Shown: positions 1 through 64,000 of the stretch, piece after piece
How positions within the stretch are numbered: position 1 is the stretch's first letter
Layout: each line of letters opens with the position of its first letter
Assembly: GCA_016213405.1 (NCBI GenBank)
Contig: JACRAM010000116.1
Location: 64,269-128,268, forward strand
From: Bacteroidota bacterium
GTDB taxonomy: Bacteria; Bacteroidota; Bacteroidia; Palsa-948
DNA length: 64,000 bases
Direction of reading: 5' to 3'
Made by a program: the position numbers and the translations under genes
The notes under the pieces: model-generated
What the model was told of the DNA's origin: nothing
The model's input: only the letters and a program-made list of their open reading frames with translations
The model's database searches: none

Positions 1-1322
1 GTTGTTGTAGTAGGAGAAACCGTTATTGCGCTTGAGGTAGAACCGGTGGTCCAAGAATAATTAGTTCCGCCACTTGCCAGTAAAGTCGAATTTTGTCCCA
101 TGCAAATAGTTGCATTACCTGAAACAGTTGCGATTGGTTGCTGAGTAATTGTAATGAGGATAGAAGCAGTATCGCTCCCGCATGAATTACTTGCAATTAC
201 TGAATAGGTAGAAGAAGTAGTTGGAGTAATAACAATTGGATTGGTGGTAGAACCATTGCTCCATGAATAATTTGTTCCTCCGCTTGCGGTGAGAGTTACT
301 GACTGTCCGTTACAAATAGACACATTTGTACTGTTGATTATAATAACCGGAATGCCACCGCTTGGAGGAATAAATTCCCAGAAATCATTTTTTATCGTAG
401 CGGGAATATCATTTGTCCAGCCAGTACCAATGTAACCATAGCAACCGATTGAAAAACCTACTGAAACTTCTCGTGCTCCTCCAGGAAAACTTGTCATCTG
501 CGTCCAAATATTTGTAGATGGATCGTATTGCCAAAAATCAGTCAGGCATGGACCTGTTCCCACATTGATAGTTCCTGTTCCTACATATAAATAATTTCCT
601 ATGGAAAATCCTACACATTCTGCTCGTAGCGTACTTGTAAAATTTGCTTTTTGCGTCCAGGTATTAGTTGCCTGATCCCATTCCCAAAAATCATTATAGT
701 GTTGTCCACTGTTCCACCCAGTGCCAATATATCCTTTGGTTCCAATTGAATATCCAAATGCAACACATCGTATAGCACCTGCAAAGTTGGATTTTTGTGT
801 CCATGTATTCGTTGCCTGATCCCATTCCCAGAAATCATTTGTATTTCCGCCATCGAATCCCGTACCAACATATCCTTTTGTTCCGATAGAAAAACCAATA
901 GCAAACGATCTGGCTGTTCCGGTAAAATTTGCTTTCTGAGTCCATACGTTTGTGGAAGGATCATATTCCCAAAAATCAACATAACATGCGCAGGATGGAT
1001 TTAATTGTGTTGAACCGGTACCAATGTATCCTTTATTGCCTATGGAAAATCCGATGGCAGCTCCCTTTGCAATTCCACCATAGTTTGCTTTCTGAGTCCA
1101 TACATTCGTTGCCTGATCCCATTCCCAGAAATCATTATAGAACGGACCCAGCCAATGAGCAGCCCCTGTTCCTATATAACCTTTTGTGCCGATTGAAAAT
1201 CCTGCAGCGGCATATCTTGGTGCACCGCCAAAGTTTGCTTTTTGAGTCCAGATTCCCTGAGAAAATACACAATAGCATTCTCCTAACACTGACACCATGA
1301 AAAAAATAATTCGCAAAAACAT
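1..1322 (-). CDS. Kelch-repeat secreted protein, partial (3' end beyond window)
   Basis: The minus-strand frame opens with ATG at 1322-1320 and stays open to the left edge, giving about 440 residues. A short hydrophobic signal peptide (MFLRIIFFMVSVLG...) leads straight into six propeller repeats. Each repeat starts with WTQKANF or a variant, continues with GFSIGTKGYIGTG, and ends with DFWEWDQATN or DFWEYDPSTN. Two PKD/SprB-like segments with the motif LTASGGTNYSWSNGS follow. The gene at 14368-16500 has the same architecture and ends in a T9SS sorting domain, so a T9SS tail is expected beyond the window but not seen. Likely a cell-surface or released protein; no enzymatic residues were recognised. 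It is divergent from the glycan operon. Confident as a gene; function unknown. Confidence 0.85.
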   Translation of the reverse strand, partial: MFLRIIFFMVSVLGECYCVFSQGIWTQKANFGGAPRYAAAGFSIGTKGYIGTGAAHWLGPFYNDFWEWDQATNVWTQKANYGGIAKGAAIGFSIGNKGYIGTGSTQLNPSCACYVDFWEYDPSTNVWTQKANFTGTARSFAIGFSIGTKGYVGTGFDGGNTNDFWEWDQATNTWTQKSNFAGAIRCVAFGYSIGTKGYIGTGWNSGQHYNDFWEWDQATNTWTQKANFTSTLRAECVGFSIGNYLYVGTGTINVGTGPCLTDFWQYDPSTNIWTQMTSFPGGAREVSVGFSIGCYGYIGTGWTNDIPATIKNDFWEFIPPSGGIPVIIINSTNVSICNGQSVTLTASGGTNYSWSNGSTTNPIVITPTTSSTYSVIASNSCGSDTASILITITQQPIATVSGNATICMGQNSTLLASGGTNYSWTTGSTSSAITVSPTTT

Positions 1323-1339
1323 GTTACTATGTGTGAGAG

Positions 1340-1347
1340 CAAATGTA
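1340..1347 (-). promoter_or_regulatory. Putative -7 box (TACATTTG) for the leftmost Kelch gene
   Basis: On the minus strand TACATTTG matches the Bacteroidota -7 consensus TAnnTTTG, 17 bp before the ATG at 1322. No matching TTTG -33 box is seen at 19-21 bp, so this is a half-supported promoter. Confidence 0.4.
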
Positions 1348-1426
1348 TAAAATCTATTGCCAATGTGAAAATATATTAAGATATTGGAATTTAAAGTACT
1401 TTCGGATTCGCTTTTTGCGATTAAAA

Positions 1427-2686
1427 ATGTATAAAGAAATTATAAAATGCAGAATCTGCGGAAACAAAAATTTGGTTCCGCTTATAAATCTTGGGGTGCA
1501 AGCACTAACAGGTGTATTTCCTAAAAGCAAGTCTGATAAAATTACTTCTGGTCCTTTGGAATTAGTGAAGTGCCATCCTGAAAATGCAAATGATGATGTT
1601 TGCCATTTGGTGCAGCTTCGCCATTCCTATAGCAGCAGCGAGATGTATGGAATGAATTACGGCTATCGTTCGGGATTGAATCAATCTATGGTAAAACATT
1701 TGACATCTATTGTTAATGAGATTATTTCTACAGTTGATTTGAGAAAAAATGATTTAATAGTTGACATTGGAAGCAATGATAGTACATTGTTGCAGCAATA
1801 TCCAAACGATAAAGGATTACTGCTGGCAGGCATTGATCCAACAGGAACAAAGTTTCAAAAATATTATCCTTCTCATATTGATTTGATTCCCGACTTTTTT
1901 TCTTTTGATAATATTAATAATAAATTTCCTGGAAAAAAAGCAAAAGTTATAACTTCCATAGCCATGTTTTATGATTTGGAAGATCCCATTTCTTTCGTGA
2001 AACAGATCCGCGATACACTTGCGGATGACGGTATCTGGGTTTTTGAACAAAGTTATTTGCCCGCCATGCTTGAAACAAATTCATATGATACTATTTGTCA
2101 TGAACATGTTGAATATTATTCGTTGAGGCAAATAAAATACATGCTGGACAAAGTTGGTTTTAAGATAATTGATGTGGTGCTTAACGATGTGAATGGCGGA
2201 AGTTTCAGAATCACTGCCGCAAAAAATAATTCTTCGCATAATCCCAAGCAAAGCGTAGCGAAATATGAATCGGCAGAAAATGAATTAATGCTTGATACAT
2301 TAAACCCTTATGAAATTTTCAAACAAAATATTGAACAGCATAGGCAGGAACTAATTGCTTTGATTCGCAGAATTCAAATGGAAGGAAAAAAAATATTTGG
2401 TTACGGAGCATCTACAAAAGGAAATGTGATTTTACAATATTGCGGGCTTACTCTAAATGATGTTCCTTTTATTGCGGAAGTGAACGAGGATAAATTCGGC
2501 TCTTATGCACCGTTTACACTTATTCCGATTATCTCTGAAAAAGAAGCATGGCAGATGAAACCGGATTATTTTCTGGTTCTTCCTTGGCATTTCAGAAAAG
2601 GAATCCTTGAAAAAGAAAATGAATTTTTAAAATCGGGAGGGAAGTTTATTTTCCCGCTTCCAAAAATTGAAATTGTTGATAAATGA
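1427..2686 (+). CDS. SAM-dependent C-methyltransferase (sugar methylation, NovU/TylC3-like)
   Basis: A 419-residue protein with the three-part layout of sugar C-methyltransferases. There is an N-terminal zinc-binding segment (CRIC at about residues 8-11, with a second Cys pair near 49-57), a Rossmann SAM domain with VDIGSNDSTLL near 111, and a C-terminal domain with FGYGASTKGNVILQY. Family members methylate NDP-keto-sugars in branched deoxysugar synthesis. The frame is open from 1343, but the ATG at 1427 is chosen because family similarity begins at MYKEIIKCRICG. It is first in a run of seven overlapping same-strand genes, which fits modification of a surface glycan sugar. Exact substrate unknown. 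Confidence 0.85.
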   Translation: MYKEIIKCRICGNKNLVPLINLGVQALTGVFPKSKSDKITSGPLELVKCHPENANDDVCHLVQLRHSYSSSEMYGMNYGYRSGLNQSMVKHLTSIVNEIISTVDLRKNDLIVDIGSNDSTLLQQYPNDKGLLLAGIDPTGTKFQKYYPSHIDLIPDFFSFDNINNKFPGKKAKVITSIAMFYDLEDPISFVKQIRDTLADDGIWVFEQSYLPAMLETNSYDTICHEHVEYYSLRQIKYMLDKVGFKIIDVVLNDVNGGSFRITAAKNNSSHNPKQSVAKYESAENELMLDTLNPYEIFKQNIEQHRQELIALIRRIQMEGKKIFGYGASTKGNVILQYCGLTLNDVPFIAEVNEDKFGSYAPFTLIPIISEKEAWQMKPDYFLVLPWHFRKGILEKENEFLKSGGKFIFPLPKIEIVDK

Positions 2687-3633
2687 AGAAAGCCATTGTT
2701 GTCGGACATACTGGCCAGGATGGCACCTATCTTTCTTCTCTGCTTCGTGAAAAAAAGTATGAGGTAGTAGGTATTGATATCAAAGAGGTATCAGAAAATA
2801 AATTTGGAATCAAGCATGTGGATGTGCTGCAAATGCCTCATGTGGAGAATCTTCTTCAGAAAACTCAACCGGATGAAATTTACTTTCTGGCTGCAGTTCA
2901 TCAGTCTTCTTCAGAGAAGCCGGTAGAAGACGGTGAGCTTTTTCAGATGAGTTTGAATTTGAATGTAAAGGCACTGATAAATTTTCTGGAAGGCATCAGA
3001 AAGCATTCCAAGCATAGTAGAATATTTTATGCCGGTTCATCACATGTTTTTGGAAGCCCGGTTCTATCTCCTCAGGATGAACGAACCCCATTTCAACCCG
3101 ATTGTATTTATGGCATAACAAAAACTGCTGGGATAAGAGCCTGTCATTTTTACAGGGAAAATCATGAGATATTCGCAAGTGTCGGGATATTTTATAATCA
3201 TGAATCATCCTTGCGCGAATCAAAATATGTTTCAAAAAAAATTGTTGAAACTGCTGTGTCAATAAAGTACGGGAAGAAAAACGAACTTATCCTTGGAAAT
3301 CTTGAATCTCAGATTGACTGGGGATATGCACCTGATTACATGCGGGCTGTTCACTCGATGATGCAGTTATCCTGTGCCGATGACTTTGTTATTTCAAGCG
3401 GAACCATTCATACAATAAATGATTTTGTTACGGTGGTATTTGTTTATTTAGGACTTGATTGGACTAAATTTGTAAAAGTAAACCCCTCACTTATTACAAA
3501 GAAGCAAAAACTAAATCTTTTTGGAAACAACCAAAAAATAAGAAAAGCGACAGGATGGTCTCCAAGTATTGATTTTAATGAACTCACAAAAATTCTGGTT
3601 GACGAAGAATTAAAAAAGCATGGCTCAAAGTAA
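2683..3633 (+). CDS. GDP-mannose 4,6-dehydratase-like NAD(P)-dependent SDR
   Basis: An extended short-chain dehydrogenase of 316 residues. The nucleotide motif GHTGQDGTYL near residues 8-17 is the form typical of GDP-mannose 4,6-dehydratase. The catalytic pair is Tyr143 and Lys147 (YGITK), and the YNHES motif near residue 190 is also Gmd-like. The following sequence diverges from classical Gmd, so another NDP-sugar substrate is possible. Its ATG overlaps the previous stop in an ATGA junction, showing translational coupling. It probably makes a keto-deoxysugar used by the neighbouring methyltransferase and transferases. Confidence 0.8.
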   Translation: MKKAIVVGHTGQDGTYLSSLLREKKYEVVGIDIKEVSENKFGIKHVDVLQMPHVENLLQKTQPDEIYFLAAVHQSSSEKPVEDGELFQMSLNLNVKALINFLEGIRKHSKHSRIFYAGSSHVFGSPVLSPQDERTPFQPDCIYGITKTAGIRACHFYRENHEIFASVGIFYNHESSLRESKYVSKKIVETAVSIKYGKKNELILGNLESQIDWGYAPDYMRAVHSMMQLSCADDFVISSGTIHTINDFVTVVFVYLGLDWTKFVKVNPSLITKKQKLNLFGNNQKIRKATGWSPSIDFNELTKILVDEELKKHGSK

Positions 3634-4354
3634 TACACTCATATTTATTCCCACTTATAACGAAGTGGAAAACGTTGAACGGATTTTTCGCGAGATAAAA
3701 TCTTTTAATCTTGGTGCAGATATTTTATTTTTGGATGATAATTCCCCGGATGGAACCGGAAAGCTGATTGATGAGTTGGTTGAAAAAAACAAAGATACAT
3801 TTGTAATTCACCGTGCAGGAAAATTTGGAATCGGAAGCGCGCATCAGGAAGGGATAAAATTGGCGTATGATAAAAATTATGAAATATTAATTACGATGGA
3901 TTGTGACTTTACCCATTCGCCATCTTATATTATTAATTTTATCAGGCATAGCGATAGTGCGGATATTGTCGTAGGTTCAAGATATATGAAGAAACACAGT
4001 CTGGCAACATGGAATGTTTTTAGAAAATTTCTTACCAATCTAGGTCATTTCCTGACTGTTAATTTATTGGACATGCCCTATGATGCAAGCGGTGCTTTCC
4101 GATTGTATTGCTTAAAAAGAATCGACAGAAAACTTTTTTCTCTTATTCAGTCAAACGGTTATTCTTTCTTTTTTGAAAGTCTTTTCATATTGCATTTTAA
4201 CAGGAAAAAGGTAGCTGAAATTCCTATCGAACTTCCTGCGAGAACATACGGAACATCCAAAATGAACTATAAGGATGTTTGGAAGAGTTTTGTGTTTCTT
4301 TCGCAGTTATTTTTTAGAAAATCATTTGATAAAAAATCTCTATACACTCCATGA
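3620..4354 (+). CDS. Family 2 glycosyltransferase, polyprenol-phosphate mannosyltransferase type
   Basis: A GT-A fold protein of 244 residues with DDNSPDGTG at 39-47, the metal-binding MDCDFTHSP at 93-101 and GSRYM downstream, the pattern of dolichol/polyprenol monophosphomannose synthases (DPM1 type). It lacks the C-terminal membrane segments of GtrB-like relatives. The expected reaction is transfer of a sugar from a nucleotide donor to a polyprenyl phosphate at the inner membrane face. This would supply the lipid-linked donor used by the GT39-like protein at 6635. It overlaps the preceding gene by 14 bp. Confidence 0.85.
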   Translation: MAQSNTLIFIPTYNEVENVERIFREIKSFNLGADILFLDDNSPDGTGKLIDELVEKNKDTFVIHRAGKFGIGSAHQEGIKLAYDKNYEILITMDCDFTHSPSYIINFIRHSDSADIVVGSRYMKKHSLATWNVFRKFLTNLGHFLTVNLLDMPYDASGAFRLYCLKRIDRKLFSLIQSNGYSFFFESLFILHFNRKKVAEIPIELPARTYGTSKMNYKDVWKSFVFLSQLFFRKSFDKKSLYTP

Positions 4355-5040
4355 CAACACACGCAGGAAAAGAAAAAGAAATAGAGCAAGACTGGGATAT
4401 TTACTGGGCGGATAAAGACAAGCCGGGAAATGCTGTTTATGATTTTCTTGCTGGAATATACCGCAGACTCATTGTCAAAAATATTTTAAATCATTTTATT
4501 AAAAAATATTTTTCAAAAGGAATTAATGTTCTGCATGCTGGCTGCGGAAGCGGGCAGGTGGATGCTGATATTGCCGGGTATATTAACATTACTGCTTTGG
4601 ATATTTCCGCAAACGCGTTGAAAATTTATAAGAGCATTCATGGAACTGATTGTAAAACAGTGCAGGGCAATATTTTCTCTTTGCCATTTGAAAATGATTC
4701 TTTTGACGGCTTGTATAATTTAGGTGTGCTTGAGCATTTTACGCAAGAAGAGATAAAACAGATTTTAATAGAATGCAAGCGCGTGATAAAACCCGGAGGT
4801 AAAATAATTATTCTATGGCCTCCCACATTTGGCTTTACCGTATTTATACTGGACAGTGCGCATTTTATTCTGAATAAGATTTTCAGAATGAATATTAAAC
4901 TCCATCCTGACGAAATTACACGTGTGAGATCGCGCAAGCATGCAATACAAACTTTTGAAAGCGCTGGTTTTAAAATGCTTGAATATTATTTTGGAATAAG
5001 AGATATTTTCACGCAGGCAGTTGTTGTAGCTAAAAAATAG
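4351..5040 (+). CDS. Class I SAM-dependent methyltransferase
   Basis: A 229-residue methyltransferase of the Methyltransf_11/25 type. Motif I VLHAGCGSGQVD lies at about 60-71, an acidic loop LDIS follows, then SLPFENDSFDGLYNLGVLEHF and the post-motif KPGGKIIILWPP. It overlaps the upstream glycosyltransferase by four bases (ATGA). The operon context suggests methylation of a sugar or of a lipid-linked glycan intermediate. The substrate cannot be read from the sequence. Confidence 0.8.
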   Translation: MTTHAGKEKEIEQDWDIYWADKDKPGNAVYDFLAGIYRRLIVKNILNHFIKKYFSKGINVLHAGCGSGQVDADIAGYINITALDISANALKIYKSIHGTDCKTVQGNIFSLPFENDSFDGLYNLGVLEHFTQEEIKQILIECKRVIKPGGKIIILWPPTFGFTVFILDSAHFILNKIFRMNIKLHPDEITRVRSRKHAIQTFESAGFKMLEYYFGIRDIFTQAVVVAKK

Positions 5041-5056
5041 TTTTTACTTTCGATAT

Positions 5057-6067
5057 ATGATACTCGTAACAGGCGCAACCGGATTTATCGGAAGGGAATT
5101 TATTCGGCAACTGTCAGAAAAAACAAATAAGAAAAATATTCTATGTCTTGTATATGATATTTGTGACAGTGAACTTGAGCGCGCAGGTAGAAAAAATCTA
5201 GATGATTTAGGAATTACTTATTTGCCGATTGATCTGGTGTCTGGAAGAGGAATGGAAAAAATACCGAAATCGCCCGACACGATATTTCATCTGGCATCCG
5301 TCACCATCACTGCGTCAAGAGATCACAGGGTAAATGATGTGGGCACTAAAAATCTGATTGATGCGATTCAGCCTATAAAACCCGCTATGAATTTTATTTA
5401 TACGAGCACGATTTGTGTAAATGACATGCGAAAAGATTTTTCTGCTCCTGTTACAGAGTCAATGGAAACGCCTGTTCATCCGGCAAATCTTTATGGTAGA
5501 AAAAAACTGATAGCGGAAAATTTTCTCAGGAAGTCTGCTTCTGAAAACAAATTTTCATTATCCATTATCCGTGTAACCGGAGTTTATGGTGTTGGTGCAA
5601 GAAAGAACGGATTGTTTGATAGTGTGGAACAGTTGGTTAAAAAAAAATCTTTGCTTATGAGGGTAAATTGGCCTGGTAAAATCAGTATCATTCATGTAAA
5701 TGACATGGCTGCATTTATTTATGGTGTATCTGAAAAGCAGCCGACACCTTCCTCCTGCGAAGTATACATTCCTTCCATAGAAGCAATAACTTTGCAAGAA
5801 ATGAGCAAAATAGTGCATAGTGTTTTGTGTATTGATTACAAAGAATTTCGTTTACCGAATTTTTTCTGGAGCATCTGCCGTTTCTTTGCCCGAAATAAAA
5901 ATGTAATTGAATACATTATGCCGCATAAATTGTATGATCGCTTCTGGCAAGCATGTTTGCTTGTAAATAATGAATTCTGGAATCAATCCGAAAAAATATA
6001 TTCCGTTATTGATGGTTGGAAGCCGATGAAATATGCTGAATACTTTAATCAAAAGAATAAAAAATAA
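5057..6067 (+). CDS. NAD-dependent epimerase/dehydratase (extended SDR)
   Basis: A 336-residue extended SDR with the nucleotide-binding glycines in GATGFIG (6-12), a Thr-Ser-Thr active segment near 116-118 and the catalytic Tyr146 and Lys150 (YGRKK). The C-terminus is longer than in core UDP-glucose epimerases and carries a hydrophobic patch ([10 protein letters not shown]), as in related SDRs of polysaccharide loci. It begins 16 bp after the previous stop and ends in a TAATG junction with the acetyltransferase. It probably epimerises or reduces an NDP-sugar for the same glycan. Confidence 0.8.
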
Positions 6068-6660
6068 TGTTCAAGGAACTTTTTGCATTTATAAGGAGGA
6101 ACGGAATGAAAAGCATCTTCGTACATTTTTTTGAATTATACATAGGAGGTTTTTTGAGACTGATGCCAGGTGTTGGCGGATTGTTTTTCCGCGGATTGTT
6201 TTACAAGATGCTTTTTTCTGCTTCCGGAAAAAAACTCATCATCTATCCGAATGTCTATATTATTTTTTCTCATAAAATTTCTGTGGGAGACAGAGTGGCG
6301 ATTAATGTGGGAACATATCTTGAGGGCAGAGGAGGAATCAAAATGGGAAATAATATATTGATAGGACCGAATGTGGTTTTTGCAACGGCTGGTCACGGGA
6401 ATTCCCGAACAGATATTCCGATGTTTCAGCAGCCGGTAACGCTTGGTGAGATTGTGATTGAAGACGATGTTTGGATAGGTGCCAATGTGGTAATCAACAT
6501 GGGAGTGACCATTCATAAAGGATGTATCATTGCAGCAGGTTCGGTGGTTACGAAAGATGTTCCTCCTTATTCTGTATATGGCGGTGTGCCGGCAAAATTT
6601 ATTTCTAACAGAAAGGATAACCCGGAATTAAAAAATGAAAGCGAAGGAAAACTCTCCTGA
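6067..6660 (+). CDS. Left-handed beta-helix acyltransferase (WcaF/virginiamycin acetyltransferase-like)
   Basis: A 197-residue protein with hexapeptide repeats ([LIV]-G-x-x) from about residue 73 to the C-terminus, including [22 protein letters not shown] and [10 protein letters not shown]. The likely catalytic histidine is His110 in [10 protein letters not shown], and the C-terminal [10 protein letters not shown] is typical of sugar O-acetyltransferases. It starts at the A shared with the previous TAA. In this operon it most likely O-acetylates a glycan residue. Confidence 0.85.
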
Positions 6661-8371
6661 ACTGCACAAAACTTCTTCTGCTTCCCCCGCGCTTAATTTT
6701 ATTTTAGGTGCGCTGATAATTCTTTTCTGTTTCAGTCTGTTTAAAAATATTTCCTATCCTCTTGTCTGGAACGATGAATCGGAAGGCATAATGGCGGGTC
6801 AACGCATTCTTGAATACGGTTACCCGAAAGTGCATGACGGAAAAAATACAGTTATCTCATCGCTTGCGCCAGGTATTAATGTTGGCTACAAAGAAAAATA
6901 CGATGCTAACATCATTATCACCTGGGGAAATTATTACTGGTGTGCGATTGGAGTTTTTCTGGCGAAGTTTACAAACGATATTTATACGAAAACCGCTATG
7001 CTTCGGCTTCCGTTCACTGTCATGGGGCTGTTCGGATTATTGATTTTTGTTTTCTCTGCCCGGAAACTCTTTTCAAGCAAAGAGCATTTTAAGATTTTTG
7101 CTGCGCTGTTTGTTTTTGTAGAGCTGTTTTCAATTGCGCTTATCCTTCACATGCGCGAAGCAAGATATTTCTCCCTTGTGATTTTCCTGAGTGCTTGTTT
7201 TTTTTACATCTATTCTAATTATTTTTTCTTTCGGAAGATGAATAACCTCAAGTACTGGATTGGAATGACGCTTCTCCTCTTCTTTACTTTTCATGTGAAC
7301 TTCATTGCCTTTGCAATACTTGCAGCAACGCTGACGTTTAACAGGGGAATTATTTTTCTTTTTTCTTTTTTCAAAAATTCAAAGAACTTCAAGCAGGATT
7401 TTATTTCTGTTCTCCGGGAATCAGTTCCTCTTTTTGTTTCTGTTGTACTGATTTATCCTTTCGTGATTTTCTTTGAAATGTCAAAAACTTCTGCAGCCAT
7501 GTCTGAGTTTGTGAAATTTACTTTTGATAGTTATAAAACAAATATCCAAATGATTTATAATTATCTCACCAACCTTGAGTTTGCATATACTTTTATTATT
7601 GTGAAAGCTATCTGGCTGTTTCTTAGATGGTATTTACCATCTGGTTCAAAAAGCAATAAGAATAAAAAAACTGACCCGATTGAGTTGTTTCAAAAGCTTT
7701 CTCTTTTTGCTACATCATTTTTTATTATTTACGCTCTGATTATTGCCCGTACTCCATGGCTTTTCGTACGCCATTACATTGTCATGCAGCCTGTAATGGT
7801 TTTAATAATGATTACTGATATTTTTATTGTTTTTTATCAAATAAGTTCTTTGCAAAAAAAATCTATTCCTATAGCGAAATTTTCCTGTGCGGCATTATTA
7901 CTTATTTCTTTTTCTTTGAACGCAAAAAATAAAATTGAATATATAAAAGGGCATATTTATGAGATGACTCATCAATACAAAGGTGATCTGGATTATATCA
8001 TTCCTTACATTCAGCAGAACTTTAAGAATACAGATAGCCTTATTATTGCAACCAATTATGAAGAATTTTCCTATATGTATTATCTTCATAGCAAAGTAAC
8101 TATTGGTTATGTGTATAATAATATTGAGGACGATTTAAAATATATTCCCGATATTATTCTATACAGAAAATCATGGGGAACTGATCCGAAATATTTTAAT
8201 GAATTTATGCAAAAAGCAAAATATCAAAAAGTTACCTTGCCGGTAGCGGATTATTTTGTGAATAATATTCCTGAATTCGGTTCTAATTTTGTAACACAGC
8301 ACCAGTTTAAAACAAAACTTGCCAAAAATGAAAAGGAAATGATTGATATCTTTGTGCGCGTGAAAGAGTAG
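6635..8371 (+). CDS. GT39-like (ArnT/PMT superfamily) multi-pass glycosyltransferase
   Basis: A 578-residue membrane protein with about ten to twelve hydrophobic segments in its first 400 residues and a hydrophilic C-terminal domain. The first periplasmic loop carries W-N-D-E at 45-48, matching the acidic W-x-D-E motif of polyprenyl-phosphate-dependent glycosyltransferases. A second signature, [10 protein letters not shown], follows the next membrane helices. Such enzymes move sugars from polyprenyl phosphate to an exported acceptor, so it pairs with the DPM1-like enzyme at 3620. It overlaps the acetyltransferase by 26 bp and is last in the operon. Acceptor unknown. Confidence 0.8.
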
Positions 8372-8419
8372 TTGTTTTTCTACAGCAATCACGGCTACAT
8401 ACTTCTTTTCTTTTCTTTT

Positions 8420-8450
8420 TTTGCTTTCCGTTTCTTTTTTCCTACATTTG
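8420..8450 (+). promoter_or_regulatory. Bacteroidota promoter TTTG-N19-TACATTTG
   Basis: TTTG at 8420-8423 and TACATTTG at 8443-8450 are separated by exactly 19 bp, an exact match to the Bacteroidota primary sigma-factor consensus (TTTG-N19-21-TAnnTTTG). It lies 58 bp before the start of the large T9SS protein at 8508 and places the transcript start near 8457, just upstream of a perfect hairpin. Confidence 0.75.
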
Positions 8451-8462
8451 TCGAACATATTC

Positions 8463-8490
8463 AACCCGTTGGACGAATGTCCAACGGGTT
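8463..8490 (+). repeat. Perfect 12-bp inverted repeat in the 5' leader of the T9SS gene
   Basis: AACCCGTTGGAC is followed by GAAT and then its exact reverse complement. The stem is 12 bp with a 4-nt loop, ending 18 bp before the ATG at 8508. There is no T-tract, so it is not a typical terminator. It lies in the predicted 5' leader and could be an RNA-stabilising hairpin or a small dispersed palindrome. Confidence 0.7.
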
Positions 8491-8507
8491 AAACCAAACA
8501 AATTTGC

Positions 8508-11500
8508 ATGAATAAATTTTTTACCTCCGCATTTATGCTGGTTTCATTTTGCTTTTTTGCAAATGCACAGCAGTACCTCAATCAACCCATTCTTCAGAAT
8601 CGTCCTGCGGAAAAGAAAGTTACTTTCTGGGATGTGGAAAAAGCATTCAATGAATACTGGAAAGACAAACAGCGCGGAGAAACCGAAGGAGAAAACGCTT
8701 CGGAAGGCGGTTATGAGCAATTCAAGCGGTGGGAAGCATTTATGAAGCAGCGAACTTTCCCCAGCGGAAATTTTCCAAGCCCTGAAATTCTTTTCAACGA
8801 ACATTTGAAATTCAAAAACTCAGACGGATATAGAAAAGGAATTAATACCGCTGCGGCAAACTGGTCATTTCTGGGTCCGCATGTGATTCCGGGAAGCGGT
8901 GGCGGTTCGGGAAGAATTAACTGCATTGCATTTGACCCGAACAATTCAAACATCATTTGGATTGGAGCCGCTTGCGGTGGATTATGGAAATCAACCGATG
9001 GCGGAGTGACCTGGGCAACATCCAATACTGATTTGCTTCCTTCCATCAGCATCTCTGATATTGCCATTGACCCTTCCAATCCGCAAATAATGTATCTCGC
9101 CACAGGAGATAAATACGGAGTGTATTATCAGTATGAAGTTTGGGGGCATTACAGCGCGGGCGTTTTGAAATCTACCGATGGTGGCGCAACATGGAACAGC
9201 ACCGGAATGAATTATACTATTTCAAACGGAGCCCTCATTCAGCGGCTGATTCTTGATTCGCTCAACACAACTATTTTATATGCCGCAACCAATACCGGAA
9301 TTTTCAAAACCACTAACAGCGGCACATCATGGGTCAACGTGAAGGCAGGAAAATTTTATGACATTGAAATGCATCCTACCAACAACCAGATTCTTTATGC
9401 AGGCGACAGCGCTCTCGTATATCGTTCCACCAATGGCGGCACATCATGGACATCCATGGGACTCACTTCCAACGGAAGAAATTCAATTGCTGTAACAAGA
9501 GCAGTTCCGAATGCGGTGTATGTTTGGTCATCTGCCGGCTTGTCCTATTCAAGCAATTCTGGTGTCTCATTCACCAATCGCACCGATCCCACATCCTACT
9601 GCACTCCCTACGGGTATTACGATATGGTTATAGATGTTTCTCCCGTGAATCAAAATGTGCTGGTGGCCGGAGGTTTGTTAGTGGCTCTTTCCACTAATGG
9701 AGGAACCACATGGACAACCGTTTCCGACTGGAACAGTTTTCCTGCACCCGATTATGTGCATGCCGACCATCACGCGCTTTCATTCGTGCCCGGAAGCAGC
9801 ACAAAGATTCTTGCCTGCAACGATGGAGGAATTTTTCAAACCCTTGACCAGTGTTCCACCTGGACTGACCTCAGCAATGGCATTGACATCAAACAGTATT
9901 ACAGATTTACCAACTCATTTCTTACTCCCACCTTAATGTTTGCAGGGGCGCAGGATAACGGAACGGATAAAATTACCGGACTCAATACCGCCACACGGGT
10001 TTATGGAGCCGATGGCGAAGACTGCCTTGTTGATTTTACAAATGATAATATTGTTTTTGTTTCATCACAGGGAGGAAATTTTCAGCGTTCAACTGACGGA
10101 GGACTTTCATTTTCCGGTATGGGTGCGAGCGGCTGCGACTGGACTTCCCCTATTGCCATGGATCTATCCAATCATAACACCATGTATGTGGGCGGGTCTT
10201 CCATATCCAAATCACTCGATAACGGAGTTACATGGAATACTCTTCCGGGAGCTTTTGACGGAAGCTGCATGTACTCGCTTGAAGTTTCTCCATCCAATGG
10301 AAATTACGTGTATGCCGCAACCTTCGGAAATATTTACCGCACCACCAACGGTGGAACAATCTGGAACAGCATTACCGGAACTCTTCCTGTAGGAAGCGCG
10401 GCTATTTCCGGGATTGCGATAAATGGTTCAAACCCCGATGCGGTATGGGTTACGCTTTCAGGATTCTCTGCCGGCAATAAAGTTTACTACACCGGTAATG
10501 GCGGTGCCTCATGGTCAAATATTTCAGGCACGCTGCCAAACATTCCGGTTAACTGCGTGGAGTATCAGAACGGAAGCAACGACATTGTTTACATCGGAAC
10601 CGACCTGGGAGTTTTTTATACCGATGCAACGCTCAACAACTGGTTTTCTTACAATACCGGTTTGCCCAACGTGATTATTGACGAACTCGAAGTGTATTAT
10701 CCGTCAAGCAAATTGCGTGCGGCAACTTTCGGGCGCGGAATATGGGAAAGCGATTTGCAGATTTCAACGCTGCAAAATGTGGATGCAAGCGCCATGACCA
10801 TGGCGTATCCTCCCACACAAACCTGCGATACATCCATAGCGCCTGTGGTAACCATTCGCAATGCAGGAGTCAACACCCTTACATCGGTTGATTTGAAATA
10901 TAAAATGGATGCGCAGCCCCTGCAAACCTATAGCTGGTCGGGCTCGCTTGCTTCATTGGCAACTGCAAGCATCACACTGCCTGTTTATGTGCTCCTTAGC
11001 GGAACGCATACGCTCACTGCGTATACTACCAATCCGAATGCTACCACTGACCAGAATAATCTGAACGATACCATCGTGCGAACGTTCACTATTCTCGCAA
11101 ACCCTGTGGCGTTGCAGGCGCCTGTGCAGGAAGGATTTGTATCCGCAGCTTTTCCTCCAACAAACTGGACGATTGAAAACTCAAGCTCGCTTTTGTCGCG
11201 TTCAACGGCTGCTGGCGGTTTTGGTAATTCTGCTGAATCCATGATATCGAATTTTTACAGCATCTCTTCAGGAACGGATATGCTCATTTCTTCATTCCTC
11301 GATTTTCAGAACATTAATCCGCCCATCCGTTTATATTTTGATGTAGCTTATGCCACTTACAGCCCATCGTATAACGATACGCTTGCGGTAGATTTATTTG
11401 ACGATTGCCTCGCATCCTCAAACATCGTTTATAAGAAAGGAACAACAACGCTGGCAACAGCGCCTCCCACCACCAGCGTATTCGTTCCCTTACCCACTCA

Positions 11501-11912
11501 GTGGAGAACCGATACGGTGAATCTTGATACCATGGCAGGAAAACCCGCTATGCGTGTGCGCTTTCTGGCGATAAGCGGTTACGGCAACCAGCTTTACATT
11601 GATAACATCAACCTGTCGGGAACTCCGGTGGGAGTTGCTCCAATCTCCAATCTCACTTCCCAAATCTCTGTTTATCCAAACCCATCAAGCGGAAAGGCAA
11701 ATGTGATAATTAGCCAATTTGAAAATTTGAAAATGAAAGGCATTGAAATTTATAATGTGTATGGAGAAAAAATTTATTCGGCTGTTAATTTTCAAATCAA
11801 CTCATCTTCAAATTTTCAAATTGATTTGTCCTCCCAGCCGGAAGGTGTTTATTTCCTCAAAGTTATTTCTGAGCAGAATACGGTTGTCAAAAAAATTGTC
11901 ATTAGCCGATAA
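8508..11912 (+). CDS. Large secreted BNR/sortilin-type propeller protein with T9SS sorting domain
   Basis: An 1134-residue exported protein. Residues 1-20 form a signal peptide ending ANAQ. Repeated BNR/Asp-box motifs (KSTDGGATWNS, KTTNSGTSWVN, RSTNGGTSWTS, RTTNGGTIWNS) form one or two beta-propellers to about residue 760. An adhesion-like region follows, and then a type A T9SS sorting domain (VYPNPSSGKANVI ... PEGVYFLKV ... KKIVISR). It is predicted to cross the outer membrane through T9SS and stay surface-bound or be released. The protein resembles BNR-repeat glycosidases in layout, but no catalytic residues were identified. A canonical promoter lies at 8420-8450. The next gene starts on the last base of its stop codon. 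Confidence 0.9.
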   Translation: MNKFFTSAFMLVSFCFFANAQQYLNQPILQNRPAEKKVTFWDVEKAFNEYWKDKQRGETEGENASEGGYEQFKRWEAFMKQRTFPSGNFPSPEILFNEHLKFKNSDGYRKGINTAAANWSFLGPHVIPGSGGGSGRINCIAFDPNNSNIIWIGAACGGLWKSTDGGVTWATSNTDLLPSISISDIAIDPSNPQIMYLATGDKYGVYYQYEVWGHYSAGVLKSTDGGATWNSTGMNYTISNGALIQRLILDSLNTTILYAATNTGIFKTTNSGTSWVNVKAGKFYDIEMHPTNNQILYAGDSALVYRSTNGGTSWTSMGLTSNGRNSIAVTRAVPNAVYVWSSAGLSYSSNSGVSFTNRTDPTSYCTPYGYYDMVIDVSPVNQNVLVAGGLLVALSTNGGTTWTTVSDWNSFPAPDYVHADHHALSFVPGSSTKILACNDGGIFQTLDQCSTWTDLSNGIDIKQYYRFTNSFLTPTLMFAGAQDNGTDKITGLNTATRVYGADGEDCLVDFTNDNIVFVSSQGGNFQRSTDGGLSFSGMGASGCDWTSPIAMDLSNHNTMYVGGSSISKSLDNGVTWNTLPGAFDGSCMYSLEVSPSNGNYVYAATFGNIYRTTNGGTIWNSITGTLPVGSAAISGIAINGSNPDAVWVTLSGFSAGNKVYYTGNGGASWSNISGTLPNIPVNCVEYQNGSNDIVYIGTDLGVFYTDATLNNWFSYNTGLPNVIIDELEVYYPSSKLRAATFGRGIWESDLQISTLQNVDASAMTMAYPPTQTCDTSIAPVVTIRNAGVNTLTSVDLKYKMDAQPLQTYSWSGSLASLATASITLPVYVLLSGTHTLTAYTTNPNATTDQNNLNDTIVRTFTILANPVALQAPVQEGFVSAAFPPTNWTIENSSSLLSRSTAAGGFGNSAESMISNFYSISSGTDMLISSFLDFQNINPPIRLYFDVAYATYSPSYNDTLAVDLFDDCLASSNIVYKKGTTTLATAPPTTSVFVPLPTQWRTDTVNLDTMAGKPAMRVRFLAISGYGNQLYIDNINLSGTPVGVAPISNLTSQISVYPNPSSGKANVIISQFENLKMKGIEIYNVYGEKIYSAVNFQINSSSNFQIDLSSQPEGVYFLKVISEQNTVVKKIVISR

Positions 11913-12826
11913 TGCAGTTGCGTGTTTTTTTTAACATACTCTCGCTGGCGCTCTTTTTCTTTATCGGAATAATAGGGCACTCGCAGGAAGAAGACGAACC
12001 CGCAGTAAATAAAAAAAGCGGAAAAGGTTTTCATGCCGGGGTTTATCTCGGCTCTTTCTTCGCCAACAAATACACCACAGCGCTTTATGACGGCTATGGT
12101 TATGATGTGGATGGAAAGAAAAATGATTTCCCCAACAGTTTTATGTACCGCAGAATTGTGATTGATTACGGTGGCGGCAACGGGCAAACCGATGTGGTGA
12201 TGCAGGCGCTCAACGTAAGTCATAACGACTGGGCTTTTGATGCCACCGATATGCCCTCCAACCTCAAATACAATCCTGCCGTGATGGTGGGAATGAATTT
12301 TTTTTACGGCTTCACAAAAAAAGATGCGCTCCTGCTCAACGCCACCAGTTCAAAACTCACGCTCAACGGAAATTTCACCATCGTAATCACCGATCCTCTT
12401 ATCGGTCCGCAGCAGCCGGGTTACCAGAACATAAAAACATTTTCCATCACAGGCGCTGAACAGCGTTATATGTTTCAGTTGGGCTACCGGAAAATTCTGG
12501 GCGATAACGATGTGTTTAATTTTTTTGTTGAAGCGGGTCCATCGCTTAACATTGCCAAATACGCCCGCAATCAGATTGCCATAAATAATCTTCAGATAGA
12601 TTTGACTGCCTATTACAGCCAGCCCTACTATGCCACTTACCGCGCAAGGTATCTTAACGGAGCCGGCTTGGGCGCTTTTGCCGGGTTAGGATTTGAATTC
12701 AGGGCAAATGCCAAATGGATTTTGCAGGCGCTGTATGCTCCCTCTTATGAAAAAATTAACATAGGCGAAAATCCCAAATCAACATTGCAGAACGCGCTTG
12801 GCTTGAGGGCTTGTTACAGGTGGTAA
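11912..12826 (+). CDS. Outer-membrane beta-barrel protein
   Basis: A 304-residue protein with an N-terminal signal peptide (hydrophobic core LALFFFIGIIG, cleavage near SQ-EE) and alternating amphipathic strands with many Gly, Tyr and Phe. It ends in CYRW; a terminal aromatic is typical of barrel proteins. Its ATG overlaps the TAA of the large T9SS protein, so the two are probably co-expressed. The last 82 bases (12743-12824) occur again at 13545-13626, beyond the convergent toxin-antitoxin pair. No specific family was recognised. Confidence 0.75.
   Translation: MQLRVFFNILSLALFFFIGIIGHSQEEDEPAVNKKSGKGFHAGVYLGSFFANKYTTALYDGYGYDVDGKKNDFPNSFMYRRIVIDYGGGNGQTDVVMQALNVSHNDWAFDATDMPSNLKYNPAVMVGMNFFYGFTKKDALLLNATSSKLTLNGNFTIVITDPLIGPQQPGYQNIKTFSITGAEQRYMFQLGYRKILGDNDVFNFFVEAGPSLNIAKYARNQIAINNLQIDLTAYYSQPYYATYRARYLNGAGLGAFAGLGFEFRANAKWILQALYAPSYEKINIGENPKSTLQNALGLRACYRW
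12743..12824 (+). repeat. Long direct repeat, copy 1 (3' end of the barrel gene)
   Basis: These 82 bp encode the C-terminal residues SYEKINIGENPK to CYRW and recur at 13545-13626 with one mismatch (position 12810: c here, t in copy 2). The two copies bracket the toxin-antitoxin genes at 12827-13496, with 802 bp between equivalent positions. Confidence 0.95.
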
Positions 12827-13282
12827 TTATTCTCCTGCTTCTTTCAGCGCCAGTTTTTCAATTTCAACTGCAAGGCGGAAGTTTGTATTCCTGATTTTTG
12901 AAAGAATGGGTTTGATGGACGGAATAATCCCTTTTAGTTTTGCTTTTACAATTACACCTATCGTGCCTGTGATTTCCAGCCCCAGTTTTTCAGCAATGCT
13001 CCTTGCCTTATAATCGTCAAGTATCAAAGTGCTGCCGGGGGTTTCAATGGCGAGAGCTATGGCGCTGGCTTCGCCTTTGTCTAATTGTATTTCCAGATTT
13101 TGCTGTCGCGATTTATCAACCGGAGATTTTATTTCAATCCAGTCAGGCAGGGGCTGACCGAATTCAGATGCCACTTCAAGCGTGGTGAGAATTTGCCCGT
13201 ATGTTTTTCTTAAAAGGTCCAGTTCGCCAATGCTTGCTAAAACAATAAAGCAGCTGGTGTCAGAAATAATTGTTTTAGGCAT
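12827..13282 (-). CDS. DUF3368 PIN-domain-like toxin
   Basis: A 151-residue protein beginning MPKTIISDTSCFIVLASIGELDLL, with a PIN-type first acidic residue in SDTS, a conserved LDKGEASAIALA segment with Asp/Glu near residues 68-72, and LILDDYKARSIAE near 87. These are the acidic positions of DUF3368 PIN-like nucleases. Family knowledge pairs DUF3368 with UPF0175 antitoxins, and such a gene overlaps it by 8 bp upstream (13275-13496). The predicted activity is RNA cleavage, neutralised by the partner. Its stop codon abuts the convergent barrel gene with no gap, and the pair is bracketed by an 82-bp direct repeat. Confidence 0.85.
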   Translation of the reverse strand: MPKTIISDTSCFIVLASIGELDLLRKTYGQILTTLEVASEFGQPLPDWIEIKSPVDKSRQQNLEIQLDKGEASAIALAIETPGSTLILDDYKARSIAEKLGLEITGTIGVIVKAKLKGIIPSIKPILSKIRNTNFRLAVEIEKLALKEAGE

Positions 13283-13496
13283 TCTTCACATCTCTGGAAA
13301 TATCAGAGGCGGGGTAGTTGAAAAGAGAGACACCGTATTTGCCGAGCAGTTCAGAAAAAACACGCTTGGTGAGCCCCACCAGTTCAGCCGCCTGTCCCAA
13401 AGAAAGTTTTCCCTGCTCATAGAGTTTTGCGGCAAGCATCTGCGCTGCTTCGTTTTCATCAATATTATCAGGCAGATTGAGCTTTAGTGTTTTCAT
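13275..13496 (-). CDS. UPF0175 family antitoxin
   Basis: A 73-residue protein (MKTLKLNLPDNIDENEAAQM...) with the UPF0175 layout: a short N-terminal strand, then a helix-turn-helix-like segment KLSLGQAAELVGLTKRVFSELLGKYGVSLFNY. UPF0175 members are predicted antitoxins and DNA-binding regulators of the adjacent PIN/DUF3368 toxin. It is first in a two-gene minus-strand operon and overlaps the toxin by 8 bp, the usual antitoxin-then-toxin order. Confidence 0.85.
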   Translation of the reverse strand: MKTLKLNLPDNIDENEAAQMLAAKLYEQGKLSLGQAAELVGLTKRVFSELLGKYGVSLFNYPASDISRDVKNA

Positions 13497-13544
13497 AATG
13501 TAAAGTTACAAATTATTATGGATTCTGCAATTGCTCTGCGTCCT

Positions 13545-13626
13545 TCTTATGAAAAAATTAACATAGGCGAAAATCCCAAATCAACATTGCAGAACGCGCT
13601 TGGCTTGAGGGTTTGTTACAGGTGGT
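13545..13626 (+). repeat. Long direct repeat, copy 2 (displaced 3' end of the barrel gene)
   Basis: This 82-bp copy matches 12743-12824 with one mismatch. It still encodes the barrel C-terminus (ending LRVCYRW) and is followed by an in-frame TGA at 13626-13628. No start or upstream part of the gene is attached. It lies just beyond the promoter side of the toxin-antitoxin operon, as expected for a target duplication produced by cassette insertion. Confidence 0.95.
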
Positions 13627-13705
13627 GAGGGCATAAAAACCAAGCGAAGAGTAGAAAGTTGAAAGCATGCTGGCGCTTGTACCAATGAAATTTCTTATCT
13701 CTATG

Positions 13706-14017
13706 GTGGCAAATAATTTCCCACAGGTGACAAACAATTTCCCATAGGTGACAAATAACTTGCCACTGGTGACAAATCAAATCCCGTAAGAGCGAGCCGT
13801 TCCGCTTCGTCACTGAACAATTCCGCTTCGTCACAAAGGCATTTAGTTCTGTCATTAAACAATTTAGTCCCGTCACTAAACAATTTAGTCCCGTCACTAA
13901 ATATTTAGTCCCGTCACTGAATCATTCAGTCCCGTCACTGAATCATTTAGTCCTTTGGCTGAATCACTGCGCCTCGTCACTAAAACATTTAGTCCCGTCA
14001 CTAAATCAATAAAACAT
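13706..14017. repeat. Tandem array A, 21-bp period
   Basis: About 14 units begin with GTGAC or GTCAC and repeat every 21 bp, with rare 19-20 bp units. The first four are of the type GTGACAAAC-AATTTCCCATAG; later units read GTCACTAAAC-AATTTAGTCCC. Many units are small palindromes: ACTAAA pairs with TTTAGT, and where the left arm reads ACTGAA the right arm can read TTCAGT, a compensatory change. No spacers separate the units, so it is not a CRISPR. The flanks (13627-13705 and 14018-14074) hold no gene; 14045-14072 holds short AAACCTT/AACCTT repeats. Confidence 0.9.
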
Positions 14018-14074
14018 CAATTTTAAATCAAAAACGCATAATCCTAAACCTTAAACCTTAACCTTAACCTTTAT

Positions 14075-14193
14075 AGGACTTACGCACTCTTTTGGCTAAA
14101 GCCGATTTTTCGGCTGTTTCAATAGCCACGACCTTAAGGTCGTGGCAAATAATGGAACAACAAAAGGACTTTAGTCCAAACTGCGTAAGTCCT
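14075..14193. mobile_element. MITE-like element with 12-bp perfect terminal inverted repeats
   Basis: AGGACTTACGCA at 14075-14086 is exactly inverted at 14182-14193. Inside are further hairpins, including a perfect 20-bp palindrome (CCACGACCTTAAGGTCGTGG) near 14128-14147, plus GCCGA/TCGGC and GGACTTTAGTCC. The 119-bp unit has no coding capacity. No target duplication is obvious. It could be a non-autonomous mobile element or a structured RNA element. Confidence 0.65.
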
Positions 14194-14367
14194 GCTTTAA
14201 TCTTTTTTTCCATGCCAAAAAACAAAATTTTCCGCACAAAAGACACTTCAACTGTTTACTGTTTTTTATCATTGCCAATACCCGTTAAGTTTTGTTCCTT
14301 TGGAAAAGTTATTTGCAGAAGCAACTGATTGGAGGATTATTGCATCTATAACATAAAACCACTTTAC

Positions 14368-16500
14368 ATGAAAACCAAAACTTTAAGCCCCCTCCCTGAC
14401 GCTTCGGTCAGGGCTGATAGAATCGTCAGCCTGACCTCTCCCGTTAGGGGAGGAATCATTCTCCTCACCGTACTATGTTTCATTTTTCACCCTTATGGGG
14501 GGATTAAGGGGGGCTTAGTGGCTTCCTGCTCCGCTCAGGGCATGTGGACGCAGAAAGCAAACTTTGGTGGTGGGGCAAGAATTGCTGCTGTCGGCTTTTC
14601 CATTGGTACAAAAGGATATATTGGATCTGGAAGGGATGGCTCGACTCTCTATCAGGATTTCTGGGAATGGGATCAGGCAACAAATGTCTGGACGCAAAAA
14701 GCCAACTTTGGCGGCACACCAAGAGAATATGCTGTGGGTTTTTCAATAGGCACTAAAGGATACATAGGTACTGGAAGTGATGGAATTACTGGTAGCAAAC
14801 AAGATTTCTGGGAATGGGATCAGGCAACGAATGTATGGACACAGAAAGCAAACTTTGGCGGAACAGCAAGATATGGGGCTGTTGGATTTTCAATTGGAAC
14901 AAAAGGATATATTGGCACGGGAGAAGACTCTTATTTTGGTCCGATCCGTGATGATTTCTGGGAATGGGATCAGGCAACGAATGTATGGACTCAGAAAGCA
15001 AACTTTAGCGGAGGGGCAAGATATGTAGCTGTTGGTTTTTCTATTGGCACAAAAGGATATATTGGTTTGGATACGATGAAGAATGATTTCTGGGAATGGG
15101 ATCAGGCAGGCAATACATGGACACAGAAAGCAAACTTTGGCGGGGGAGCAAGAAACAATGCGGTTGGATTTTCTATCGGAACTAAAGGATACATAGGAAC
15201 TGGGCAGGATAATTCTTATAGTGTTACAAAAGACTTCTGGGAGTGGAATCAGGCAACTAATTTGTGGACTCAGAAAGCAAACTTTGGCGGAACAGCAAGA
15301 CACTTTGCGGTTGGTTTTTCTATTGGCAACAAAGGATATATCGGAACAGGAGGCTATCAGTTTGTGGGTGACACAGTTTTTTGGGAATTCTATGACATTA
15401 ATATATCACCGGGGGCTGGTAATCCAATTTGCAGCAATCAATGTAATGGTACTGCAAACGCAAGCGCATCAGGCGGCACTCCGCCTTATTCTTATTCGTG
15501 GAGCACATCGCCCATTCAAACCACTTCAACAGCCACAGGGCTTTGCGTAGGCACCTACTCAGTTACTGTTTCTGATTCAATAGGAATTGCAACCAATACA
15601 GTCGCTATCAGCGATCTTCCTCCTCCATCCGCTCCGCCCATCTGCATGGTAACGGTAGATTCTCTTTCTCAAAACAATATTATTATATGGGATAAAACTT
15701 CTTTTGCATCTGCCGACAGCTTTATCATTTACCGGGAAATCGGCACCAACAATTATCAGCGCTTAGGAGCTGTGCCGTATGATTCGCTGAGTTTATTTGT
15801 TGATACCGTGCGCGCAAAATATTTTCCCAACACGGGCGACCCCAACGCAGGCACGTATCGCTATAAACTTAAAATGCGTGATAGCTGCGGCATCCTCAGC
15901 ACCGCACTCAGCCCGTATCACAATACCATCTATATGCTTAACAACAGCGGAGCATTTTCATGGTTGCAGCTTTACACTGTAGAAGGAAGTTCTAATCCTG
16001 TTATCAGTTATATTCTGATGCGCGATGACAACAGCACTGGTGCCTGGCATGCAGTTAACAGTGTATCGGGCACACAGCAAACGGTAATTGATCCTTCTTA
16101 TCTCACTTACCAGACTACCGGCTCATGGAGGATAGAAACGCAGTGGAGCATCGCTTGCACGCCAACAATAAAAAATCCTATAGCAGAAACTTTTATTTCA
16201 TCGCGCTCAAATGTCTATAAAGTAGCGGGAGCAGGTGTAAATTCTATAGAGAATGATTTGCAAATAACTATTTCTCCCAATCCCACCAGCGGGCTGTTTA
16301 ATGTGCAGATGAGCGGGTTTGCAGATGTGAAGATGAACAACATAGAAGTTTACAATATATATGGTGAATGTATTCATCCGCACATCCGCACATTTTCTAA
16401 TCAGCAAATTGATTTGAGTTCTCAGCCGAACGGAATTTATTTTCTTCAACTAAAAACTGCGGAAGGAATGGTTGCAAAAAAGATTGTGGTGCAGCGGTAA
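14368..16500 (+). CDS. Kelch-repeat secreted protein with T9SS sorting domain
   Basis: A 710-residue protein. After the start come about 45 residues encoded by a composite palindromic repeat (14385-14516) that also supply the hydrophobic signal core ILLTVLCFIF. Six propeller repeats follow (WTQKANFGG ... GFSIGTKGYIGTG ... DFWEWDQATN), then a SprB-like repeat (SASGGTPPYSYSW ... CVGTYSVTVSD), a fibronectin-like stretch with paired Ser/Cys-rich segments, and a type A T9SS sorting domain (ISPNPTSGLFNVQMSGF ... PNGIYFLQL ... KKIVVQR). The ATG at 14368 is preferred over the upstream in-frame position at 14329. It is paralogous to the gene at 1-1322. Predicted surface or secreted protein; ligand unknown. 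Confidence 0.88.
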   Translation: MKTKTLSPLPDASVRADRIVSLTSPVRGGIILLTVLCFIFHPYGGIKGGLVASCSAQGMWTQKANFGGGARIAAVGFSIGTKGYIGSGRDGSTLYQDFWEWDQATNVWTQKANFGGTPREYAVGFSIGTKGYIGTGSDGITGSKQDFWEWDQATNVWTQKANFGGTARYGAVGFSIGTKGYIGTGEDSYFGPIRDDFWEWDQATNVWTQKANFSGGARYVAVGFSIGTKGYIGLDTMKNDFWEWDQAGNTWTQKANFGGGARNNAVGFSIGTKGYIGTGQDNSYSVTKDFWEWNQATNLWTQKANFGGTARHFAVGFSIGNKGYIGTGGYQFVGDTVFWEFYDINISPGAGNPICSNQCNGTANASASGGTPPYSYSWSTSPIQTTSTATGLCVGTYSVTVSDSIGIATNTVAISDLPPPSAPPICMVTVDSLSQNNIIIWDKTSFASADSFIIYREIGTNNYQRLGAVPYDSLSLFVDTVRAKYFPNTGDPNAGTYRYKLKMRDSCGILSTALSPYHNTIYMLNNSGAFSWLQLYTVEGSSNPVISYILMRDDNSTGAWHAVNSVSGTQQTVIDPSYLTYQTTGSWRIETQWSIACTPTIKNPIAETFISSRSNVYKVAGAGVNSIENDLQITISPNPTSGLFNVQMSGFADVKMNNIEVYNIYGECIHPHIRTFSNQQIDLSSQPNGIYFLQLKTAEGMVAKKIVVQR
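14385..14516. repeat. Composite palindromic repeat in the signal-peptide region (AAGCCCC...GGGGCTT family)
   Basis: The 132-bp block is bounded by AAGCCCCC and GGGGGGCTT. It contains a CCCTGAC/GTCAGGG hairpin (from about 14391), CCTCTCCC/GGGGAGG (14435-14453) and a G-rich tail (14491-14516). It is 44 codons long and fully in frame. Blocks with the same end signature occur at 19946-20049 and 54465-54551, also inside genes. Confidence 0.75.
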
Positions 16501-16506
16501 TAATCC

Positions 16507-17727
16507 TCATGCAAACCGCATCGCCTTCACAGGCGTGATGTACGTGATGATGTAAGAGGGGAGGAGCAGCATGATGAAACAAACCACAAACGTGCCCGCG
16601 TTCAGCAGCAGAACGTGAATCAGGTTAAAGTTAATGGGAATGGAAGAAAGGTAATACGTTCTTTCGTCAAGCGCGATCAGGTGAAATTGTTTCTGCAAAA
16701 GGCAAAGAGAGATTCCCAAAAGGTTTCCAAAGAGCAATCCTCTCCCAATTAAATACACCGCGTTGTAAAGAAATATTTTTCGCACGCCCCAATTATTCAT
16801 TCCAAGCGCTTTGAGCGCGCCAATCATGTTGGTGCGTTCCAGTATCAGCACCAGCAATGCCGAAATCATGTTGATGGCTGCCACCAGCGCCATGAGCGCA
16901 ATCACCACCACCGCGTTGATGTCCTGTGCATCCAGCCATGAAAAGATCTGGCGGTTCAGTTCCTTAATGCTCTGAGCCAGAAAACTAAAACCGATGATTT
17001 CATTCACGGAGGCAGTAACTTCATCTAACTTCTCATAATCATTGAGCAGCACCTCAAATCCTCCTATGGAATCTTTGTTCCATCCGTTCAGCTTTTGAAT
17101 GTGAGCGATGTCGGCAATCACATACACCTGGTCAAATAGATCGCCCAGCCCGGTTGAATAAATGCCGCACACCGCAAATCTTCTTGCCCGCTGCTGCTGG
17201 TTCTCAATAAAGTAAATGATAATGGTGTCGTTCAGTTTCAGTCTCAGTTTCTCCGCGTGAAATTTTGAAATAAGAATTTTATCTGACTTAACGGAATCTG
17301 AAACCATGAATGGCTCTCCCTCCACAATGTTCTTTTTGAAAAACTCCCAGTCAAAATCGCTGCCCACGCCTTTCACCACCACGCCTTGCAGTTCATCTTT
17401 AGTTTTTATGATTCCTGCCTTCGTAGAAAAACTTTGTATGTGGCGGATGGAAGGATTCTTCTCCAGTTCGGCAAGAAAGGATGGATGTCGGTCAATGGGC
17501 GTTCCTTCATAGGATTCATTGTTATCGTAGTTGGTGATTTGAATGTGCGAGCCAAAGCCAATTACTTTATTGCGGATTTCTTTTTGAAACCCTGTAACAA
17601 TCGCCAGCGTCAGAATCATGATGGCAAGCCCAAGCGTAATTCCGAGAATAGCTATATTTACAATGGGTTTTGAAAAACCTTTGTTGTTGGATATTATTTT
17701 TTTAGATATGAAAAACTCTGTGTTCAT
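16507..17727 (-). CDS. LolC/LolE-type ABC transporter permease
   Basis: A 406-residue FtsX/LolC-family permease. One membrane helix at about 24-48 (IVNIAILGITLGLAIMILTL) is followed by a periplasmic MacB-PCD-like domain to about residue 265. Three C-terminal helices follow (about 270-295, 315-340 and 370-395). This four-helix topology fits lipoprotein-releasing permeases that extract outer-membrane lipoproteins from the inner membrane together with a LolD ATPase. No ATPase gene lies nearby. Bacteroidota often have a single LolC/E-like protein at such loci. The gene faces away from the NamZ-like gene. Confidence 0.85.
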   Translation of the reverse strand: MNTEFFISKKIISNNKGFSKPIVNIAILGITLGLAIMILTLAIVTGFQKEIRNKVIGFGSHIQITNYDNNESYEGTPIDRHPSFLAELEKNPSIRHIQSFSTKAGIIKTKDELQGVVVKGVGSDFDWEFFKKNIVEGEPFMVSDSVKSDKILISKFHAEKLRLKLNDTIIIYFIENQQQRARRFAVCGIYSTGLGDLFDQVYVIADIAHIQKLNGWNKDSIGGFEVLLNDYEKLDEVTASVNEIIGFSFLAQSIKELNRQIFSWLDAQDINAVVVIALMALVAAINMISALLVLILERTNMIGALKALGMNNWGVRKIFLYNAVYLIGRGLLFGNLLGISLCLLQKQFHLIALDERTYYLSSIPINFNLIHVLLLNAGTFVVCFIMLLLPSYIITYITPVKAMRFA

Positions 17728-17733
17728 CTACTA

Positions 17734-17760
17734 AATACTAATCAGTACGAATGTACTAAT
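17734..17760. repeat. 27-bp dispersed repeat, copy 1
   Basis: AATACTAATC-N-GTACGAATGTAC-N-AAT at 17734-17760 recurs at 59679-59705 with two mismatches. Each copy lies directly upstream of a minus-strand start codon (17727 and 59668). Confidence 0.75.
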
Positions 17761-17767
17761 TTCACTT

Positions 17768-18991
17768 ATGTTCAGTTTCTTCAGGATTTGTTTGTTGTCT
17801 ATTGTTTTCTGTCTATTTTCTACTGTTTGCTGTTTTTCTCAATTTGCCACTCCTCTCAAACTTCAGGACAAAACTTCTGCTGACCTGAAAGTTGGCGCAC
17901 AGCAAACCGAAAAATATTTCCCGCTGCTCAAGGATAAGCGCATTGCGGTGGTGGCGCACCCGGCATCCATGGTGAAGAACACTCATCTTGTTGATACGCT
18001 CGTCAGATCAGGATTTAAAGTGAAAAAGATTTTCGCGCCCGAGCACGGATTCAGGGGTGATGCCGAAGCGGGAGAAAAAATAAAAAACAATATGGATGCG
18101 AAGACAGGGCTTCCCGTGATTTCTCTCTATGGGAAAAACTTCAAGCCGAAACCCGAAGAACTAAAAGATGTGGATGTAGTGCTCTTTGATTTACAGGATG
18201 TGGGCGCAAGATTCTATACCTATCTCTCCACGCTTCATTACGTGATGGAGGCATGCGCGGAAAATAAAAAGCAACTCATCATTCTTGACCGCCCTAACCC
18301 TAACGGATATTTTGTTGACGGACCTGTTCTTGAACCAAAGTTCAAATCATTTTCAGGCATGCATCCCGTTCCCATCGTTTACGGAATGACGATTGGAGAA
18401 TACGCACGCATGATTAACGGAGAGAAATGGCTGGCGAATGGCGTGCAGTGCAAACTGGAAGTTATTTCAGTAGACGGGTATACGCACAACGATTTGTACC
18501 AGCTTCCTGTCAAGCCATCTCCCAATCTTCCGAACATGTCATCTGTTTATTTATATCCTACTCTTTGTTTGTTTGAAGGAACGATTGTCAGCGTTGGCAG
18601 AGGAACCGACAAGCCCTTTCAGCAATTTGGTTATCCTGAACTGAAGGCAGGGAACGATGCCTTTACTCCTCATCCTGTTAATGGAGCCAGCGAAAACCCT
18701 ATGTACAACGGGCAACTGTGCTGGGGATTTGATGTTTCTGCTTTCGGAGAAATGTATGTGAAGTATTATGAAAAAATAAATCTTTTCTGGATGCTGAACC
18801 TTTACAAGACTTCTCCATTGAAAGAAAAATTCTTCAATAACTATTTTAATTCCCTTGCGGGAAACGAAACGCTTCAAAAGCAAATCAAGGAAGACAAAAC
18901 AGAAGAGGAAATCCGAAATTCATGGGAAGAAGGGCTAACAAAGTTCAAACAGATAAGAAAGAAATATATCATTTACCCTGATTTTGAATAA
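17768..18991 (+). CDS. namZ: DUF1343 exo-beta-N-acetylmuramidase (NamZ-like)
   Basis: A 407-residue exported protein with the DUF1343/NamZ signatures FAPEHGFRG, ISLYGK, DVVLFDLQDVGARFYTY and LDRPNPNG. Bacillus subtilis NamZ releases terminal MurNAc from peptidoglycan fragments, so a role in cell-wall recycling in the periplasm is expected. The ATG at 17768 starts a signal peptide whose core (LLSIVFC-LFSTVCC) is encoded by 7-bp tandem repeats (about 17789-17838). The mature protein begins near SQFATPL. The symbol is assigned by family; no biochemical residue test was made. Confidence 0.85.
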   Translation: MFSFFRICLLSIVFCLFSTVCCFSQFATPLKLQDKTSADLKVGAQQTEKYFPLLKDKRIAVVAHPASMVKNTHLVDTLVRSGFKVKKIFAPEHGFRGDAEAGEKIKNNMDAKTGLPVISLYGKNFKPKPEELKDVDVVLFDLQDVGARFYTYLSTLHYVMEACAENKKQLIILDRPNPNGYFVDGPVLEPKFKSFSGMHPVPIVYGMTIGEYARMINGEKWLANGVQCKLEVISVDGYTHNDLYQLPVKPSPNLPNMSSVYLYPTLCLFEGTIVSVGRGTDKPFQQFGYPELKAGNDAFTPHPVNGASENPMYNGQLCWGFDVSAFGEMYVKYYEKINLFWMLNLYKTSPLKEKFFNNYFNSLAGNETLQKQIKEDKTEEEIRNSWEEGLTKFKQIRKKYIIYPDFE

Positions 18992-19042
18992 ATCATGAAA
19001 CTTTTTTCAAAACAGAACGTACTAACTCTCAAATCCATTCAC

Positions 19043-19810
19043 ATGAAAAAAATATTCTCTTTACTATTAGTTCTTTTTGCATCAACCGGATTGTTTGCAA
19101 AAAACACTACCGAAGTTATTGCTGATTCAACATCACGCGATACTTCCAAATCAGGAAACAGTTTTTTCAGACATGAACTGAGTTTAGGCGCAACAAATTT
19201 ATCAGACCGCATGTTTCCCTTTTTGTACTGGGATTATTTTTATATTGATTATTACGATTTCAGTGATTACTTTTTTATTATGACAAATAATATGACTGTT
19301 CCTACGTATGGGCTTTCCTATAAATTTCATTTCAGAAAAATTGCATTGCGTGCCGGTTTGGATTTTAATACTGACAGGAGTAATCTTAAGAAAACTAAGT
19401 CTTACTCTTCAACATCACTTACAAGCAAGGAAGAATATTGGTTTTCCCGCTTTGGCGGAAGGATTGGTATGGAAGTGAAGAAAGATGCAGGCAAAACCCA
19501 ATGGTATGCCGGTGGAGATTTATTCTTTGAATACTTTAGTTCAAAATACCAATTTACAGATTTAGGTATTATAGATGATTACAAATTTACCCGTATCACA
19601 TTCGGAATGAGTCCTCTTATAGGAGTTCGGTATTATTTAAGCAAAATAATTTCTCTCTCTGCTGAATCCAAATTCAATATTTATTATAATACATACAAAA
19701 TTGATTATATGAATACAGATCCCTCTCCTTATTGGTATATATATATTGGTTCAGGATTAAGCACCAAAATAAGTCCCATCGGTCAAATTGGAGTGAACAT
19801 TCATTTTTAA
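19043..19810 (+). CDS. Outer-membrane beta-barrel protein
   Basis: A 255-residue protein starting at the ATG at 19043, where a signal peptide begins (MKKIFSLLLVLFASTGLFA). An upstream in-frame ATG at 18995 would add a hydrophilic leader and is less likely. The mature part has alternating strands rich in Tyr, Phe and Gly and ends in NIHF, a terminal aromatic typical of barrels. It lies 51 bp after the NamZ-like gene and may share its transcript. No specific family was recognised. Confidence 0.75.
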   Translation: MKKIFSLLLVLFASTGLFAKNTTEVIADSTSRDTSKSGNSFFRHELSLGATNLSDRMFPFLYWDYFYIDYYDFSDYFFIMTNNMTVPTYGLSYKFHFRKIALRAGLDFNTDRSNLKKTKSYSSTSLTSKEEYWFSRFGGRIGMEVKKDAGKTQWYAGGDLFFEYFSSKYQFTDLGIIDDYKFTRITFGMSPLIGVRYYLSKIISLSAESKFNIYYNTYKIDYMNTDPSPYWYIYIGSGLSTKISPIGQIGVNIHF

Positions 19811-19838
19811 TTTCATCGGTTCAGGATCAATAGTTGTT

Positions 19839-20336
19839 TCAGAACTTATGATTACGAAGCATCCCTGCCACCTTCTTGTCAATAGGGAAAGTAAAATCGT
19901 TTTCATTTATTTCTGCAATTGAAATCCATCGGAAAGATTGGGAAGAAGCCCCTCCTACCTGCCCGCCCGGCAGGCGGGAATCCTCCCCATCGGGGAAGGC
20001 TTGCTGTCTCTTATCTCCCTCCCCAATGGGGAGGGCAGGGGTGGGGCTTGAGTTTTTGGTCTTCACTAAATAATAAATGCTGATTATCTGCTGGTCGTGA
20101 TGAAAGGCGGAGAGTTGAAAAAAATCTGTGGTGTAAAAATGTTTCAATATTTCGATTTCGCAGCCGAGCTCTTCTTTAAATTCTCTTTTTAGGCAGTCCA
20201 AAGTCCCTTCGCCCCACTGTAATCCGCCTCCGGGAAATTTTGTCATCTCTTTTCCGAAACGGAATTCATCCGTTACAAGCACTTCATTATTGTCGTTTAT
20301 CAGCAAACCATAAACGCGTATATTGAAAATGGACAT
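19839..20336 (-). CDS. Nudix hydrolase with repeat-encoded insertion
   Basis: A 165-residue Nudix protein. The Nudix box lies at about 38-60: GGLQWGE, then seven residues, then REFKEELGC, with the metal-binding Glu residues intact. Residues about 96-131 (PTPALPIGEG ... RLPGGQVGG) are encoded by a composite palindromic repeat (19946-20049). They have no counterpart in typical Nudix proteins and separate two conserved strands (ISIYYLVK and FRWISIAEI). The insertion keeps the frame and sits in a probable surface loop, so activity may survive. The nucleotide or phosphosugar substrate is unknown. Confidence 0.85.
   Translation of the reverse strand: MSIFNIRVYGLLINDNNEVLVTDEFRFGKEMTKFPGGGLQWGEGTLDCLKREFKEELGCEIEILKHFYTTDFFQLSAFHHDQQIISIYYLVKTKNSSPTPALPIGEGDKRQQAFPDGEDSRLPGGQVGGASSQSFRWISIAEINENDFTFPIDKKVAGMLRNHKF
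19946..20049. repeat. Composite palindromic repeat inside the Nudix gene
   Basis: The block is bounded by AAGCCCC (19946-19952) and GGGGCTT (20043-20049), with three internal hairpins: CCTGCC/GGCAGG, CCCC-AT-CGGGG and CCTCCCC/GGGGAGG. It shares end signature and organisation with 14385-14516 and 54465-54551. It is translated in frame on the minus strand. Confidence 0.8.
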
Positions 20337-20367
20337 ACCTTTGGATTAGTAACTCACTTTACGCAAA

Positions 20368-20456
20368 ATGTTCAATATTCAATGTTCAATTCTCAATTCT
20401 CAAATAAAAAAACACAGTGCAATTCATTGAACATTGCGTATTGAATATTGAATATT
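20368..20456. repeat. Heptamer repeats forming an inverted pair
   Basis: TTCAATA/TTCAATG/TTCAATT-type heptamers at about 20368-20403 face ATTGAAC/ATTGAAT-type heptamers at about 20422-20456, giving a long imperfect hairpin. It lies between the divergent Nudix gene and the queuosine-precursor transporter gene and may overlap their promoters. Confidence 0.75.
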
Positions 20457-20518
20457 TTTTTTAAAATGACTTGTGCGTAACATCAGTTAGTAAAACAAAA
20501 GTATTAAAAACATCTACT

Positions 20519-21223
20519 ATGATTTTCAAATCGAAAAAGGAAATGCTTTATGTGATTCTTGCCATGTTTTTTGTCACCAACGCCATTGTGGCAGAAATGA
20601 TAGGAGGAAAGCTAATTGACATACATCTTTTCGGTTTCAGTTTTAAATTCAGTATTGGCATTCTTCCCTGGCCCATTGTTTTTCTTTCCACCGATTTGAT
20701 AAATGAATATTTCGGCAAAACAGGAGTGAGAAAATTATCCATCATCACTGCCTGCCTGATTGGGTATGCGTTCCTTCTTCTTTTTGGGAGCATGAAAGTT
20801 CCTGCCGCGTCTTTTTCGCCTGTGCAGGATGATGCCTTCACCAACGTGTTCGGGCAATCCATGTGGATTATTGCAGGAAGCATCACCGCATTTTTAGTTT
20901 CGCAGATGATTGATGTTTTTCTTTTCTGGTTTTTCCGAAACAGGACTGGCGGAAAACTTCTCTGGCTTCGTTCAACGGGGTCAACGGTGGTTTCGCAACT
21001 GATAGATTCATTTATCGTTCTTGGGATAGGGTTTCTTCTTCCCGGAAAAATTTCCATTTCTGATTTTGTAAATGTGGGGCTGACTAATTATTCCGGAAAA
21101 CTGATAATAGCTATTGCGCTCACGCCATTAATTTATCTGGGGCATTTCCTGATAAATAAATACATCGGAGAAAATGAATCACACACAATGATTGAAGAAG
21201 TTGTGAAAGAAGAAAAAAAATAA
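20519..21223 (+). CDS. yhhQ: Queuosine precursor transporter (YhhQ/VUT family)
   Basis: A 234-residue membrane protein with about six helices and the VUT-family hallmarks LSTDLINEYFGK and a later STVVSQLIDSFIV. YhhQ-type proteins import preQ0/preQ1 for queuosine-tRNA synthesis. A 7-carboxy-7-deazaguanine synthase (queE) lies at 45645-46295, so the cell may both make and salvage the precursor. The ATG at 20519 is chosen; an in-frame TTG at 20471 would add a non-conserved leader. Confidence 0.85.
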   Translation: MIFKSKKEMLYVILAMFFVTNAIVAEMIGGKLIDIHLFGFSFKFSIGILPWPIVFLSTDLINEYFGKTGVRKLSIITACLIGYAFLLLFGSMKVPAASFSPVQDDAFTNVFGQSMWIIAGSITAFLVSQMIDVFLFWFFRNRTGGKLLWLRSTGSTVVSQLIDSFIVLGIGFLLPGKISISDFVNVGLTNYSGKLIIAIALTPLIYLGHFLINKYIGENESHTMIEEVVKEEKK

Positions 21224-22129
21224 TCAGAACTTTGAGCGTGAACGCTTTCGATACATCACCTTGTAGCCAACCGTAAATACACCAAACATGTAAGCATCCT
21301 TATCTGTGTGGTCGCCCCGCTGTTCTCCGATGCATGGGTAGCAGACGTCCGGTCTGTTTTGATCTGCGGGGTTAGCAAAATAAATTGCCTTCGGATTTCC
21401 ATTAAAAATGGCAGGGTCAGCGTAATTAGAACTGACATCATCCATATAATCTGTAAAAGTTTTTCTCATGCCGAGTTCAAAGCCAACTCCCCAGTAACGG
21501 TTAATCGCAAAACGGGCTCCCCCGCCTAAAGAAATTAAACCTGTTAACCTGGAATAAGTGACTCCTTCTGTCTTCAGCGGCTGCAACGCATACCATGCCT
21601 TGTTTGTATACCTGCCTTTGGGATTAAAATAAACGGCACCTCCGCCTCCGAATAAATAAATCTGCCGGTCCTTATGTGACATTCCGCGCACGCCTTTGAT
21701 TTTATAAATATGACCCTTCTGCTCCTTGATAAAATTAAATTCTACTTGTCCGGAAAGTTCAAAAATATTTGACTTGAAGTTGATGTTTCTTCTGTTGCGG
21801 AAATATTCTTTGGTTAGTTTGTCATCCCCTCTTAGAATTCCCCAATAAATATTTCCTTTTACTGAAAAGTATTGCTGTACTTTAAATCGGATGCCCGCAC
21901 CAAGTGCCGGGCGGGTTAAAACAAGCTCAAGATCCTTCAATCCATTTGTTCCAACCTGATTTGCTCCCCCCAAGTCACCGAGAAAATTAGAAGCGCCCAA
22001 AGAACCAATCAACTCATAACGGTAAGGGGGCTTTTTTCTGCCAAAAGTACTGCGTCTGCGCTTGTGCTGTGCATCTGCTTCTGAAGCAATAATAGAAAAC
22101 AATAATATGAACAATAATATCTTACGCAT
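21224..22129 (-). CDS. DUF6089-like outer-membrane beta-barrel protein
   Basis: A 301-residue protein with a signal peptide (MRKILLFILLFSIIASEADA) followed by a basic stretch HKRRRSTFGRKK. The conserved block YELIGSLGASNFLGDLGGANQVG and RYWGVGFELGMRKTFTDYMDDVS are patterns I associate with DUF6089 barrels of Bacteroidota. Tyr- and Gly-rich strands support an outer-membrane barrel. A TACTTTTG box on the minus strand at 22149-22156 may be its -7 element. It ends one base after the stop of the convergent transporter gene. Confidence 0.75.
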   Translation of the reverse strand: MRKILLFILLFSIIASEADAQHKRRRSTFGRKKPPYRYELIGSLGASNFLGDLGGANQVGTNGLKDLELVLTRPALGAGIRFKVQQYFSVKGNIYWGILRGDDKLTKEYFRNRRNINFKSNIFELSGQVEFNFIKEQKGHIYKIKGVRGMSHKDRQIYLFGGGGAVYFNPKGRYTNKAWYALQPLKTEGVTYSRLTGLISLGGGARFAINRYWGVGFELGMRKTFTDYMDDVSSNYADPAIFNGNPKAIYFANPADQNRPDVCYPCIGEQRGDHTDKDAYMFGVFTVGYKVMYRKRSRSKF

Positions 22130-22207
22130 TATATTTACAACTTTGTATGCAAAAGTAGAGAAAAAATTCTTTTAAGAGAATAATAAATTTTAACAAAAAA
22201 TCTATAG

Positions 22208-22236
22208 TGCGAGAGAGAGAATTTGAACCTCTGCAG
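22208..22236 (-). pseudogene. Remnant 3' half of a tRNA
   Basis: On the minus strand a T-arm (AGAGG-TTCAAAT-TCTCT) is followed by CTCTCGC and a discriminator A, the 3' half of a tRNA. The matching 5' acceptor (GCGAGAG) is absent upstream; a 20-bp hairpin (22245-22264) and then the intact tRNA-Leu occupy that space. It is probably a decayed second tRNA, perhaps Leu. Confidence 0.5.
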
Positions 22237-22244
22237 ATTACTCC

Positions 22245-22264
22245 ATCCCGCAATTCTGCGGGAT
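22245..22264. repeat. Perfect REP-like hairpin
   Basis: ATCCCGCA, loop ATTC, TGCGGGAT: an 8-bp perfect stem directly beside the tRNA remnant and 10 bp from the 3' end of the intact tRNA-Leu. Confidence 0.7.
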
Positions 22265-22274
22265 GCGCCATTTG

Positions 22275-22356
22275 TGCCCGGGAGAGGACTTGAACCTCCA
22301 TGCCTTACGGCATACGCTTCTGAGACGTACGTGTCTGCCAATTCCACCACCCGGGC
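22275..22356 (-). tRNA. tRNA-Leu (anticodon CAG)
   Basis: The minus strand gives an 82-nt cloverleaf. The acceptor GCCCGGG pairs with CCCGGGC (discriminator A). The D-arm contains GGTGGAATTGGCAGAC. The anticodon stem TACGT/GCGTA encloses loop CTCAGAA, so the anticodon is CAG. A class II variable arm (ATGCCGTAAGGCAT) and T-arm GTTCAAGTC follow. The long variable arm and CAG anticodon identify leucine. CCA is not encoded. It lies just upstream of the remnant tRNA half on the same strand. Confidence 0.93.
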
Positions 22357-22401
22357 AAGGAACTGCAAATGTCGGAGTTTTTTGAAAACAGAGATGAGCA
22401 A

Positions 22402-24009
22402 TTAGGCATTCACCGTAACCTTCGGAGCCGCAGAAAGAATCTCATCATTTGCCGCACTTGCATACTGCTGAAAGTTTTTCACAAACGATTTTGCAAGTTC
22501 ATTTGCTTTTGCATCGTATGCATCTTTATCCTTCCAAGTATTTCTTGGGTTAAGCATTTCGGTAGGAATGTTCGGACAAACTGTTGGCATGCTGAGATTG
22601 AAAACAGGAAGGGTTTCAAACTTCACCTTTTCAAGTTCTCCGTTTAGGGCTGCAGTAATGAGTGCCCTTGTGTAGGAAAGTTTGATTCTGTTTCCTATTC
22701 CATAAGAACCGCCAGTCCATCCGGTATTTACCAGCCAAACATTTATGTTTTTATTTTCTTTCAGTTTTTTTCCGAGAAGCTCTGCATATTTTGTAGGGTG
22801 AAGCGGAAGAAATGCCTTTCCGAAACAGGCAGAAAAAGTCAGAGTAGGTTCTGTGATTCCCATTTCTGTTCCGGCCACTTTTGCCGTATAGCCTGAAATG
22901 AAATGATACATTGCCTGTCCTGTTGTGAGTTTTGAAATAGGAGGAATCACTCCAAACGCATCGCAGGTGAGGAAGAAAATATTTTTCGGGATTCCGCCAA
23001 CAGAAGGTTCCAGCGCGTTGTCAATGAAATGTATGGGGTAAGCAACACGGGTATTTTCAGTTACGGAAATATCTTCGTAGTTCACTTTTTTTGTTCCGGG
23101 AAAGAAACGTGTGTTTTCTAAAAGCGCTCCTTCGTGTATTGCCCTGAAGATCTGTGGCTCTTTTTCTTCGGTGAGGTTCACGCATTTGGCATAACATCCT
23201 CCTTCGAAATTGAAAATTGTTTTCTCTGCCCATCCGTGCTCATCGTCTCCGATTAGTCCACGGTTCGGATCAGCAGATAAAGTTGTTTTTCCTGTTCCAC
23301 TCAGTCCAAAGAAAATAGCGGTATCGCCTTTCTCCCCCACATTTGCGGAACAATGCATGGAGAGTACTCCTTTTTCATGCGGAAGAATATAATTGAGCAG
23401 GGTGAAAATGCCTTTTTTTATTTCGCCTGTGTAAGCGCTTCCACCTATGAGAATAATTTTTTTTGTGAGATTTAGAATAGTAAAATTGTGCTGGCGTGTT
23501 CCGTCAGCAGAAGCATCGGCACGGAAGTTTGGCGCGTTAAGAATGGTCCATTCTGGATTAAAAGAAGTTAATTCATCTTTTGCCGGTCGCAAGAAAAGGT
23601 TATTTGCAAATAAATTTGACCAGGGAAGTTCAGTTACCACGCGCACAGCTAAGCGATAATTCTTATCTGCGCAGGCGTAGGAATCGCGCACGTAAATTTC
23701 TTTTCCTGAAAGATAACCGACTACTTTATTATAAAGCGCATCGAACTTCTGCGAATCAAATTTAAAATTCACATCGCCCCACCAGATGGTATCTTTCGAA
23801 ATGCTGTCCAGCACAGTGAATTTATCTTTAGGAGAACGTCCTGTGAATTCTCCGGTATCAACCGCGAGGGCTTTGGTATCGGTGAGTACGCCTTGTTTGA
23901 GGCGCAGTGTTTCTTCGGTGAGTTGTGCGGGGGTTAAGTTCCAGTGAGCATTTGCTTTGTTAATGCCGATTGACTGGAGCCATTGCTGTCCGTTATTTGT
24001 TGCGTTCAT
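22402..24009 (-). CDS. pckA: Phosphoenolpyruvate carboxykinase (ATP)
   Basis: A 535-residue cytosolic enzyme of normal family length that converts oxaloacetate and ATP to PEP, CO2 and ADP. Visible signatures are FTGRSPKDKF near residue 53, the kinase-1a P-loop GLSGTGKTTLSADP near 233, the metal-binding IGDDEHGW just after it, and NTGWTGGSYG near 435. The coding strand is complete. In Bacteroidota this enzyme serves gluconeogenesis and, in some, CO2 fixation during fermentation. It is monocistronic between a lipoprotein gene and the tRNA. Confidence 0.96.
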   Translation of the reverse strand: MNATNNGQQWLQSIGINKANAHWNLTPAQLTEETLRLKQGVLTDTKALAVDTGEFTGRSPKDKFTVLDSISKDTIWWGDVNFKFDSQKFDALYNKVVGYLSGKEIYVRDSYACADKNYRLAVRVVTELPWSNLFANNLFLRPAKDELTSFNPEWTILNAPNFRADASADGTRQHNFTILNLTKKIILIGGSAYTGEIKKGIFTLLNYILPHEKGVLSMHCSANVGEKGDTAIFFGLSGTGKTTLSADPNRGLIGDDEHGWAEKTIFNFEGGCYAKCVNLTEEKEPQIFRAIHEGALLENTRFFPGTKKVNYEDISVTENTRVAYPIHFIDNALEPSVGGIPKNIFFLTCDAFGVIPPISKLTTGQAMYHFISGYTAKVAGTEMGITEPTLTFSACFGKAFLPLHPTKYAELLGKKLKENKNINVWLVNTGWTGGSYGIGNRIKLSYTRALITAALNGELEKVKFETLPVFNLSMPTVCPNIPTEMLNPRNTWKDKDAYDAKANELAKSFVKNFQQYASAANDEILSAAPKVTVNA

Positions 24010-24069
24010 GGTAATTTTTTTTTAGAAGGCGAATCTAAAAAAATCACTTAATGAAGAATATGATATGGC

Positions 24070-24849
24070 TCAATGTTTATGAACACAGGCAGTATTTTCA
24101 TTGATATGAACAAGAGCAGATTTGCTGAGCACTTCTTTTGCTTTTTTTACGAAATCTGTCTGTTCAGCTGTGGATAACTCTGAGAGTTTTAAACAATAAT
24201 CCACTTCTCCTTCGCGCCCCCAATGGGTGGGTTCATAAACTATTTTTTTAGAATAAGAAGTCAGGAATTTTTCAAACTCACCGTTCACTTTGCTGTCAAT
24301 TCCTCCGCCTTTGCTGTAAAAAGAAATAACGAGTGGATACGTTTCTTCTTGTGCAGTATTGGGAAGAGGAGGCCAGTTGCTGTGATCACATTTTGCGTTT
24401 TCTTTTGTGTGAACTAATTTTGACTTTGCAAGAAGCTCAGTTGCTTTTTTTACAAATTCAGTTTGCTCAGCAGGCGTTAGCTCTTTCAGCGTGAGGCAAT
24501 AATCTACTTCTCCTTCGCGTCCCCAGTGAGAAGGGGAATAGTTTATTTTTTTAGGATTAGGATAAGTATCAAGAAACTTTACAAACTCCTCATTTACTTT
24601 ACTGTCAATTCCTTGTCCGATACTGTAAAAAGAAACTACGAAACGCTCGTTCTCCTCTTTAGGATTTGCAGGTCCGTTTATGGGTTGAGGAATTATAGTT
24701 TGTGTTGGAGCAGAAGTGGTAGTTGTCTGCTGCTGCGGAGTTGTATATGCAGAAGAATCGGTTGGTGCGCTCTTTTTATTCTGGCATGAATCGACAGAAA
24801 GAAGAACTGAACTGATGATAATTAAGTGAGTGTGGAGAATTGTTTTCAT
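24070..24849 (-). CDS. Lipoprotein with two tandem copies of an unknown domain
   Basis: A 259-residue protein. The signal peptide ends in a lipobox-like VDSC with Cys22, followed by a Ser/Thr/Gln/Pro linker to about residue 65. Two homologous units of about 90 residues follow. Each contains the pattern VSFYS-GxGIDSKVN-EF-KFL, then HWGREGEVDYCL-L-EL, AEQT-FVKKA, and a terminal Cys near the end. Each unit has two Cys, perhaps a disulfide. No known family was recognised. It is likely periplasmic or outer-membrane anchored. Confidence 0.75.
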   Translation of the reverse strand: MKTILHTHLIIISSVLLSVDSCQNKKSAPTDSSAYTTPQQQTTTTSAPTQTIIPQPINGPANPKEENERFVVSFYSIGQGIDSKVNEEFVKFLDTYPNPKKINYSPSHWGREGEVDYCLTLKELTPAEQTEFVKKATELLAKSKLVHTKENAKCDHSNWPPLPNTAQEETYPLVISFYSKGGGIDSKVNGEFEKFLTSYSKKIVYEPTHWGREGEVDYCLKLSELSTAEQTDFVKKAKEVLSKSALVHINENTACVHKH

Positions 24850-24859
24850 ATTTTTATTT

Positions 24860-25267
24860 TTAATTATTGTTCGGTTTCAACGCAGCAAAAGTAAGCATTA
24901 ACCATGCCATGATAAAACTCAGTCCTCCAAAGGGAGTAATGGCTCCAATCCATTTCATTTCTTCATTGCCGATTCCTATCAGCGGGCGAAGCGCTAGAAA
25001 ATAAAGCGAAAAAGAAAAAAGAATTATTCCAGCAATAAACAGAGTGGAGGTGTGGCTGAGAAATTTAGATTGAAATTTTTCTGAAAGAATTGCAACAAGT
25101 ATCAAAGCAAGCGTATGATAGAACTGATATCTTACCGCTGTTTCAAATGTCTGAAGGTTTTCTGCCGGAATTTTATCTTTCAATGCATGAGCACCCATCG
25201 CCCCAAGCGCCACACACAGCGCACCTGAAATTCCTGAGATGATGAGGAGATTTTTTTGATTTATCAT
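24860..25267 (-). CDS. DUF423 small membrane protein
   Basis: A 135-residue inner-membrane protein with four predicted helices. The signatures GALCVALGAMGAHALKDKI and FETAVRYQFYHTLALI near the N-terminus and ITPFGGLSFIMAWL near the C-terminus are diagnostic of DUF423 (YgdD/YwdK type). Function unknown. A minus-strand TACATTTG box at 25275-25282 lies 7 bp upstream of its ATG and faces a TACATTTG box for the divergent gene. Confidence 0.9.
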   Translation of the reverse strand: MINQKNLLIISGISGALCVALGAMGAHALKDKIPAENLQTFETAVRYQFYHTLALILVAILSEKFQSKFLSHTSTLFIAGIILFSFSLYFLALRPLIGIGNEEMKWIGAITPFGGLSFIMAWLMLTFAALKPNNN

Positions 25268-25274
25268 TTAGGAG

Positions 25275-25313
25275 CAAATGTAAAAAAATCCTGTTTCCTA
25301 ACTAACCATTACA
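25275..25313. promoter_or_regulatory. Divergent -7 boxes (TACATTTG on each strand)
   Basis: The minus-strand box TACATTTG (25275-25282) serves the DUF423 gene and the plus-strand box TACATTTG (25306-25313) serves the sulfatase-family gene at 25324. Both match TAnnTTTG. No clean TTTG -33 box is seen for either. Confidence 0.5.
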
Positions 25314-25323
25314 TTTGCATCCG

Positions 25324-27210
25324 ATGTTAAAGAATCTTTTCATATCATTTCTGCGTCAATATCTTTTCTGGCTGGCTTTCTTTTTCATTTGCCGGACCAT
25401 CTTCCTGCTCTATAATGCTGGCGAACTGAAAGGAATCGGTTTTGGAGAAATTATTTCTACTTACTGGAACGCGCTGTATCTTGACACTTCCATGGCTTCC
25501 TACCTGCTTGCGTTTTCTGTTTTGATAATACCCGTGTACAGTTTCTTTCCTAAAAAAATAATTTTCAATATCCATAAAGGGTATGTCATTATTATTCTTG
25601 CCATCTTTTCTCTCATCACGATTGCTGAACTTGAAACATATGACGAATGGGGAACAAAACTTAATATTAAAGGGCTTCGGTTTCTGGAGCATCCGTCAGA
25701 AGTGGTTAATTCAACTTCTACAACGTTTCTGATTATTGGATTTTTATCTGTGGGAATTCTGACCTGGCTTGGAATGTTTCTCTGCAAAAAGATTGCTCCG
25801 CTTCGCGATTTTAGTTCTAAAAGAGATTTCACTATGCTTCAGAACATTTTTAGTGCTTCTGTTTTCATTCTTATAACTCCCGTTCTCATTACTCTCGGCA
25901 TCCGTGGTGGCTGGCAGCAGATTCCCATTCAGCAAAGCGATGCGTATTTTTCCAAGCATAACATTCTGAATCTTGCATCAGTGAATTCTGGGTGGAATCT
26001 CGGACAGAGCATTTGGGAGAATAAAAAAAACATGAAAGGCAATCCGTACGTTTATTTTTCTGCCGATGAAGCAAAAAAAAATGTAGTGGAGCTTTTTAAA
26101 ACAGAAAAAGACACCACGATTAGTTTTCTCAAAACAAATCGCCCGAATGTTGTTCTCGTAATTCTTGAAAGCTGGTCTGCCGACATGCTCAAATCTTTGG
26201 GCGGATTCGACAGTGCTGCCACTCATTTTGATGAACTCGCCACCACAGGAATTATGTTTGACAGCATTTACTCCAGTGGAGATCTATCCGATCAGGGAAT
26301 GACCGCCATCTTCAGTGGCTTTCCCGCGTTGCCTGCAGCCACTTCCATAATCGGTCAGCCGGGCAAATACAATCATCTTCCCTGCCTGAACAATGAATTT
26401 CATCAGATGGGCTACAGCACTTCCTATTTATTTGGAGGGCAGTTGAGTTATGGAAATATAAAAGCATACATGTATTACAATAACTTCGACAGAATACTTG
26501 AAGGAAAAGATTTTGTCAGCGATATTCCGCGCGGAAAACTTGGAGTGCATGATGAATTTTTATATGCGCGCCAGTTGCAGGAACTTAAAAATGAAAAAGA
26601 ACCTTTTTTTGCCGGCATGTTTACCTCAAGCAGCCATTCTCCTTATGATATGCCGATGGACGAAAAAGATAAAGTGAAATGGGGGGATGATGAAAATGAG
26701 TATGTGAATTCCATACGCTATGCGGATGAAAAACTTTTTGAATTCATTCAGAGCGCCCAAAAAGAAAAATGGTTTGATAACACGCTTTTTATTTTTGTTT
26801 CTGACCACAGCCACCGCTCGCCAAAGCATTGGGCGCAGCAGCAGCCTGAGTACAGAAAAATTGCCATGATGTTCTGGGGAAATGTCATCAAAGACGAATT
26901 CAAAGGCTACCGCTATAAAAAAATCTGCTCTCAGTTAGATATGGCATCCACGCTTTTGAATCAGCTCGGAGTTTCTTCTGAAAAATATCAATGGAGTAAA
27001 AATCTTTTCAATCCGCAAGCTCCTGAGTTTGCTTTTTATGAAACATATGATGGCTTTGGCTTTGTCCGCCCCAATCAATACATTGTTTATTCTCATCTGC
27101 TGAATCAGTATTATTATGAGAAAACAATTTCTCCTGAAGAAAAATCCCGCCTCACGAAAGAAGGAAAAAGTTTTCTGCAGGTGATGTTTCAGGAGTACAC
27201 TGATTACTAG
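25324..27210 (+). CDS. LTA synthase-type sulfatase-fold membrane protein
   Basis: A 628-residue protein with five N-terminal membrane helices (to about residue 200) and a large extracytoplasmic alkaline-phosphatase/sulfatase domain. Visible motifs are VVLVILESWSADMLK, with a predicted metal site and a downstream nucleophile region (SGDLSDQGMTAIFSG), and the metal-binding VSDHSHR near residue 490. LtaS-like proteins transfer phosphoglycerol or phosphoethanolamine groups. In Bacteroidota they are more likely lipid or glycan phosphotransferases than LTA makers. The ATG at 25324 is preferred over the in-frame TTG at 25315. Confidence 0.88.
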   Translation: MLKNLFISFLRQYLFWLAFFFICRTIFLLYNAGELKGIGFGEIISTYWNALYLDTSMASYLLAFSVLIIPVYSFFPKKIIFNIHKGYVIIILAIFSLITIAELETYDEWGTKLNIKGLRFLEHPSEVVNSTSTTFLIIGFLSVGILTWLGMFLCKKIAPLRDFSSKRDFTMLQNIFSASVFILITPVLITLGIRGGWQQIPIQQSDAYFSKHNILNLASVNSGWNLGQSIWENKKNMKGNPYVYFSADEAKKNVVELFKTEKDTTISFLKTNRPNVVLVILESWSADMLKSLGGFDSAATHFDELATTGIMFDSIYSSGDLSDQGMTAIFSGFPALPAATSIIGQPGKYNHLPCLNNEFHQMGYSTSYLFGGQLSYGNIKAYMYYNNFDRILEGKDFVSDIPRGKLGVHDEFLYARQLQELKNEKEPFFAGMFTSSSHSPYDMPMDEKDKVKWGDDENEYVNSIRYADEKLFEFIQSAQKEKWFDNTLFIFVSDHSHRSPKHWAQQQPEYRKIAMMFWGNVIKDEFKGYRYKKICSQLDMASTLLNQLGVSSEKYQWSKNLFNPQAPEFAFYETYDGFGFVRPNQYIVYSHLLNQYYYEKTISPEEKSRLTKEGKSFLQVMFQEYTDY

Positions 27211-27212
27211 AG

Positions 27213-27310
27213 CATGCCCCCTGCCCTAAAGGGAGCCAAACAGCTATGAAAAAACAAACCAACTTTACTAACACTTCTTCCTTGGCTTCCCCCTTTAGGG
27301 AAGGGGCATG
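27213..27310. repeat. Palindromic element spanning the MATE start codon
   Basis: CATGCCCC at 27213-27220 is inverted at 27303-27310. The arms continue as CCCTAAAGGGAGCCAA and TTGGCTTCCCCCTTTAGGG. The 98-bp element contains the ATG at 27246 used by the MATE gene. A half-site of the same type (GCCCCGGCCCTAAAGGGAG) lies at about 38533-38551. Confidence 0.8.
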
Positions 27311-28658
27311 GCGTTCTCATTTTCGCAAAACCATTCTTCTTGCCTGGCCGGTGTGTCTGAGCAATGTAGGTCATGTAATGGTGGGTGTGGTGGATATTGC
27401 CATGGTAGGCGGAATAAAGGAAGATGTTTTCGGATATAGCGGAACCACTGCGCAGGCAGCCGTATCGCTCGCCAATGGATTTTATTTTCTTGTCCTTGTT
27501 TTCGGGTTTGGTGTTTCGTACGGAGTAACGCCTCTGGCGGCTGAGGCAGACAGTTCCGGAAATATTAATGAGAACAAGCATCTGCTCAGTCATGCGCTTA
27601 TTGTAAATGTGGTCACTAATGGAATATTGTTTCTCTTTCTTCTTGCCATGTCTCCAGTGCTTCGCGTTCTTCACCAGCCGCAGGATGTGGTGGCTCTTGC
27701 CATTCCGTTTCTGAATGTGATGATGCTTGGAATGATTCCGCTGGCAGTGTTCACAGCGTTCAAGCAATTTGCAGAAGGACTTTCCTTCACGCGCTTTGCC
27801 ATGTTCATCACCATCGGCACCAATCTTCTGAATGTTCTGTTCAACTGGATTCTCATCTACGGAAAATTTGGTTTCACGGCAATGGGTGTTCAAGGTTCGT
27901 GCTGGGCGAGTTTTTTTGCACGGATGCTCATGGCGCTTGCCATGTTTTTGTATTTGTATTACAGCAAGCATTTCAGAAAATACCGCGAAGCATTTGCCTT
28001 CAAAGACCTTTCTCTTCAGCGCATGAAAAAGATTTTCAGCATTGGCGCCACCTCCGGTTTACAATGGGTTTTTGAAGTGAGCGCCTTTGCCATTGCACTG
28101 GTGATGATCGGGTGGATTGGAAAAAAAGAACAGGCAGCGCATCAGATTGCTTTGCAGCTGGCTGCCATGACCTATCTGATTGCAAGCGGCATCAGTTCAG
28201 CAGCAAGCGTGCGCGTGGGCAATCAGCTCGGCATGAAAAACATTTCCACGCTGCGCGAAGTGGCATTCAGCGCGTTTGCCATGGTGATTATCTCTCAGGC
28301 ATTTTTTGCAATACTGTTTATTGCATTTCGCTTTCTCCTTCCTTCAATTTTCAACCATGAACCCGATGTGCAGGCAATTGTTTCTTCCTTATTATTAATA
28401 GCCGCCCTCTTTCAGGTTTCTGACGGCATTCAGATTGTCGGGCTGGGTGTTCTCCGCGTAGTAAAAGACATAACGCTTCCTACCTGGATCACGTTTATCT
28501 GCTACTGGCTCATCGGGCTGCCCTGTTGTTACTTGCTTGCTTTCACTTTTGGTTTTGGAGTGCAGGGAATCTGGTACGGGCTCACCATTGCTCTCACGCT
28601 GGCAGCAATTTTTCTTTTCCTGAGATTTAATTATGTGACGAGGAGGCTGCAGTTCTGA
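27246..28658 (+). CDS. MATE family efflux transporter (NorM/DinF-like)
   Basis: A 470-residue inner-membrane protein with twelve predicted helices. MATE signatures include LLAWPVCLSNVGHVMVGVVDIAMVG near residue 35 and the matching second-half segments. It is expected to export cationic drugs or metabolites using a Na+ or H+ gradient. Residues 1-24 (MKKQTNFTNTSSLASPFREG) are encoded by a palindromic element and are not family-like. An original start may have lain nearer FRKTILLAW. The last 45 bp before the end (28602-28646) recur at 29288-29332 beyond the DUF4160/DUF2442 cassette. Confidence 0.9.
   Translation: MKKQTNFTNTSSLASPFREGAWRSHFRKTILLAWPVCLSNVGHVMVGVVDIAMVGGIKEDVFGYSGTTAQAAVSLANGFYFLVLVFGFGVSYGVTPLAAEADSSGNINENKHLLSHALIVNVVTNGILFLFLLAMSPVLRVLHQPQDVVALAIPFLNVMMLGMIPLAVFTAFKQFAEGLSFTRFAMFITIGTNLLNVLFNWILIYGKFGFTAMGVQGSCWASFFARMLMALAMFLYLYYSKHFRKYREAFAFKDLSLQRMKKIFSIGATSGLQWVFEVSAFAIALVMIGWIGKKEQAAHQIALQLAAMTYLIASGISSAASVRVGNQLGMKNISTLREVAFSAFAMVIISQAFFAILFIAFRFLLPSIFNHEPDVQAIVSSLLLIAALFQVSDGIQIVGLGVLRVVKDITLPTWITFICYWLIGLPCCYLLAFTFGFGVQGIWYGLTIALTLAAIFLFLRFNYVTRRLQF
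28602..28646 (+). repeat. Direct repeat, copy 1 (3' end of the MATE gene)
   Basis: These 45 bp encode AIFLFLRFNYVTRR and recur at 29288-29332 with three mismatches. The copies bracket the DUF4160/DUF2442 pair, with 686 bp between equivalent positions. Confidence 0.92.
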
Positions 28659-28710
28659 AATAACATTTTATCTTTGGCGAGTAAAGTCGTATATAATTTT
28701 GTATATTTGG

Positions 28711-28995
28711 ATGGGAAAATTATTAATACTTGCACGATATGTCTTTCTGATTTATGGAGTTGATATTAACGAAACACGAAAGCATGTTCATGTTACATTT
28801 TCTCATAGAGGGTTTAAGCGTGCCTGCAAATTCTGGCTTGAACCAAAAGTTGAGCTTGATGAAAATAAAAAGGGAAATTTTTCGGAAGTGGAATTAAATG
28901 AGATTAAAAAATTAGTTACAGAGCATAAAACTATTTTGTTGGAACAGTTGGAACTTTTTTATAATCAAAAACCTGTAAAAGCAATAAGAAAATGA
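28711..28995 (+). CDS. DUF4160 protein (candidate toxin-antitoxin component)
   Basis: A 94-residue cytosolic protein starting at the ATG at 28711 (MGKLLILARYVFLIYGVD). The central HVHVTFSHRGFKRACKFWLEPKVEL matches DUF4160, with conserved histidines in the KHVHVTF segment. DUF4160 genes are commonly found next to DUF2442 genes, as here, with a 4-bp overlap. The pair is a suspected but, to my knowledge, not firmly characterised toxin-antitoxin-like module. TATCTTTG at 28669-28676 may be its -7 box, 35 bp upstream. Confidence 0.82.
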   Translation: MGKLLILARYVFLIYGVDINETRKHVHVTFSHRGFKRACKFWLEPKVELDENKKGNFSEVELNEIKKLVTEHKTILLEQLELFYNQKPVKAIRK

Positions 28996-29282
28996 TGACA
29001 ACTACCACGCATATGCCCGCTATCCGAAATATAGAGTTTATTAACAGCAGCATTATGTTTATCTATTTAGATAATGACAGAACATTCATTGTCCCGCTCG
29101 ATAAATTTCCTGCCATTCAAAACCTGACTGCCGAGCAAAAAAAGGATTACGAAATAATTGATGAACATAATTTATCTTTCATTGCCATTGATGATGTGTA
29201 CAGCATTAATGATTTAATTGGAATTAATCACAATACCTCCATTGCTGCCGAACCACAAGCACCCTACGGCAAAAAGAAATAA
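28992..29282 (+). CDS. DUF2442 protein (partner of DUF4160)
   Basis: A 96-residue protein. The pattern ELxNSxIMFIYLDNDRTFIVPLDKFP is the usual DUF2442 core, where a short strand-rich domain binds its partner or DNA. It overlaps the DUF4160 stop by four bases (ATGA), so the two are translationally coupled. The cassette ends 5 bp before a duplicated piece of the upstream MATE gene. Confidence 0.82.
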   Translation: MMTTTTHMPAIRNIEFINSSIMFIYLDNDRTFIVPLDKFPAIQNLTAEQKKDYEIIDEHNLSFIAIDDVYSINDLIGINHNTSIAAEPQAPYGKKK

Positions 29283-29287
29283 CCATC

Positions 29288-29332
29288 GCTGCAATTCTTC
29301 TTTTCCTGAGATTTAATTATGTAACGAGGAGG
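29288..29332 (+). repeat. Direct repeat, copy 2 (displaced 3' end of the MATE gene)
   Basis: This copy encodes AILLFLRFNYVTRR in the MATE frame and then continues open (MNVAGWILNPFY...) until 29527, without a start of its own. It has three mismatches to 28602-28646. Confidence 0.92.
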
Positions 29333-29407
29333 ATGAATGTTGCCGGTTGGATTTTAAATCCATTCTATCAATCCGTAATTACCAATTTCTCTGTTGCAAT
29401 TACCTCA

Positions 29408-29445
29408 ACCCTCTCTCCCTTCTCCCTAAGGAGAAGGGACGGGGA
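29408..29445. repeat. Palindromic repeat with G-rich tail (CCCTTCTCC/GGAGAAGGG)
   Basis: Perfect 9-bp arms at 29417-29425 and 29430-29438 are followed by ACGGGGATG. It has the same architecture as the copy in rnpB at 53487-53524: palindrome, three bases, then GGGGT/A. It lies just downstream of rsmI in the remnant behind the DUF4160 cassette. Confidence 0.75.
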
Positions 29446-29452
29446 TGTTAGA

Positions 29453-30166
29453 TTACCTCCCCAGCAAAAAAACAGTCGGCTGTTTGTCAAGGTGTGGCAG
29501 TTCACTTTTTTTCCAATCAGCAATTGATCTGGTAATTATTTTCTCTGAACTGCCTGTTATATTTACGGCAATGCAAAGCAATGTTTCAGGAGAACAAGTA
29601 GAAAGAATATCTTCAAGAAGGTGGTTGTTTCTATAGGGAGTTTCAATGAAGATGTGGGTGCACGATGCTCCAACCCTAATGGGAGAAGAACACAACTCTT
29701 TTAATTTTTTCTTCCTTTCATTCTGAGATTTCGGAAGATAGCCATAAAAGCAAAAGTTTTGCCCGTTCAATCCAGATGCGGCAAGAGCTAGAAAAATGGA
29801 GGATTGTCCGTAAAGAGGAATAACTTTTATGTTTTTTTGGTGAGCCAATCTTACAATATCACTTCCAGGGTCAGCAATGCAAGGCATCCCTGCTTCGCTC
29901 ATCAGTCCGATTGATTTTCCTTTTTCAGCAGATGAAAGAAATTTTTCAATTCCTTTTAAATCGGTATGCTCATTCAAAATATGAAAAATACATTTATCAA
30001 ACTCGCCTTTGAATCCAATCTTTCTCAGTGCGCGCCTTGCGGTTTTTAAATCTTCAACAATAAATTCCTCGAGAGAGTCGATGGTTTTTTTAAGTAAAGG
30101 ATAAACTAAATCCGGATTATCATCCTCGGCAATTGGAACTGGAATTAAGTATAAAATTCCTTTCAC
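29453..30166 (-). CDS. rsmI: 16S rRNA 2'-O-methyltransferase RsmI-like
   Basis: A tetrapyrrole-methylase-fold SAM methyltransferase of 237 residues. Motifs include GILYLIPVPI at the N-terminus, GLMSEAGMPCIADPGSDIV near 85-103, and HIFIETPYRNNHL. RsmI methylates C1402 of 16S rRNA at the decoding site. The GTG at 30166 is preferred because it overlaps the previous stop as GTGA and puts family similarity at residue 2. The segment CSSPIRVGASC (29667-29688) looks like a palindromic-repeat remnant inside the gene, replacing a helix end of variable sequence. Bacteroidota carry a short RsmI-like paralogue of this type, so the exact target is less certain. Confidence 0.82.
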   Translation of the reverse strand: MKGILYLIPVPIAEDDNPDLVYPLLKKTIDSLEEFIVEDLKTARRALRKIGFKGEFDKCIFHILNEHTDLKGIEKFLSSAEKGKSIGLMSEAGMPCIADPGSDIVRLAHQKNIKVIPLYGQSSIFLALAASGLNGQNFCFYGYLPKSQNERKKKLKELCSSPIRVGASCTHIFIETPYRNNHLLEDILSTCSPETLLCIAVNITGSSEKIITRSIADWKKSELPHLDKQPTVFLLGR

Positions 30167-30627
30167 TTTGTTTTGATTTTTGAAATAATCGCATCGCATG
30201 CTTTATCCAGCATGTTAAACACATTTTCAAATCCTTCCGCTCCGCCAAAATACGGATCAGGCACTGGCTGGTTCAAATCAGGATGAACGAGGTTCATGAT
30301 ATAATCCACTTTCAGTTTATGTTCGCGATTCAGGGCAATGTTCACTACGCCATCATACACTTCAGTATCGGCAACATAAATCATGTCAAACTTTTCAAAA
30401 TCATCTTCGGTCATTTGTCGCGCTACCAAACTGGAAATATCTAAGCCATGGTCTTTTGCAGCTTTGGTTGCTCTTTTGTCAGGATGTTCTCCCACATGCC
30501 AGTTGCCTGTTCCGGCTGAATCAATATTGAGTTTGATTCCTTGATGCTCTGCCTTGTGGCGAAGAATTCCTTCCGCCATGGGAGAACGACAAATGTTGCC
30601 AAGACAAACAAATAAGATTCGGTTCAT
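30163..30627 (-). CDS. Low-molecular-weight protein-tyrosine phosphatase
   Basis: A 154-residue enzyme with the active-site loop FVCLGNICRSP (C-x5-R, Cys8 and Arg14) and the general-acid Asp in VPDPYFGG near residue 125. It dephosphorylates protein tyrosine, often in polysaccharide export control. Conserved SAGTGNWHVGE follows the loop at the expected spacing. Its TGA overlaps the GTG start of rsmI, so the two are translationally coupled. Confidence 0.92.
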   Translation of the reverse strand: MNRILFVCLGNICRSPMAEGILRHKAEHQGIKLNIDSAGTGNWHVGEHPDKRATKAAKDHGLDISSLVARQMTEDDFEKFDMIYVADTEVYDGVVNIALNREHKLKVDYIMNLVHPDLNQPVPDPYFGGAEGFENVFNMLDKACDAIISKIKTK

Positions 30628-30655
30628 CGGTTATCGGTAATAGGTCTAAAACAAA

Positions 30656-30687
30656 AATAGGAATTAGTTTTTCAACTAATTCCTATT
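30656..30687 (-). terminator. Rho-independent terminator of dnaA
   Basis: A perfect 14-bp stem (AATAGGAATTAGTT and its complement) with a 4-nt loop lies 23 bp after the dnaA stop. On the minus strand it is followed by a U-rich run (TTTTTGTTTT). It separates dnaA from the phosphatase gene. Confidence 0.8.
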
Positions 30688-30709
30688 ATACTTTCCCCGC
30701 TACCTTTGT

Positions 30710-32137
30710 TTATGACAGATTTATCTTTTTATCCAGTTCCTGAATATAATGTCTGAATTTTTTGTCGGTATCCATCAGGTTATTCACCGTGCGGCAGGCG
30801 TGAAGAACCGTTGCGTGATCTTTTCCTCCGCAATGCATTCCGATAGTTGCGAGTGATGATTTTGTAAGTTGCTTGGCAAAATACATCGCAATCTGTCTTG
30901 CCTGAACCACTTCGCGCTTGCGTGTTTTTGATTTCAACAAATCAATTCCCATGTTAAAATAATCGCAAACAACTTTTTGTATGTAGTCAATAGAAACTTC
31001 TTTAGCGGTGTTGCGCACAAACTTGTCAATCATTTGGCGCGCAAGGTCAATGTTGAGTGTTTTTTTGTTAAGCGATGCCTGAGCGAGAAGAGAAATCAAT
31101 GCTCCTTCAAGTTCGCGAATATTTGATGTAATGCTGTATCCGATATATTCCATCACATCTCTTGGCAAATCAATTCCGTCAGCGTATGCTTTCTTTTCAA
31201 GTATGGCGATTCTTGTTTCCAAATCGGGCGGCTGAAGGTCAGCGGCTAATCCCCACTTGAAGCGGGAAAGCAACCGCTGTTCTATTCCCTGTAAATCAAC
31301 TGGAGCACGGTCTGATGTCATCACAATCTGCTTTTTATTCTGCTGAAGGTGATTGAATACATGGAAAAACACATCCTGAGTTTTTTCTTTTCCGGAAAAG
31401 AAATGTACATCATCAATAAGAAGCACATCTATCATCTGGTAAAAATTCACAAAGTCATTTGTGTTATTATTCTGAATCGCGTCAATAAACTGGTTGGTGA
31501 ATCTTTCAGAAGGAACATAAAGAACCGTTTTGGCAGGATTCTTTTTCTTGATTTCAATTCCGATGGCGTGAGCGAGATGGGTTTTCCCCAGACCAACACC
31601 ACCATATACAAGGAGTGGATTGAAAGATGTTTCACCCGGCTTGTTCGATACCGCGTAAGCGGCAGAGCGGGCAAGGCGATTGCAATCTCCTTCAATAAAA
31701 TTCTCAAATGAATAATCGGGATTAAGATTGGATTCAACAGTAACTCTTTTTAAACCGGGAATGATAAAGGGATTTCTGATTCCACCCTCTTTCATGTCGA
31801 GAGGCATGTTCATAGAAGGATTTCTTACTTCCTTCTTGTTGGTTGCAGGGATACGAACCGTATAGGGCTTCACGCCATATATGTTCTCCATTACAATGCT
31901 GTATTCCAAACGACCATCAGTTCCTAATTCCTTTCTGATTACTTTTTTGAGCAATGCCACATAATGTTCTTCAAGCCATTCATAAAAGAACTGGCTCGGA
32001 ACCTGAATAGTGAGAGCGTTTGCATGTAACCGGATTGGCTTTATCGGCTCAAACCACGTTTTGAAACTTTGCGCATTAACGTTGTCTTTTATTATTTCAA
32101 GACACTTTTCCCAAACTTTGTCATACTCTTTTTTCAT
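30710..32137 (-). CDS. dnaA: Chromosomal replication initiator DnaA
   Basis: A 475-residue AAA+ initiator. Domain I occupies about 1-90 and a linker follows. The Walker A motif VYGGVGLGKTHLAHAIG is near residue 175 and Walker B VLLIDDVHFF near 240. The C-terminal DNA-binding domain has the signature GGKDHATVLHACRTVN near 445. It binds DnaA boxes at the origin and loads the helicase. It is monocistronic, with a strong terminator after it. A minus-strand TACTTTTG at 32211-32218 may be its -7 box. No cluster of DnaA boxes was found in the flanking 150 bp, so the origin is probably elsewhere. Confidence 0.97.
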   Translation of the reverse strand: MKKEYDKVWEKCLEIIKDNVNAQSFKTWFEPIKPIRLHANALTIQVPSQFFYEWLEEHYVALLKKVIRKELGTDGRLEYSIVMENIYGVKPYTVRIPATNKKEVRNPSMNMPLDMKEGGIRNPFIIPGLKRVTVESNLNPDYSFENFIEGDCNRLARSAAYAVSNKPGETSFNPLLVYGGVGLGKTHLAHAIGIEIKKKNPAKTVLYVPSERFTNQFIDAIQNNNTNDFVNFYQMIDVLLIDDVHFFSGKEKTQDVFFHVFNHLQQNKKQIVMTSDRAPVDLQGIEQRLLSRFKWGLAADLQPPDLETRIAILEKKAYADGIDLPRDVMEYIGYSITSNIRELEGALISLLAQASLNKKTLNIDLARQMIDKFVRNTAKEVSIDYIQKVVCDYFNMGIDLLKSKTRKREVVQARQIAMYFAKQLTKSSLATIGMHCGGKDHATVLHACRTVNNLMDTDKKFRHYIQELDKKINLS

Positions 32138-32288
32138 TTACCCGTTAAATATTTTTGGAGATTATATTTTATTTTTCTCTAGTAAAATTAATGTATCAAC
32201 GAACACGCTTCAAAAGTAGAAAAGTATTTCAATTGACAGCACCACATAAAAAAAATATTTCTGAAAATAATTTTCATTTAATGTATTG

Positions 32289-33236
32289 TCAGTTCGGAGA
32301 AATTATTAACGTAGAGCCGGAAGTTGATTTTTTCTGTTTTCCCCTATGAAAATAGTAATCCACCTTACCGAGTTTGATTCCTCCGAAACCTGCTTGCACA
32401 AGTAAAACTTCATTTCCATCGCTGTTTCTGAGAGCAAGGGGTTTATCAAAAAACCGATGTGTGTGTCCGCCAATAAAAATATCAATGTTCTTTGACTGCT
32501 TCGCGATGACGGAATCGCTCACCTTGTTATCCTTGTAGCCGTCTCCGAGATGCGAAAGGCAAATTACTAAATCGCACTTCAATTCTTTCTTCAGCAGGTG
32601 CGCGTGTTCTGCCGCTTTCTGAATCGGGTCAAGATAAATTGTTTTGCCGAAGTTTTTTTTGTCTACCAAACCTTTGAGTTCAATCCCAAGTCCAAACACA
32701 CCAATCTTTAAAGCTTCCTTCTCAAATATTTTATACGGAATAGTTTTTCCGTTCATTTCCGTATCCGAAAAATCATAATTGCAGTTGATGAAAGGAAACT
32801 TTGCATGAGGTAATTGCTTCACCAGTCCTTCTATGCCATTATCCAAATCATGGTTGCCGATTGTTGCACCATCGTAATTCATTTCGCTCATCAGTTTGAA
32901 TTCAAGTTCTCCGCCATACATATTAAAGTAAGGAGTGCCCTGCCAGATGTCGCCTGCGTCAAAGAGGAGAACATTTTTTTCCTCGTTCCTGATTTTTTTG
33001 AGGAGTGAAGCTCTGCGCGCAAAACCTCCGAGGTTAGGATATTTCGGATCATTGGCAGGAAAAGGGTCTATGTGGCTGTGCTGGTCATTGGTGTGAAGAA
33101 TCGTAAGTTTGATTAAATCATCTTTGAAAGCGGCAAAAAGATTTTCAGGAAGAGAGCTGAAAGCAACTAAGGCTCCTCCTCCGAGAATTGTTCTTCTGAG
33201 AAACTCTCTTCTATTGAACAAATTGAATTCTTCCAT
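32289..33236 (-). CDS. 5'-nucleotidase N-terminal (metallophosphatase) half, Tat-exported
   Basis: A 315-residue calcineurin-like phosphoesterase of the UshA type. A twin-arginine signal (NRREFLRRT) at about 8-16 is followed by a hydrophobic segment. Metal-site motifs are ILHTNDQHSHID, FDAGDIWQGTP, TIGNHDLDNG, CLSHLGDG and FIGGHTHRFF. The C-terminal substrate-specificity domain is absent and is supplied by the overlapping upstream gene at 33211-33975. Together the two halves would hydrolyse extracytoplasmic nucleotides. Confidence 0.88.
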   Translation of the reverse strand: MEEFNLFNRREFLRRTILGGGALVAFSSLPENLFAAFKDDLIKLTILHTNDQHSHIDPFPANDPKYPNLGGFARRASLLKKIRNEEKNVLLFDAGDIWQGTPYFNMYGGELEFKLMSEMNYDGATIGNHDLDNGIEGLVKQLPHAKFPFINCNYDFSDTEMNGKTIPYKIFEKEALKIGVFGLGIELKGLVDKKNFGKTIYLDPIQKAAEHAHLLKKELKCDLVICLSHLGDGYKDNKVSDSVIAKQSKNIDIFIGGHTHRFFDKPLALRNSDGNEVLLVQAGFGGIKLGKVDYYFHRGKQKKSTSGSTLIISPN

Positions 33237-33975
33237 CCTTTTTTACTTTAATTGTATTTCTTTTTTTGTTTTCATCCTGAAGGTATTCAATGATGGCATC
33301 ACGAAGTTTTTTTCCAAGTATAATTTTTCTGCTTGCTTTTTCAAAGAAAGTCATGTTATCGCCTCCGCCAGCCAGATAATCTGACGTAACAACTGTATAG
33401 GATTTTGTTATATCAAATGGCTTTCCTCCAATCATTACTTCATCTGCCATATTATTTTTTATTTTCATTGTCATTCCTGCAACCGGCATTCCGCCTTTGT
33501 TCGCAATGAAGTCGAACAGATCTTTCACATCTCCACCGTTCATCGTGAGAAAAATCATTTCATTCTCAAAAGGCATGAGTTGAAAAACATTTCCGCGCGT
33601 AATATTTCCTTTCGGAAGAGGATTGCGTAAACCGCCATTATTCAGCACGCATAAATCTACAGAACAAGAATCGTTGCAATACTCTTTTGCTTTACTCAGA
33701 ACAACATCTGCCGTAAAGTTTCCAAGCAAACCTTCCGGCTGATCTTTCAATAAAACTTGTTCAGAAATTGCAAGCATTTCATTCATGGTTGCGTCAAGCT
33801 TTATTTTGTATGGTGCAATTTCGGTAAGCATCAAACTGTCATCCTTATACGTGCTGTCAATTGAAATGAACCGGTCTTCGCATTTTGCAACAGAATGCGT
33901 AGTTGTGCAGGAAGCAAGCAATAAATAACAGGAAGCAAGAAACGAAATAAACAACGGGTGTAATCTATTCTTCAT
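33211..33975 (-). CDS. 5'-nucleotidase C-terminal domain lipoprotein
   Basis: A 254-residue lipoprotein (lipobox LASC, Cys about residue 23) carrying only the 5_nucleotid_C domain. The nucleotide-stacking and dimer segments appear as VDLCVLNNGGLRNPLPKGNITRGNVFQLMPFEN and YTVVTSDYLAGGGDNM. The metallophosphatase half is the next gene, overlapping it by 26 bp. Its signal peptide is internally repetitive (LASCYLL-LASC), reflecting a 21-nt direct repeat of AGGAAGCAAG at about 33909-33945. Confidence 0.85.
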   Translation of the reverse strand: MKNRLHPLFISFLASCYLLLASCTTTHSVAKCEDRFISIDSTYKDDSLMLTEIAPYKIKLDATMNEMLAISEQVLLKDQPEGLLGNFTADVVLSKAKEYCNDSCSVDLCVLNNGGLRNPLPKGNITRGNVFQLMPFENEMIFLTMNGGDVKDLFDFIANKGGMPVAGMTMKIKNNMADEVMIGGKPFDITKSYTVVTSDYLAGGGDNMTFFEKASRKIILGKKLRDAIIEYLQDENKKRNTIKVKKDGRIQFVQ

Positions 33976-34025
33976 CGGTGTAATCTGAAAACAATAACTT
34001 TGGAAAATAAATATACAATAAAAGC

Positions 34026-34430
34026 ATGTTCACTTCGGAAGTAAAATTACGAGTCCGCTATGGAGAAACCGACCGGATGGGTTATGCTTACTATGGAAAT
34101 TACGCTGAATACTTTGAAGTTGCCCGTGTGGAAACCCTGCGCGAACTCGGAATGAATTACAAAGACATGGAGGATAACGGCATTATGCTTCCTGTATATA
34201 CTTTCTCGGTGAAATATTTCAAGCCTGCTTTTTATGATGACCTGCTGACCATCAAATGCTCCATCAAAGAAATGCCGAAAGCAAGAATCACTTTTTTTTA
34301 CGAAACATTTAATGAAAAGAATGAACTCCTGAACACAGGAGAAGTCACACTTGTTTTTATTGACAGAGAAAAAAACAAGCCGATGGGAGCACCTGCAGAA
34401 TTTATTGAGAAGATTAAGAAATATTTCTGA
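34026..34430 (+). CDS. Acyl-CoA thioesterase, YbgC/4-hydroxybenzoyl-CoA thioesterase family
   Basis: A 134-residue hot-dog-fold protein. The active-site segment RYGETDRMGYAYYGNYAEYFE near residues 9-29 carries the family Asp. It hydrolyses small acyl-CoA or acyl-ACP thioesters in the cytosol. TAACTTTG at 34007-34014 may be its -7 promoter box. Its end overlaps the convergent ribD gene by 17 bp. Confidence 0.9.
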   Translation: MFTSEVKLRVRYGETDRMGYAYYGNYAEYFEVARVETLRELGMNYKDMEDNGIMLPVYTFSVKYFKPAFYDDLLTIKCSIKEMPKARITFFYETFNEKNELLNTGEVTLVFIDREKNKPMGAPAEFIEKIKKYF

Positions 34431-35478
34431 ATACTTTTATCGAATCGTTTTCAATTTCTTTGCTTCCTGTTATTCCTGAAATCTTTGGCGCTTCTATTCC
34501 GTTCTTCTTTTTTGTCAATTCATTTAGTTTCCTTTTGCTGGTTATTACTCTTGCCTCATCCCAAAGATTTTGTTCAATGAATGAATTCAGAAGCTTTGCT
34601 CCTCCTTCTACGATTAGAGATTGGATATTCCTTTTGTATAATTCATTCATAACTTGCTTCAGAACAGATTGCTTGTCCGAAGGGTTCCTTTCGGAAAAAT
34701 CAATTGAAATGAACTCAAGGTTTTTTTTTGAAGATTTTTTCTTTTCTGTAAAAACAATTGTAGGCACAGAACCATCGAGCAAATGAAAGGAAGGAGGAAT
34801 TGTTAAATCTCTATCTATTACAAGCCGAAGAGGATTTTTACCTTTTGTTTTTCGTACAGTAAGTTTAGGATTATCAGTCAGTGTAGTATTTGTTCCCACC
34901 ATAATCGCCTGCTCCTCGCTTCTCCACTTGTGAACTAATGTATTTGCTTTTGAATCTGTAATCTGTAGTCTGTAACCCACAACCCCTACGTATTTATCTG
35001 AAGTTTCTGCCCATTTCAAGATTGTATAAGGATGCTTCTTTGCATAGAAAGTAAAAAACCTTTTGTTCAGTTCTTTACATTCTTCTTCCATCACTCCCAA
35101 TTTCACATCGCAGCCAGATGAAGCGAGTTTGTGGATTCCTTTTCCGCTTACCAAAGGATTAGGATCCATACTTCCAATAACGACATACTTTATCTTATAC
35201 CTTATTATAAGGTCAGCGCAGGGTGGCGTTTTACCGTAGTGAGAACAGGGTTCAAGGTTTACATATAATATAGAATCCTTCAGCAAACTTTTATTCTTAA
35301 CAGAATTTATCGCGTTCACTTCAGCGTGTGCACTTCCAAAGCCTTGATGGTATCCTTCACCGATTACCTTATAATCATGTACAACCACACAGCCCACCAT
35401 TGGATTGGGCGCTACTTTTCCAAAACCATTCTCTGCCATTAAAAGGCATCGCTTCATATATTTTGTATGGACAGACAT
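34414..35478 (-). CDS. ribD: Bifunctional riboflavin biosynthesis deaminase/reductase RibD
   Basis: A 354-residue protein. The N-terminal deaminase domain has the zinc site HAEVNAI (His51, Glu53) and NLEPCSHYGKTPPCAD (Cys78, Cys87). The C-terminal reductase domain has VGTNTTLTDNPKLTVR and LIVEGGAKLLNSF. It deaminates and then reduces the pyrimidine intermediate of riboflavin. The ATG at 35478 is chosen (MSVHTKYMKRCL). Near residue 162 (VVGYRLQITDSK) the DNA holds heptamer repeats of the type TCTGTAA at about 34956-34978 and may be a small in-frame expansion. Confidence 0.94.
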   Translation of the reverse strand: MSVHTKYMKRCLLMAENGFGKVAPNPMVGCVVVHDYKVIGEGYHQGFGSAHAEVNAINSVKNKSLLKDSILYVNLEPCSHYGKTPPCADLIIRYKIKYVVIGSMDPNPLVSGKGIHKLASSGCDVKLGVMEEECKELNKRFFTFYAKKHPYTILKWAETSDKYVGVVGYRLQITDSKANTLVHKWRSEEQAIMVGTNTTLTDNPKLTVRKTKGKNPLRLVIDRDLTIPPSFHLLDGSVPTIVFTEKKKSSKKNLEFISIDFSERNPSDKQSVLKQVMNELYKRNIQSLIVEGGAKLLNSFIEQNLWDEARVITSKRKLNELTKKKNGIEAPKISGITGSKEIENDSIKVFRNIS

Positions 35479-35497
35479 AATAAACAAATATACACAA

Positions 35498-35581
35498 TGT
35501 CATTTCGACCGATGGGAGAAAACTCATGAAGGAGATTCCTCAGACCTATGGTCGCAAGCAATGCTTGTGTTCGGAATGACA
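35498..35581. repeat. Dispersed inverted-repeat element (TGTCATTTCGA family), copy 1
   Basis: TGTCATTTCGA at 35498-35508 is imperfectly inverted as TTCGGAATGACA at 35570-35581. The 84-bp element contains GGAGATTCCT-type sequence and lies in the 125-bp gap between divergent ribD and prmC. A second copy is at 58328-58418. Confidence 0.75.
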
Positions 35582-35603
35582 ATTTAGTTTCTATTTTCGT
35601 ACT

Positions 35604-36464
35604 GTGAAAATCAAAGATACCATACAACTCTTCCGAGATGAACTGAAGAATCTTTATTCAGAAGAAGAAATAGAGAATTTTATTTTCTTTTCAATGAATG
35701 AATATCTTGGATTCACCAGAAGGCATCTTCAGCTAAAGGCAAATCAATCTCTCGGAGCAAAAGAAACCGAAAGATTTAAAACCATTCTTTCTCAATTAAA
35801 GAATCACAAACCTATTCAATATATTCTCGGACACACAGAGTTTTATGGATTGAAAATAAGAGTCAACAAGCATGTTTTAATTCCAAGACCTGAGACAGAA
35901 GAACTAGTTGAAGAGATTATTGAGAATACAGATGATAAGAAGCTGGAATTAAATATACTGGATATAGGAACTGGAAGTGGATGTATTGCCATCGCTTTGA
36001 AAAAAAATCTTCCTGAATCCACTGTTTCCGCGATTGATATTTCTGACGAAGCTTTGTTGGTTGCAAAAGAAAATTCAATTCTGAATCATACGCTGATAAA
36101 TTTTCTGCAGGCAGACATTCTTGGAGTCAATAACACATCAACTCATCAGCTCAACAACTTTGATATTATCGTTTCCAATCCTCCTTACATCCGGATTTCA
36201 GAAAAAGAAAAGATGAGCAATAATGTTCTGGGCTACGAGCCGCACCTCGCTTTGTTTGTGAATGATAATGACCCTTTGATCTTTTATACAGCGATTGTTG
36301 ATTTCGCTTTGCAGAATCTTTCACCTGATGGAAAACTTTATTTTGAAATTAACGAAGCACTTGGTGGTGAAGTGAAAAAACTTCTGGAAGGAAAGGGTTT
36401 TAAGAATGTTAAAGTAAAAAAAGATATGAGTGGAAAGGATAGGCTTGCGATCGGCAGTAAATAA
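35604..36464 (+). CDS. prmC: Release factor glutamine methyltransferase PrmC
   Basis: A 286-residue methyltransferase. SAM motif I is ILDIGTGSGCIAIAL near residue 114 and the catalytic NPPY motif is near residue 191 (IVSNPPYIRIS). PrmC methylates the GGQ glutamine of RF1 and RF2. The N-terminal helical domain is present. The start is GTG at 35604. Upstream TATTTTCG resembles a weak -7 box. ligA starts 27 bp after its stop. Confidence 0.94.
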   Translation: MKIKDTIQLFRDELKNLYSEEEIENFIFFSMNEYLGFTRRHLQLKANQSLGAKETERFKTILSQLKNHKPIQYILGHTEFYGLKIRVNKHVLIPRPETEELVEEIIENTDDKKLELNILDIGTGSGCIAIALKKNLPESTVSAIDISDEALLVAKENSILNHTLINFLQADILGVNNTSTHQLNNFDIIVSNPPYIRISEKEKMSNNVLGYEPHLALFVNDNDPLIFYTAIVDFALQNLSPDGKLYFEINEALGGEVKKLLEGKGFKNVKVKKDMSGKDRLAIGSK

Positions 36465-36488
36465 AAATTACAATTTGTATATTCGTAA

Positions 36489-38525
<2,037 letters not shown>

Positions 38526-38555
38526 AAATGTTGCCCCGGCCCTAAAGGGAGAGAT

Positions 38556-38900
38556 ATCACAAAGAGATAATGTGATATCTTTTTGCATCAATTTAATCTC
38601 ACAAAGAGACAATGTGATGTCTTTTTGCAACAATGTTGTCTCACAAAGAGACAATGTGATGTCTTTTTGCAACAATGTGATCTCACAAAGAGACAATATG
38701 ATGTCTTTTTGCAACAATGTGATCTCACAAAGAGACAATGTGATGTCTTTTTGCAACAATGTTGTCTCACAAAGAGACAATATGATGTCTTCTTGCAACA
38801 ATGTGATGTCACAAAGAGACAATGTGATGTCTTTTTGCAACAATGTTGTCTCACAAAGAGACAATATGATCTCTTCTTGCAACAATGTGATGTCACATTG
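38556..38900. repeat. Tandem array B, exact 21-bp period
   Basis: Sixteen consecutive 21-bp units run from 38556 to 38891 without an insertion or deletion, plus a partial 17th. Two unit types alternate: CTCACAAAGAGACAATGTGA-type and GTCTTTTTGCAACAATGTGA-type, giving a 42-bp higher-order period. Several units are palindromic (ATCACA...TGTGAT; TTGTCTC-ACAAA-GAGACAA across a junction). Because 21 is a multiple of three, both strands stay open and give false repetitive reading frames. A palindromic half-site at about 38533-38551 precedes the array. Region 38901-39100 holds no gene, only a short repeat near 39055-39085. Confidence 0.93.
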
Positions 38901-39054
38901 TGGCGGTATAATGTAAAAAAATGGAGAAATTGCCGGACAAAGAGAAAATTTCTTTGAATTTCATAGCTGAGTGAAGAGCCAGCTTTGTCCCAATAGCTAT
39001 CGGAATGGGTTGTAAGCATAACTTACAAATTACTCACCCACGAAGTGCAACTTC

Positions 39055-39085
39055 GCGGGTACAGTAAGCTTAGCGCGTACTGGGG
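39055..39085. repeat. Short dispersed repeat flanking the accessory island, left copy
   Basis: GGTACAGTAAGCTTAGCGCG continuing into TACTGGGG here resembles AATACAGTTTAGCGTGTACT continuing into GGAG at about 40935-40958, differing mainly by a 4-bp gap. The two copies bracket the genes at 39101-40839. Confidence 0.55.
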
Positions 39086-39100
39086 AATAATTTCACCTAA

Positions 39101-39751
39101 TTAAGGTCGAGAAACAAAAAAATTTAATATCATACCAACAGAAAGCCCATGTTTTTTCAATTCCGGATTCTCAGATAATAAATCATCTACAGAAACTCCT
39201 AACTTATTAGCAATAGAATCAATAGTATCTCCTTCTTCCGCTTTATACTGCGCCCAACCACTTTCTGACCCGACAACTATTGGTATCCCATCATCTGTGG
39301 TAAGAATATTACCGTCCTCATTTAATAAAAAATGACCTGTGCGCTTTAGAATATTTTTCCGTGATAAAGATTTCATCGCAACATCAAGTTGTTTTTTATA
39401 AAACAATAATAGTCCATCTTTTGTTTTTATTGTATCCACAGCTATTTTGATTCGCTTTTGATAATCTTCCATATTTCTGTTACTAATTTCGAATGCTGTT
39501 TGCATTTTTTTTAAAGTATCAAGAGTACAACGTAAGACTCGACCTGTGCTATCTAAATCCTTGGACAATTTCTGTTCTTTTATTTCAAAAGATTTTATTT
39601 TCAAAAACGCACTAATATTTGTATTAAAAGCGGTTATTAGGATAATTAAAAGTCCTACTATGGATAAAAATGGCTGTACCCACCATCTTTTTAGATTTTT
39701 AATTTCACCTTGTAGTTTTTCCTTTTCAAGGTCTTCTTTAGTTCTTTCCAT
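39101..39751 (-). CDS. Membrane-anchored coiled-coil protein with LysM domain
   Basis: A 216-residue protein. A charged N-terminus is followed by one membrane helix at about 29-48 (FLSIVGLLIILITAF), a predicted coiled coil at about 55-130 rich in Lys, Glu and Leu, and a C-terminal LysM-like domain (YKAEEGDTIDSIANKLGVSVDDLLSENPEL) at about 168-212. LysM binds peptidoglycan or chitin-like glycans. Its role beside a nuclease-like gene is unclear. It lies 62 bp after the end of that gene on the same strand. Confidence 0.72.
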   Translation of the reverse strand: MERTKEDLEKEKLQGEIKNLKRWWVQPFLSIVGLLIILITAFNTNISAFLKIKSFEIKEQKLSKDLDSTGRVLRCTLDTLKKMQTAFEISNRNMEDYQKRIKIAVDTIKTKDGLLLFYKKQLDVAMKSLSRKNILKRTGHFLLNEDGNILTTDDGIPIVVGSESGWAQYKAEEGDTIDSIANKLGVSVDDLLSENPELKKHGLSVGMILNFFVSRP

Positions 39752-39813
39752 TGTATATTCTACTTTTTTTACACTAAGTTGGAGTTTAGCGTCTACTGTG
39801 TGTATGTGCGGAA

Positions 39814-40839
39814 TTAAAAAAATTTATTTAAATTAATGAATCGAACTTTATTTTTTCGCAATACAAATCGAATAGATTTAATTGATAATGATAATAAATC
39901 TTTTTCCATCTTATCCTCTAGTTTATTAGGAAGTACAATATATATAGCGGGATTGCTTTTAATAGAGGAGGAATGAAGCATTAGCTGACCAATTGCTGTA
40001 TAAATCGATTGGGTATTAATGGATGGTTTAATTTCAAAAATTGCAACAGCTTTATTATTCTTTGTTATACCCAAATCGATGTATTTATTTTTTACAAGTT
40101 GATTCTTGTTGACTCCATATTCTTTATGCATTATTTTCTCTAAACCATCTACAATAAACCCATGCTTACTATTTGATGAAATTTTCTTTTTTATAAAATA
40201 AGATTTTCTTTTACCCCAAAACTCAGGGCTATAAATCTTAAATGCTTTATTAATTTTTCTTTTTCCTAAAGATGAAACCGCAGTGTTAGACTTTAGAATA
40301 CATTTTATTCTGTCAACCTCGTTGACAAAATCAACTACTTGTTGATAAGCTTGCTTTGAATGCAATTCGCAGACTGTGAAATAATCATAAGAAACATCAT
40401 TATATAATAGTGTGCTTCGTGCGCCTGAATATAAATCATCAATGTTTTCAAAATTAATTCCCTTTACTCCACCTCCCATTCTACCACTATGTAATAAATA
40501 TACTTTGCCTTTTGAATCATTAGCCCAAAAACAGGCTTCTTTGAAATTTTCAAATCCAATTTGATAATTGCATTGCACGACAATACCATTGATTGCTTTT
40601 GGGTCTGGATCAACGCCAAGTAAAATATAAAAATTATCTTTTTTATTCTCATGTGGCTCAACAACCGACCAGATATTATTTGATGGATTATACTGTGCAG
40701 TCGTATGCCATGTTCCCGTCCCTGGTGTTGTCAATCTAAAATTGTTTATTTTTTTTCGTGAATTTTTATTTAACAGCCTAACAAAATCGTTATGTAATTT
40801 TAGAATTTCTTGTTTATCTTTAATTAATGTTAGAAGCAT
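39814..40839 (-). CDS. Putative PD-(D/E)XK-fold nuclease, accessory
   Basis: A 341-residue protein with no clear family match. The C-terminal 90 residues have a nuclease-like core: YIDLGITKNNKAVAIFEIKP, with an Asp before a strand and E-x-K in the next strand, followed by a helix with GQLMLHSS. This matches the D...(D/E)xK...Q order of PD-(D/E)XK enzymes. The N-terminal 240 residues are unassigned (GTGTWHTTAQYNPSNN...). Low GC, isolated context and flanking repeats suggest an acquired defence or restriction-like gene. Confidence 0.55.
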   Translation of the reverse strand: MLLTLIKDKQEILKLHNDFVRLLNKNSRKKINNFRLTTPGTGTWHTTAQYNPSNNIWSVVEPHENKKDNFYILLGVDPDPKAINGIVVQCNYQIGFENFKEACFWANDSKGKVYLLHSGRMGGGVKGINFENIDDLYSGARSTLLYNDVSYDYFTVCELHSKQAYQQVVDFVNEVDRIKCILKSNTAVSSLGKRKINKAFKIYSPEFWGKRKSYFIKKKISSNSKHGFIVDGLEKIMHKEYGVNKNQLVKNKYIDLGITKNNKAVAIFEIKPSINTQSIYTAIGQLMLHSSSIKSNPAIYIVLPNKLEDKMEKDLLSLSIKSIRFVLRKNKVRFINLNKFF

Positions 40840-41057
40840 GTAATAAATTGTTTAATTAAAAAAAATAATTCAAGAGTTTCATTAAAAAAATTGCTCTATG
40901 AAAAGCACAGCCTTGCAGGTACTCAACTTCTAAATACAGTTTAGCGTGTACTGGAGTATTACTTAGACATCTCCCTGTTTCGCAAAGCCGAAACTTTCCC
41001 CCTTCATGAAGGGGGAATCCGAGGGAAGCGCCTCCCAAGAAATAGTTATTGATGTTA
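40840..41057. repeat. Intergenic repeats between nuclease-like and patatin genes
   Basis: This gap holds the right copy of the short island-flanking repeat (about 40935-40958) and a palindromic copy TTCCCCCTTCATGAAGGGGG followed by AATCCGAGGGAAG near 40996-41030, the same design as the ligA insert. No gene is seen. Confidence 0.65.
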
Positions 41058-42104
41058 TTACAACCCACTTTTCTGAATAAAAGCATTCAACTTGTTCATT
41101 TTATCTGCGTTGTTCAATACCTGTTCCTGCGCGGCTTTAATAAGATACTGTGTGGTTTCTTTGCTTGAGTTGCTCATATCGGCATGCTCTTCGTTATCAA
41201 TATTAATGGAGAGCCGGAGGTAATTGCCGTCTTCCATTATTTCGTTCATTTCATAATCGGTGGTTTTGTTCACACCGCGCATCATTACATCGCTTATCGT
41301 TTTTGCCCAGTAGAGTTCGCCTTTGGTGGCGCTTGCATTATCTTTTATTGGCGCGGCATAGGTGCCGGTGCCAACGGAGAGCACAAAAATATTTTTGAAG
41401 TCTACATCTTCTTTTCTGGCAATGCTTTTATCATAAAAGGCATAGTTTTTTACAAACTCTGCGAGTGCCGCCATGGAGGGGTTGTTTACATACACGCCAC
41501 CGTCAATGCAATTGCGGTGGGGTTTTTCTGTATCTGGGTTCTTGGGATAGTTAAATATGTAGGTAGGCAGGTAGGTGGGTCCCGCAGAGGTGGCGCGGCA
41601 GATATCATAAAGCAGTGCATCGAGGTTTTTGTTCACCGCGTTATCGAGCGACTTGAAGAACAACGGCACATTGTTGTTGAGGTCATACGTGCTTACCATA
41701 ATATTGGTGAGGCAATCTGAAATGCGGTGTTCGCCCAGCACATCCTTAAATACTTTTGCAATGCCTTCTTCCCCAAAGGTGGGACGGAAGATATCTTTGA
41801 GCGCATGCCATTTATTGCCGAGCCAGCCGCGCTGCGGAAAAATATCTTTTCCGTGATCGATGTACACATTTAAAATATCATTAATGGTGTATTTGGCTTT
41901 CTTCTCCGCTGCATTTTTATCGCGCAGTGTAATGGCTGAGGTGATGAGTCCGCCTGTGGAGGTTCCTGCAATGAGGTCAAAGCATTCCCAGATTTCTTTT
42001 CCTGCATAGAGTTTCAGCCGGGTTTTGAATTCATTCAGTATGGTAAGGGGCACCACGCCTCGTAGTCCGCCTCCGTCAATGCTGAGTATGCGTATGGTTT
42101 TCAT
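41058..42104 (-). CDS. Patatin-like phospholipase
   Basis: A 348-residue cytosolic patatin. The oxyanion motif is SIDGGGLRGVVPL at 9-21, the nucleophile elbow GTSTGG holds Ser49, and the dyad Asp lies in the DGG motif (CIDGGVYVNNPS) near residue 198. The Ser-Asp dyad predicts lipid acyl hydrolase activity. Patatins of this size are effectors in CBASS defence (CapV), but no cyclase gene is adjacent. A housekeeping or stand-alone role is equally possible. It lies 14 bp downstream of a secreted-protein gene on the same strand. Confidence 0.85.
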   Translation of the reverse strand: MKTIRILSIDGGGLRGVVPLTILNEFKTRLKLYAGKEIWECFDLIAGTSTGGLITSAITLRDKNAAEKKAKYTINDILNVYIDHGKDIFPQRGWLGNKWHALKDIFRPTFGEEGIAKVFKDVLGEHRISDCLTNIMVSTYDLNNNVPLFFKSLDNAVNKNLDALLYDICRATSAGPTYLPTYIFNYPKNPDTEKPHRNCIDGGVYVNNPSMAALAEFVKNYAFYDKSIARKEDVDFKNIFVLSVGTGTYAAPIKDNASATKGELYWAKTISDVMMRGVNKTTDYEMNEIMEDGNYLRLSINIDNEEHADMSNSSKETTQYLIKAAQEQVLNNADKMNKLNAFIQKSGL

Positions 42105-42117
42105 TCAGCTAATTTAT

Positions 42118-42666
42118 TTATTTCCTCTTTGCATTCAGTATGGGATGCATTTCAATAAAGTTGCGTGTGCGCAGGGGACTGGACTTGCCGTGTTTTTGGT
42201 CTTGAAATAACACACCTGTAAAGGTAACTTTATCTCCCACTTTTAAAGTTTTAACCACCTTGCGCGCTTTTATAAAATTATTCTTGTATAGAGATTTTTT
42301 TGCTTTGGTATCTTTTGGATTCACGCATTCGCATACAAAGGTGCTGTCCATGCTTGCATCGGTAACTTCTATGTGGTAATCGCCATCGCCTTTTTTCCCT
42401 TTTTCTTCCTTTATCACTTTTATAGTGCCTGTGATTTGCACCACTTGCTTTTCGGTTTCCATGCGTGCGTCCTGGTCGCCCACAGGTATTAGTTTTTTCT
42501 TTTGTATGTCTTTTACGGTAACGGTTGTTACCGTATTGGTGTCGGGCTTAAAGCCATCGGTAAGTGTTTTTACGGACCAACGCTCGCGCTGGGCGAATCC
42601 TTCGACTGAGCTCAGGACAAGTGCGGCTGTGCTGAAAAAGAGGAGGAGGAGGAAAAGTTTTTTCAT
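42118..42666 (-). CDS. Secreted hypothetical protein with repeat-built signal peptide
   Basis: A 182-residue exported protein. The signal peptide (MKKLFLLLLFFSTAALVLSS) is followed by VEGFAQRERW, of which LVLSSVEG is encoded by the dispersed repeat CCTTCGACTGAGCTCAGGAC at 42599-42621 (antisense). The mature part has KQVVQITGTIKVIKEEKG and VGDKVTFTGVLFQD, reminiscent of OB-fold strands, and a conserved-looking CEC pair. No family was recognised. It is immediately upstream of the patatin gene and probably co-transcribed. Confidence 0.7.
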   Translation of the reverse strand: MKKLFLLLLFFSTAALVLSSVEGFAQRERWSVKTLTDGFKPDTNTVTTVTVKDIQKKKLIPVGDQDARMETEKQVVQITGTIKVIKEEKGKKGDGDYHIEVTDASMDSTFVCECVNPKDTKAKKSLYKNNFIKARKVVKTLKVGDKVTFTGVLFQDQKHGKSSPLRTRNFIEMHPILNAKRK

Positions 42667-42957
42667 TTTTATTTTCTAATTAATATTTACAAATAAAAAA
42701 GGCAGAATCTATAGTTAACTACAATTGCATTTACCCCTTTCGGAGAGAATGCAATCAACTATAAATAATGCCCGCTTGAAAGCGAAAGTATTATAATAAT
42801 TTGAATTGGGAAAATATTTTTTTAAAACATCATGCCTTCTCTCTGTCTTCTGCCAGCAGAGAGACACCCAAATAAAAATTCTAACTTTGCTTTACATTTC
42901 TTATGACTTGTCCGATGGACTCCTTCGGAGTGAATTAATGATTTTTGACTTAGAACT
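42667..42957. other. Intergenic region upstream of ffh
   Basis: This 291-bp gap holds a stem made by ATTGCATT/AATGCAAT with outer ATAGTT/AACTAT arms (about 42711-42761), a CTCTCTG/CAGAGAG hairpin near 42838-42865, and a TAACTTTG box at about 42882-42889 that may be the ffh -7 element. No gene is seen. Confidence 0.5.
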
Positions 42958-44289
42958 ATGTTTGAGAATTTATCCGATAAAATAGACCGCGCCTTTAAAA
43001 TCCTCAAAGGGCAGGGCAAGATCACGGAAGTGAACGTGAGCGAAACGCTCAAGGAAATCCGCAAAGCGTTGCTGGATGCGGATGTGAATTTCAAAGTTGC
43101 AAAAACTTTTACGGATAATGTAAAACAGAAAGCGCTGGGACAGAATGTGCTCACAAGTATTTCGCCTGGGCAATTGATGACTAAGATCACCCGCGATGAA
43201 CTGGCGGAACTCATGGGTGGGAAGAACGAGGAGATCAGACTTTCCGGAAATCCAACTGTAATTCTGATGAGCGGATTGCAGGGTTCAGGTAAAACAACTT
43301 TCTCAGGCAAGCTTGCCAACTATTTAAAAACAAAACGCGGAAAAAATCCTTTGCTCGTTGCCTGCGATATTTATCGCCCTGCCGCCATTGACCAGCTGAA
43401 AGTTTTGGGAGAACAGATCGGTGTTGCTGTTTTTGCAGAGCCGGAAAATAATAATGCGGTTGACATCGCCAAGAAAGGAGTTCAGTTCGCAAAAGATAAC
43501 GGACACACGATTGTGATTATTGATACTGCCGGTCGTCTGGCAATTGACGAGCAGATGATGAATGAAATTGCTGCTGTGAAAAAAGCGGCTGATCCGCAGG
43601 AGATTTTATTTGTAGTGGATGCGATGACCGGGCAAGATGCTGTGAATACCGCTAAAGCATTTAACGAGCGTTTGGATTTTAGCGGAGTTGTTCTTACAAA
43701 ATTAGATGGCGATACACGTGGCGGTGCTGCGCTTTCCATCAAAAGCGTGGTGAACAAGCCCATTAAGTTTGTCGGAACAGGCGAGAAGATGGATGCGATA
43801 GATGTCTTTCATCCCGATAGAATGGCGGATAGGATTTTGGGAATGGGTGATATTGTTACGCTGGTAGAAAAAGCACAAGAAAATTTTGATGTGGAGGAAG
43901 GAAAAAAACTTCAGAAGAAACTTTCGCAGAATAAATTTGACTTTAATGATTTTATCGGGCAGCTTCAGCAGATAAAAAAAATGGGCAATATGAAAGACCT
44001 CATGGGAATGATTCCCGGAGTTGGCAAAGCAATAAAAGATGTGGATATAAATGATGATGCATTCAAAGGAATTGAAGCCATTATTCAATCGATGACTCCG
44101 AAAGAAAGAAGCAACCCCGATTTGATTAACGGAAGCCGAAGGCAAAGGATTTCAAAAGGTAGCGGACGGGAAATCCAGGAAGTGAATCGTTTGATGAAAC
44201 AGTTTGAAGATATGCGCAAGATGATGCGTATGGTTGGGAATAAAGATCAGATGAAAAAGATGATGCAGAATATGCCGCGACCAAGATGA
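42958..44289 (+). CDS. ffh: Signal recognition particle protein Ffh
   Basis: A 443-residue SRP GTPase of normal length. The N domain is followed by the G domain with G1 GLQGSGKTTFSGKLA near 105, the DTAGRL motif near 188 and TKLDGDTRGGAALS near 246. The C-terminal Met-rich M domain (MKQFEDMRKMMRMVGNKDQMKKMM) binds signal sequences and 4.5S RNA. It targets inner-membrane proteins co-translationally. The DUF559 element begins 17 bp after its stop. Confidence 0.97.
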   Translation: MFENLSDKIDRAFKILKGQGKITEVNVSETLKEIRKALLDADVNFKVAKTFTDNVKQKALGQNVLTSISPGQLMTKITRDELAELMGGKNEEIRLSGNPTVILMSGLQGSGKTTFSGKLANYLKTKRGKNPLLVACDIYRPAAIDQLKVLGEQIGVAVFAEPENNNAVDIAKKGVQFAKDNGHTIVIIDTAGRLAIDEQMMNEIAAVKKAADPQEILFVVDAMTGQDAVNTAKAFNERLDFSGVVLTKLDGDTRGGAALSIKSVVNKPIKFVGTGEKMDAIDVFHPDRMADRILGMGDIVTLVEKAQENFDVEEGKKLQKKLSQNKFDFNDFIGQLQQIKKMGNMKDLMGMIPGVGKAIKDVDINDDAFKGIEAIIQSMTPKERSNPDLINGSRRQRISKGSGREIQEVNRLMKQFEDMRKMMRMVGNKDQMKKMMQNMPRPR

Positions 44290-44305
44290 TGTATTGACGA
44301 CTTTT

Positions 44306-44340
44306 ATCCCCCCTTAGCAAAGGGGGATAAAGGGGGTTGT
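44306..44340. repeat. Left palindromic repeat of the DUF559 element
   Basis: ATCCCCCCTTAGC-AAAGGGGGAT continues into AAAGGGGGTTGT. Its inverted counterpart is 44731-44761. Together they bracket the DUF559 gene. Confidence 0.88.
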
Positions 44341-44352
44341 TGAAAATGTTTT

Positions 44353-44742
44353 TTGAAAATGAAAATATATTACAATCAAAAATTAAAACAATATTCAAGA
44401 GATTTAAGAAACAATAGTACTCTTTCAGAAGTTTTATTATGGAAGCAATTGAAAGGAAGAAAAATGAAAGGCTATCAGTTCATGCGACAAAAGCCTATTG
44501 AGAAATATATTGTTGATTTCTATTGCAGTAAATTAAAACTTGCAATTGAAGTGGATGGAAGCAGTCATAATGAAAAAGCAGAGAAGGATTTGAAAAGACA
44601 GACTGAACTGGAAAAATTGGGAATAATTTTTTTGAGACTGGATGATAATTTAATTAAAACTCAAATCCATCATATCATAAGAGTTATTGAGGATTTTATT
44701 GAAGAGTTAGAAAAACAAAACCAACTACAGACAACCCCCTGA
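44353..44742 (+). CDS. DUF559 (Vsr-like) endonuclease
   Basis: A 129-residue protein of the DUF559 family, which has a Vsr/very-short-patch-repair-like PD-(D/E)XK fold. The core KPIEKYIVDFYCSKLKLAIEVDG carries Asp55 and Glu67 in the metal-binding order, followed by SSH and a C-terminal helix after IIFLRLDDN. The gene sits between inverted palindromic repeats. Its last codons and TGA (QTTP-stop) are encoded within the right repeat, and folD starts 24 bp later. Function is not established in vivo; a self-mobilising or repair nuclease is plausible. Confidence 0.88.
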   Translation: MKMKIYYNQKLKQYSRDLRNNSTLSEVLLWKQLKGRKMKGYQFMRQKPIEKYIVDFYCSKLKLAIEVDGSSHNEKAEKDLKRQTELEKLGIIFLRLDDNLIKTQIHHIIRVIEDFIEELEKQNQLQTTP

Positions 44743-44761
44743 CCCCCTTTACTAAGGGGGA
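44731..44761. repeat. Right palindromic repeat of the DUF559 element
   Basis: ACAACCCCCTGACCCCCTTT continues into ACTAAGGGGGA, the reverse complement of the left repeat with a few mismatches. It contains the stop codon of the DUF559 gene and ends 5 bp before the folD ATG. Confidence 0.88.
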
Positions 44762-44766
44762 AACGT

Positions 44767-45648
44767 ATGACAATAATAGACGGAAAAAAAATAAGCGAAG
44801 AAATCCAAAGCGAAATTGCTGAGGAAGTAAAGAAGATAAAATCTTCAGGAGGAAAAACTCCGCATCTGGCTGCAATACTTGTAGGCAATGATGGCGCGAG
44901 CGAAACGTATGTTGGCGGGAAAGTAAAAGCGTGTGAGAGAGTCGGGTTCAAATCAACGCTGGTCAGATTGCCTGATACAATTTCCGAAACTGATTTGGTG
45001 AAAAAGATTTCAGAACTGAATAATGACAAGGATATTGACGGATTCATTGTTCAACTTCCGCTTCCTAAACATATTTCAGAAAGAAAAGTTATTGAAGCCA
45101 TTGCTCCTGAAAAAGATGTGGACGGTTTTCATCCTGCCAATGTGGGGAGGATGGCATTGAGCTTACCCACTTATCTTCCTGCAACTCCATATGGAATTCT
45201 TCAACTGATAGAGCGCTACAAAATAGAAACCGTGGGAAAAAATTGTGTTGTGATCGGAAGAAGCCATATCGTAGGTTCACCGATGAGCATTCTGATGGCG
45301 CGGAATACTTATCCCGGAAATTGTACCGTTACCATCACCCACAGCAAAACAAAAAACTTAAAAGAAATTTGTTTGAGTGCGGATATTTTAATTGCCGCGC
45401 TCGGCAAAGCAGAATTTCTTACCGCTGATCATGTAAAACAAGGAGCAGTAGTAATTGATGTTGGCATAACAAGAGTGAAATCGGATAAAACAAAATCCGG
45501 CTGGAAACTTTTAGGCGATGTGAAATTTGATGAAGTAGCCCCGAAATGTTCTTTCATCACTCCTGTTCCGGGCGGAGTGGGACCGATGACGATAACTTCT
45601 CTGATGATGAATACGCTGAAAGCGAACAAAAAAGAAATTTACAAGTGA
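44767..45648 (+). CDS. folD: Methylenetetrahydrofolate dehydrogenase/cyclohydrolase FolD
   Basis: A 293-residue bifunctional enzyme. Substrate-binding [16 protein letters not shown] carries the catalytic Lys (Y-x3-K), [11 protein letters not shown] follows, the NADP site is [12 protein letters not shown], and the C-terminal [10 protein letters not shown] is intact. It interconverts methylene-, methenyl- and formyl-tetrahydrofolate. Its ATG lies immediately after the DUF559 element, so its upstream region has been replaced. The stop overlaps the GTG of queE. Confidence 0.96.
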
Positions 45649-46295
45649 TAACAACAGAGAAAAGAAACCCAGAATCCAGAATCCAGAATCCAGAATCATG
45701 TACATCCTTTCCTGTTATGGAAATGTTTTATTCCATTCAGGGCGAGGGATTCAATACCGGAAAGCCCGCCTGGTTCATCCGCATTGGCGGGTGTGATGTG
45801 GGCTGTCACTGGTGCGATGTGAAAGAAAGCTGGGATGCAAGCATTCATCCGCTGACAGAAACAGATATAATTATTAAAAATGCGTCCATGCATTCTGCAA
45901 AAGCAGTAGTTGTAACCGGTGGTGAGCCCTGCATGTATGATTTGAATTATCTCACAGAACAATTGAAGCAAAAAGGAATACAGACATTTCTTGAAACTTC
46001 CGGAGCTTATGAAATAACGGGTACATGGAACTGGGTTTGCCTGTCTCCAAAAAAGACAATGCCTGTGCTGGAAGAAAATTTTACAAAAGCCCATGAGCTG
46101 AAGATCATCATTCATAATAAAAATGATTTCAGATTTGCTGAAATAAATTCAGAAAAGATGGATAATGAAAATCTGTTTCTCCAGCCAGAATGGAGTAAAC
46201 GCAGTGAAATGCTGCCGCTCATCGTTGAATATGTTCAGCAAAACCCCAAGTGGAGAATCTCGTTGCAAACACATAAATACATTGGAATTCCTTAG
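45645..46295 (+). CDS. queE: 7-carboxy-7-deazaguanine synthase QueE
   Basis: A radical SAM enzyme with the cluster motif [11 protein letters not shown] (C-x3-C-x2-C), preceded by [19 protein letters not shown]. It converts 6-carboxytetrahydropterin to CDG in the queuosine pathway. Starting at GTG 45645 gives 216 residues and a GTGA overlap with folD. The first 24 residues then derive from four CCAGAAT heptamers (about 45669-45696). The in-frame ATG at 45717 ([11 protein letters not shown]) is an alternative start. A preQ-precursor transporter gene lies at 20519. Confidence 0.93.
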
Positions 46296-46320
46296 GAATG
46301 ATAATTGCTAATCAACCAGT

Positions 46321-48282
46321 ATGAAATTGTTTCTCAGAATATTTTTTATCATCGGCATCTTCCCTCTGTCATCCGTTATCTGCCAAGCCCAGCAGAATTA
46401 TTCCACTAAAAGTAAAAAAGCAATTAAATATTATGAAGAAGCGACTAAGTTTTATGATGGAAAAAATTTTGAAGCAGCAACTGAAGATTTGAAGAAAGCA
46501 ATTAAAGAAGATGATTCATTTATTGAAGCTCACATGCTGCTGGGATATATTTACAGCGATTTGAATCAAAACCAGAAAGCAATCGTGGAAATAAAAAAAG
46601 CTCTTGGGATTAATCCCGATTTTTATCCGGGAAATTATTTTTCCCTTGCCCGCCTGCAGTTCTGCACAGGTCAATATAAGGATGCGAAAGAAAATTATGT
46701 AAAGTTTTTAGATAAACCTTCTGCCAATGCTGAAATGAATAAGATGGCAGAGCGGGATATAAAAAGCTGCGACTTTGCTGTTACCGCAATTGACAATCCG
46801 GTTCCGTTCAAGCCAATCAATGCGGGCGATGGATTGAATTCGCAGCACGATGAATATTACCCTTCCATCACGGCAGATGAGCAAACGTTTTTGTTTACAC
46901 GAAAACTTCCTACAACTAAAAGTCAATACGGCTTTCAGGAAGATTTTTATGTGAGCGATAAAACAGTTGATGGTAAGTGGGGAAAGGCATACGGCATTGG
47001 TCCGAAAATTAATTCTGAGAGCAATGAGGGAGCTCCTTGCCTTTCTGCTGACGGGCAGATGTTATTTTTTGTAGCCTGCGAAACTGATTTTGGATACGGA
47101 GTTGACAGAACAGGTTTCGGAAGTTGTGATATTTTTTATTCTTATAAAAACGGAAATGACTGGTCGAAGCCAAAAAATGTTGGTCCGCCAGTCTGCACCA
47201 AGTGGTGGGAAACTCAGCCAAGTTTCTCTTCCGATGGAAAAACATTGTATTTCATTCGCGGCACTATTGATGCGAGCGGAAAAAGAAGCCAGGATATTTA
47301 TACTGCTGTTTTGAAAGATGACGGTAAGTGGAGCGGTGCCACAAAGCTGAGCAACAAGATAAATACTCCCTACAACGAAGAATCTGTTTTCATTCACCCT
47401 GATAATCAAACATTGTATTTTTCATCTGACGGACATCCCGGAATGGGTGGGCTGGATATTTTCATGTCGCGCAGACAGGCGAACGGTGAATGGGGAGAAC
47501 CGGTGAATTTAGGTTGCCCGATAAATACGTTTAATGATGAAAACAGTTTGCTTGTTTCCCGCGATGGAAAAACTGCATGGTTTGCTTCTGACAGAGTGGG
47601 TGGTTACGGTGGATTGGATATTTATTCCTTTGATTTGTATGAGCAGGCACGTCCCGGAAAAACTATTTATGTGAAAGGAAAAGTTTTTGACGCGGTAACA
47701 AAAGCTCCTCTTGAAGCAGATATTGATGTGGTGGATTTGCAAACGGGAATTTCTTTGGTGAAGTGGGTTTCAAAAAAATCGAACGGAGAATTTTTGATTT
47801 GTCTCCCCGTGAATAAGAATTACGCATTCAATACTTCCAGGACTGGTTATCTTTTTCATTCAGAAAATTTTTCTCTTCTTGAAAATAAAGATTACCAGCC
47901 GATTGCCATAAACATTCCTCTTTCTCCCATTACAAAAGATTCAACAGTGATTTTGAGAAATGTTTTTTTTGATACCGATAAGTTTGATTTGAAGGACGAA
48001 TCGAAAGTCGAGTTAAATAAACTGGTGGATTTTCTGAATAAGAACCCAACACTGAAAATTGAACTGAGCGGGCACACAGATAATGTTGGCGATAAAAAAC
48101 ACAATCAGATTCTTTCAGAAAACAGGGCAAAGTCAGTGCTTGAATATCTATCAGCTAATGGAATTGCAAAAGACAGACTAACTTCAAAGGGATATGGCGA
48201 TACAAAACCCGTTATTGCAAATGATACGGATGAGCATCGGCAAATGAATCGAAGAACTGAATTTAAAGTTGTTTCCAAGTAA
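46321..48282 (+). CDS. PorE-like OmpA/PD40/TPR outer-membrane protein
   Basis: A 653-residue protein. A signal peptide (ending ICQAQQ) is followed by tetratricopeptide repeats at about 28-150, a PD40/WD40-type propeller at about 160-430 (repeats ending in SxDG and LYFxSDG), a carboxypeptidase-regulatory-like domain (KGKVFDAVTKAPLEADIDVVD) near 455, and an OmpA C-terminal domain (LSGHTDNVGDKKHNQILSENRA) near 580. This order matches PorE of the T9SS, which binds peptidoglycan. It is paralogous to 49712-51940. Confidence 0.85.
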   Translation: MKLFLRIFFIIGIFPLSSVICQAQQNYSTKSKKAIKYYEEATKFYDGKNFEAATEDLKKAIKEDDSFIEAHMLLGYIYSDLNQNQKAIVEIKKALGINPDFYPGNYFSLARLQFCTGQYKDAKENYVKFLDKPSANAEMNKMAERDIKSCDFAVTAIDNPVPFKPINAGDGLNSQHDEYYPSITADEQTFLFTRKLPTTKSQYGFQEDFYVSDKTVDGKWGKAYGIGPKINSESNEGAPCLSADGQMLFFVACETDFGYGVDRTGFGSCDIFYSYKNGNDWSKPKNVGPPVCTKWWETQPSFSSDGKTLYFIRGTIDASGKRSQDIYTAVLKDDGKWSGATKLSNKINTPYNEESVFIHPDNQTLYFSSDGHPGMGGLDIFMSRRQANGEWGEPVNLGCPINTFNDENSLLVSRDGKTAWFASDRVGGYGGLDIYSFDLYEQARPGKTIYVKGKVFDAVTKAPLEADIDVVDLQTGISLVKWVSKKSNGEFLICLPVNKNYAFNTSRTGYLFHSENFSLLENKDYQPIAINIPLSPITKDSTVILRNVFFDTDKFDLKDESKVELNKLVDFLNKNPTLKIELSGHTDNVGDKKHNQILSENRAKSVLEYLSANGIAKDRLTSKGYGDTKPVIANDTDEHRQMNRRTEFKVVSK

Positions 48283-48302
48283 TTTCCATCTTTACCTGAT
48301 AT

Positions 48303-49481
48303 ATGCGAAGGTTTTTCCTGTTTTATTATTTTTTCATTGTTCTTTGCCCTTTGGCAATTGCCTATGCACCACAAAACAATCAGCAAACATTACAGATTCA
48401 TCTCTTTGCCAGTAATACCATTTCTTCGGTAAATTTTTTTCACGTTTCTGGCGAGTATATTGTGTATGGCGACAGCGCAAAACTTTTTGACGCGGATAAA
48501 ATTTCTTTCATAACAGTTTCGCTTGCCGGTGATTCAGTGCTTCTTCAGAAAATAAATTACCGGAAAAAATTCCGCTCGGTATGGTTTGTTCCTAAAGCCG
48601 ATGCGTCAAGTTTTAAAATAAAATCTCTTCAGCCGGATTATAAGCCAAGAACGTATGATGATGAACTGCAAATCACTTCTGGTAACAGCACGTTGCGCTT
48701 GATCAATAAAGTTGACATTGAAAAGTATGTGGCTGGAGTGGTGCAATGGGAAGTAGGAACAAAAAATCCGCAGGAGTTCAACAAAGTAAAAACAATTGTG
48801 ATCCGAACCTATGCATTGGGCAACTGGCGCAGGCATGAAGACGAAGGATTTCAATTATGCGATGAGGTGCATTGTCAGGTTTTTCGCGGAAAAACTTTCA
48901 GTCAGAATATTCACGATGCGGCTTTAGAAACGTCTGAATATATTCTGGTGGATGACAGCGTGCGCATCATCCCAGCAGCATTTCACTCTAACTGTGGCGG
49001 CCAGACCATGAACTCAGAAGATGTGTGGTCAAAAGCAGTTTCGGGGCTGCGTTCGGTGAGTGATACATTTTGTTTAAAGAAAGCAAATGCCGTATGGCAA
49101 AAAAAAATTCCAAAGGATTTGTGGCTTGATTATGTTAAAACAAAATATGGTTTTCCTATAAGCGATTCTAATGAAGTCAGAAAAATTTTGAATTTCGACC
49201 AACCCAACCGCCTTGTTTATTTAGTGAACAATGATTTTTTTATCCCTTTGAAATTTGTTCGCGAAGACATGAAACTGAAATCAACTTTCTTTTCAATAAA
49301 AGAAGAAGGTGAAAATGTTGTATTTACCGGAAAAGGATTTGGACATGGAGTTGGCCTATGTCAGGAAGGCGCTATGCGAATGGCAGAAAAAGGATATTCC
49401 TACACAAAAATTTTGAACTATTATTATACGAACATTCATCTGATAAGGTTTTCTCAGCTTGATTTCTTTAAAGCTGAGTAA
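48303..49481 (+). CDS. SpoIID/LytB-domain protein
   Basis: A 392-residue exported protein with a signal peptide (LFYYFFIVLCPLAIAYA). It contains the SpoIID/LytB domain: VAGVVQWEVG near 138, AIRTYA-like VIRTYALGN near 158, and the signature GFGHGVGLCQEGAMRMAEKGYSYTKILNYYY near 355. SpoIID enzymes are lytic transglycosylases acting on peptidoglycan. It lies between two PorE-like genes. A MITE-like element begins 3 bp after its TAA, with the stop codon inside the target duplication. Confidence 0.88.
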   Translation: MRRFFLFYYFFIVLCPLAIAYAPQNNQQTLQIHLFASNTISSVNFFHVSGEYIVYGDSAKLFDADKISFITVSLAGDSVLLQKINYRKKFRSVWFVPKADASSFKIKSLQPDYKPRTYDDELQITSGNSTLRLINKVDIEKYVAGVVQWEVGTKNPQEFNKVKTIVIRTYALGNWRRHEDEGFQLCDEVHCQVFRGKTFSQNIHDAALETSEYILVDDSVRIIPAAFHSNCGGQTMNSEDVWSKAVSGLRSVSDTFCLKKANAVWQKKIPKDLWLDYVKTKYGFPISDSNEVRKILNFDQPNRLVYLVNNDFFIPLKFVREDMKLKSTFFSIKEEGENVVFTGKGFGHGVGLCQEGAMRMAEKGYSYTKILNYYYTNIHLIRFSQLDFFKAE

Positions 49482-49483
49482 TC

Positions 49484-49644
49484 GGTAGTGTCTCAGTTTA
49501 ATTTTAAAATCCCTTTGCGTTCTCTGCGGGCTGATTCTCCGTGCCCTTTGCGGTAAATGACTGTTTAAAAAAAATAGAAACCGCAAAGTGCGCAAAGAAA
49601 ATACACGCAAAGAACAAAGAGAACAACCAAACTGATACACTACC
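49484..49644. mobile_element. MITE-like element, 16-bp terminal inverted repeats and 8-bp target duplication
   Basis: GGTAGTGTCTCAGTTT (49484-49499) is inverted at 49629-49644 with one mismatch. GAGTAATC occurs immediately on both outer sides (49476-49483 and 49645-49652), an 8-bp target duplication containing the stop codon of the SpoIID-like gene. The 161-bp interior has CTTTGCG/CGCAAAG-type internal repeats and no gene. Confidence 0.85.
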
Positions 49645-49711
49645 GAGTAATCTGTTCGTTTTCTGTGCGTTGTAATAAAATTTTACCTTTGTCAGCATTA
49701 GAAATAACCCA

Positions 49712-51940
49712 ATGAAAATCCTCAGAGCATTATCTTTGTTGTTATCTTTTTTTCTCATTTATTCTTTTTCCTATGGTCAGGGGCAAAGAGCCTATGGCGA
49801 TTTTTCCAGTTCCTCCAATAAAAAAACAGAAAAGACAATTCTGAAATCAGCGCGCAAACAGTTTGATTTAGGAAATTATGCCGAAGCGCAGCAGAAGTAT
49901 TGGGACCTCTTGAAATTAGATTCTGCCAATCCAATGTATAACCTTGAGCAGGCGCAGTCACTCTTCAATAATTTTCGCCAGCCAGCCTCCATTCCTTACT
50001 TCGAGAAAGCAATCAACTATTCAAAAGATACGTTGGGTGAAGCGTATTATTTTCTTGCCAGCGCTTATCACCTTGACGGAAAATTTGATTTAGCGAAGAA
50101 GAATTACAAAACCTATTTGTCAATTCTTGATGAGTTTGGCACAGATTTATTGGAAGAAGAAGAGGCGGATTTGAAAAACGACATAAAACACAAAATAGAA
50201 ATGTGCGACAACGGAAAAATACTTGCACAATCTCCTGTAAGTAAAATAACCATCAACGGAAAAACTCATTCATTTGAAATTACGAATGTTGGCAATGATG
50301 TAAACAGCGAGTATGATGATTATGATGCCGTTTTATCAGCCAATGACTCCGTCATGTATTTCACTTCAAGAAGAGACAGCACTACAGGAGGAAAATTGGA
50401 TTGGGACGATAAATATTTTGAAGACATTTATGTGTCTGGATTAGGAAAGAAAGGTTGGGGGAAAAGTTTTGGTATTGGCGATCCGGTTAATACGGACAAG
50501 CACGAAGCCATGATCAGCATTTCGGCTGACGGAAAGACAATTTATTTTTACCGTGGTGTCAAGCAAGGAACTTTTTATTCCAGCAACCTCCTTGGTGGTG
50601 CATGGTCAAAGCCAACTATCCTGTATGAAAAATCTGACGTAAATACAAAAGCATGGGAAACAAGTTTCTTCGGTTTTTTAGTTTCCGGAAATGAATTATA
50701 TGTGGTGAGCGACCGGGAAGGAGGAGCAGGAGGAAGGGATATTTTTGTTTCTCTAAAACAACCTGACGGCACATGGGGTCCATTGAATGATATGGGTGCA
50801 CCCATTAATACTGAATACGATGAAGATGCTCCGTACATTACTGCAGACGGAAAGACTATGTATTTTTCTTCCACCGGACATAACAGCATGGGCGGATTTG
50901 ATATTTTCAAATCAGAAAAAGCAGGTGATAAATGGTCAGAGCCCGTAAATCTTGGCGTTCCGATTAATACACCCGGTGATGATATTTATTTTCTCTTGGC
51001 AAACAAAAGCGACCGCGCGTTTTATTCTTCTTCTTCGCAGGCAGCAGACGGAACAAAGGATATGGATGTGTACATGATTGATTTATGCGATGACATTCCA
51101 ACCACCACCATCAACGGGCTAGCCATGGGAGTTTCAAAAGGAACAATTCTGATTTCAGAAAAAGAATCTGGAAAAGAAGTCGGCTCATGTGAAATAAAAA
51201 ATGGAAAATATTCGGTTAAGATTGAGCACGGAAAAAATTATTTATTTACACTCAGGACAAGCGGACTAGAACCTGTTTCTGCTGAAGTACGTGTTCCGAA
51301 ACAATGCAGGCAATATGATTTATACCAGGAACTTAATTTCACTCAGCCCGGTCAGCCATTGGTTTTCAAGAATGCCTTCTTCGATATTAAAAACATAGCC
51401 GGTTCAATGAACTATTCTGAGTTTCTGGCAAAAGCAGATAAAAGCAAATTGCCGGGATACAATGAAGTCAGCGTAACTACCAACGCAGTAATGGTGGTAA
51501 TGGTTGACACCATTAAAAAAGTAACCACAACTGCCGATACTTCCGGAAAAACAAAAACAGATACTACTACAACTATCAAAACAACAATTTCATTTAACAA
51601 TGTCCTTTTTGATTTCAATAAATCAAATCTCAAAAAAGAATTTTTGCCTGAACTCGATAAAGCAGTTGCGTTGCTGAAAAAAGATTATCCGAAAGTTAAG
51701 TTTGAAGTCGCAGGTCATACTGATTCAAAAGGAAAAGATTCTTACAATATGAATCTCTCCAATCTCAGGGCAAGCGCGGTGGCAAACTATCTTGTGTCAA
51801 AAGGAATCAAGCGCAGCAGGATGAAAGTTGTCGGCTATGGCGCTTCAAAACCAATTGCGCCTAACACAAATGCCGATGGTTCAGATAATGAAGATGGAAG
51901 AGCCAAAAACCGCAGAACCGAGATTGTGATTATCCGGTAA
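49712..51940 (+). CDS. PorE-like OmpA/PD40/TPR protein, second copy
   Basis: A 742-residue protein. After a signal peptide (LSLLLSFFLIYSFSYG) come TPR-like repeats to about 170, a PD40 propeller (repeats YFTSRRDS, YVVSDREGGAGG, MYFSSTGHNSMGG) at about 180-450, a cystatin/CRD-like segment, and an OmpA domain (FDFNKSNLKKEF ... VAGHTDSKGKDSYNMNLSNLRA) at about 620-742. Same architecture as 46321. TACCTTTG at 49684-49691 may be its -7 box. A low-complexity Thr/Lys run (TTADTSGKTKTDTTTTIK) precedes the OmpA domain. Confidence 0.87.
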   Translation: MKILRALSLLLSFFLIYSFSYGQGQRAYGDFSSSSNKKTEKTILKSARKQFDLGNYAEAQQKYWDLLKLDSANPMYNLEQAQSLFNNFRQPASIPYFEKAINYSKDTLGEAYYFLASAYHLDGKFDLAKKNYKTYLSILDEFGTDLLEEEEADLKNDIKHKIEMCDNGKILAQSPVSKITINGKTHSFEITNVGNDVNSEYDDYDAVLSANDSVMYFTSRRDSTTGGKLDWDDKYFEDIYVSGLGKKGWGKSFGIGDPVNTDKHEAMISISADGKTIYFYRGVKQGTFYSSNLLGGAWSKPTILYEKSDVNTKAWETSFFGFLVSGNELYVVSDREGGAGGRDIFVSLKQPDGTWGPLNDMGAPINTEYDEDAPYITADGKTMYFSSTGHNSMGGFDIFKSEKAGDKWSEPVNLGVPINTPGDDIYFLLANKSDRAFYSSSSQAADGTKDMDVYMIDLCDDIPTTTINGLAMGVSKGTILISEKESGKEVGSCEIKNGKYSVKIEHGKNYLFTLRTSGLEPVSAEVRVPKQCRQYDLYQELNFTQPGQPLVFKNAFFDIKNIAGSMNYSEFLAKADKSKLPGYNEVSVTTNAVMVVMVDTIKKVTTTADTSGKTKTDTTTTIKTTISFNNVLFDFNKSNLKKEFLPELDKAVALLKKDYPKVKFEVAGHTDSKGKDSYNMNLSNLRASAVANYLVSKGIKRSRMKVVGYGASKPIAPNTNADGSDNEDGRAKNRRTEIVIIR

Positions 51941-52036
51941 GTATTTCTCCGACCGGAATAGTATTAATTTTCGACAATTTTTCTAAATTTACATTTCTTT
52001 TTTTATTAATTAAAAGTATAGATTTATTTTCTTCCG

Positions 52037-52723
52037 ATGCCAGTAAAAATAATCATTGTAGAAGATGAAGCCATTCTTGCCGAAAGCTGCAAGCGAATGC
52101 TCACAGGTTTTGGATACGATGTAACCGGAATTGCATTGAATAAAAATGCTGCTGAACAATTATTTCGCAAAACGGAATTTGACCTTGCCATTCTTGACAT
52201 TAACATGGGCGCCCGATACGATGGCATTGAACTGGCGCATTTACTCAACACTGATTACAAAAAACCTTTCATCTTTCTTACTTCTTATGTTGATCAGGTA
52301 ACCATTGAAAAAGCCAAAATAACACAACCCCTGGCTTATCTGCTGAAACCGTTTACAAAAGACGATTTGTACACAGGCATCGAAATTGCATTGGCGGCAA
52401 GAACCAAAAAGGAAGAAGAATATGTTCTGATTAAAGACGGGCATCTGCTGATAAAAGTTTTTCTTAACGATATTCTTTTCATGAAGTCAGATAATATTTA
52501 TGTAGAAGTGTTTACCAGCGATAAAACATATCTGCAACGCACAAGTTTAGACCAGTTTCTTTCTCAACTGCCGCAGAATAAATTTCTGCGAACACACCGT
52601 TCCTATGCGGTTAACATTTCAAAAGTAAAGGCCCTCAACGGTCAATATCTGGTAATCGGCAAGGAACTTATTCCCGTTTCCCGCAATCATATAGACCTTG
52701 TCAGGAAGCATTTTGGCTCGTAA
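52037..52723 (+). CDS. LytTR-family response regulator
   Basis: A 228-residue regulator. The receiver domain has the acidic pair VEDE at 7-10, phospho-acceptor Asp in LAILDINM near residue 54, and conserved Lys in LLKPF near 108. The C-terminal LytTR DNA-binding domain includes FLRTHRSYAVNISKVKAL near 190. It should bind direct-repeat promoter sites once phosphorylated. No histidine kinase gene is adjacent, so its sensor is elsewhere. Confidence 0.92.
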   Translation: MPVKIIIVEDEAILAESCKRMLTGFGYDVTGIALNKNAAEQLFRKTEFDLAILDINMGARYDGIELAHLLNTDYKKPFIFLTSYVDQVTIEKAKITQPLAYLLKPFTKDDLYTGIEIALAARTKKEEEYVLIKDGHLLIKVFLNDILFMKSDNIYVEVFTSDKTYLQRTSLDQFLSQLPQNKFLRTHRSYAVNISKVKALNGQYLVIGKELIPVSRNHIDLVRKHFGS

Positions 52724-52835
52724 AGCTGTCATTCTCATACAAACTTCTGTCGTACTCAACATTTCCCTTTCATGGTGGAAATTTATTGTGGATATTCACC
52801 CAAACAACAAATGTCTTTAATCTTTTCAAAACCTG

Positions 52836-53039
52836 ATGAATATGAAAAAAACAAACAGGCGTACCAGTTGGAAAAAACTGACAGTAAGAACGAAAAGAAA
52901 AATTGTGAATGATTTTAATGCAGGCGAGGTTCGAAATCAAATCCTTCGCCAGTATCAGATTGTAGAAGGGCAATTTTATAATATCATCAGAAACGCATTT
53001 TCTGAGAACAACGAAACGTTTACTCCTGTTACATCTTAA
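52836..53039 (+). CDS. Small basic HTH-like protein
   Basis: A 67-residue basic protein with the segment KLTVRTKRKIVNDFNAGEV-RNQILRQYQIVEGQFYNII, which looks like a homeodomain-like helix-turn-helix of the type in small transposase-associated or regulatory proteins. Two ATGs (52836 and 52842) are possible starts. It lies between the response regulator and rnpB. Support is compositional only. Confidence 0.5.
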   Translation: MNMKKTNRRTSWKKLTVRTKRKIVNDFNAGEVRNQILRQYQIVEGQFYNIIRNAFSENNETFTPVTS

Positions 53040-53050
53040 CCCATTCATAC

Positions 53051-53212
53051 ATGAAAAAAAATCTAACTTTTTCCGACCGAAGAAATTCCCCTTCGCGAAA
53101 GCTGAAGCATGATGCGATGGATGAAGTGAAACGTGCGATGCTTCGGAAAGTAAAAAAAAGCAAGCCGGTAATAGTGATTGCCCATCCGGGCTTATTTTCC
53201 TGGCAGGAATAA
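53051..53212 (+). CDS. Small hypothetical protein, 53 residues
   Basis: An open frame from ATG 53051 to TAA 53210-53212 encodes a Lys/Arg-rich peptide (MKKNLTFSDRRNSPSRKLKH...KSKPVIVIAHPG). It starts 12 bp after the preceding small gene, suggesting coexpression. No family was recognised and it could be non-coding. The stretch 53213-53365 holds a perfect 8-bp hairpin (ATCAAGAC/GTCTTGAT near 53271-53294) but no clear gene. Confidence 0.35.
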   Translation: MKKNLTFSDRRNSPSRKLKHDAMDEVKRAMLRKVKKSKPVIVIAHPGLFSWQE

Positions 53213-53365
53213 ATCAAAATGCACATCTCGATGTGATGTGCGTCAGTTCGGGTGCTGACGCTTTGGTTAGCATCAAGACCGAAAAGCGTCTTGATAATTC
53301 TGCGCTCTCGCAGAACGTATCGAAAACTGAGATTGTAATGCCCGGTAAATATTCTTAATAAAAAT

Positions 53366-53832
53366 AACATACCAAACCTGTTCCGAAGGAATGCCTTCGG
53401 CATAAGCCGGATTCTGTTTCATCCTGAACAACTTTCAGGATATATCTATCATTTATCTATGCTGCCTACCAATGAACTTACCTTTTCCTTCGCCCCTCTC
53501 CTTTGGAGAGGGGTTGGGGTGAGGCTGACGAGCAGTCATTCATTATTCGGCATTGCAACTCCTGAGGTTTGCCTTCAATCCCGTCATTGCTGGCGGAGAA
53601 GCGTGAGATCTTACCTCACGATTTCACCCTTGCCTTTGCGGTAAACCCCGTTGGATATGGTTTTTATCCTACGGGGTAAACGCCAGGCGGTTTAGTTTCT
53701 GCGGCACTTTCTGTATGGAAAATTACTTTTCCATTCTCCCGAAAATAAATCGGGACAGGATGCTCTCTGTTGTCCGGACTTTCCTCCCCGCACATAATTA
53801 ATGTACGAAGCGATAGAGCGGTCTGGTATGTT
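53366..53832 (-). ncRNA. rnpB: RNase P RNA (class A) with inserted palindromes
   Basis: On the minus strand the conserved GAGGAAAGTCCGGACA (CR-I) lies near 53785-53770. GGGTGAAA...GTGAGGTAAGATCTCAC is near 53629-53603, and ATAAATGATAG plus ACAGAATCCGGCTTAT mark the 3' core near 53457-53401. P1 is AACATACC (53832-53825) pairing with GGTATGTT (53373-53366). The RNA cleaves pre-tRNA leaders. It is long for the class because a palindromic repeat (53487-53524) and a CCGAAGG hairpin in the 3' part are present. Ends are set from P1 and are approximate. Confidence 0.9.
53487..53524. repeat. Palindromic repeat inserted in rnpB
   Basis: CCCCTCTCC-TTT-GGAGAGGGG (53493-53513) is followed by TTGGGGTGAGG. 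It sits in a variable helix region just before the 3' conserved core of the RNase P RNA. Confidence 0.85.
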
Positions 53833-53886
53833 AAAGAACTTCATCCTGACGCATGTCAGGATATTGAACAAAGATAAACATAATAA

Positions 53887-54405
53887 TTAACTGATTTCTA
53901 CAGTGATTGCGCCAAAGCCGTACTTTTTGTGTGGAGCATCGTAATGGCGGGTGCGCTCATAACTTTTCAGCGCATGAATAATTTCCTGCTTGAGTGTTCC
54001 TTTTCCCACTCCGTGAATGAAAATTATTTTTTTTATTCTGTACACGATAGCTGCGTCCATACATTTTCTGAAATATTTTAGCTGTGCGAGAAGTTTCTCA
54101 TGGTCGCTAATTTCTCTTCCTGTATCAAGAATTTCCCTCAGGTGTAAATCAACTTCCCAGATTTCATCGGGAGAAAGTTTCGGAGGTTTTACATCTTTTT
54201 CTTCTTTTGCATCAATCATCTTGGAATCCATTTTGTATTTTGATGTATCAGTGACAGGAACAATTTCATCAACAGAAACTGACACTTCAAAACCATCTTC
54301 ATTGGTGACAAGAACTCTGAAGTTGCTAAGGATATTTGTAATAACCCCGCTTCCTTGTTCATTCAGAAATGAAACTTTATCACCTATGTTGAAATTAGTT
54401 TTCAC
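53887..54405 (-). CDS. Smr-domain protein (DUF2027-like N-terminus)
   Basis: A 172-residue protein starting at GTG 54405, before KTNFNIGDKVSFLNEQGSG, the usual N-terminal beta domain of Bacteroidota Smr proteins. The C-terminal Smr domain has the DLHL motif (WEVDLHLREILD) and HGVGKGTLKQEI with downstream YDAPHKKYGFGAITVEI. Smr domains cut nicked or branched nucleic acids, and some are ribosome-rescue nucleases. The frame is open to 54606, but that upstream part is repeat-encoded and overlaps the divergent promoter at 54412-54442. Confidence 0.87.
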   Translation of the reverse strand: MKTNFNIGDKVSFLNEQGSGVITNILSNFRVLVTNEDGFEVSVSVDEIVPVTDTSKYKMDSKMIDAKEEKDVKPPKLSPDEIWEVDLHLREILDTGREISDHEKLLAQLKYFRKCMDAAIVYRIKKIIFIHGVGKGTLKQEIIHALKSYERTRHYDAPHKKYGFGAITVEIS

Positions 54406-54411
54406 AAAGTA

Positions 54412-54442
54412 TTTGCGAAGATATTTAATAAAACTATCTTTG
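54412..54442 (+). promoter_or_regulatory. Bacteroidota promoter TTTG-N19-TATCTTTG
   Basis: TTTG at 54412-54415 and TATCTTTG at 54435-54442 are exactly 19 bp apart. The ATG of the phosphodiesterase gene follows 12 bp later at 54455. Its position just beyond 54405 supports the GTG start chosen for the Smr gene. Confidence 0.75.
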
Positions 54443-54454
54443 TTGAAGATTAAA

Positions 54455-55471
54455 ATGAAAAACCAAGCCCCACCTAAATCCTCCCCGTTAGGGAGGACTT
54501 TCAACTCTTTTTCTTTCTCCCCTTCTAATGGGAGGGGTCGTGGGTGGGCTTTTTTTCTCCTTCTTCTTTTCCTCTTCTCCTGCCAGCATGACGTTCCATT
54601 GCCCAATCCTCCCGTGTATAAAACGAAAAATGTTTTTATTGTTGTGATGGACGGGGCGCGTTATTCTGAAACATGGGGAGAATCCACACAAATAAATATT
54701 CCAAGAATTAAAAATCTTGCTTCACAGGGAGTAATGTGCGCAAGTTTTTACAATGACGGGCAAACAGTTACCGTTCCGGGACATACTGCAATCACTACAG
54801 GAAATTATGAAGTAATCAATAATGGCGGATTTGAAATTCCTTCTTCCCCTTCTATCTTTCAGTATTACCGCGCCCAGTTTTCAAAACCTGCAGAAGATGC
54901 CTGGGTGATTACTTCAAAAGATAAATTAGAAGTGCTTTCTGATTGTATTGATTCAAACTGGGAAGGGAAATTCCGTCCGCGGACTGATTGCGGAGTGAAT
55001 GGAAATTTTAGCGGATACAGGGAAGATTCTGTAACCTATCAGCATGTGATTGATACGGTGAAAAAATATCACCCTCATCTGGTGCTTGTAAATTTCAAGC
55101 ACCCCGATGCGGCAGGGCACGCAAATAATTGGTTAGATTATATTAATCAAACCGAGAACGTAGATAAATATGCCGGTCTGTTGTGGAATTATTTACAAAG
55201 TGATGATACGTATGCTGGAACTACAACCCTGTTTGTGACGAACGATCATGGAAGGCATTTGGATGCTGTGGCAGATGGATTTGTTTCGCATGGAGATAAT
55301 TGCAATGGATGCAGGCATATATTCTTGCTCGGGATTGGACCTGATTTTAAAACAAATTGCATAGATGAAAATAAATATTCGCTTATTGATATTCCTGCAA
55401 CAGTTTCTAAGCTGATGGGAATTAATTTGCCTGGCGGGCAAGGAAAGGTGATGACAACGATTTTAAAGTAG
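54455..55471 (+). CDS. Alkaline-phosphatase-superfamily phosphodiesterase lipoprotein
   Basis: A 338-residue lipoprotein. Residues 2-33 are encoded by a composite palindromic repeat (54465-54551). They are followed by FFLLLLFLFSC, a signal core with lipobox and Cys. The catalytic domain has FIVVMDGARYSETWGE (metal and nucleophile region), PGHTAITTG, and FKHPDAAGHANNW plus NDHGRHLDAV near residues 215-270. These are the metal-binding motifs of type I phosphodiesterases or sulfatases. Substrate unknown. The ATG at 54455 follows a consensus promoter. Its 3' end overlaps convergent comEC by 9 bp. Confidence 0.85.
   Translation: MKNQAPPKSSPLGRTFNSFSFSPSNGRGRGWAFFLLLLFLFSCQHDVPLPNPPVYKTKNVFIVVMDGARYSETWGESTQINIPRIKNLASQGVMCASFYNDGQTVTVPGHTAITTGNYEVINNGGFEIPSSPSIFQYYRAQFSKPAEDAWVITSKDKLEVLSDCIDSNWEGKFRPRTDCGVNGNFSGYREDSVTYQHVIDTVKKYHPHLVLVNFKHPDAAGHANNWLDYINQTENVDKYAGLLWNYLQSDDTYAGTTTLFVTNDHGRHLDAVADGFVSHGDNCNGCRHIFLLGIGPDFKTNCIDENKYSLIDIPATVSKLMGINLPGGQGKVMTTILK
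54465..54551. repeat. Composite palindromic repeat in the phosphodiesterase signal region
   Basis: The block is bounded by AAGCCCCACC (54465-54474) and GGGTGGGCTT (54542-54551). It contains CCTCCCCGTTAGGGAGG and CTCCCC...GGGAGGGG hairpins. The length is 87 bp, exactly 29 codons. Same family as 14385-14516 and 19946-20049. Confidence 0.85.
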
Positions 55472-57577
55472 TTCTTCCACATACGCTCCCGAATCAATCA
55501 CCGAGTAGAAATCAATTTTTAAATCTTCACATTCTTTTTTCCATTTCTCATTTCTCCATTCTTGGTTTGACGAATCAATAATTATTTTTCTGAAGTTGTA
55601 ACATTTTTTCAAATCAGCAATTCTGATTTTTGAATTTTTTGAAAGAATGATTAAATCTACTTCCAGTTTATTCGAAAGAGGAGATTTTGTTTTTGGAAGC
55701 GAGTCCGCAAGTATTATTTTTTTATTATCAAACTCAATAAAATTATTTTTCATTATAAAATCTTCATCCTTGTAATTTCGTTTCTTTTCTTTCTCGATGA
55801 AAGAGAGTGAGTTTATTCCCATGTCAGCCCAATTATGTTTTATGTGAAATATCATGCTGCTTGGATTATTTAGCAGTGCCAGATTCGCCACGAAAATTGT
55901 TTTCTTTCCGCTGATAAAATCGTATGCAGAAATTTTCGGAATGCTGTAAACAATAAGTATATTTTGTTTTCTCTCGCGATAATTTTCATAAACCTGTAGC
56001 GATAGAATTAACAGCAAAATCCCAAGTGCAGGAAAAATAAATCTTACTCTCTGTTGAAAAAGATAAATCATAAAGCAGATAATTACAAGATAAATCATCC
56101 ATGTTTCGGAAATTTTTATTGAAATTCCTTGTATGAGTGCTCCTGGCATTTGCTCCGTAACGAGAGCAGATTCATTCAAAAACCAAACAAGCCATGTAAA
56201 TATTTTTCCGCAAACGATTCCTATTGCAGAAATTTTTCCAAGAGCAAACATCAGAATTCCATAACCGAGAATCAAAGTTGAAACAGGAATTACAATTAAA
56301 TTAGAGAAAAGAAAATAATTCGGAAACTGATGAAAATACAAAAGCCCAAGCGGAAAAGTCGCCATCTGCGCTGCAATGGAAACAGAAATTATTCCCCAGA
56401 TTTGATTCATCAGCCAGTTGTTTGGCTGCCACTTTTCATATAGCCACGGCTGAATCGATACAATGCCAAGCACAGCGAGATAGGAAAGTTGAAACCCAAC
56501 TTCCATAATTAAATAGGGATTGTAAACCAAAAGCGCAAAACATGAAACGCAAAGCGTGTTGAAAATATTTGTGTTGTACTTCCATGTTTTCGCTACAATA
56601 ATAAAAGTGAACATGGCTGCAGAGCGAAGCACGGATGGTGAAAGTCCGGTCAGCGTTGCATAAAACCAAAGAATGAAAAGAAGCGAAATGCATTTTATTA
56701 ATTTTCCATGTTTGAATCTGTCGAGAAAGAATAAAAGATAATTGAAGATGATGTAAATAATTCCTACATGCAAACCAGAAACCGAAAGCACATGCAATGC
56801 CCCGCTTGATGCGTATGCCTGAATAATATCCTGATCGAGTTTGTCTGTATATCCTAACACGAGAGCTGAGCCAACAGCATATTCATCTCCTGAAATATTA
56901 TTTTCACGATAAATGTTCAGGAGATATTCTCTAAGATTATAGGAAGCACTGAGAATTTTATTACCTGAATTTATTCCAAGCGATTTCCAATTTTCAGAAG
57001 GAATATAGGCAGAATGATAAATATTATGAAACGAAAGAAATCGTTTGTAATTAAACTCTCCCGGATTCTGAGGTGGTTTTACTTCATTAAATTTTGTTTT
57101 CACGATCATACAATCTCCATAGCGCAATTGTTTTGACAAAGAATCTTTTTTGAAATAGCACATTGCGCTTCCGCTTGTTTCTATCCATTTATTTTTTTGC
57201 TTTACAGCGAGAACTTGAACCACAATTTTGTACGACTTTTCTTTTTCAAGAGATGTGCCATTTGTTTTTACATAAAATAATTCCGTGTCATCAAGAAATC
57301 TGCTGAAATGATTTGTTTTGAATTTATCCGTATTCAAAAACGTAATCTGAAATCCTGAAAGGAAAAGTGTAATGGCAATGAATGCTCCGAATACCCATGA
57401 GTAAGCATAAGAAACATTCAGCCGTTTGATAAAAACAAAAAGTGCGATGACAAGAAACAAAGAAGGAATTACATAATTCAGAAAATCAAACTGCCATTCA
57501 GAATAAACTGCAGTGAGAATTCCTGCGATAAAGGGAAGAAGTAAACGAAGAAATGGGATTTGACTCCAGATATTCAT
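55463..57577 (-). CDS. comEC: ComEC/Rec2 family DNA-uptake channel
   Basis: A 704-residue inner-membrane protein. Two N-terminal helices and a DUF4131-like extracytoplasmic domain to about 220 precede the multi-helix Competence domain (GSALVLGYTDKLDQDIIQAYASSGALHVLSVSGLHVGII near 230-275). A degenerate metallo-beta-lactamase-like tail from about 540 lacks clear HxHxDH metal residues, as is common in this phylum. It is expected to move single-stranded DNA during transformation. Confidence 0.9.
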   Translation of the reverse strand: MNIWSQIPFLRLLLPFIAGILTAVYSEWQFDFLNYVIPSLFLVIALFVFIKRLNVSYAYSWVFGAFIAITLFLSGFQITFLNTDKFKTNHFSRFLDDTELFYVKTNGTSLEKEKSYKIVVQVLAVKQKNKWIETSGSAMCYFKKDSLSKQLRYGDCMIVKTKFNEVKPPQNPGEFNYKRFLSFHNIYHSAYIPSENWKSLGINSGNKILSASYNLREYLLNIYRENNISGDEYAVGSALVLGYTDKLDQDIIQAYASSGALHVLSVSGLHVGIIYIIFNYLLFFLDRFKHGKLIKCISLLFILWFYATLTGLSPSVLRSAAMFTFIIVAKTWKYNTNIFNTLCVSCFALLVYNPYLIMEVGFQLSYLAVLGIVSIQPWLYEKWQPNNWLMNQIWGIISVSIAAQMATFPLGLLYFHQFPNYFLFSNLIVIPVSTLILGYGILMFALGKISAIGIVCGKIFTWLVWFLNESALVTEQMPGALIQGISIKISETWMIYLVIICFMIYLFQQRVRFIFPALGILLLILSLQVYENYRERKQNILIVYSIPKISAYDFISGKKTIFVANLALLNNPSSMIFHIKHNWADMGINSLSFIEKEKKRNYKDEDFIMKNNFIEFDNKKIILADSLPKTKSPLSNKLEVDLIILSKNSKIRIADLKKCYNFRKIIIDSSNQEWRNEKWKKECEDLKIDFYSVIDSGAYVEELL

Positions 57578-57656
57578 TTAGGAAAGATTCATACGGATTA
57601 AAACGGATTCAGACTGATAAATCCGTTTGCATCCGAAGTTTATTTATCCGTTTGCA

Positions 57657-58316
57657 TCAGCGTTGTTGTCTGCTTCCAAATATCAAACTACCTACTCGTA
57701 TCAAAGTGCTTCCTTCTTCAATCGCAATTTTATAATCGCTGCTCATACCCATTGAAAGAGTAGGGAGTAGGGAGTAGGGAGTAGTGAGTTTATCAAAAAA
57801 TGTTTTTAGAGAACGAAACTCTTTGCTTATTTGAGATTCATTATCTGTCAAGGTTGCCATTCCCATTAAGCCGGCAATGCGGATGTTTTTCATCTGCGAT
57901 AATTCTTTTGAGGAAAGAATTTCTTCCGCTTCTTCGAAACGTAAGCCAAATTTTGTTTCTTCTTTCGCAATGTAGATTTGCAAAAGACAATCAATCACTC
58001 GATTTTCTTTTTCAGCGCACTTATTTATCTCTTGCAAGAGTTTCATGCTGTCAACGGAATGAATCAAACTCACAAATGGCGCAATCAATTTTACTTTATT
58101 CGTTTGCAGGTGACCGATGAGATGCCATTCAATATCTTTCGGAAGCGCTTCGTATTTCTTTGTGAGTTCCTGTGCGCGGTTCTCTCCGAAAATTTTGTGA
58201 CTGGCATTGTATGCCTGCATAATCACCTCCACAGGGTAGGTTTTTGTAACCGCAACGAGTTTTACCTGCGCAGGAATTTCTGCTTTTATTTTTTTTATGT
58301 TTTCTTCAATACTCAT
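57657..58316 (-). CDS. YggS/PROSC-type PLP-binding protein
   Basis: A 219-residue PLP homeostasis protein. The PLP lysine lies in VKLVAVTKTYP near residue 25. GENRAQEL, WHLIGHLQTNK and LSMGMSSDY complete the family pattern. Near residue 183 (TTPYSLLPTLSMGM) the DNA is made of GTAGGGA heptamers (57762-57788), adding a short non-conserved loop before the LSMGM motif. The ATG at 58316 is chosen; an in-frame GTG lies at 58322. Confidence 0.92.
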   Translation of the reverse strand: MSIEENIKKIKAEIPAQVKLVAVTKTYPVEVIMQAYNASHKIFGENRAQELTKKYEALPKDIEWHLIGHLQTNKVKLIAPFVSLIHSVDSMKLLQEINKCAEKENRVIDCLLQIYIAKEETKFGLRFEEAEEILSSKELSQMKNIRIAGLMGMATLTDNESQISKEFRSLKTFFDKLTTPYSLLPTLSMGMSSDYKIAIEEGSTLIRVGSLIFGSRQQR

Positions 58317-58327
58317 TGTCACAACTT

Positions 58328-58418
58328 GTCATTTCGAATCCCTATAATTCGGGATGAGAAATCTCCTAAACCTGTTACTACTTTCAATGAAGGGATTTCT
58401 CCCGTTGGTCGAAATGAC
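58328..58418. repeat. Dispersed inverted-repeat element (GTCATTTCGA family), copy 2
   Basis: GTCATTTCGA at 58328-58337 is perfectly inverted as TCGAAATGAC at 58409-58418. The interior has GAGAAATCTCC and GGGATTTCTCCC, giving a stable hairpin. It fills the gap between yggS and the DUF1015 gene. Copy 1 is at 35498-35581. Confidence 0.85.
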
Positions 58419-58426
58419 AGTAACAT

Positions 58427-59668
58427 TTATTTTGTATTCAATTCACTCAAAGAATACATTACCAATCCACTTCTCATCTTGGGCTCCACCCAGGTGGATT
58501 TCGGAGGCATGGTTCCGCCTGAATCGGCAACGTTGATTATATCACGCACGGTTACTGGAAATAATCCGAAGCCGGCCATTGCTTTCCCATTGTCAATTAT
58601 TTTTTTTAGTTCGCCAATTCCTTTTGTTCCGCTGATAAAGAAAATTCTTTTATCCGTTCGCAAATCGTGAATGTTGAGCAGGGGAGAGAGGATGAGTTCT
58701 GTAAGAAGTTCTGCGTCTAATTTTTCTTTGTGCGGGTTTTTCAGGGTAAGCGAGTACCATTTTTCTTCAACATACATGCTGAAATTTCCCTGCCTGTTCG
58801 GATAGTAAGGAGCAGCTCCTTTTTCTTCAATGAAAAAGTTTGCGGAAAGTTTTCTCAGGAAAATATCTTTGCTCAGAAAGTTCAGGTCTTTTACAATACG
58901 GTTGTAATCGTATATCTTCAGGTTGCTTTCTGAAAAAAATGCCGCCATAAAAAAATTGCAGGGCTCATTGCCTGTGTAGTTTTTATTTTTTTCCTTGCAT
59001 GATTTTCCGAGCAGGGCAGAGGAGGCGATGCGGTGATGCCCGTCAGCAATATAAACGGAAGGTATTTTACTGAAGGCAGAAACAATTTCATCAATCGTTT
59101 TCTTATCGCTTACTTTCCAGAGTTTGTGTTCAATTCTGTCGTTGGTGGTGAAATCACAGGCAGGTTCTTTTGCCAGAGCCCCGGAAATAATTTTGCTGAT
59201 GGTTTCGTTATCGGGATAGCAGAGACAAACCGGCTCTGCGTTGAAGTCACACACTTCCAGATAGTGTTTTAGTTTTTCTTCCTTGTCTGAAATAGTTTGC
59301 TCGTGCTTTTTAATTACGTTGTTGAAATAATCACGGATAGAAGCGCAGGCAATGATGCCCGTGAACGCATGACCGTCTTTAATCTGTTCATAGATGTAAA
59401 AACTCTCTTCCGCATCGCTTGATAAAATTTCATCCTGCATGAACTGCAAAAACTTTTTCTTTATTTTCTGCAACTGCTCAGGCGAGCCGGGTTTTGATTT
59501 GGTGGTTTCTCTGAACTCAGGTTTTATCACGTGCAAAAAAGTGTAGGGGTTTTCGGCAAGTTTGCTGCTCAACTGCGCGTTACTGTAGCCGCTCACCGGG
59601 CGCGATGCCACCAGATGCACTTTGTCTTTTGCAGGGCGGATGCCTTTGAAGGGTTTTATTACAGCCAT
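58427..59668 (-). CDS. DUF1015 family protein
   Basis: A 413-residue cytosolic protein. The N-terminal KPFKGIRPAKDKVHLVASRPVSGYSNAQL, FLHVIKPEF and the central YIADGHHRIASSAL match DUF1015. The GHHR segment is reminiscent of ParB/SerK-like nucleotide-binding sites, and serine kinase activity has been proposed for distant relatives. This is family inference only. A 27-bp dispersed repeat shared with 17734 lies just upstream of its start. Confidence 0.85.
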   Translation of the reverse strand: MAVIKPFKGIRPAKDKVHLVASRPVSGYSNAQLSSKLAENPYTFLHVIKPEFRETTKSKPGSPEQLQKIKKKFLQFMQDEILSSDAEESFYIYEQIKDGHAFTGIIACASIRDYFNNVIKKHEQTISDKEEKLKHYLEVCDFNAEPVCLCYPDNETISKIISGALAKEPACDFTTNDRIEHKLWKVSDKKTIDEIVSAFSKIPSVYIADGHHRIASSALLGKSCKEKNKNYTGNEPCNFFMAAFFSESNLKIYDYNRIVKDLNFLSKDIFLRKLSANFFIEEKGAAPYYPNRQGNFSMYVEEKWYSLTLKNPHKEKLDAELLTELILSPLLNIHDLRTDKRIFFISGTKGIGELKKIIDNGKAMAGFGLFPVTVRDIINVADSGGTMPPKSTWVEPKMRSGLVMYSLSELNTK

Positions 59669-59678
59669 ACTATCAGCG

Positions 59679-59705
59679 AATACTAATCTGTACGAATGTA
59701 CGAAT
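59679..59705. repeat. 27-bp dispersed repeat, copy 2
   Basis: It matches 17734-17760 at 25 of 27 positions. It lies 11 bp upstream of the DUF1015 start on the minus strand. Confidence 0.75.
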
Positions 59706-59940
59706 AAGGAATAAAAGCAATATTACTCAATGATTGCTTTGCCTCCGGCAGGCAGCCTGCGTAAGCCCCGAAACTATGATGCCGAACAGGGAAAATATTT
59801 CTCTAAATAATTTTGCCCGTTCACTAATCTTGTTTACATTTGCTTTGTAATCAAAAAGAACATACCCCGCCTCAGTTAAAAAAAGATAATGTATGTAATA
59901 CATTCCCAATCGCTCCCGCAGCCCATTATTGAGAAGTTAA

Positions 59941-59971
<31 letters not shown>

Positions 59972-60132
59972 TTATTAGAAGCAAAAAAAAATTTCGCTGC
60001 ACGGCTTTGCGGGCGCGAAATTTTTTTTCATCCATTGTCGCTTTGCACCGGCAGTCCCCCGTTTGCAGGTTGCTACCCCTTCGGGAGAAGTCTTTTTTCT
60101 GCGAATGCAGGAAAGGGCTTTTGTTTTATCAA

Positions 60133-60180
60133 CGAGGTACGAAGTACGAATTACGAGGTACGAGGTACGAATTACGAGGT
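60133..60180. repeat. Heptamer tandem repeats (GAGGTAC/GAAGTAC/GAATTAC)
   Basis: Seven-bp units follow one another: GAGGTAC, GAAGTAC, GAATTAC, GAGGTAC, GAGGTAC, GAATTAC, then GAGGTGA and GAGGTGG. Three heptamers form a 21-bp higher unit. It ends 64 bp before array C. Confidence 0.85.
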
Positions 60181-60243
60181 GAGAGGTGGGAGACGTTGTA
60201 ATTGAAAATTGAGAATGGATAATTGAGGAGAAAAATACCGCAT

Positions 60244-60411
60244 AAGAGGAGGCAGAAATGAAATAAGAGGAGCAAGTTGCCGCATAAGAGGAGGCAGAAA
60301 TGAAATATGAGGAGGCAGATACCGCATAAGAGATGGCAGAAATGAAATAAGAGGAGGCAGATACCGCATAAGAGGAGGCAGAAATGAAATATGAGGAGGC
60401 AGATACCGTGT
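60244..60411. repeat. Tandem array C, exact 21-bp period
   Basis: Eight consecutive 21-bp units with no indel start at 60244, 60265 and so on to 60391. Each begins AAGAGGAGGCAG or ATGAGGAGGCAG, and the second half alternates between AAATGAAAT and ATACCGCAT types, giving a 42-bp superperiod. Diverged partial units flank both ends. Both strands stay open, so translated repeats there are artefacts. A CCCCTTCCCCTAAAGGGG palindrome follows at about 60441-60459. Confidence 0.93.
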
Positions 60412-60519
60412 AAGAGGTCAAAAAAACGCTAAAAACATACCCCTTCCCCTAAAGGGGTAAAAAAACAATAAAAACAACTGCTCCATATAGGACTGGGGCA
60501 AAAATTAAAAATTAAAATC

Positions 60520-61479
60520 ATGAAAGAAGTAAAACCGACCTACATGTGTACGGAATTAGAGTTGTATGCCATTGCGGAGCTTGGCTATAACAATCTGGCA
60601 ACGGATTTGGCTGTATTTGCGGCAAAGAAAGCAAAGTACACGGCTGCATTTTTGACGGCATTGCGCGCTACGCGCAGCGCTGCGATGGCATTGCCGGATG
60701 AGGAGGCGCGGAATGTGGAGCATCAGATTCTCCGGAATGTTCTGATCAGCGACTTTTTGCCGCCAGTGCTTGATAATTTTAATGTGCTGAAGGGGTATAT
60801 AAAGGATGCGTGGCCGAATGAAAAACCTGAGCCGCGCTATGAGGCAGCGGGAGGAAAAAAGTATGCGAAGGCGGCTGGAAAGAACTGGGAGAATGTGGCG
60901 GGGCTGAATACTTCGATGCAACAATTTATTGCGGCACACAGCGCGAAACTTACCACACCGGGCGGTATGACCGGAGCTTTTGTTACGAAGGTAAATGATG
61001 ACGCGACTAACTTTAACAGTAAGTATGAATTGTTTGTTCAGGCACGGGAAACGGGTGTGGCGCGGGGAGAAAAAATAACCGCGAATAATTTGCTGCACAA
61101 AGAGCTGATGGCAGTTTTGGAGGATGGGGCGGAACGGGTGTGGAGGAATTTTCCGGATAAGCGGAAGAATTATGTTTTTGCCACGCTGAAAAATATTGTG
61201 AGCCCTCCGGGGAGCGCGAGTTTGAAAGTGATTGTGATACGGGGTGATGATACGGTGGTGCCCAATGTGCCTGTGACGATAAAACAAGAGGGGGCTACGC
61301 TGGCTACGCGGAGCGCGGGAATTACGTTGAGTACGGATAAGGAAGGGGTGGCATTATTTGAAAGCGCTGACCCTGGGAGGTATGCGGGGGTGGTGGTGGT
61401 GGATGGGGTGAAGATAAATTTTACGAAGGAGATTGATACGGGTGTGAAGGCGCGGATAACGGTGGAGGTAGCCCCCTAA
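60520..61479 (+). CDS. Hypothetical protein with C-terminal Ig-like/regulatory domain
   Basis: A 319-residue protein without signal peptide or membrane segments. Residues 1-215 are largely helical and Ala-rich (AAKKAKYTAAFLTALRATRSAAM). Residues about 232-319 form a strand-rich domain (SASLKVIVIRGDDTVVPNVPVTI ... TDKEGVALFESADPGRYAGVVV) like a carboxypeptidase-regulatory or SpaA-type fold. Base composition is visibly more G-rich than the neighbours, and the gene sits directly beside array C. No family was recognised. Possibly a recently acquired gene. Confidence 0.7.
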   Translation: MKEVKPTYMCTELELYAIAELGYNNLATDLAVFAAKKAKYTAAFLTALRATRSAAMALPDEEARNVEHQILRNVLISDFLPPVLDNFNVLKGYIKDAWPNEKPEPRYEAAGGKKYAKAAGKNWENVAGLNTSMQQFIAAHSAKLTTPGGMTGAFVTKVNDDATNFNSKYELFVQARETGVARGEKITANNLLHKELMAVLEDGAERVWRNFPDKRKNYVFATLKNIVSPPGSASLKVIVIRGDDTVVPNVPVTIKQEGATLATRSAGITLSTDKEGVALFESADPGRYAGVVVVDGVKINFTKEIDTGVKARITVEVAP

Positions 61480-61629
61480 ATCCCCCGAAGGGGGACTTCC
61501 ATCGAAGTACGAACAAAATACGAACTTACGAATTACGAATGACGAATTACAAATGACTAATGGATAATGGAAACAACAATAACCGTAAACTGAAAACTGT
61601 AAACCGTAAACCCTATAGCCGGAGAGTAT
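61480..61629. other. Gene-free spacer with short repeats
   Basis: It holds a palindromic copy (CCCCCTAAATCCCCCGAAGG followed by GGGA, about 61472-61497) and heptamer runs TACGAAC/TACGAAT (about 61506-61550) and AACCGTA/AACTGTA (61578-61612). No gene is seen. Confidence 0.7.
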
Positions 61630-61773
61630 TAACGTGAGTTGCCACCTATAGTAATGTTTGGTGTGTATTTTTTGGTGACTTAGTGTTTTAGTGGCGAAAA
61701 AAAAATATAGCCACCAAATCACCAAAACACTAAATCCCACTAAACATAAAAATATAAGTAGCAACTTACGTTA
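61630..61773. mobile_element. MITE-like long inverted repeat
   Basis: TAACGTGAGTTGCCAC (61630-61645) is inverted with two mismatches at 61758-61773. The inner arms, built of TTTGGTGA/TTAGTG-type motifs, are also largely complementary, leaving a central A-rich loop near 61699-61712. It is non-coding. No clear target duplication is seen. It lies upstream of the SBBP-repeat gene. Confidence 0.7.
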
Positions 61774-61853
61774 TTAATTTACTTTTTAAAATGCTTCTGG
61801 TACATAGTGTGGAAATGAAAACTTTTTTAAACAAACAACAATAAAAACCAAAA

Positions 61854-63734
61854 ATGAAAATGAAAACAATTAATTTTACAAAAGCAATACTGCTGGGAGT
61901 GGCGGTTTGCTTAACAACAATCACCATGAATGCTCAGGTGTTTAAATGGGCAGCGCCATACAATGATTCGCAAAATATGGATGACATAAGTATGGCGGTC
62001 ACTACAGATGCATCTGGCAACGTATATGTAACTGGAAGATCTAAAAGTTGTTTGCAAAGCGGAGATGAAGAAATTGTAACCAGAAAATATAATGCATCCG
62101 GTGGATTAATATGGTCTCAGCCATATAATGGTGGATTCTTTAATTGTAATTATGGAGATTTTGAACAGGGAAATGCAATTGCAGTGGATGCACAAGGCAA
62201 TGTTTGGGTGACCGGAAGAACGTATCAGGGAACAACTTATAATGAAGATCTTTTTCTACTTAAATATAATGCTGCAGGCACACAGCAATGGATAAAGTTT
62301 TACCATGATGTTGCCTCTTATGGAGTATCCATGGCAGAGGGAACGTGTATTGCAATTTATAACACTGCCGGAAACGGAACAGATGTGTATGTTGGGGGAA
62401 AAACTGTTAGCACAGCTAATGGTGCACGCGGAATTGTATTGAAATCCGACCAGAACTATAACAGCGGGCAATGGGGATGGAGCAATACACCGTATATTTT
62501 TTCAGGGAATTATCCGAGTTATTCTTATGGACAAACTGCATTCGATATTAAGGTGGACGCTAGTAATACCTATGTATATGTAACAGGATGGGTGAGCAAT
62601 ACAAGCACTTTGCATGATTGTTTTACTGCCAAACTCAGCGCCTCAACAGGAGCGGTGCAAGGCGGCTGGCCTCAAACCTATAATTACTCCCCTACAAATG
62701 ATTGGGAACGCAGCTTTGCAATGATTCTTGACGGTGGCGGAAATGTTTATATTGCCGGTTACAGAACTACTTCTACAAATAGGGATGCCATTGTTATTAA
62801 ATACAGCACTAACGGAGGTCCTTTTGTATGGATATCTCCATGGAATAATAACTCCTTTAATGGATCTGATGAATACTGGGATATTGCTGGGTTTGGTCCA
62901 GGTGGGGGTGGTGCAGGAACTGTGGTATATGCCGGGGGTTATACAGGGCAAAGCGGAGGCAATGATTACCTGCTTGCTGCCATCAATATATCAAATGGTT
63001 CATTTCTTTCTAGCTGGAACTCGCCTACAAACCCGCAAACTTATGATGGTTATGCTACCGGAACTGAACCTGCAGGAACAGACAAATGTAAAGCCATAGA
63101 TTATGAGCCAACAACTAATCGTGTATATATGACAGGCTTTGCGAATGAAACCATACCTGCACCTAGTAGCATTAATATTACCAACCTCGGATACAATGCC
63201 AACAATGGGGCACTGGTGTGGAGAACCACTTATGACTATAACTCTGACCAAATAAATCAAGATGATAATGTTTACGGTAAATATTCCTTGACAGCACAAT
63301 ATAATGCCTGCTATGGCGTGGATGATATTTATGTTACAGGAGCAAGTAGGATTGACCATAGCGGTAATCTAAATTTTGATTACATCACTCTTAAATACGG
63401 TTGCGGCAGCAACTGTTTTCCTTGCTCATGTCCTCAAGGAGGCGGAAGAATGATGAATGCGGAGCAACAGCAGGAGGCAGAGGCAGGAGCAGTTGCAGTT
63501 TATCCAAACCCTTTTACTGCAAGCGCTGTGATAAGATTATCTCCTGAAACAAAAATCAGCAATGCTGTTTTATCGGTGTATGATATTACAGGCAGGTTGG
63601 TTTCGAGCGTCAACAACATTGCCTCAACTACTATTGTTATAGACAGAGGTGATTTGCCTGATGGAATGTATTTTTACAAATTAATAGATAACGGAAACAT
63701 GATAAGCAACGGAAAATTTGTAATTACAGAATAA
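61854..63734 (+). CDS. SBBP beta-propeller secreted protein with T9SS sorting domain
   Basis: A 626-residue exported protein. The signal peptide (MKMKTINFTKAILLGVAVCL ... MNAQ) is followed by SBBP-type propeller repeats with the pattern DASGNVYVTGRS ... KYNASGGLIWSQPYNG, seen about six times to residue 520. A Cys cluster (CGSNCFPCSCPQGGG) leads to a type A T9SS sorting domain (VYPNPFTASAVIRLSP ... LPDGMYFYKLI ... NGKFVITE). The second ATG at 61860 is a possible start. Surface-exposed; ligand unknown. A terminator follows. Confidence 0.9.
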   Translation: MKMKTINFTKAILLGVAVCLTTITMNAQVFKWAAPYNDSQNMDDISMAVTTDASGNVYVTGRSKSCLQSGDEEIVTRKYNASGGLIWSQPYNGGFFNCNYGDFEQGNAIAVDAQGNVWVTGRTYQGTTYNEDLFLLKYNAAGTQQWIKFYHDVASYGVSMAEGTCIAIYNTAGNGTDVYVGGKTVSTANGARGIVLKSDQNYNSGQWGWSNTPYIFSGNYPSYSYGQTAFDIKVDASNTYVYVTGWVSNTSTLHDCFTAKLSASTGAVQGGWPQTYNYSPTNDWERSFAMILDGGGNVYIAGYRTTSTNRDAIVIKYSTNGGPFVWISPWNNNSFNGSDEYWDIAGFGPGGGGAGTVVYAGGYTGQSGGNDYLLAAINISNGSFLSSWNSPTNPQTYDGYATGTEPAGTDKCKAIDYEPTTNRVYMTGFANETIPAPSSINITNLGYNANNGALVWRTTYDYNSDQINQDDNVYGKYSLTAQYNACYGVDDIYVTGASRIDHSGNLNFDYITLKYGCGSNCFPCSCPQGGGRMMNAEQQQEAEAGAVAVYPNPFTASAVIRLSPETKISNAVLSVYDITGRLVSSVNNIASTTIVIDRGDLPDGMYFYKLIDNGNMISNGKFVITE

Positions 63735-63741
63735 TAAAACA

Positions 63742-63776
63742 AAAAGCAGGGAGTTGCTTTTTCGCTCTCTGCTTTT
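63742..63776 (+). terminator. Rho-independent terminator after the SBBP gene
   Basis: AAAAGCAGGGAG (63742-63753) pairs with CTCTCTGCTTTT (63765-63776) with one G-U pair and an 11-nt loop. The right arm ends in a T-rich run. Confidence 0.7.
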
Positions 63777-63793
63777 CTTAATACCTTTGTAAA

Positions 63794-64000
63794 ATGAAAA
63801 GGATTTGTTTACTGTTTACTGTTTACTGTTTCCTGTTTACTGTTTCCTATTCCCAATTAGCATGGGAGCCAGTAATGCAAACTACCGGTACTAACGGATG
63901 GAAAACCTATATTGACGGAGGATCTGTCCGGGCAATGCATGTCAGTTACACAAATTTTCCTCCTCTTTTATTTTATGGAGGAGAGTTTGATACAATCAGA
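63794..64000 (+). CDS. Exported protein, 5' fragment (runs off window)
   Basis: An open frame from ATG 63794 to the right edge gives 69 residues. The signal peptide is LLFTVYC-FLFTVSY followed by SQLAWEP, and its DNA is six TGTTTAC/TGTTTCC heptamers (63806-63847). The mature start (PVMQTTGTNGWKTYIDGGSVRAMHVS) resembles N-termini of Bacteroidota secreted proteins, but too little is present to assign a family. TACCTTTG at 63782-63789 may be its -7 box, only 4 bp from the ATG. Confidence 0.7.
   Translation, partial: MKRICLLFTVYCFLFTVSYSQLAWEPVMQTTGTNGWKTYIDGGSVRAMHVSYTNFPPLLFYGGEFDTIR

Follow-up and report, generated by a model that had tools for sequence, protein, structure and literature searches.

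A small toxin-antitoxin (TA) module of a Bacteroidota bacterium lies between two copies of the 3' end of a MATE-family transporter gene, and brackets of this kind are enriched at TA loci across the class. The module was found in a stretch of 64,000 nucleotides, referred to here as the window. In several of the bracketed cases, the two gene-end copies differ mainly at synonymous sites. The explanation that we favour, tentatively and at close to an even chance, is that the TA pair was imported by homology together with an allelic gene end, without a recombinase of its own, and that the resident 3' end was left behind.

The insert at the MATE transporter gene

The target gene encodes a MATE-family transporter (27246-28658, forward strand; PF01554, 157 bits). 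Its functional 3' end (copy 1, 28602-28649) and the detached 3' end (copy 2, 29288-29335), both on the forward strand, are identical at 44 of 48 nucleotides (92%), with a start-to-start distance of 686. The sequence-only reading had described 45-bp copies with three mismatches. These were confirmed, and a fourth mismatch at position 46 brings the repeat to 48 nucleotides. The repeat score of 39.2 exceeds the maximum of 18.8 among 1000 swapped-flank comparisons; therefore, the similarity is not due to chance. When a 12-bp in-frame gap was allowed, the match grew nine bases leftward (ACCATTGCT and ACCATCGCT, 29282-29290), and thus copy 2 may start with the final base of the stop codon of the antitoxin gene (29282).

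The DUF4160 and DUF2442 genes are the sole content between the two copies. The DUF4160 gene (28699-28995, forward strand; PF13711, 32.7 bits, cut-off 23) is a predicted toxin gene of the DhiT family, with ATG 28711 as its likely start codon. The DUF2442 gene (28992-29282, forward strand; PF10387, 26.6 bits, cut-off 23.9) is a predicted antitoxin gene of the DhiA family. The toxin gene comes first and overlaps the second gene by 4 bp, which is the DhiTA layout. The left end of the inserted cassette (28650-28710, forward strand) contains the new MATE stop codon. The transporter ends in RRLQF*, its final codons and stop coming from the cassette-adjoining DNA; the termini in congeners are KRLKF*, RRMNIS*, KRMTMQ*, and KRILF*. 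By inspection only, a possible Bacteroidota-type promoter (CTTTGG...TAATTTTG) was located ahead of ATG 28711.

By homology to published pairs, the DUF4160/DUF2442 pair of the window is a predicted type II TA module. It had previously been read as TA-like, and the claim can now be made more strongly, because homologues were experimentally shown to be TA pairs (PMC8198452, PMC12724237). Both toxicity and neutralisation were demonstrated for dhiTA (DUF4160/DUF2442) of Dickeya dadantii, in D. dadantii and in E. coli (PMC8198452). The Dickeya pair gave no plasmid stabilisation in E. coli (PMC8198452); therefore, addiction is not guaranteed for each member. With Thermus plasmids, introduction failed for a construct without the second gene and succeeded for one without the first, and the pair (PEM) prevents plasmid loss (PMC12724237).

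The MATE orthologues of four congeners (G001, G002, G004, and G006; G, C, and L denote genomes, contigs, and loci) share 75-80% amino acid identity and have a single 3' end. Neither the cassette nor a second 3'-end copy is present at these four orthologues. The DNA 3' of the MATE gene is not syntenic in the congeners, and the downstream junction has no syntenic relative. The two window copies match each other at 44/48 positions and any orthologue at no more than 41/48. Their codon differences, two synonymous and two nonsynonymous, do not distinguish a putative imported allelic end from target duplication with decay at this locus.

The same layout had been noticed at a UPF0175/DUF3368 cassette of the window, and it is real. 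The functional 3' end of the ORF at 11912-12826 (copy 1, 12739-12824, forward strand) is 98% identical over 86 nucleotides to a detached copy (13541-13626, forward strand; L194). The companion cassette (12827-13496, reverse strand) consists of UPF0175 (13275-13496; PF03683, 70 bits) and DUF3368 (12827-13282; PF11848, 46 bits), and the DUF3368 stop abuts the stop of the target gene. Units of 42 bp and 21 bp form tandem arrays at 38511-38972, 60212-60421, and 13787-14006, the last directly downstream of this cassette. The window also contains kelch-like repeats of about 147 bp at 471-1261 and 14512-15369, which lie in inverse orientation and are mutually 70-90% complementary.

Bracketed modules across the class

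DUF4160 loci were gathered from 395 genomes of the class, and 100 of these loci were examined in addition to the window. The first test required a direct repeat scoring above 18 between the 700-bp flanks. Ten of 45 DUF4160-DUF2442 pairs were bracketed, compared with 8 of 414 control intervals taken from these loci (about 2%; Fisher 7e-7), and 0.2% of 1000 swapped-flank comparisons scored above 18. The second test used a wider bracket and an identical procedure for the DUF4160, UPF0175, ParE, and GNAT families. Bracketed loci were found at 24/98 for DUF4160, 9/29 for UPF0175, and 9/29 for ParE (24-31%), compared with 1/30 for the GNAT acetyltransferase controls (three TA families pooled, Fisher 0.002); swapped flanks reached at most 1%. 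The split of DUF4160 loci by the presence of DUF2442 is partly artificial, and the pooled 24/98 is fairer because the partner gene at L070, at least, has a DUF2442-like C-terminal end. L102 and L086, each with one copy at the end of a contig, are uncertain and should be discounted, and a few low-scoring matches far from the cassette are doubtful (e.g. L073, L123, and L198); the contrast between TA loci and controls persists. A scan of this kind for flanking duplications had been suggested by the sequence-only reading, and the enrichment that it looked for was found. No empty site carrying the duplication without the cassette was seen in the sampled genomes. In a single-protein scan, a Chitinophaga MAG (L346) was the one relative found, and its bracket is no more than a weak, A-rich stretch of 29 bp.

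The inserts are mostly 520-780 bp long, which is the length of two genes. Most repeats measure between some tens of bp and about 200 bp, and the lengths range overall from 22 to more than 200 bp. At many bracketed DUF4160 loci, copy 2 starts 2-8 bp past the antitoxin stop. In most gene-end cases, convergent ones included, no more than about 9 bp separate the end of the similarity from the target stop codon. The cassettes are either co-directional with the target or convergent (L119, L078, and the UPF0175/DUF3368 cassette of the window). The 3'-end targets include triosephosphate isomerase (tpi, L069), SecA (L070), an M2-type peptidase (L099), the PcrA/UvrD helicase (L119), a YfcE-like phosphodiesterase (L078), the ABC-F ATPase EttA (L196, L200), MutS2 (L199), and a protein whose C-terminus resembles an aminotransferase (L248); L067, L079, and L194 have less conserved targets. 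Except for MATE, these names were assigned by reading the sequences. Every insert examined in detail lacks a recombinase, and the solitary TA copies examined carry no mobility gene. No common core sequence was seen at the boundaries examined, which differ from locus to locus. Most of the bracketed loci lie within long contigs (1.15 Mb for L119). At L079 (G000:C54, about 50 kb), a truncated gene copy is followed by DUF4160/DUF2442, and the repeat (226/241 bp) covers the end of the preceding gene together with the beginning of the intact copy.

A general mobilisation route for small two-gene modules at gene 3' ends had also been proposed. The generality of the layout holds; the route is neither TA-specific nor confined to 3' ends, as some brackets consist of intergenic or gene 5'-end DNA. 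At L184 in G420, copies of the pcrA 3' end (1982-2060 and 5726-5804, 77/79) flank two convergent PMT_2 glycosyltransferase genes. At L343 in G396, the ettA 3' end (2424-2669 and 4463-4708; 246 bp, about 96%) flanks a gene for an AAA_21 ATPase and another gene for which no Pfam match was found. A TA-specific route was rejected on account of these two pairs, which have the identical layout. The ettA remnant in G396 is still an open frame of 83 codons, and the AAA_21 pair resembles a two-gene defence module. The ettA 3' end was reused in at least 3 of the 45 species in the genus of G211 (G014, G211, and G396; L196, L200, and L343), with UPF0175 and AAA_21 as the cargo types. A possible further ettA case in G414 (C1/C227) could instead be due to an overlap in the assembly. 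In both G211 (L119, TA cargo) and G420 (L184, glycosyltransferases), the detached pcrA copy carries GCCAGGCAG, a base not seen among the functional pcrA copies compared. Either a mobile gene end common to the two or a mutation that recurred may account for this.

Origin of the two gene-end copies

For a decaying duplicate, about 47% (45-50%) of the codon differences should be synonymous. The 14 gene-3'-end cases together have 62 synonymous and 33 nonsynonymous differences (p 2.6e-4), with heterogeneity across the cases (p 0.004). The strongest cases, which were selected after the counts were known, are nearly all synonymous: secA (5:0), mutS2 (4:0), ettA (4:0 and 9:1), the M2 peptidase (7:1), and the phosphodiesterase (3:0). 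The copies in these cases look like two functional alleles. Others look decayed (L067, 3:10; L079, 8:7; L200, 3:4). A synonymous bias is absent from the few cases at gene 5' ends. Higher divergence had been taken as the sign of an older event. This is unsafe, because copies differ in many cases mainly at synonymous sites, so that a large share of their divergence may be older than the insertion.

Import with an allelic gene end might have proceeded as follows. A TA module would have entered the MATE 3' end in the window's lineage without its own recombinase. The donor DNA would have come from a close relative, with the 3' end of the target gene immediately before the TA pair. Homologous recombination with the resident would occur in the gene body, and the other end would join inside the resident 3' end. 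The gene would then receive the donor 3' end, followed by the TA pair and by the resident 3' end as the second copy. Once this gene-TA-remnant order was formed, the remnant may act as a right-hand homology arm, which would permit entry into empty sites of relatives despite unrelated downstream DNA. RecA could delete the insert via the repeats; we propose that TA pairs persist there because cells losing the module would be killed.

In several housekeeping-gene cases, the almost purely synonymous differences and the similarity ending at the stop codon suggest an imported allelic end rather than simple duplication and decay, since such an end point is expected when two alleles with unrelated downstream DNA are joined. 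For part of the cases, the synonymous bias favours import over an exact stop-codon insertion with duplication. The tpi remnant in G006 is consistent with import, as it continues into native DNA that matches the intact tpi end and its neighbour at the empty site in G000. So is pcrA in G211, where the functional, cassette-side copy reads ...GAGGG followed by GTGA, with the stop from the insert, and the detached copy reads ...GAGGG followed by ATAG, with the TAG retained. A single pcrA end was found in the other species of the genus examined, except G420, and the DNA downstream of pcrA is not syntenic among congeners. Against import stand the 2:2 ratio at MATE, the decayed L067, L079, and L200, and the unbiased 5'-end cases. 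The secA, ettA, and pcrA copies are mutually about as close as, or closer than, any sampled congener, so import needs a donor from an unsampled close strain. A random right-hand join would not predict that many of the cassettes end 2-8 bp past the antitoxin stop. The import model also presupposes a donor with the TA pair already at the target gene and leaves the first arrival unexplained.

Arrival at new sites would be accounted for by illegitimate repair, which we regard as a serious possibility. Staggered-break fill-in or template switching would have inserted the TA pair and duplicated 48-60 bp of the MATE 3' end, and the detached copy would have decayed. The tight cassette ends, the intergenic and 5'-end cases, and the decayed remnants (L067, L079, and L200) fit this explanation, as do the single-copy empty sites in relatives (MATE in the four congeners; tpi in G000). 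The close relationship of the secA, ettA, and pcrA copies within one lineage equally permits true duplication, and a like pattern was reported for restriction-modification genes (Nobusato 2000, cited in PMC3031569 and PMC1643837). However, the pooled 62:33 bias, with some cases almost wholly synonymous, speaks against duplication, as do the halt of similarity at the stop codon, seen for the majority of gene ends, and the fact that conserved housekeeping genes predominate among the targets. Site-specific integration, in which a trans-acting integrase would insert small circles that contain a gene 3' end as the attachment site, is improbable. It could explain the reuse of the ettA (G014, G211, and G396) and pcrA (G211 and G420) ends within one genus, with cargo that differs at one and the same gene, and the common derived base of the G211 and G420 pcrA remnants; but the inserts examined in detail contain no recombinase, the targets are unrelated, the repeats vary from 22 to more than 200 bp, and no shared core was seen at the boundaries examined. 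It is hardly credible that the repeats are due to chance, to tandem duplication of genes, or to an artefact of assembly. Although L102 and L086 do have a copy at a contig end, the scores are far above the swapped-flank and interval controls, most loci lie inside long contigs (such as that of L119), and tpi and pcrA have empty-site counterparts. For the main cases, pure chance and tandem duplication were rejected on these controls and empty sites.

Homology-anchored import remains our preferred reading, and both routes may operate, with duplication at the first arrival and homologous exchange later. It is conceivable, though doubtful, that gene-TA-remnant cassettes are the form in which solitary chromosomal TA modules spread. 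The displaced 3' end of a conserved gene would then be a portable arm by which ordinary homologous recombination brings the module into the empty site of any relative, whatever DNA lies downstream, and addiction would guard the insert against RecA deletion. TA modules have been called highly mobile, and the fixation of acquired modules is said to be not yet understood (PMC2654758). Should about a quarter of the solitary TA copies in the class keep the signature of their entry, the donor, junctions, age, and target choice could be read from genomes. Bracketed inserts also open a bench test of the part that addiction plays in keeping a repeat-flanked module.

Comparison with known systems

Some genomic islands integrate at gene 3' ends via an integrase and rebuild the gene end. 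The inserts described here likewise leave the gene end intact and displace the old one; in contrast, those examined have no integrase and no common site. Homology-anchored insertion that leaves displaced gene parts was proposed for T6SS effector-immunity modules (PMC5361080). Such homology-facilitated illegitimate recombination, in T6SS arrays (PMC5361080) and in Rhs C-terminal displacement, has one-sided homology and leaves the resident 3' part downstream, as proposed here. The difference is that the displaced part here is the short 3' end of a housekeeping gene, which stays intact and gains an unrelated TA pair.

Among the TA pairs, both DhiT/DhiA from Dickeya dadantii (PMC8198452) and PEM from Thermus plasmids (PMC12724237) have DUF4160 followed by DUF2442, as in the window, and the Dickeya genes overlap like those of the window (PMC8198452). 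Bracketing repeats are present in the window, whereas the accessible parts of these two reports mention none for DhiT/DhiA or PEM (PMC8198452, PMC12724237).

The bracketing pattern itself is already described for restriction-modification genes. In Helicobacter pylori, such genes were inserted with long target duplication (Nobusato 2000, cited in PMC3031569 and PMC1643837). As here, a mobility-free addictive pair lies between long target repeats of variable length. For TA modules with target duplication, only this work and its citations were found among open-licence papers. In the open-licence literature searched, nothing was found on such a pattern for type II TA modules, on its frequency in a class of Bacteroidota-like genomes, or on the allele-like nature of many copies. 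The present pairs are type II TA modules from another lineage, and their copies often differ at synonymous sites and end at the target stop, which pure duplication would not predict. TA modules are thereby linked with the restriction-modification genes, which have a similar pattern in Helicobacter.

Follow-up and report, generated by a model that had tools for sequence, protein, structure and literature searches.

A 21-bp repeat array with two alternating unit types beside ligA in a Bacteroidota genome, and the class of arrays to which it belongs

The array and its surroundings

The window, a stretch of 64,000 nucleotides from the genome of a Bacteroidota bacterium, carries a tandem array (here called array B) in the gap between two convergent genes. 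The site is interior to its contig, which is 187 kb long; the genome as a whole comprises 3.65 Mb in 127 contigs, and array B occurs in it a single time. The locus contains the following features.

36492..38525, plus strand: gene that we take to be ligA (NAD-dependent DNA ligase), 3' end toward array B, 80-87% protein identity in congeners
38540..38549, no strand: small inverted repeat CCCTAAAGGG between ligA and array B, read from the sequence
38556..38891, no strand: array B, 16 units of 21 bp or eight units of 42 bp (TRF extent 38553-38897)
38603..38626, no strand: example inverted repeat of the 42-bp units, AAAGAGACA-ATGTGA-TGTCTTTTT, -6.9 kcal/mol as RNA
38633..38657, plus strand: second inverted repeat, TTGTCTC-ACAAA-GAGACAA, flagged as terminator-like in 3 units
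39101..39751, minus strand: LysM-domain protein gene, 3' end toward array B, convergent with ligA

Tandem Repeats Finder (TRF) described array B as 8.2 copies of period 42 with 90% matches, 0% indels and a score of 550. Steps of 21 bp from 38556 yield 16 full units to 38891 and then a degenerate 17th, the copy number being that of the assembly. The original prediction held that sixteen exact 21-bp units follow ligA and a palindromic half-site and never slip out of register. Both the position, with the CCCTAAAGGG inverted repeat placed between the end of ligA at 38525 and the array, and the register, which is kept at every step over the 16 units, were as described. The word exact is appropriate for the length of the units (0% indels) and not for their letters, as identity is 0.55 at a lag of 21. 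At lags of 42 and 84 it rises to 0.90 and 0.94, which together with the TRF period of 42 bears out the proposed alternation of two unit types, CTCACAAAGAGACAATGTGAT and GTCTTTTTGCAACAATGTGAT, in a 42-bp superperiod. Between the consensi of the two half-units, 13 of 21 positions are the same, and almost all of these fall inside ACAATGTGAT. Comparison of the eight 42-bp units found the second and fifth identical letter for letter and the seventh one base away, with units 5-6 recurring as an 84-bp block in units 7-8 and the most diverged unit being the first, outermost one. About 12 substitution steps and no indel separate the eight units when read from the unit table. Array B was confirmed as a real repeat array, and whole-unit copying within it is supported.

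CRISPR and TIGR arrays are built of tandem units with spacers that vary from unit to unit, and a Cas gene or a Nop-domain Tas gene lies nearby. Array B resembles them in its tandem units and in having two 9-bp blocks that alternate with a constant one of about 12 bp. Unlike the spacers of those systems, however, its variable blocks stay constant from unit to unit. The units are nearly identical, in agreement with the prediction that spacers are absent, and no match to Cas or Nop models was found among the three to four genes to the right of the array. Also to the right of the array, at 41058-42104 of the window, a patatin-like phospholipase closely resembles the phospholipase effectors of CBASS (NCBIfam 180.5 bits against a cut-off of 200; PADLOC E 3e-65). 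A promoter scan of the array B region found 0 sites against 2.1 expected, and an Rfam scan of the window returned RNase P and one tRNA only.

The units had also been called partly palindromic, and this was confirmed. In folding comparisons array B was better than jointly column-permuted controls on both strands, with z values of -2.4 and -1.9 against 21-column permutation and of -3.2 and -2.5 against 42-column permutation (0 of 150 controls equally good). In the six congeners the gene order upstream of ligA is kept to varying extent, and the place after ligA holds different genes and no such array in any of them (6/6). Because gene order breaks directly after ligA, from 38526, in all six, array B stands at the edge of variable DNA.

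Arrays of 21-bp multiples in this genome and its relatives

Array B was compared with other long arrays, defined as at least 63 bp with a period of 11-110. In a sample of 688 of the 3651 kb of its own genome, a period of 21, 42 or 63 (hereafter 21n arrays) was found for 17 of the 22 long arrays, and their sequences are unrelated, so that one size is combined with differing sequences. The proportion was 3 of 8 in 300 kb from congeners and 8 of 19 in 1475 kb from 80 named loci, five of these eight coming from a single locus (L095). The genome of that locus, G040, belongs to an uncultured Bacteroidetes bacterium that is a distant relative, and 72 of its 79 long arrays in 329 kb are 21n. This corresponds to roughly one 21n array per 4 kb, with 71 of 74 outside gene calls. 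Over loci L163-L182 of the same genome, the count for the 21-bp class was 74 arrays in 329 kb, in about half of the intergenic gaps of at least 150 bp. Gaps of that size hold an array in 10 of 14 cases between convergent genes, in 10 of 21 between divergent genes and in 28 of 59 between codirectional ones. Three further arrays of the class, and one gene that neighbours an array, lie in the window.

13705..13777, no strand: array of the size class of array B, unrelated sequence (TRF)
13829..14008, no strand: array with a 21-bp step, TRF period 62 or 42, unrelated sequence
60235..60417, no strand: array of period 42, unrelated sequence, upstream of the F1 gene (TRF)
60520..61479, plus strand: F1 gene, 319 aa, no family above the Pfam or NCBIfam cut-off, array 102 bp upstream

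The two adjacent, differing arrays at 13705-14008 stand between a large repeat-rich surface-type protein and a small gene pair that presumably, from its look, is a toxin-antitoxin pair.

The preference for multiples of 21 is narrow. Long arrays of period 28, 35, 49 or 56 were absent from the own-genome and G040 samples, as were those of period 31-32 or 52-53. No motif was common to 18 arrays of the own genome, the best 4- to 7-mers being no more frequent than in shuffles, and a shared motif was rejected. Mismatches greatly outnumber indels inside 21n arrays, with 277 mismatches against 3.6 indel bases in 15 arrays of the own genome and 970 against 36 in 67 arrays of G040, counts that stand without a neutral baseline. 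Unit length does matter, and the evidence for this is genome-wide rather than within array B. The alternation seen in array B is confined in G040 to arrays to which TRF assigns a period of 42 or 84, so that the two-type pattern is one sub-type; it was rejected as a rule of the class.

Folding was likewise uneven. A dyad at p<0.05 was detected in 7 of 29 arrays and in 20 of 61 arrays of G040. Mean fold z in G040 was -2.31 (se 0.41, n=18) for period-42 arrays and -0.87 (n=33) for period-21 arrays, and for 63- and 84-bp units the z values are inflated because the full-column control wipes their inner 21-bp similarity. The array at 60235 of the window has a z of +0.3. The folding tendency across the class is real, yet not universal.

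Repeats of this kind have been described before. Subirana and Messeguer (2021, PMC8161180) describe Bacillus repeats of 20-21 nt and 52 nt whose size is constant while the sequence varies, and state that repeats of 20-23 nt occur across many groups; nucleoid proteins or small RNAs are their suggestion, and they also remark on the two helical turns. A secondary trait, reported for some Bacillus, is a short sequence that most repeats of one species have in common. Their Genes paper of the same year (PMC8625621) reports that the 52-nt repeats are transcribed. Array B, with head-to-tail 21-bp half-units in a 42-bp unit, is a member of this constant-size, variable-sequence 20-21-nt class, which it resembles in unit length and in the presence of several differing families per genome. 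That class is mostly non-coding; over array B no gene is called, and open-frame tests gave mixed results. Apparently unlike the class as PMC8161180 describes it, multiples of 21 (42, 63 and 84) are common here, the units hold inverted repeats, the arrays of the own genome have no common short sequence, and arrays of the class lie upstream of a gene family, F2 (see below). Why some bacteria keep repeats of the same length and any sequence is a question raised in that literature.

Two other repeat types were compared. Heptanucleotide repeats (STRR, TAACTGA arrays) are intergenic in some Bacteroidetes (MacGregor 2015, PMC4679880, citing Mrazek 2007), and short heptamer arrays are also common in the own genome, where heptamers account for 22 of 23 tandem repeats of period <=10 in 688 kb. 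The 21n units differ in having no 7-bp sub-period, self-similarity at 7/14 bp showing no excess in 29 arrays or in the G040 arrays. Together with the lack of periods 28, 35, 49 and 56, this indicates that heptamer slippage is not their source, and a heptamer origin was rejected. REP/BIME elements (PMC3733652) are intergenic and partly palindromic like array B, but REPs are one sequence in many scattered copies, whereas array B is found at one place in 3.65 Mb.

Origin of the array and competing explanations

On balance, array B is probably a fast-turnover non-coding satellite in which blocks are duplicated in register with the aid of hairpins and whose unit length is set across the whole genome, not by selection at the site. 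The identical and near-identical units and the 84-bp blocks give it the look of a satellite in which whole units were duplicated as blocks. Growth would proceed by slipped-strand replication or unequal recombination, each event adding a whole block of 42 or 84 bp with the inverted repeats assisting. The 21-bp quantum might be imposed across the genome by the replication or recombination machinery, or by a DNA-coating protein that would read helical phase and shape and not sequence. For array B itself we infer no local function at its site. The original prediction had offered selection on spacing or copying of whole units; the copying is supported, and about 12 substitution steps are too few for the lack of indels in array B to show selection on spacing. 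Spacing selection is possible, and across the class strict multiples of 21 fit two helical turns and also a duplication process with that step. The rarity of indels inside 21n arrays, which spacing selection would explain directly, counts against the satellite reading.

A protein-binding platform, in which a dimeric, shape-reading DNA-binding protein coats the arrays at sites every two helical turns and purifying selection keeps the spacing, would account for the dominance of multiples of 21 among long arrays, the inverted repeats above chance and the scarcity of indels, and is also favoured by the distribution of G040 arrays over the three gap types. We nevertheless regard it as unlikely, as the arrays share no motif, most 21-bp arrays have no significant dyad and array B is missing from all six congeners; moreover, helical phasing would largely tolerate the absent periods of 31-32 and 52-53. 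Termination of transcription seems less probable again. Array B does sit between convergent genes, its 42-bp units hold a hairpin ending in a T run, and 4 terminator-like sites were flagged in the region (3 within array B) against 0.5 expected, all of which would suit a tandem bidirectional terminator serving ligA and the LysM gene. Against this, the stems are poor in GC and weak, divergent or codirectional gaps also contain arrays of the class, and folding is uneven across arrays, as at 60235. With gene contexts so mixed, a terminator role for the whole class was rejected.

That array B encodes a heptapeptide repeat protein, 21 bp being seven codons, is very improbable. Open frames of 114, 124, 143 and 152 codons do overlap it and open frames exceed some controls, but any stop-free unit with a length that is a multiple of 3 stays open throughout, the codon model places no gene on array B, and the congeners lack the array. 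Open-frame tests across arrays were mixed: eight plain 21-bp units gave 37 open frames against about 34.4 in dinucleotide-preserving shuffles (summed), while one test gave 73 against 57.2 (p 0.003) and another 46 against 32.1 (0 of 100 controls). The excess in some tests means that coding may hold for some arrays, a point against the satellite reading. An assembly artefact, or the collapse of a longer array, is just as hard to credit for array B, which has distinct point differences among its units and sits inside its contig. Many G040 contigs do start or stop inside such arrays, which indicates that short-read assemblies handle them badly, and array B may hold a different number of copies from the one assembled.

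Arrays and the F gene families

The 21n arrays are linked, at the level of the class, to an unnamed protein family, F2, and this link is new here; a literature search found no paper tying such arrays to a gene family. The F2 seed (L029:1022-1720) and the four F1 seeds were chosen for the arrays beside them, and F2 was searched by sequence only. Matches to F2 numbered 18 places distributed over 5 of 40 relatives. They were also found in 3 genomes of a set of 296 from the phylum, in 7 of 14 chosen genomes and, among 20 named genomes, in two, L083's and L095's; the relatives with named records are mostly Bacteroidia. Under one rule, 41 of 58 F2 places have a 21n array no more than 450 bp upstream, at a median of 101 bp from the match start, and at the others it is downstream in three cases and overlapping in one. 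The counts cover 8 of 19 F2 matches in G006 and 9 of 11 in G198. By genome, G333 was weakest (3/11), and G001 and G003 had none (0/2). In five shared genomes, 27 of 33 F2 genes have an upstream 21n array compared with 23 of 786 background genes (Fisher p 4e-31), the background being approximate because genes were called with our codon-usage finder; one count gave 16/484 and another, with a stricter gene score, 15/444. Summed, there are 33 21n arrays in 1258 kb of F2-positive samples, G040 left out, against 2 in 660 kb of F2-negative ones. F2 carriers are array-rich genomes within the genomes sampled, and F2, lying directly downstream of arrays, offers an identifiable family that marks them. 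Among the 18 named genomes without F2, a single array near ligA is present in each of two, L145 and L146.

F1 is a four-member family among the genes flanking arrays of the own genome, where all four, selected as seeds for this reason, are beside an array. Twelve non-seed members found by profile search had the array upstream in six cases, downstream in one and absent in four, with one cut by a contig end. Eight weak F1 matches (L225-L231, L235) were dropped because only the C-terminal domain matched and the proteins are about 600 aa long. No F1 member was confirmed in viral contigs and no F2 match was found in plasmids. Neither family reached an NCBIfam cut-off; Pfam and PDB held nothing convincing for F2, and the single Pfam pass was the C-terminus of one F1 member, as CarboxypepD_reg. 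A single-sequence AlphaFold model of F1 (pLDDT 36) gives a rough outline with a helix-rich N-terminus and a beta-rich C-terminus.

Arrays upstream of F2 and F1 genes may influence the expression of those genes, and the link argues that at least some arrays are functional, which counts against the satellite reading. A six-frame profile search found no F-type gene near array B, so the link bears on the class and not on the function of array B. More speculatively, and with the odds against it, 21n arrays and F-type proteins (F1, F2 and perhaps F3-F5) could be two halves of one system, in which the arrays would be made, spread or coated by the protein itself or by a co-inherited enzyme, guided by spacing and hairpin shape rather than sequence. 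Such a system would fit the richness of F2 genomes in arrays of unrelated sequence and the array some 100 bp upstream of most F2 genes, and array B would be a gene-free outpost of it.

Several smaller observations concern these families. An F1 paralogue at L027 6702-7667 has 84% identity to the gene at 60520-61479 and an array of clearly different sequence. The congener G001 has a broken F2 copy (L306, G001:C59) with an internal stop and no upstream array, and its 106-kb sample is without period-42 or -63 arrays. Further small families, F3-F5, adjoin G040 arrays (L168 6870-7751, L181 5011-5952, L174/L175 1-735, L164 9762-10709, L163 16429-17337), with the array upstream of F3 and F4 and downstream of F5. 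The L083 record, titled Candidatus Saccharibacteria, contains a ligA 65% identical to the Bacteroidota one and a 21-bp array, and its genome has F2 genes; its label or bin looks wrong.
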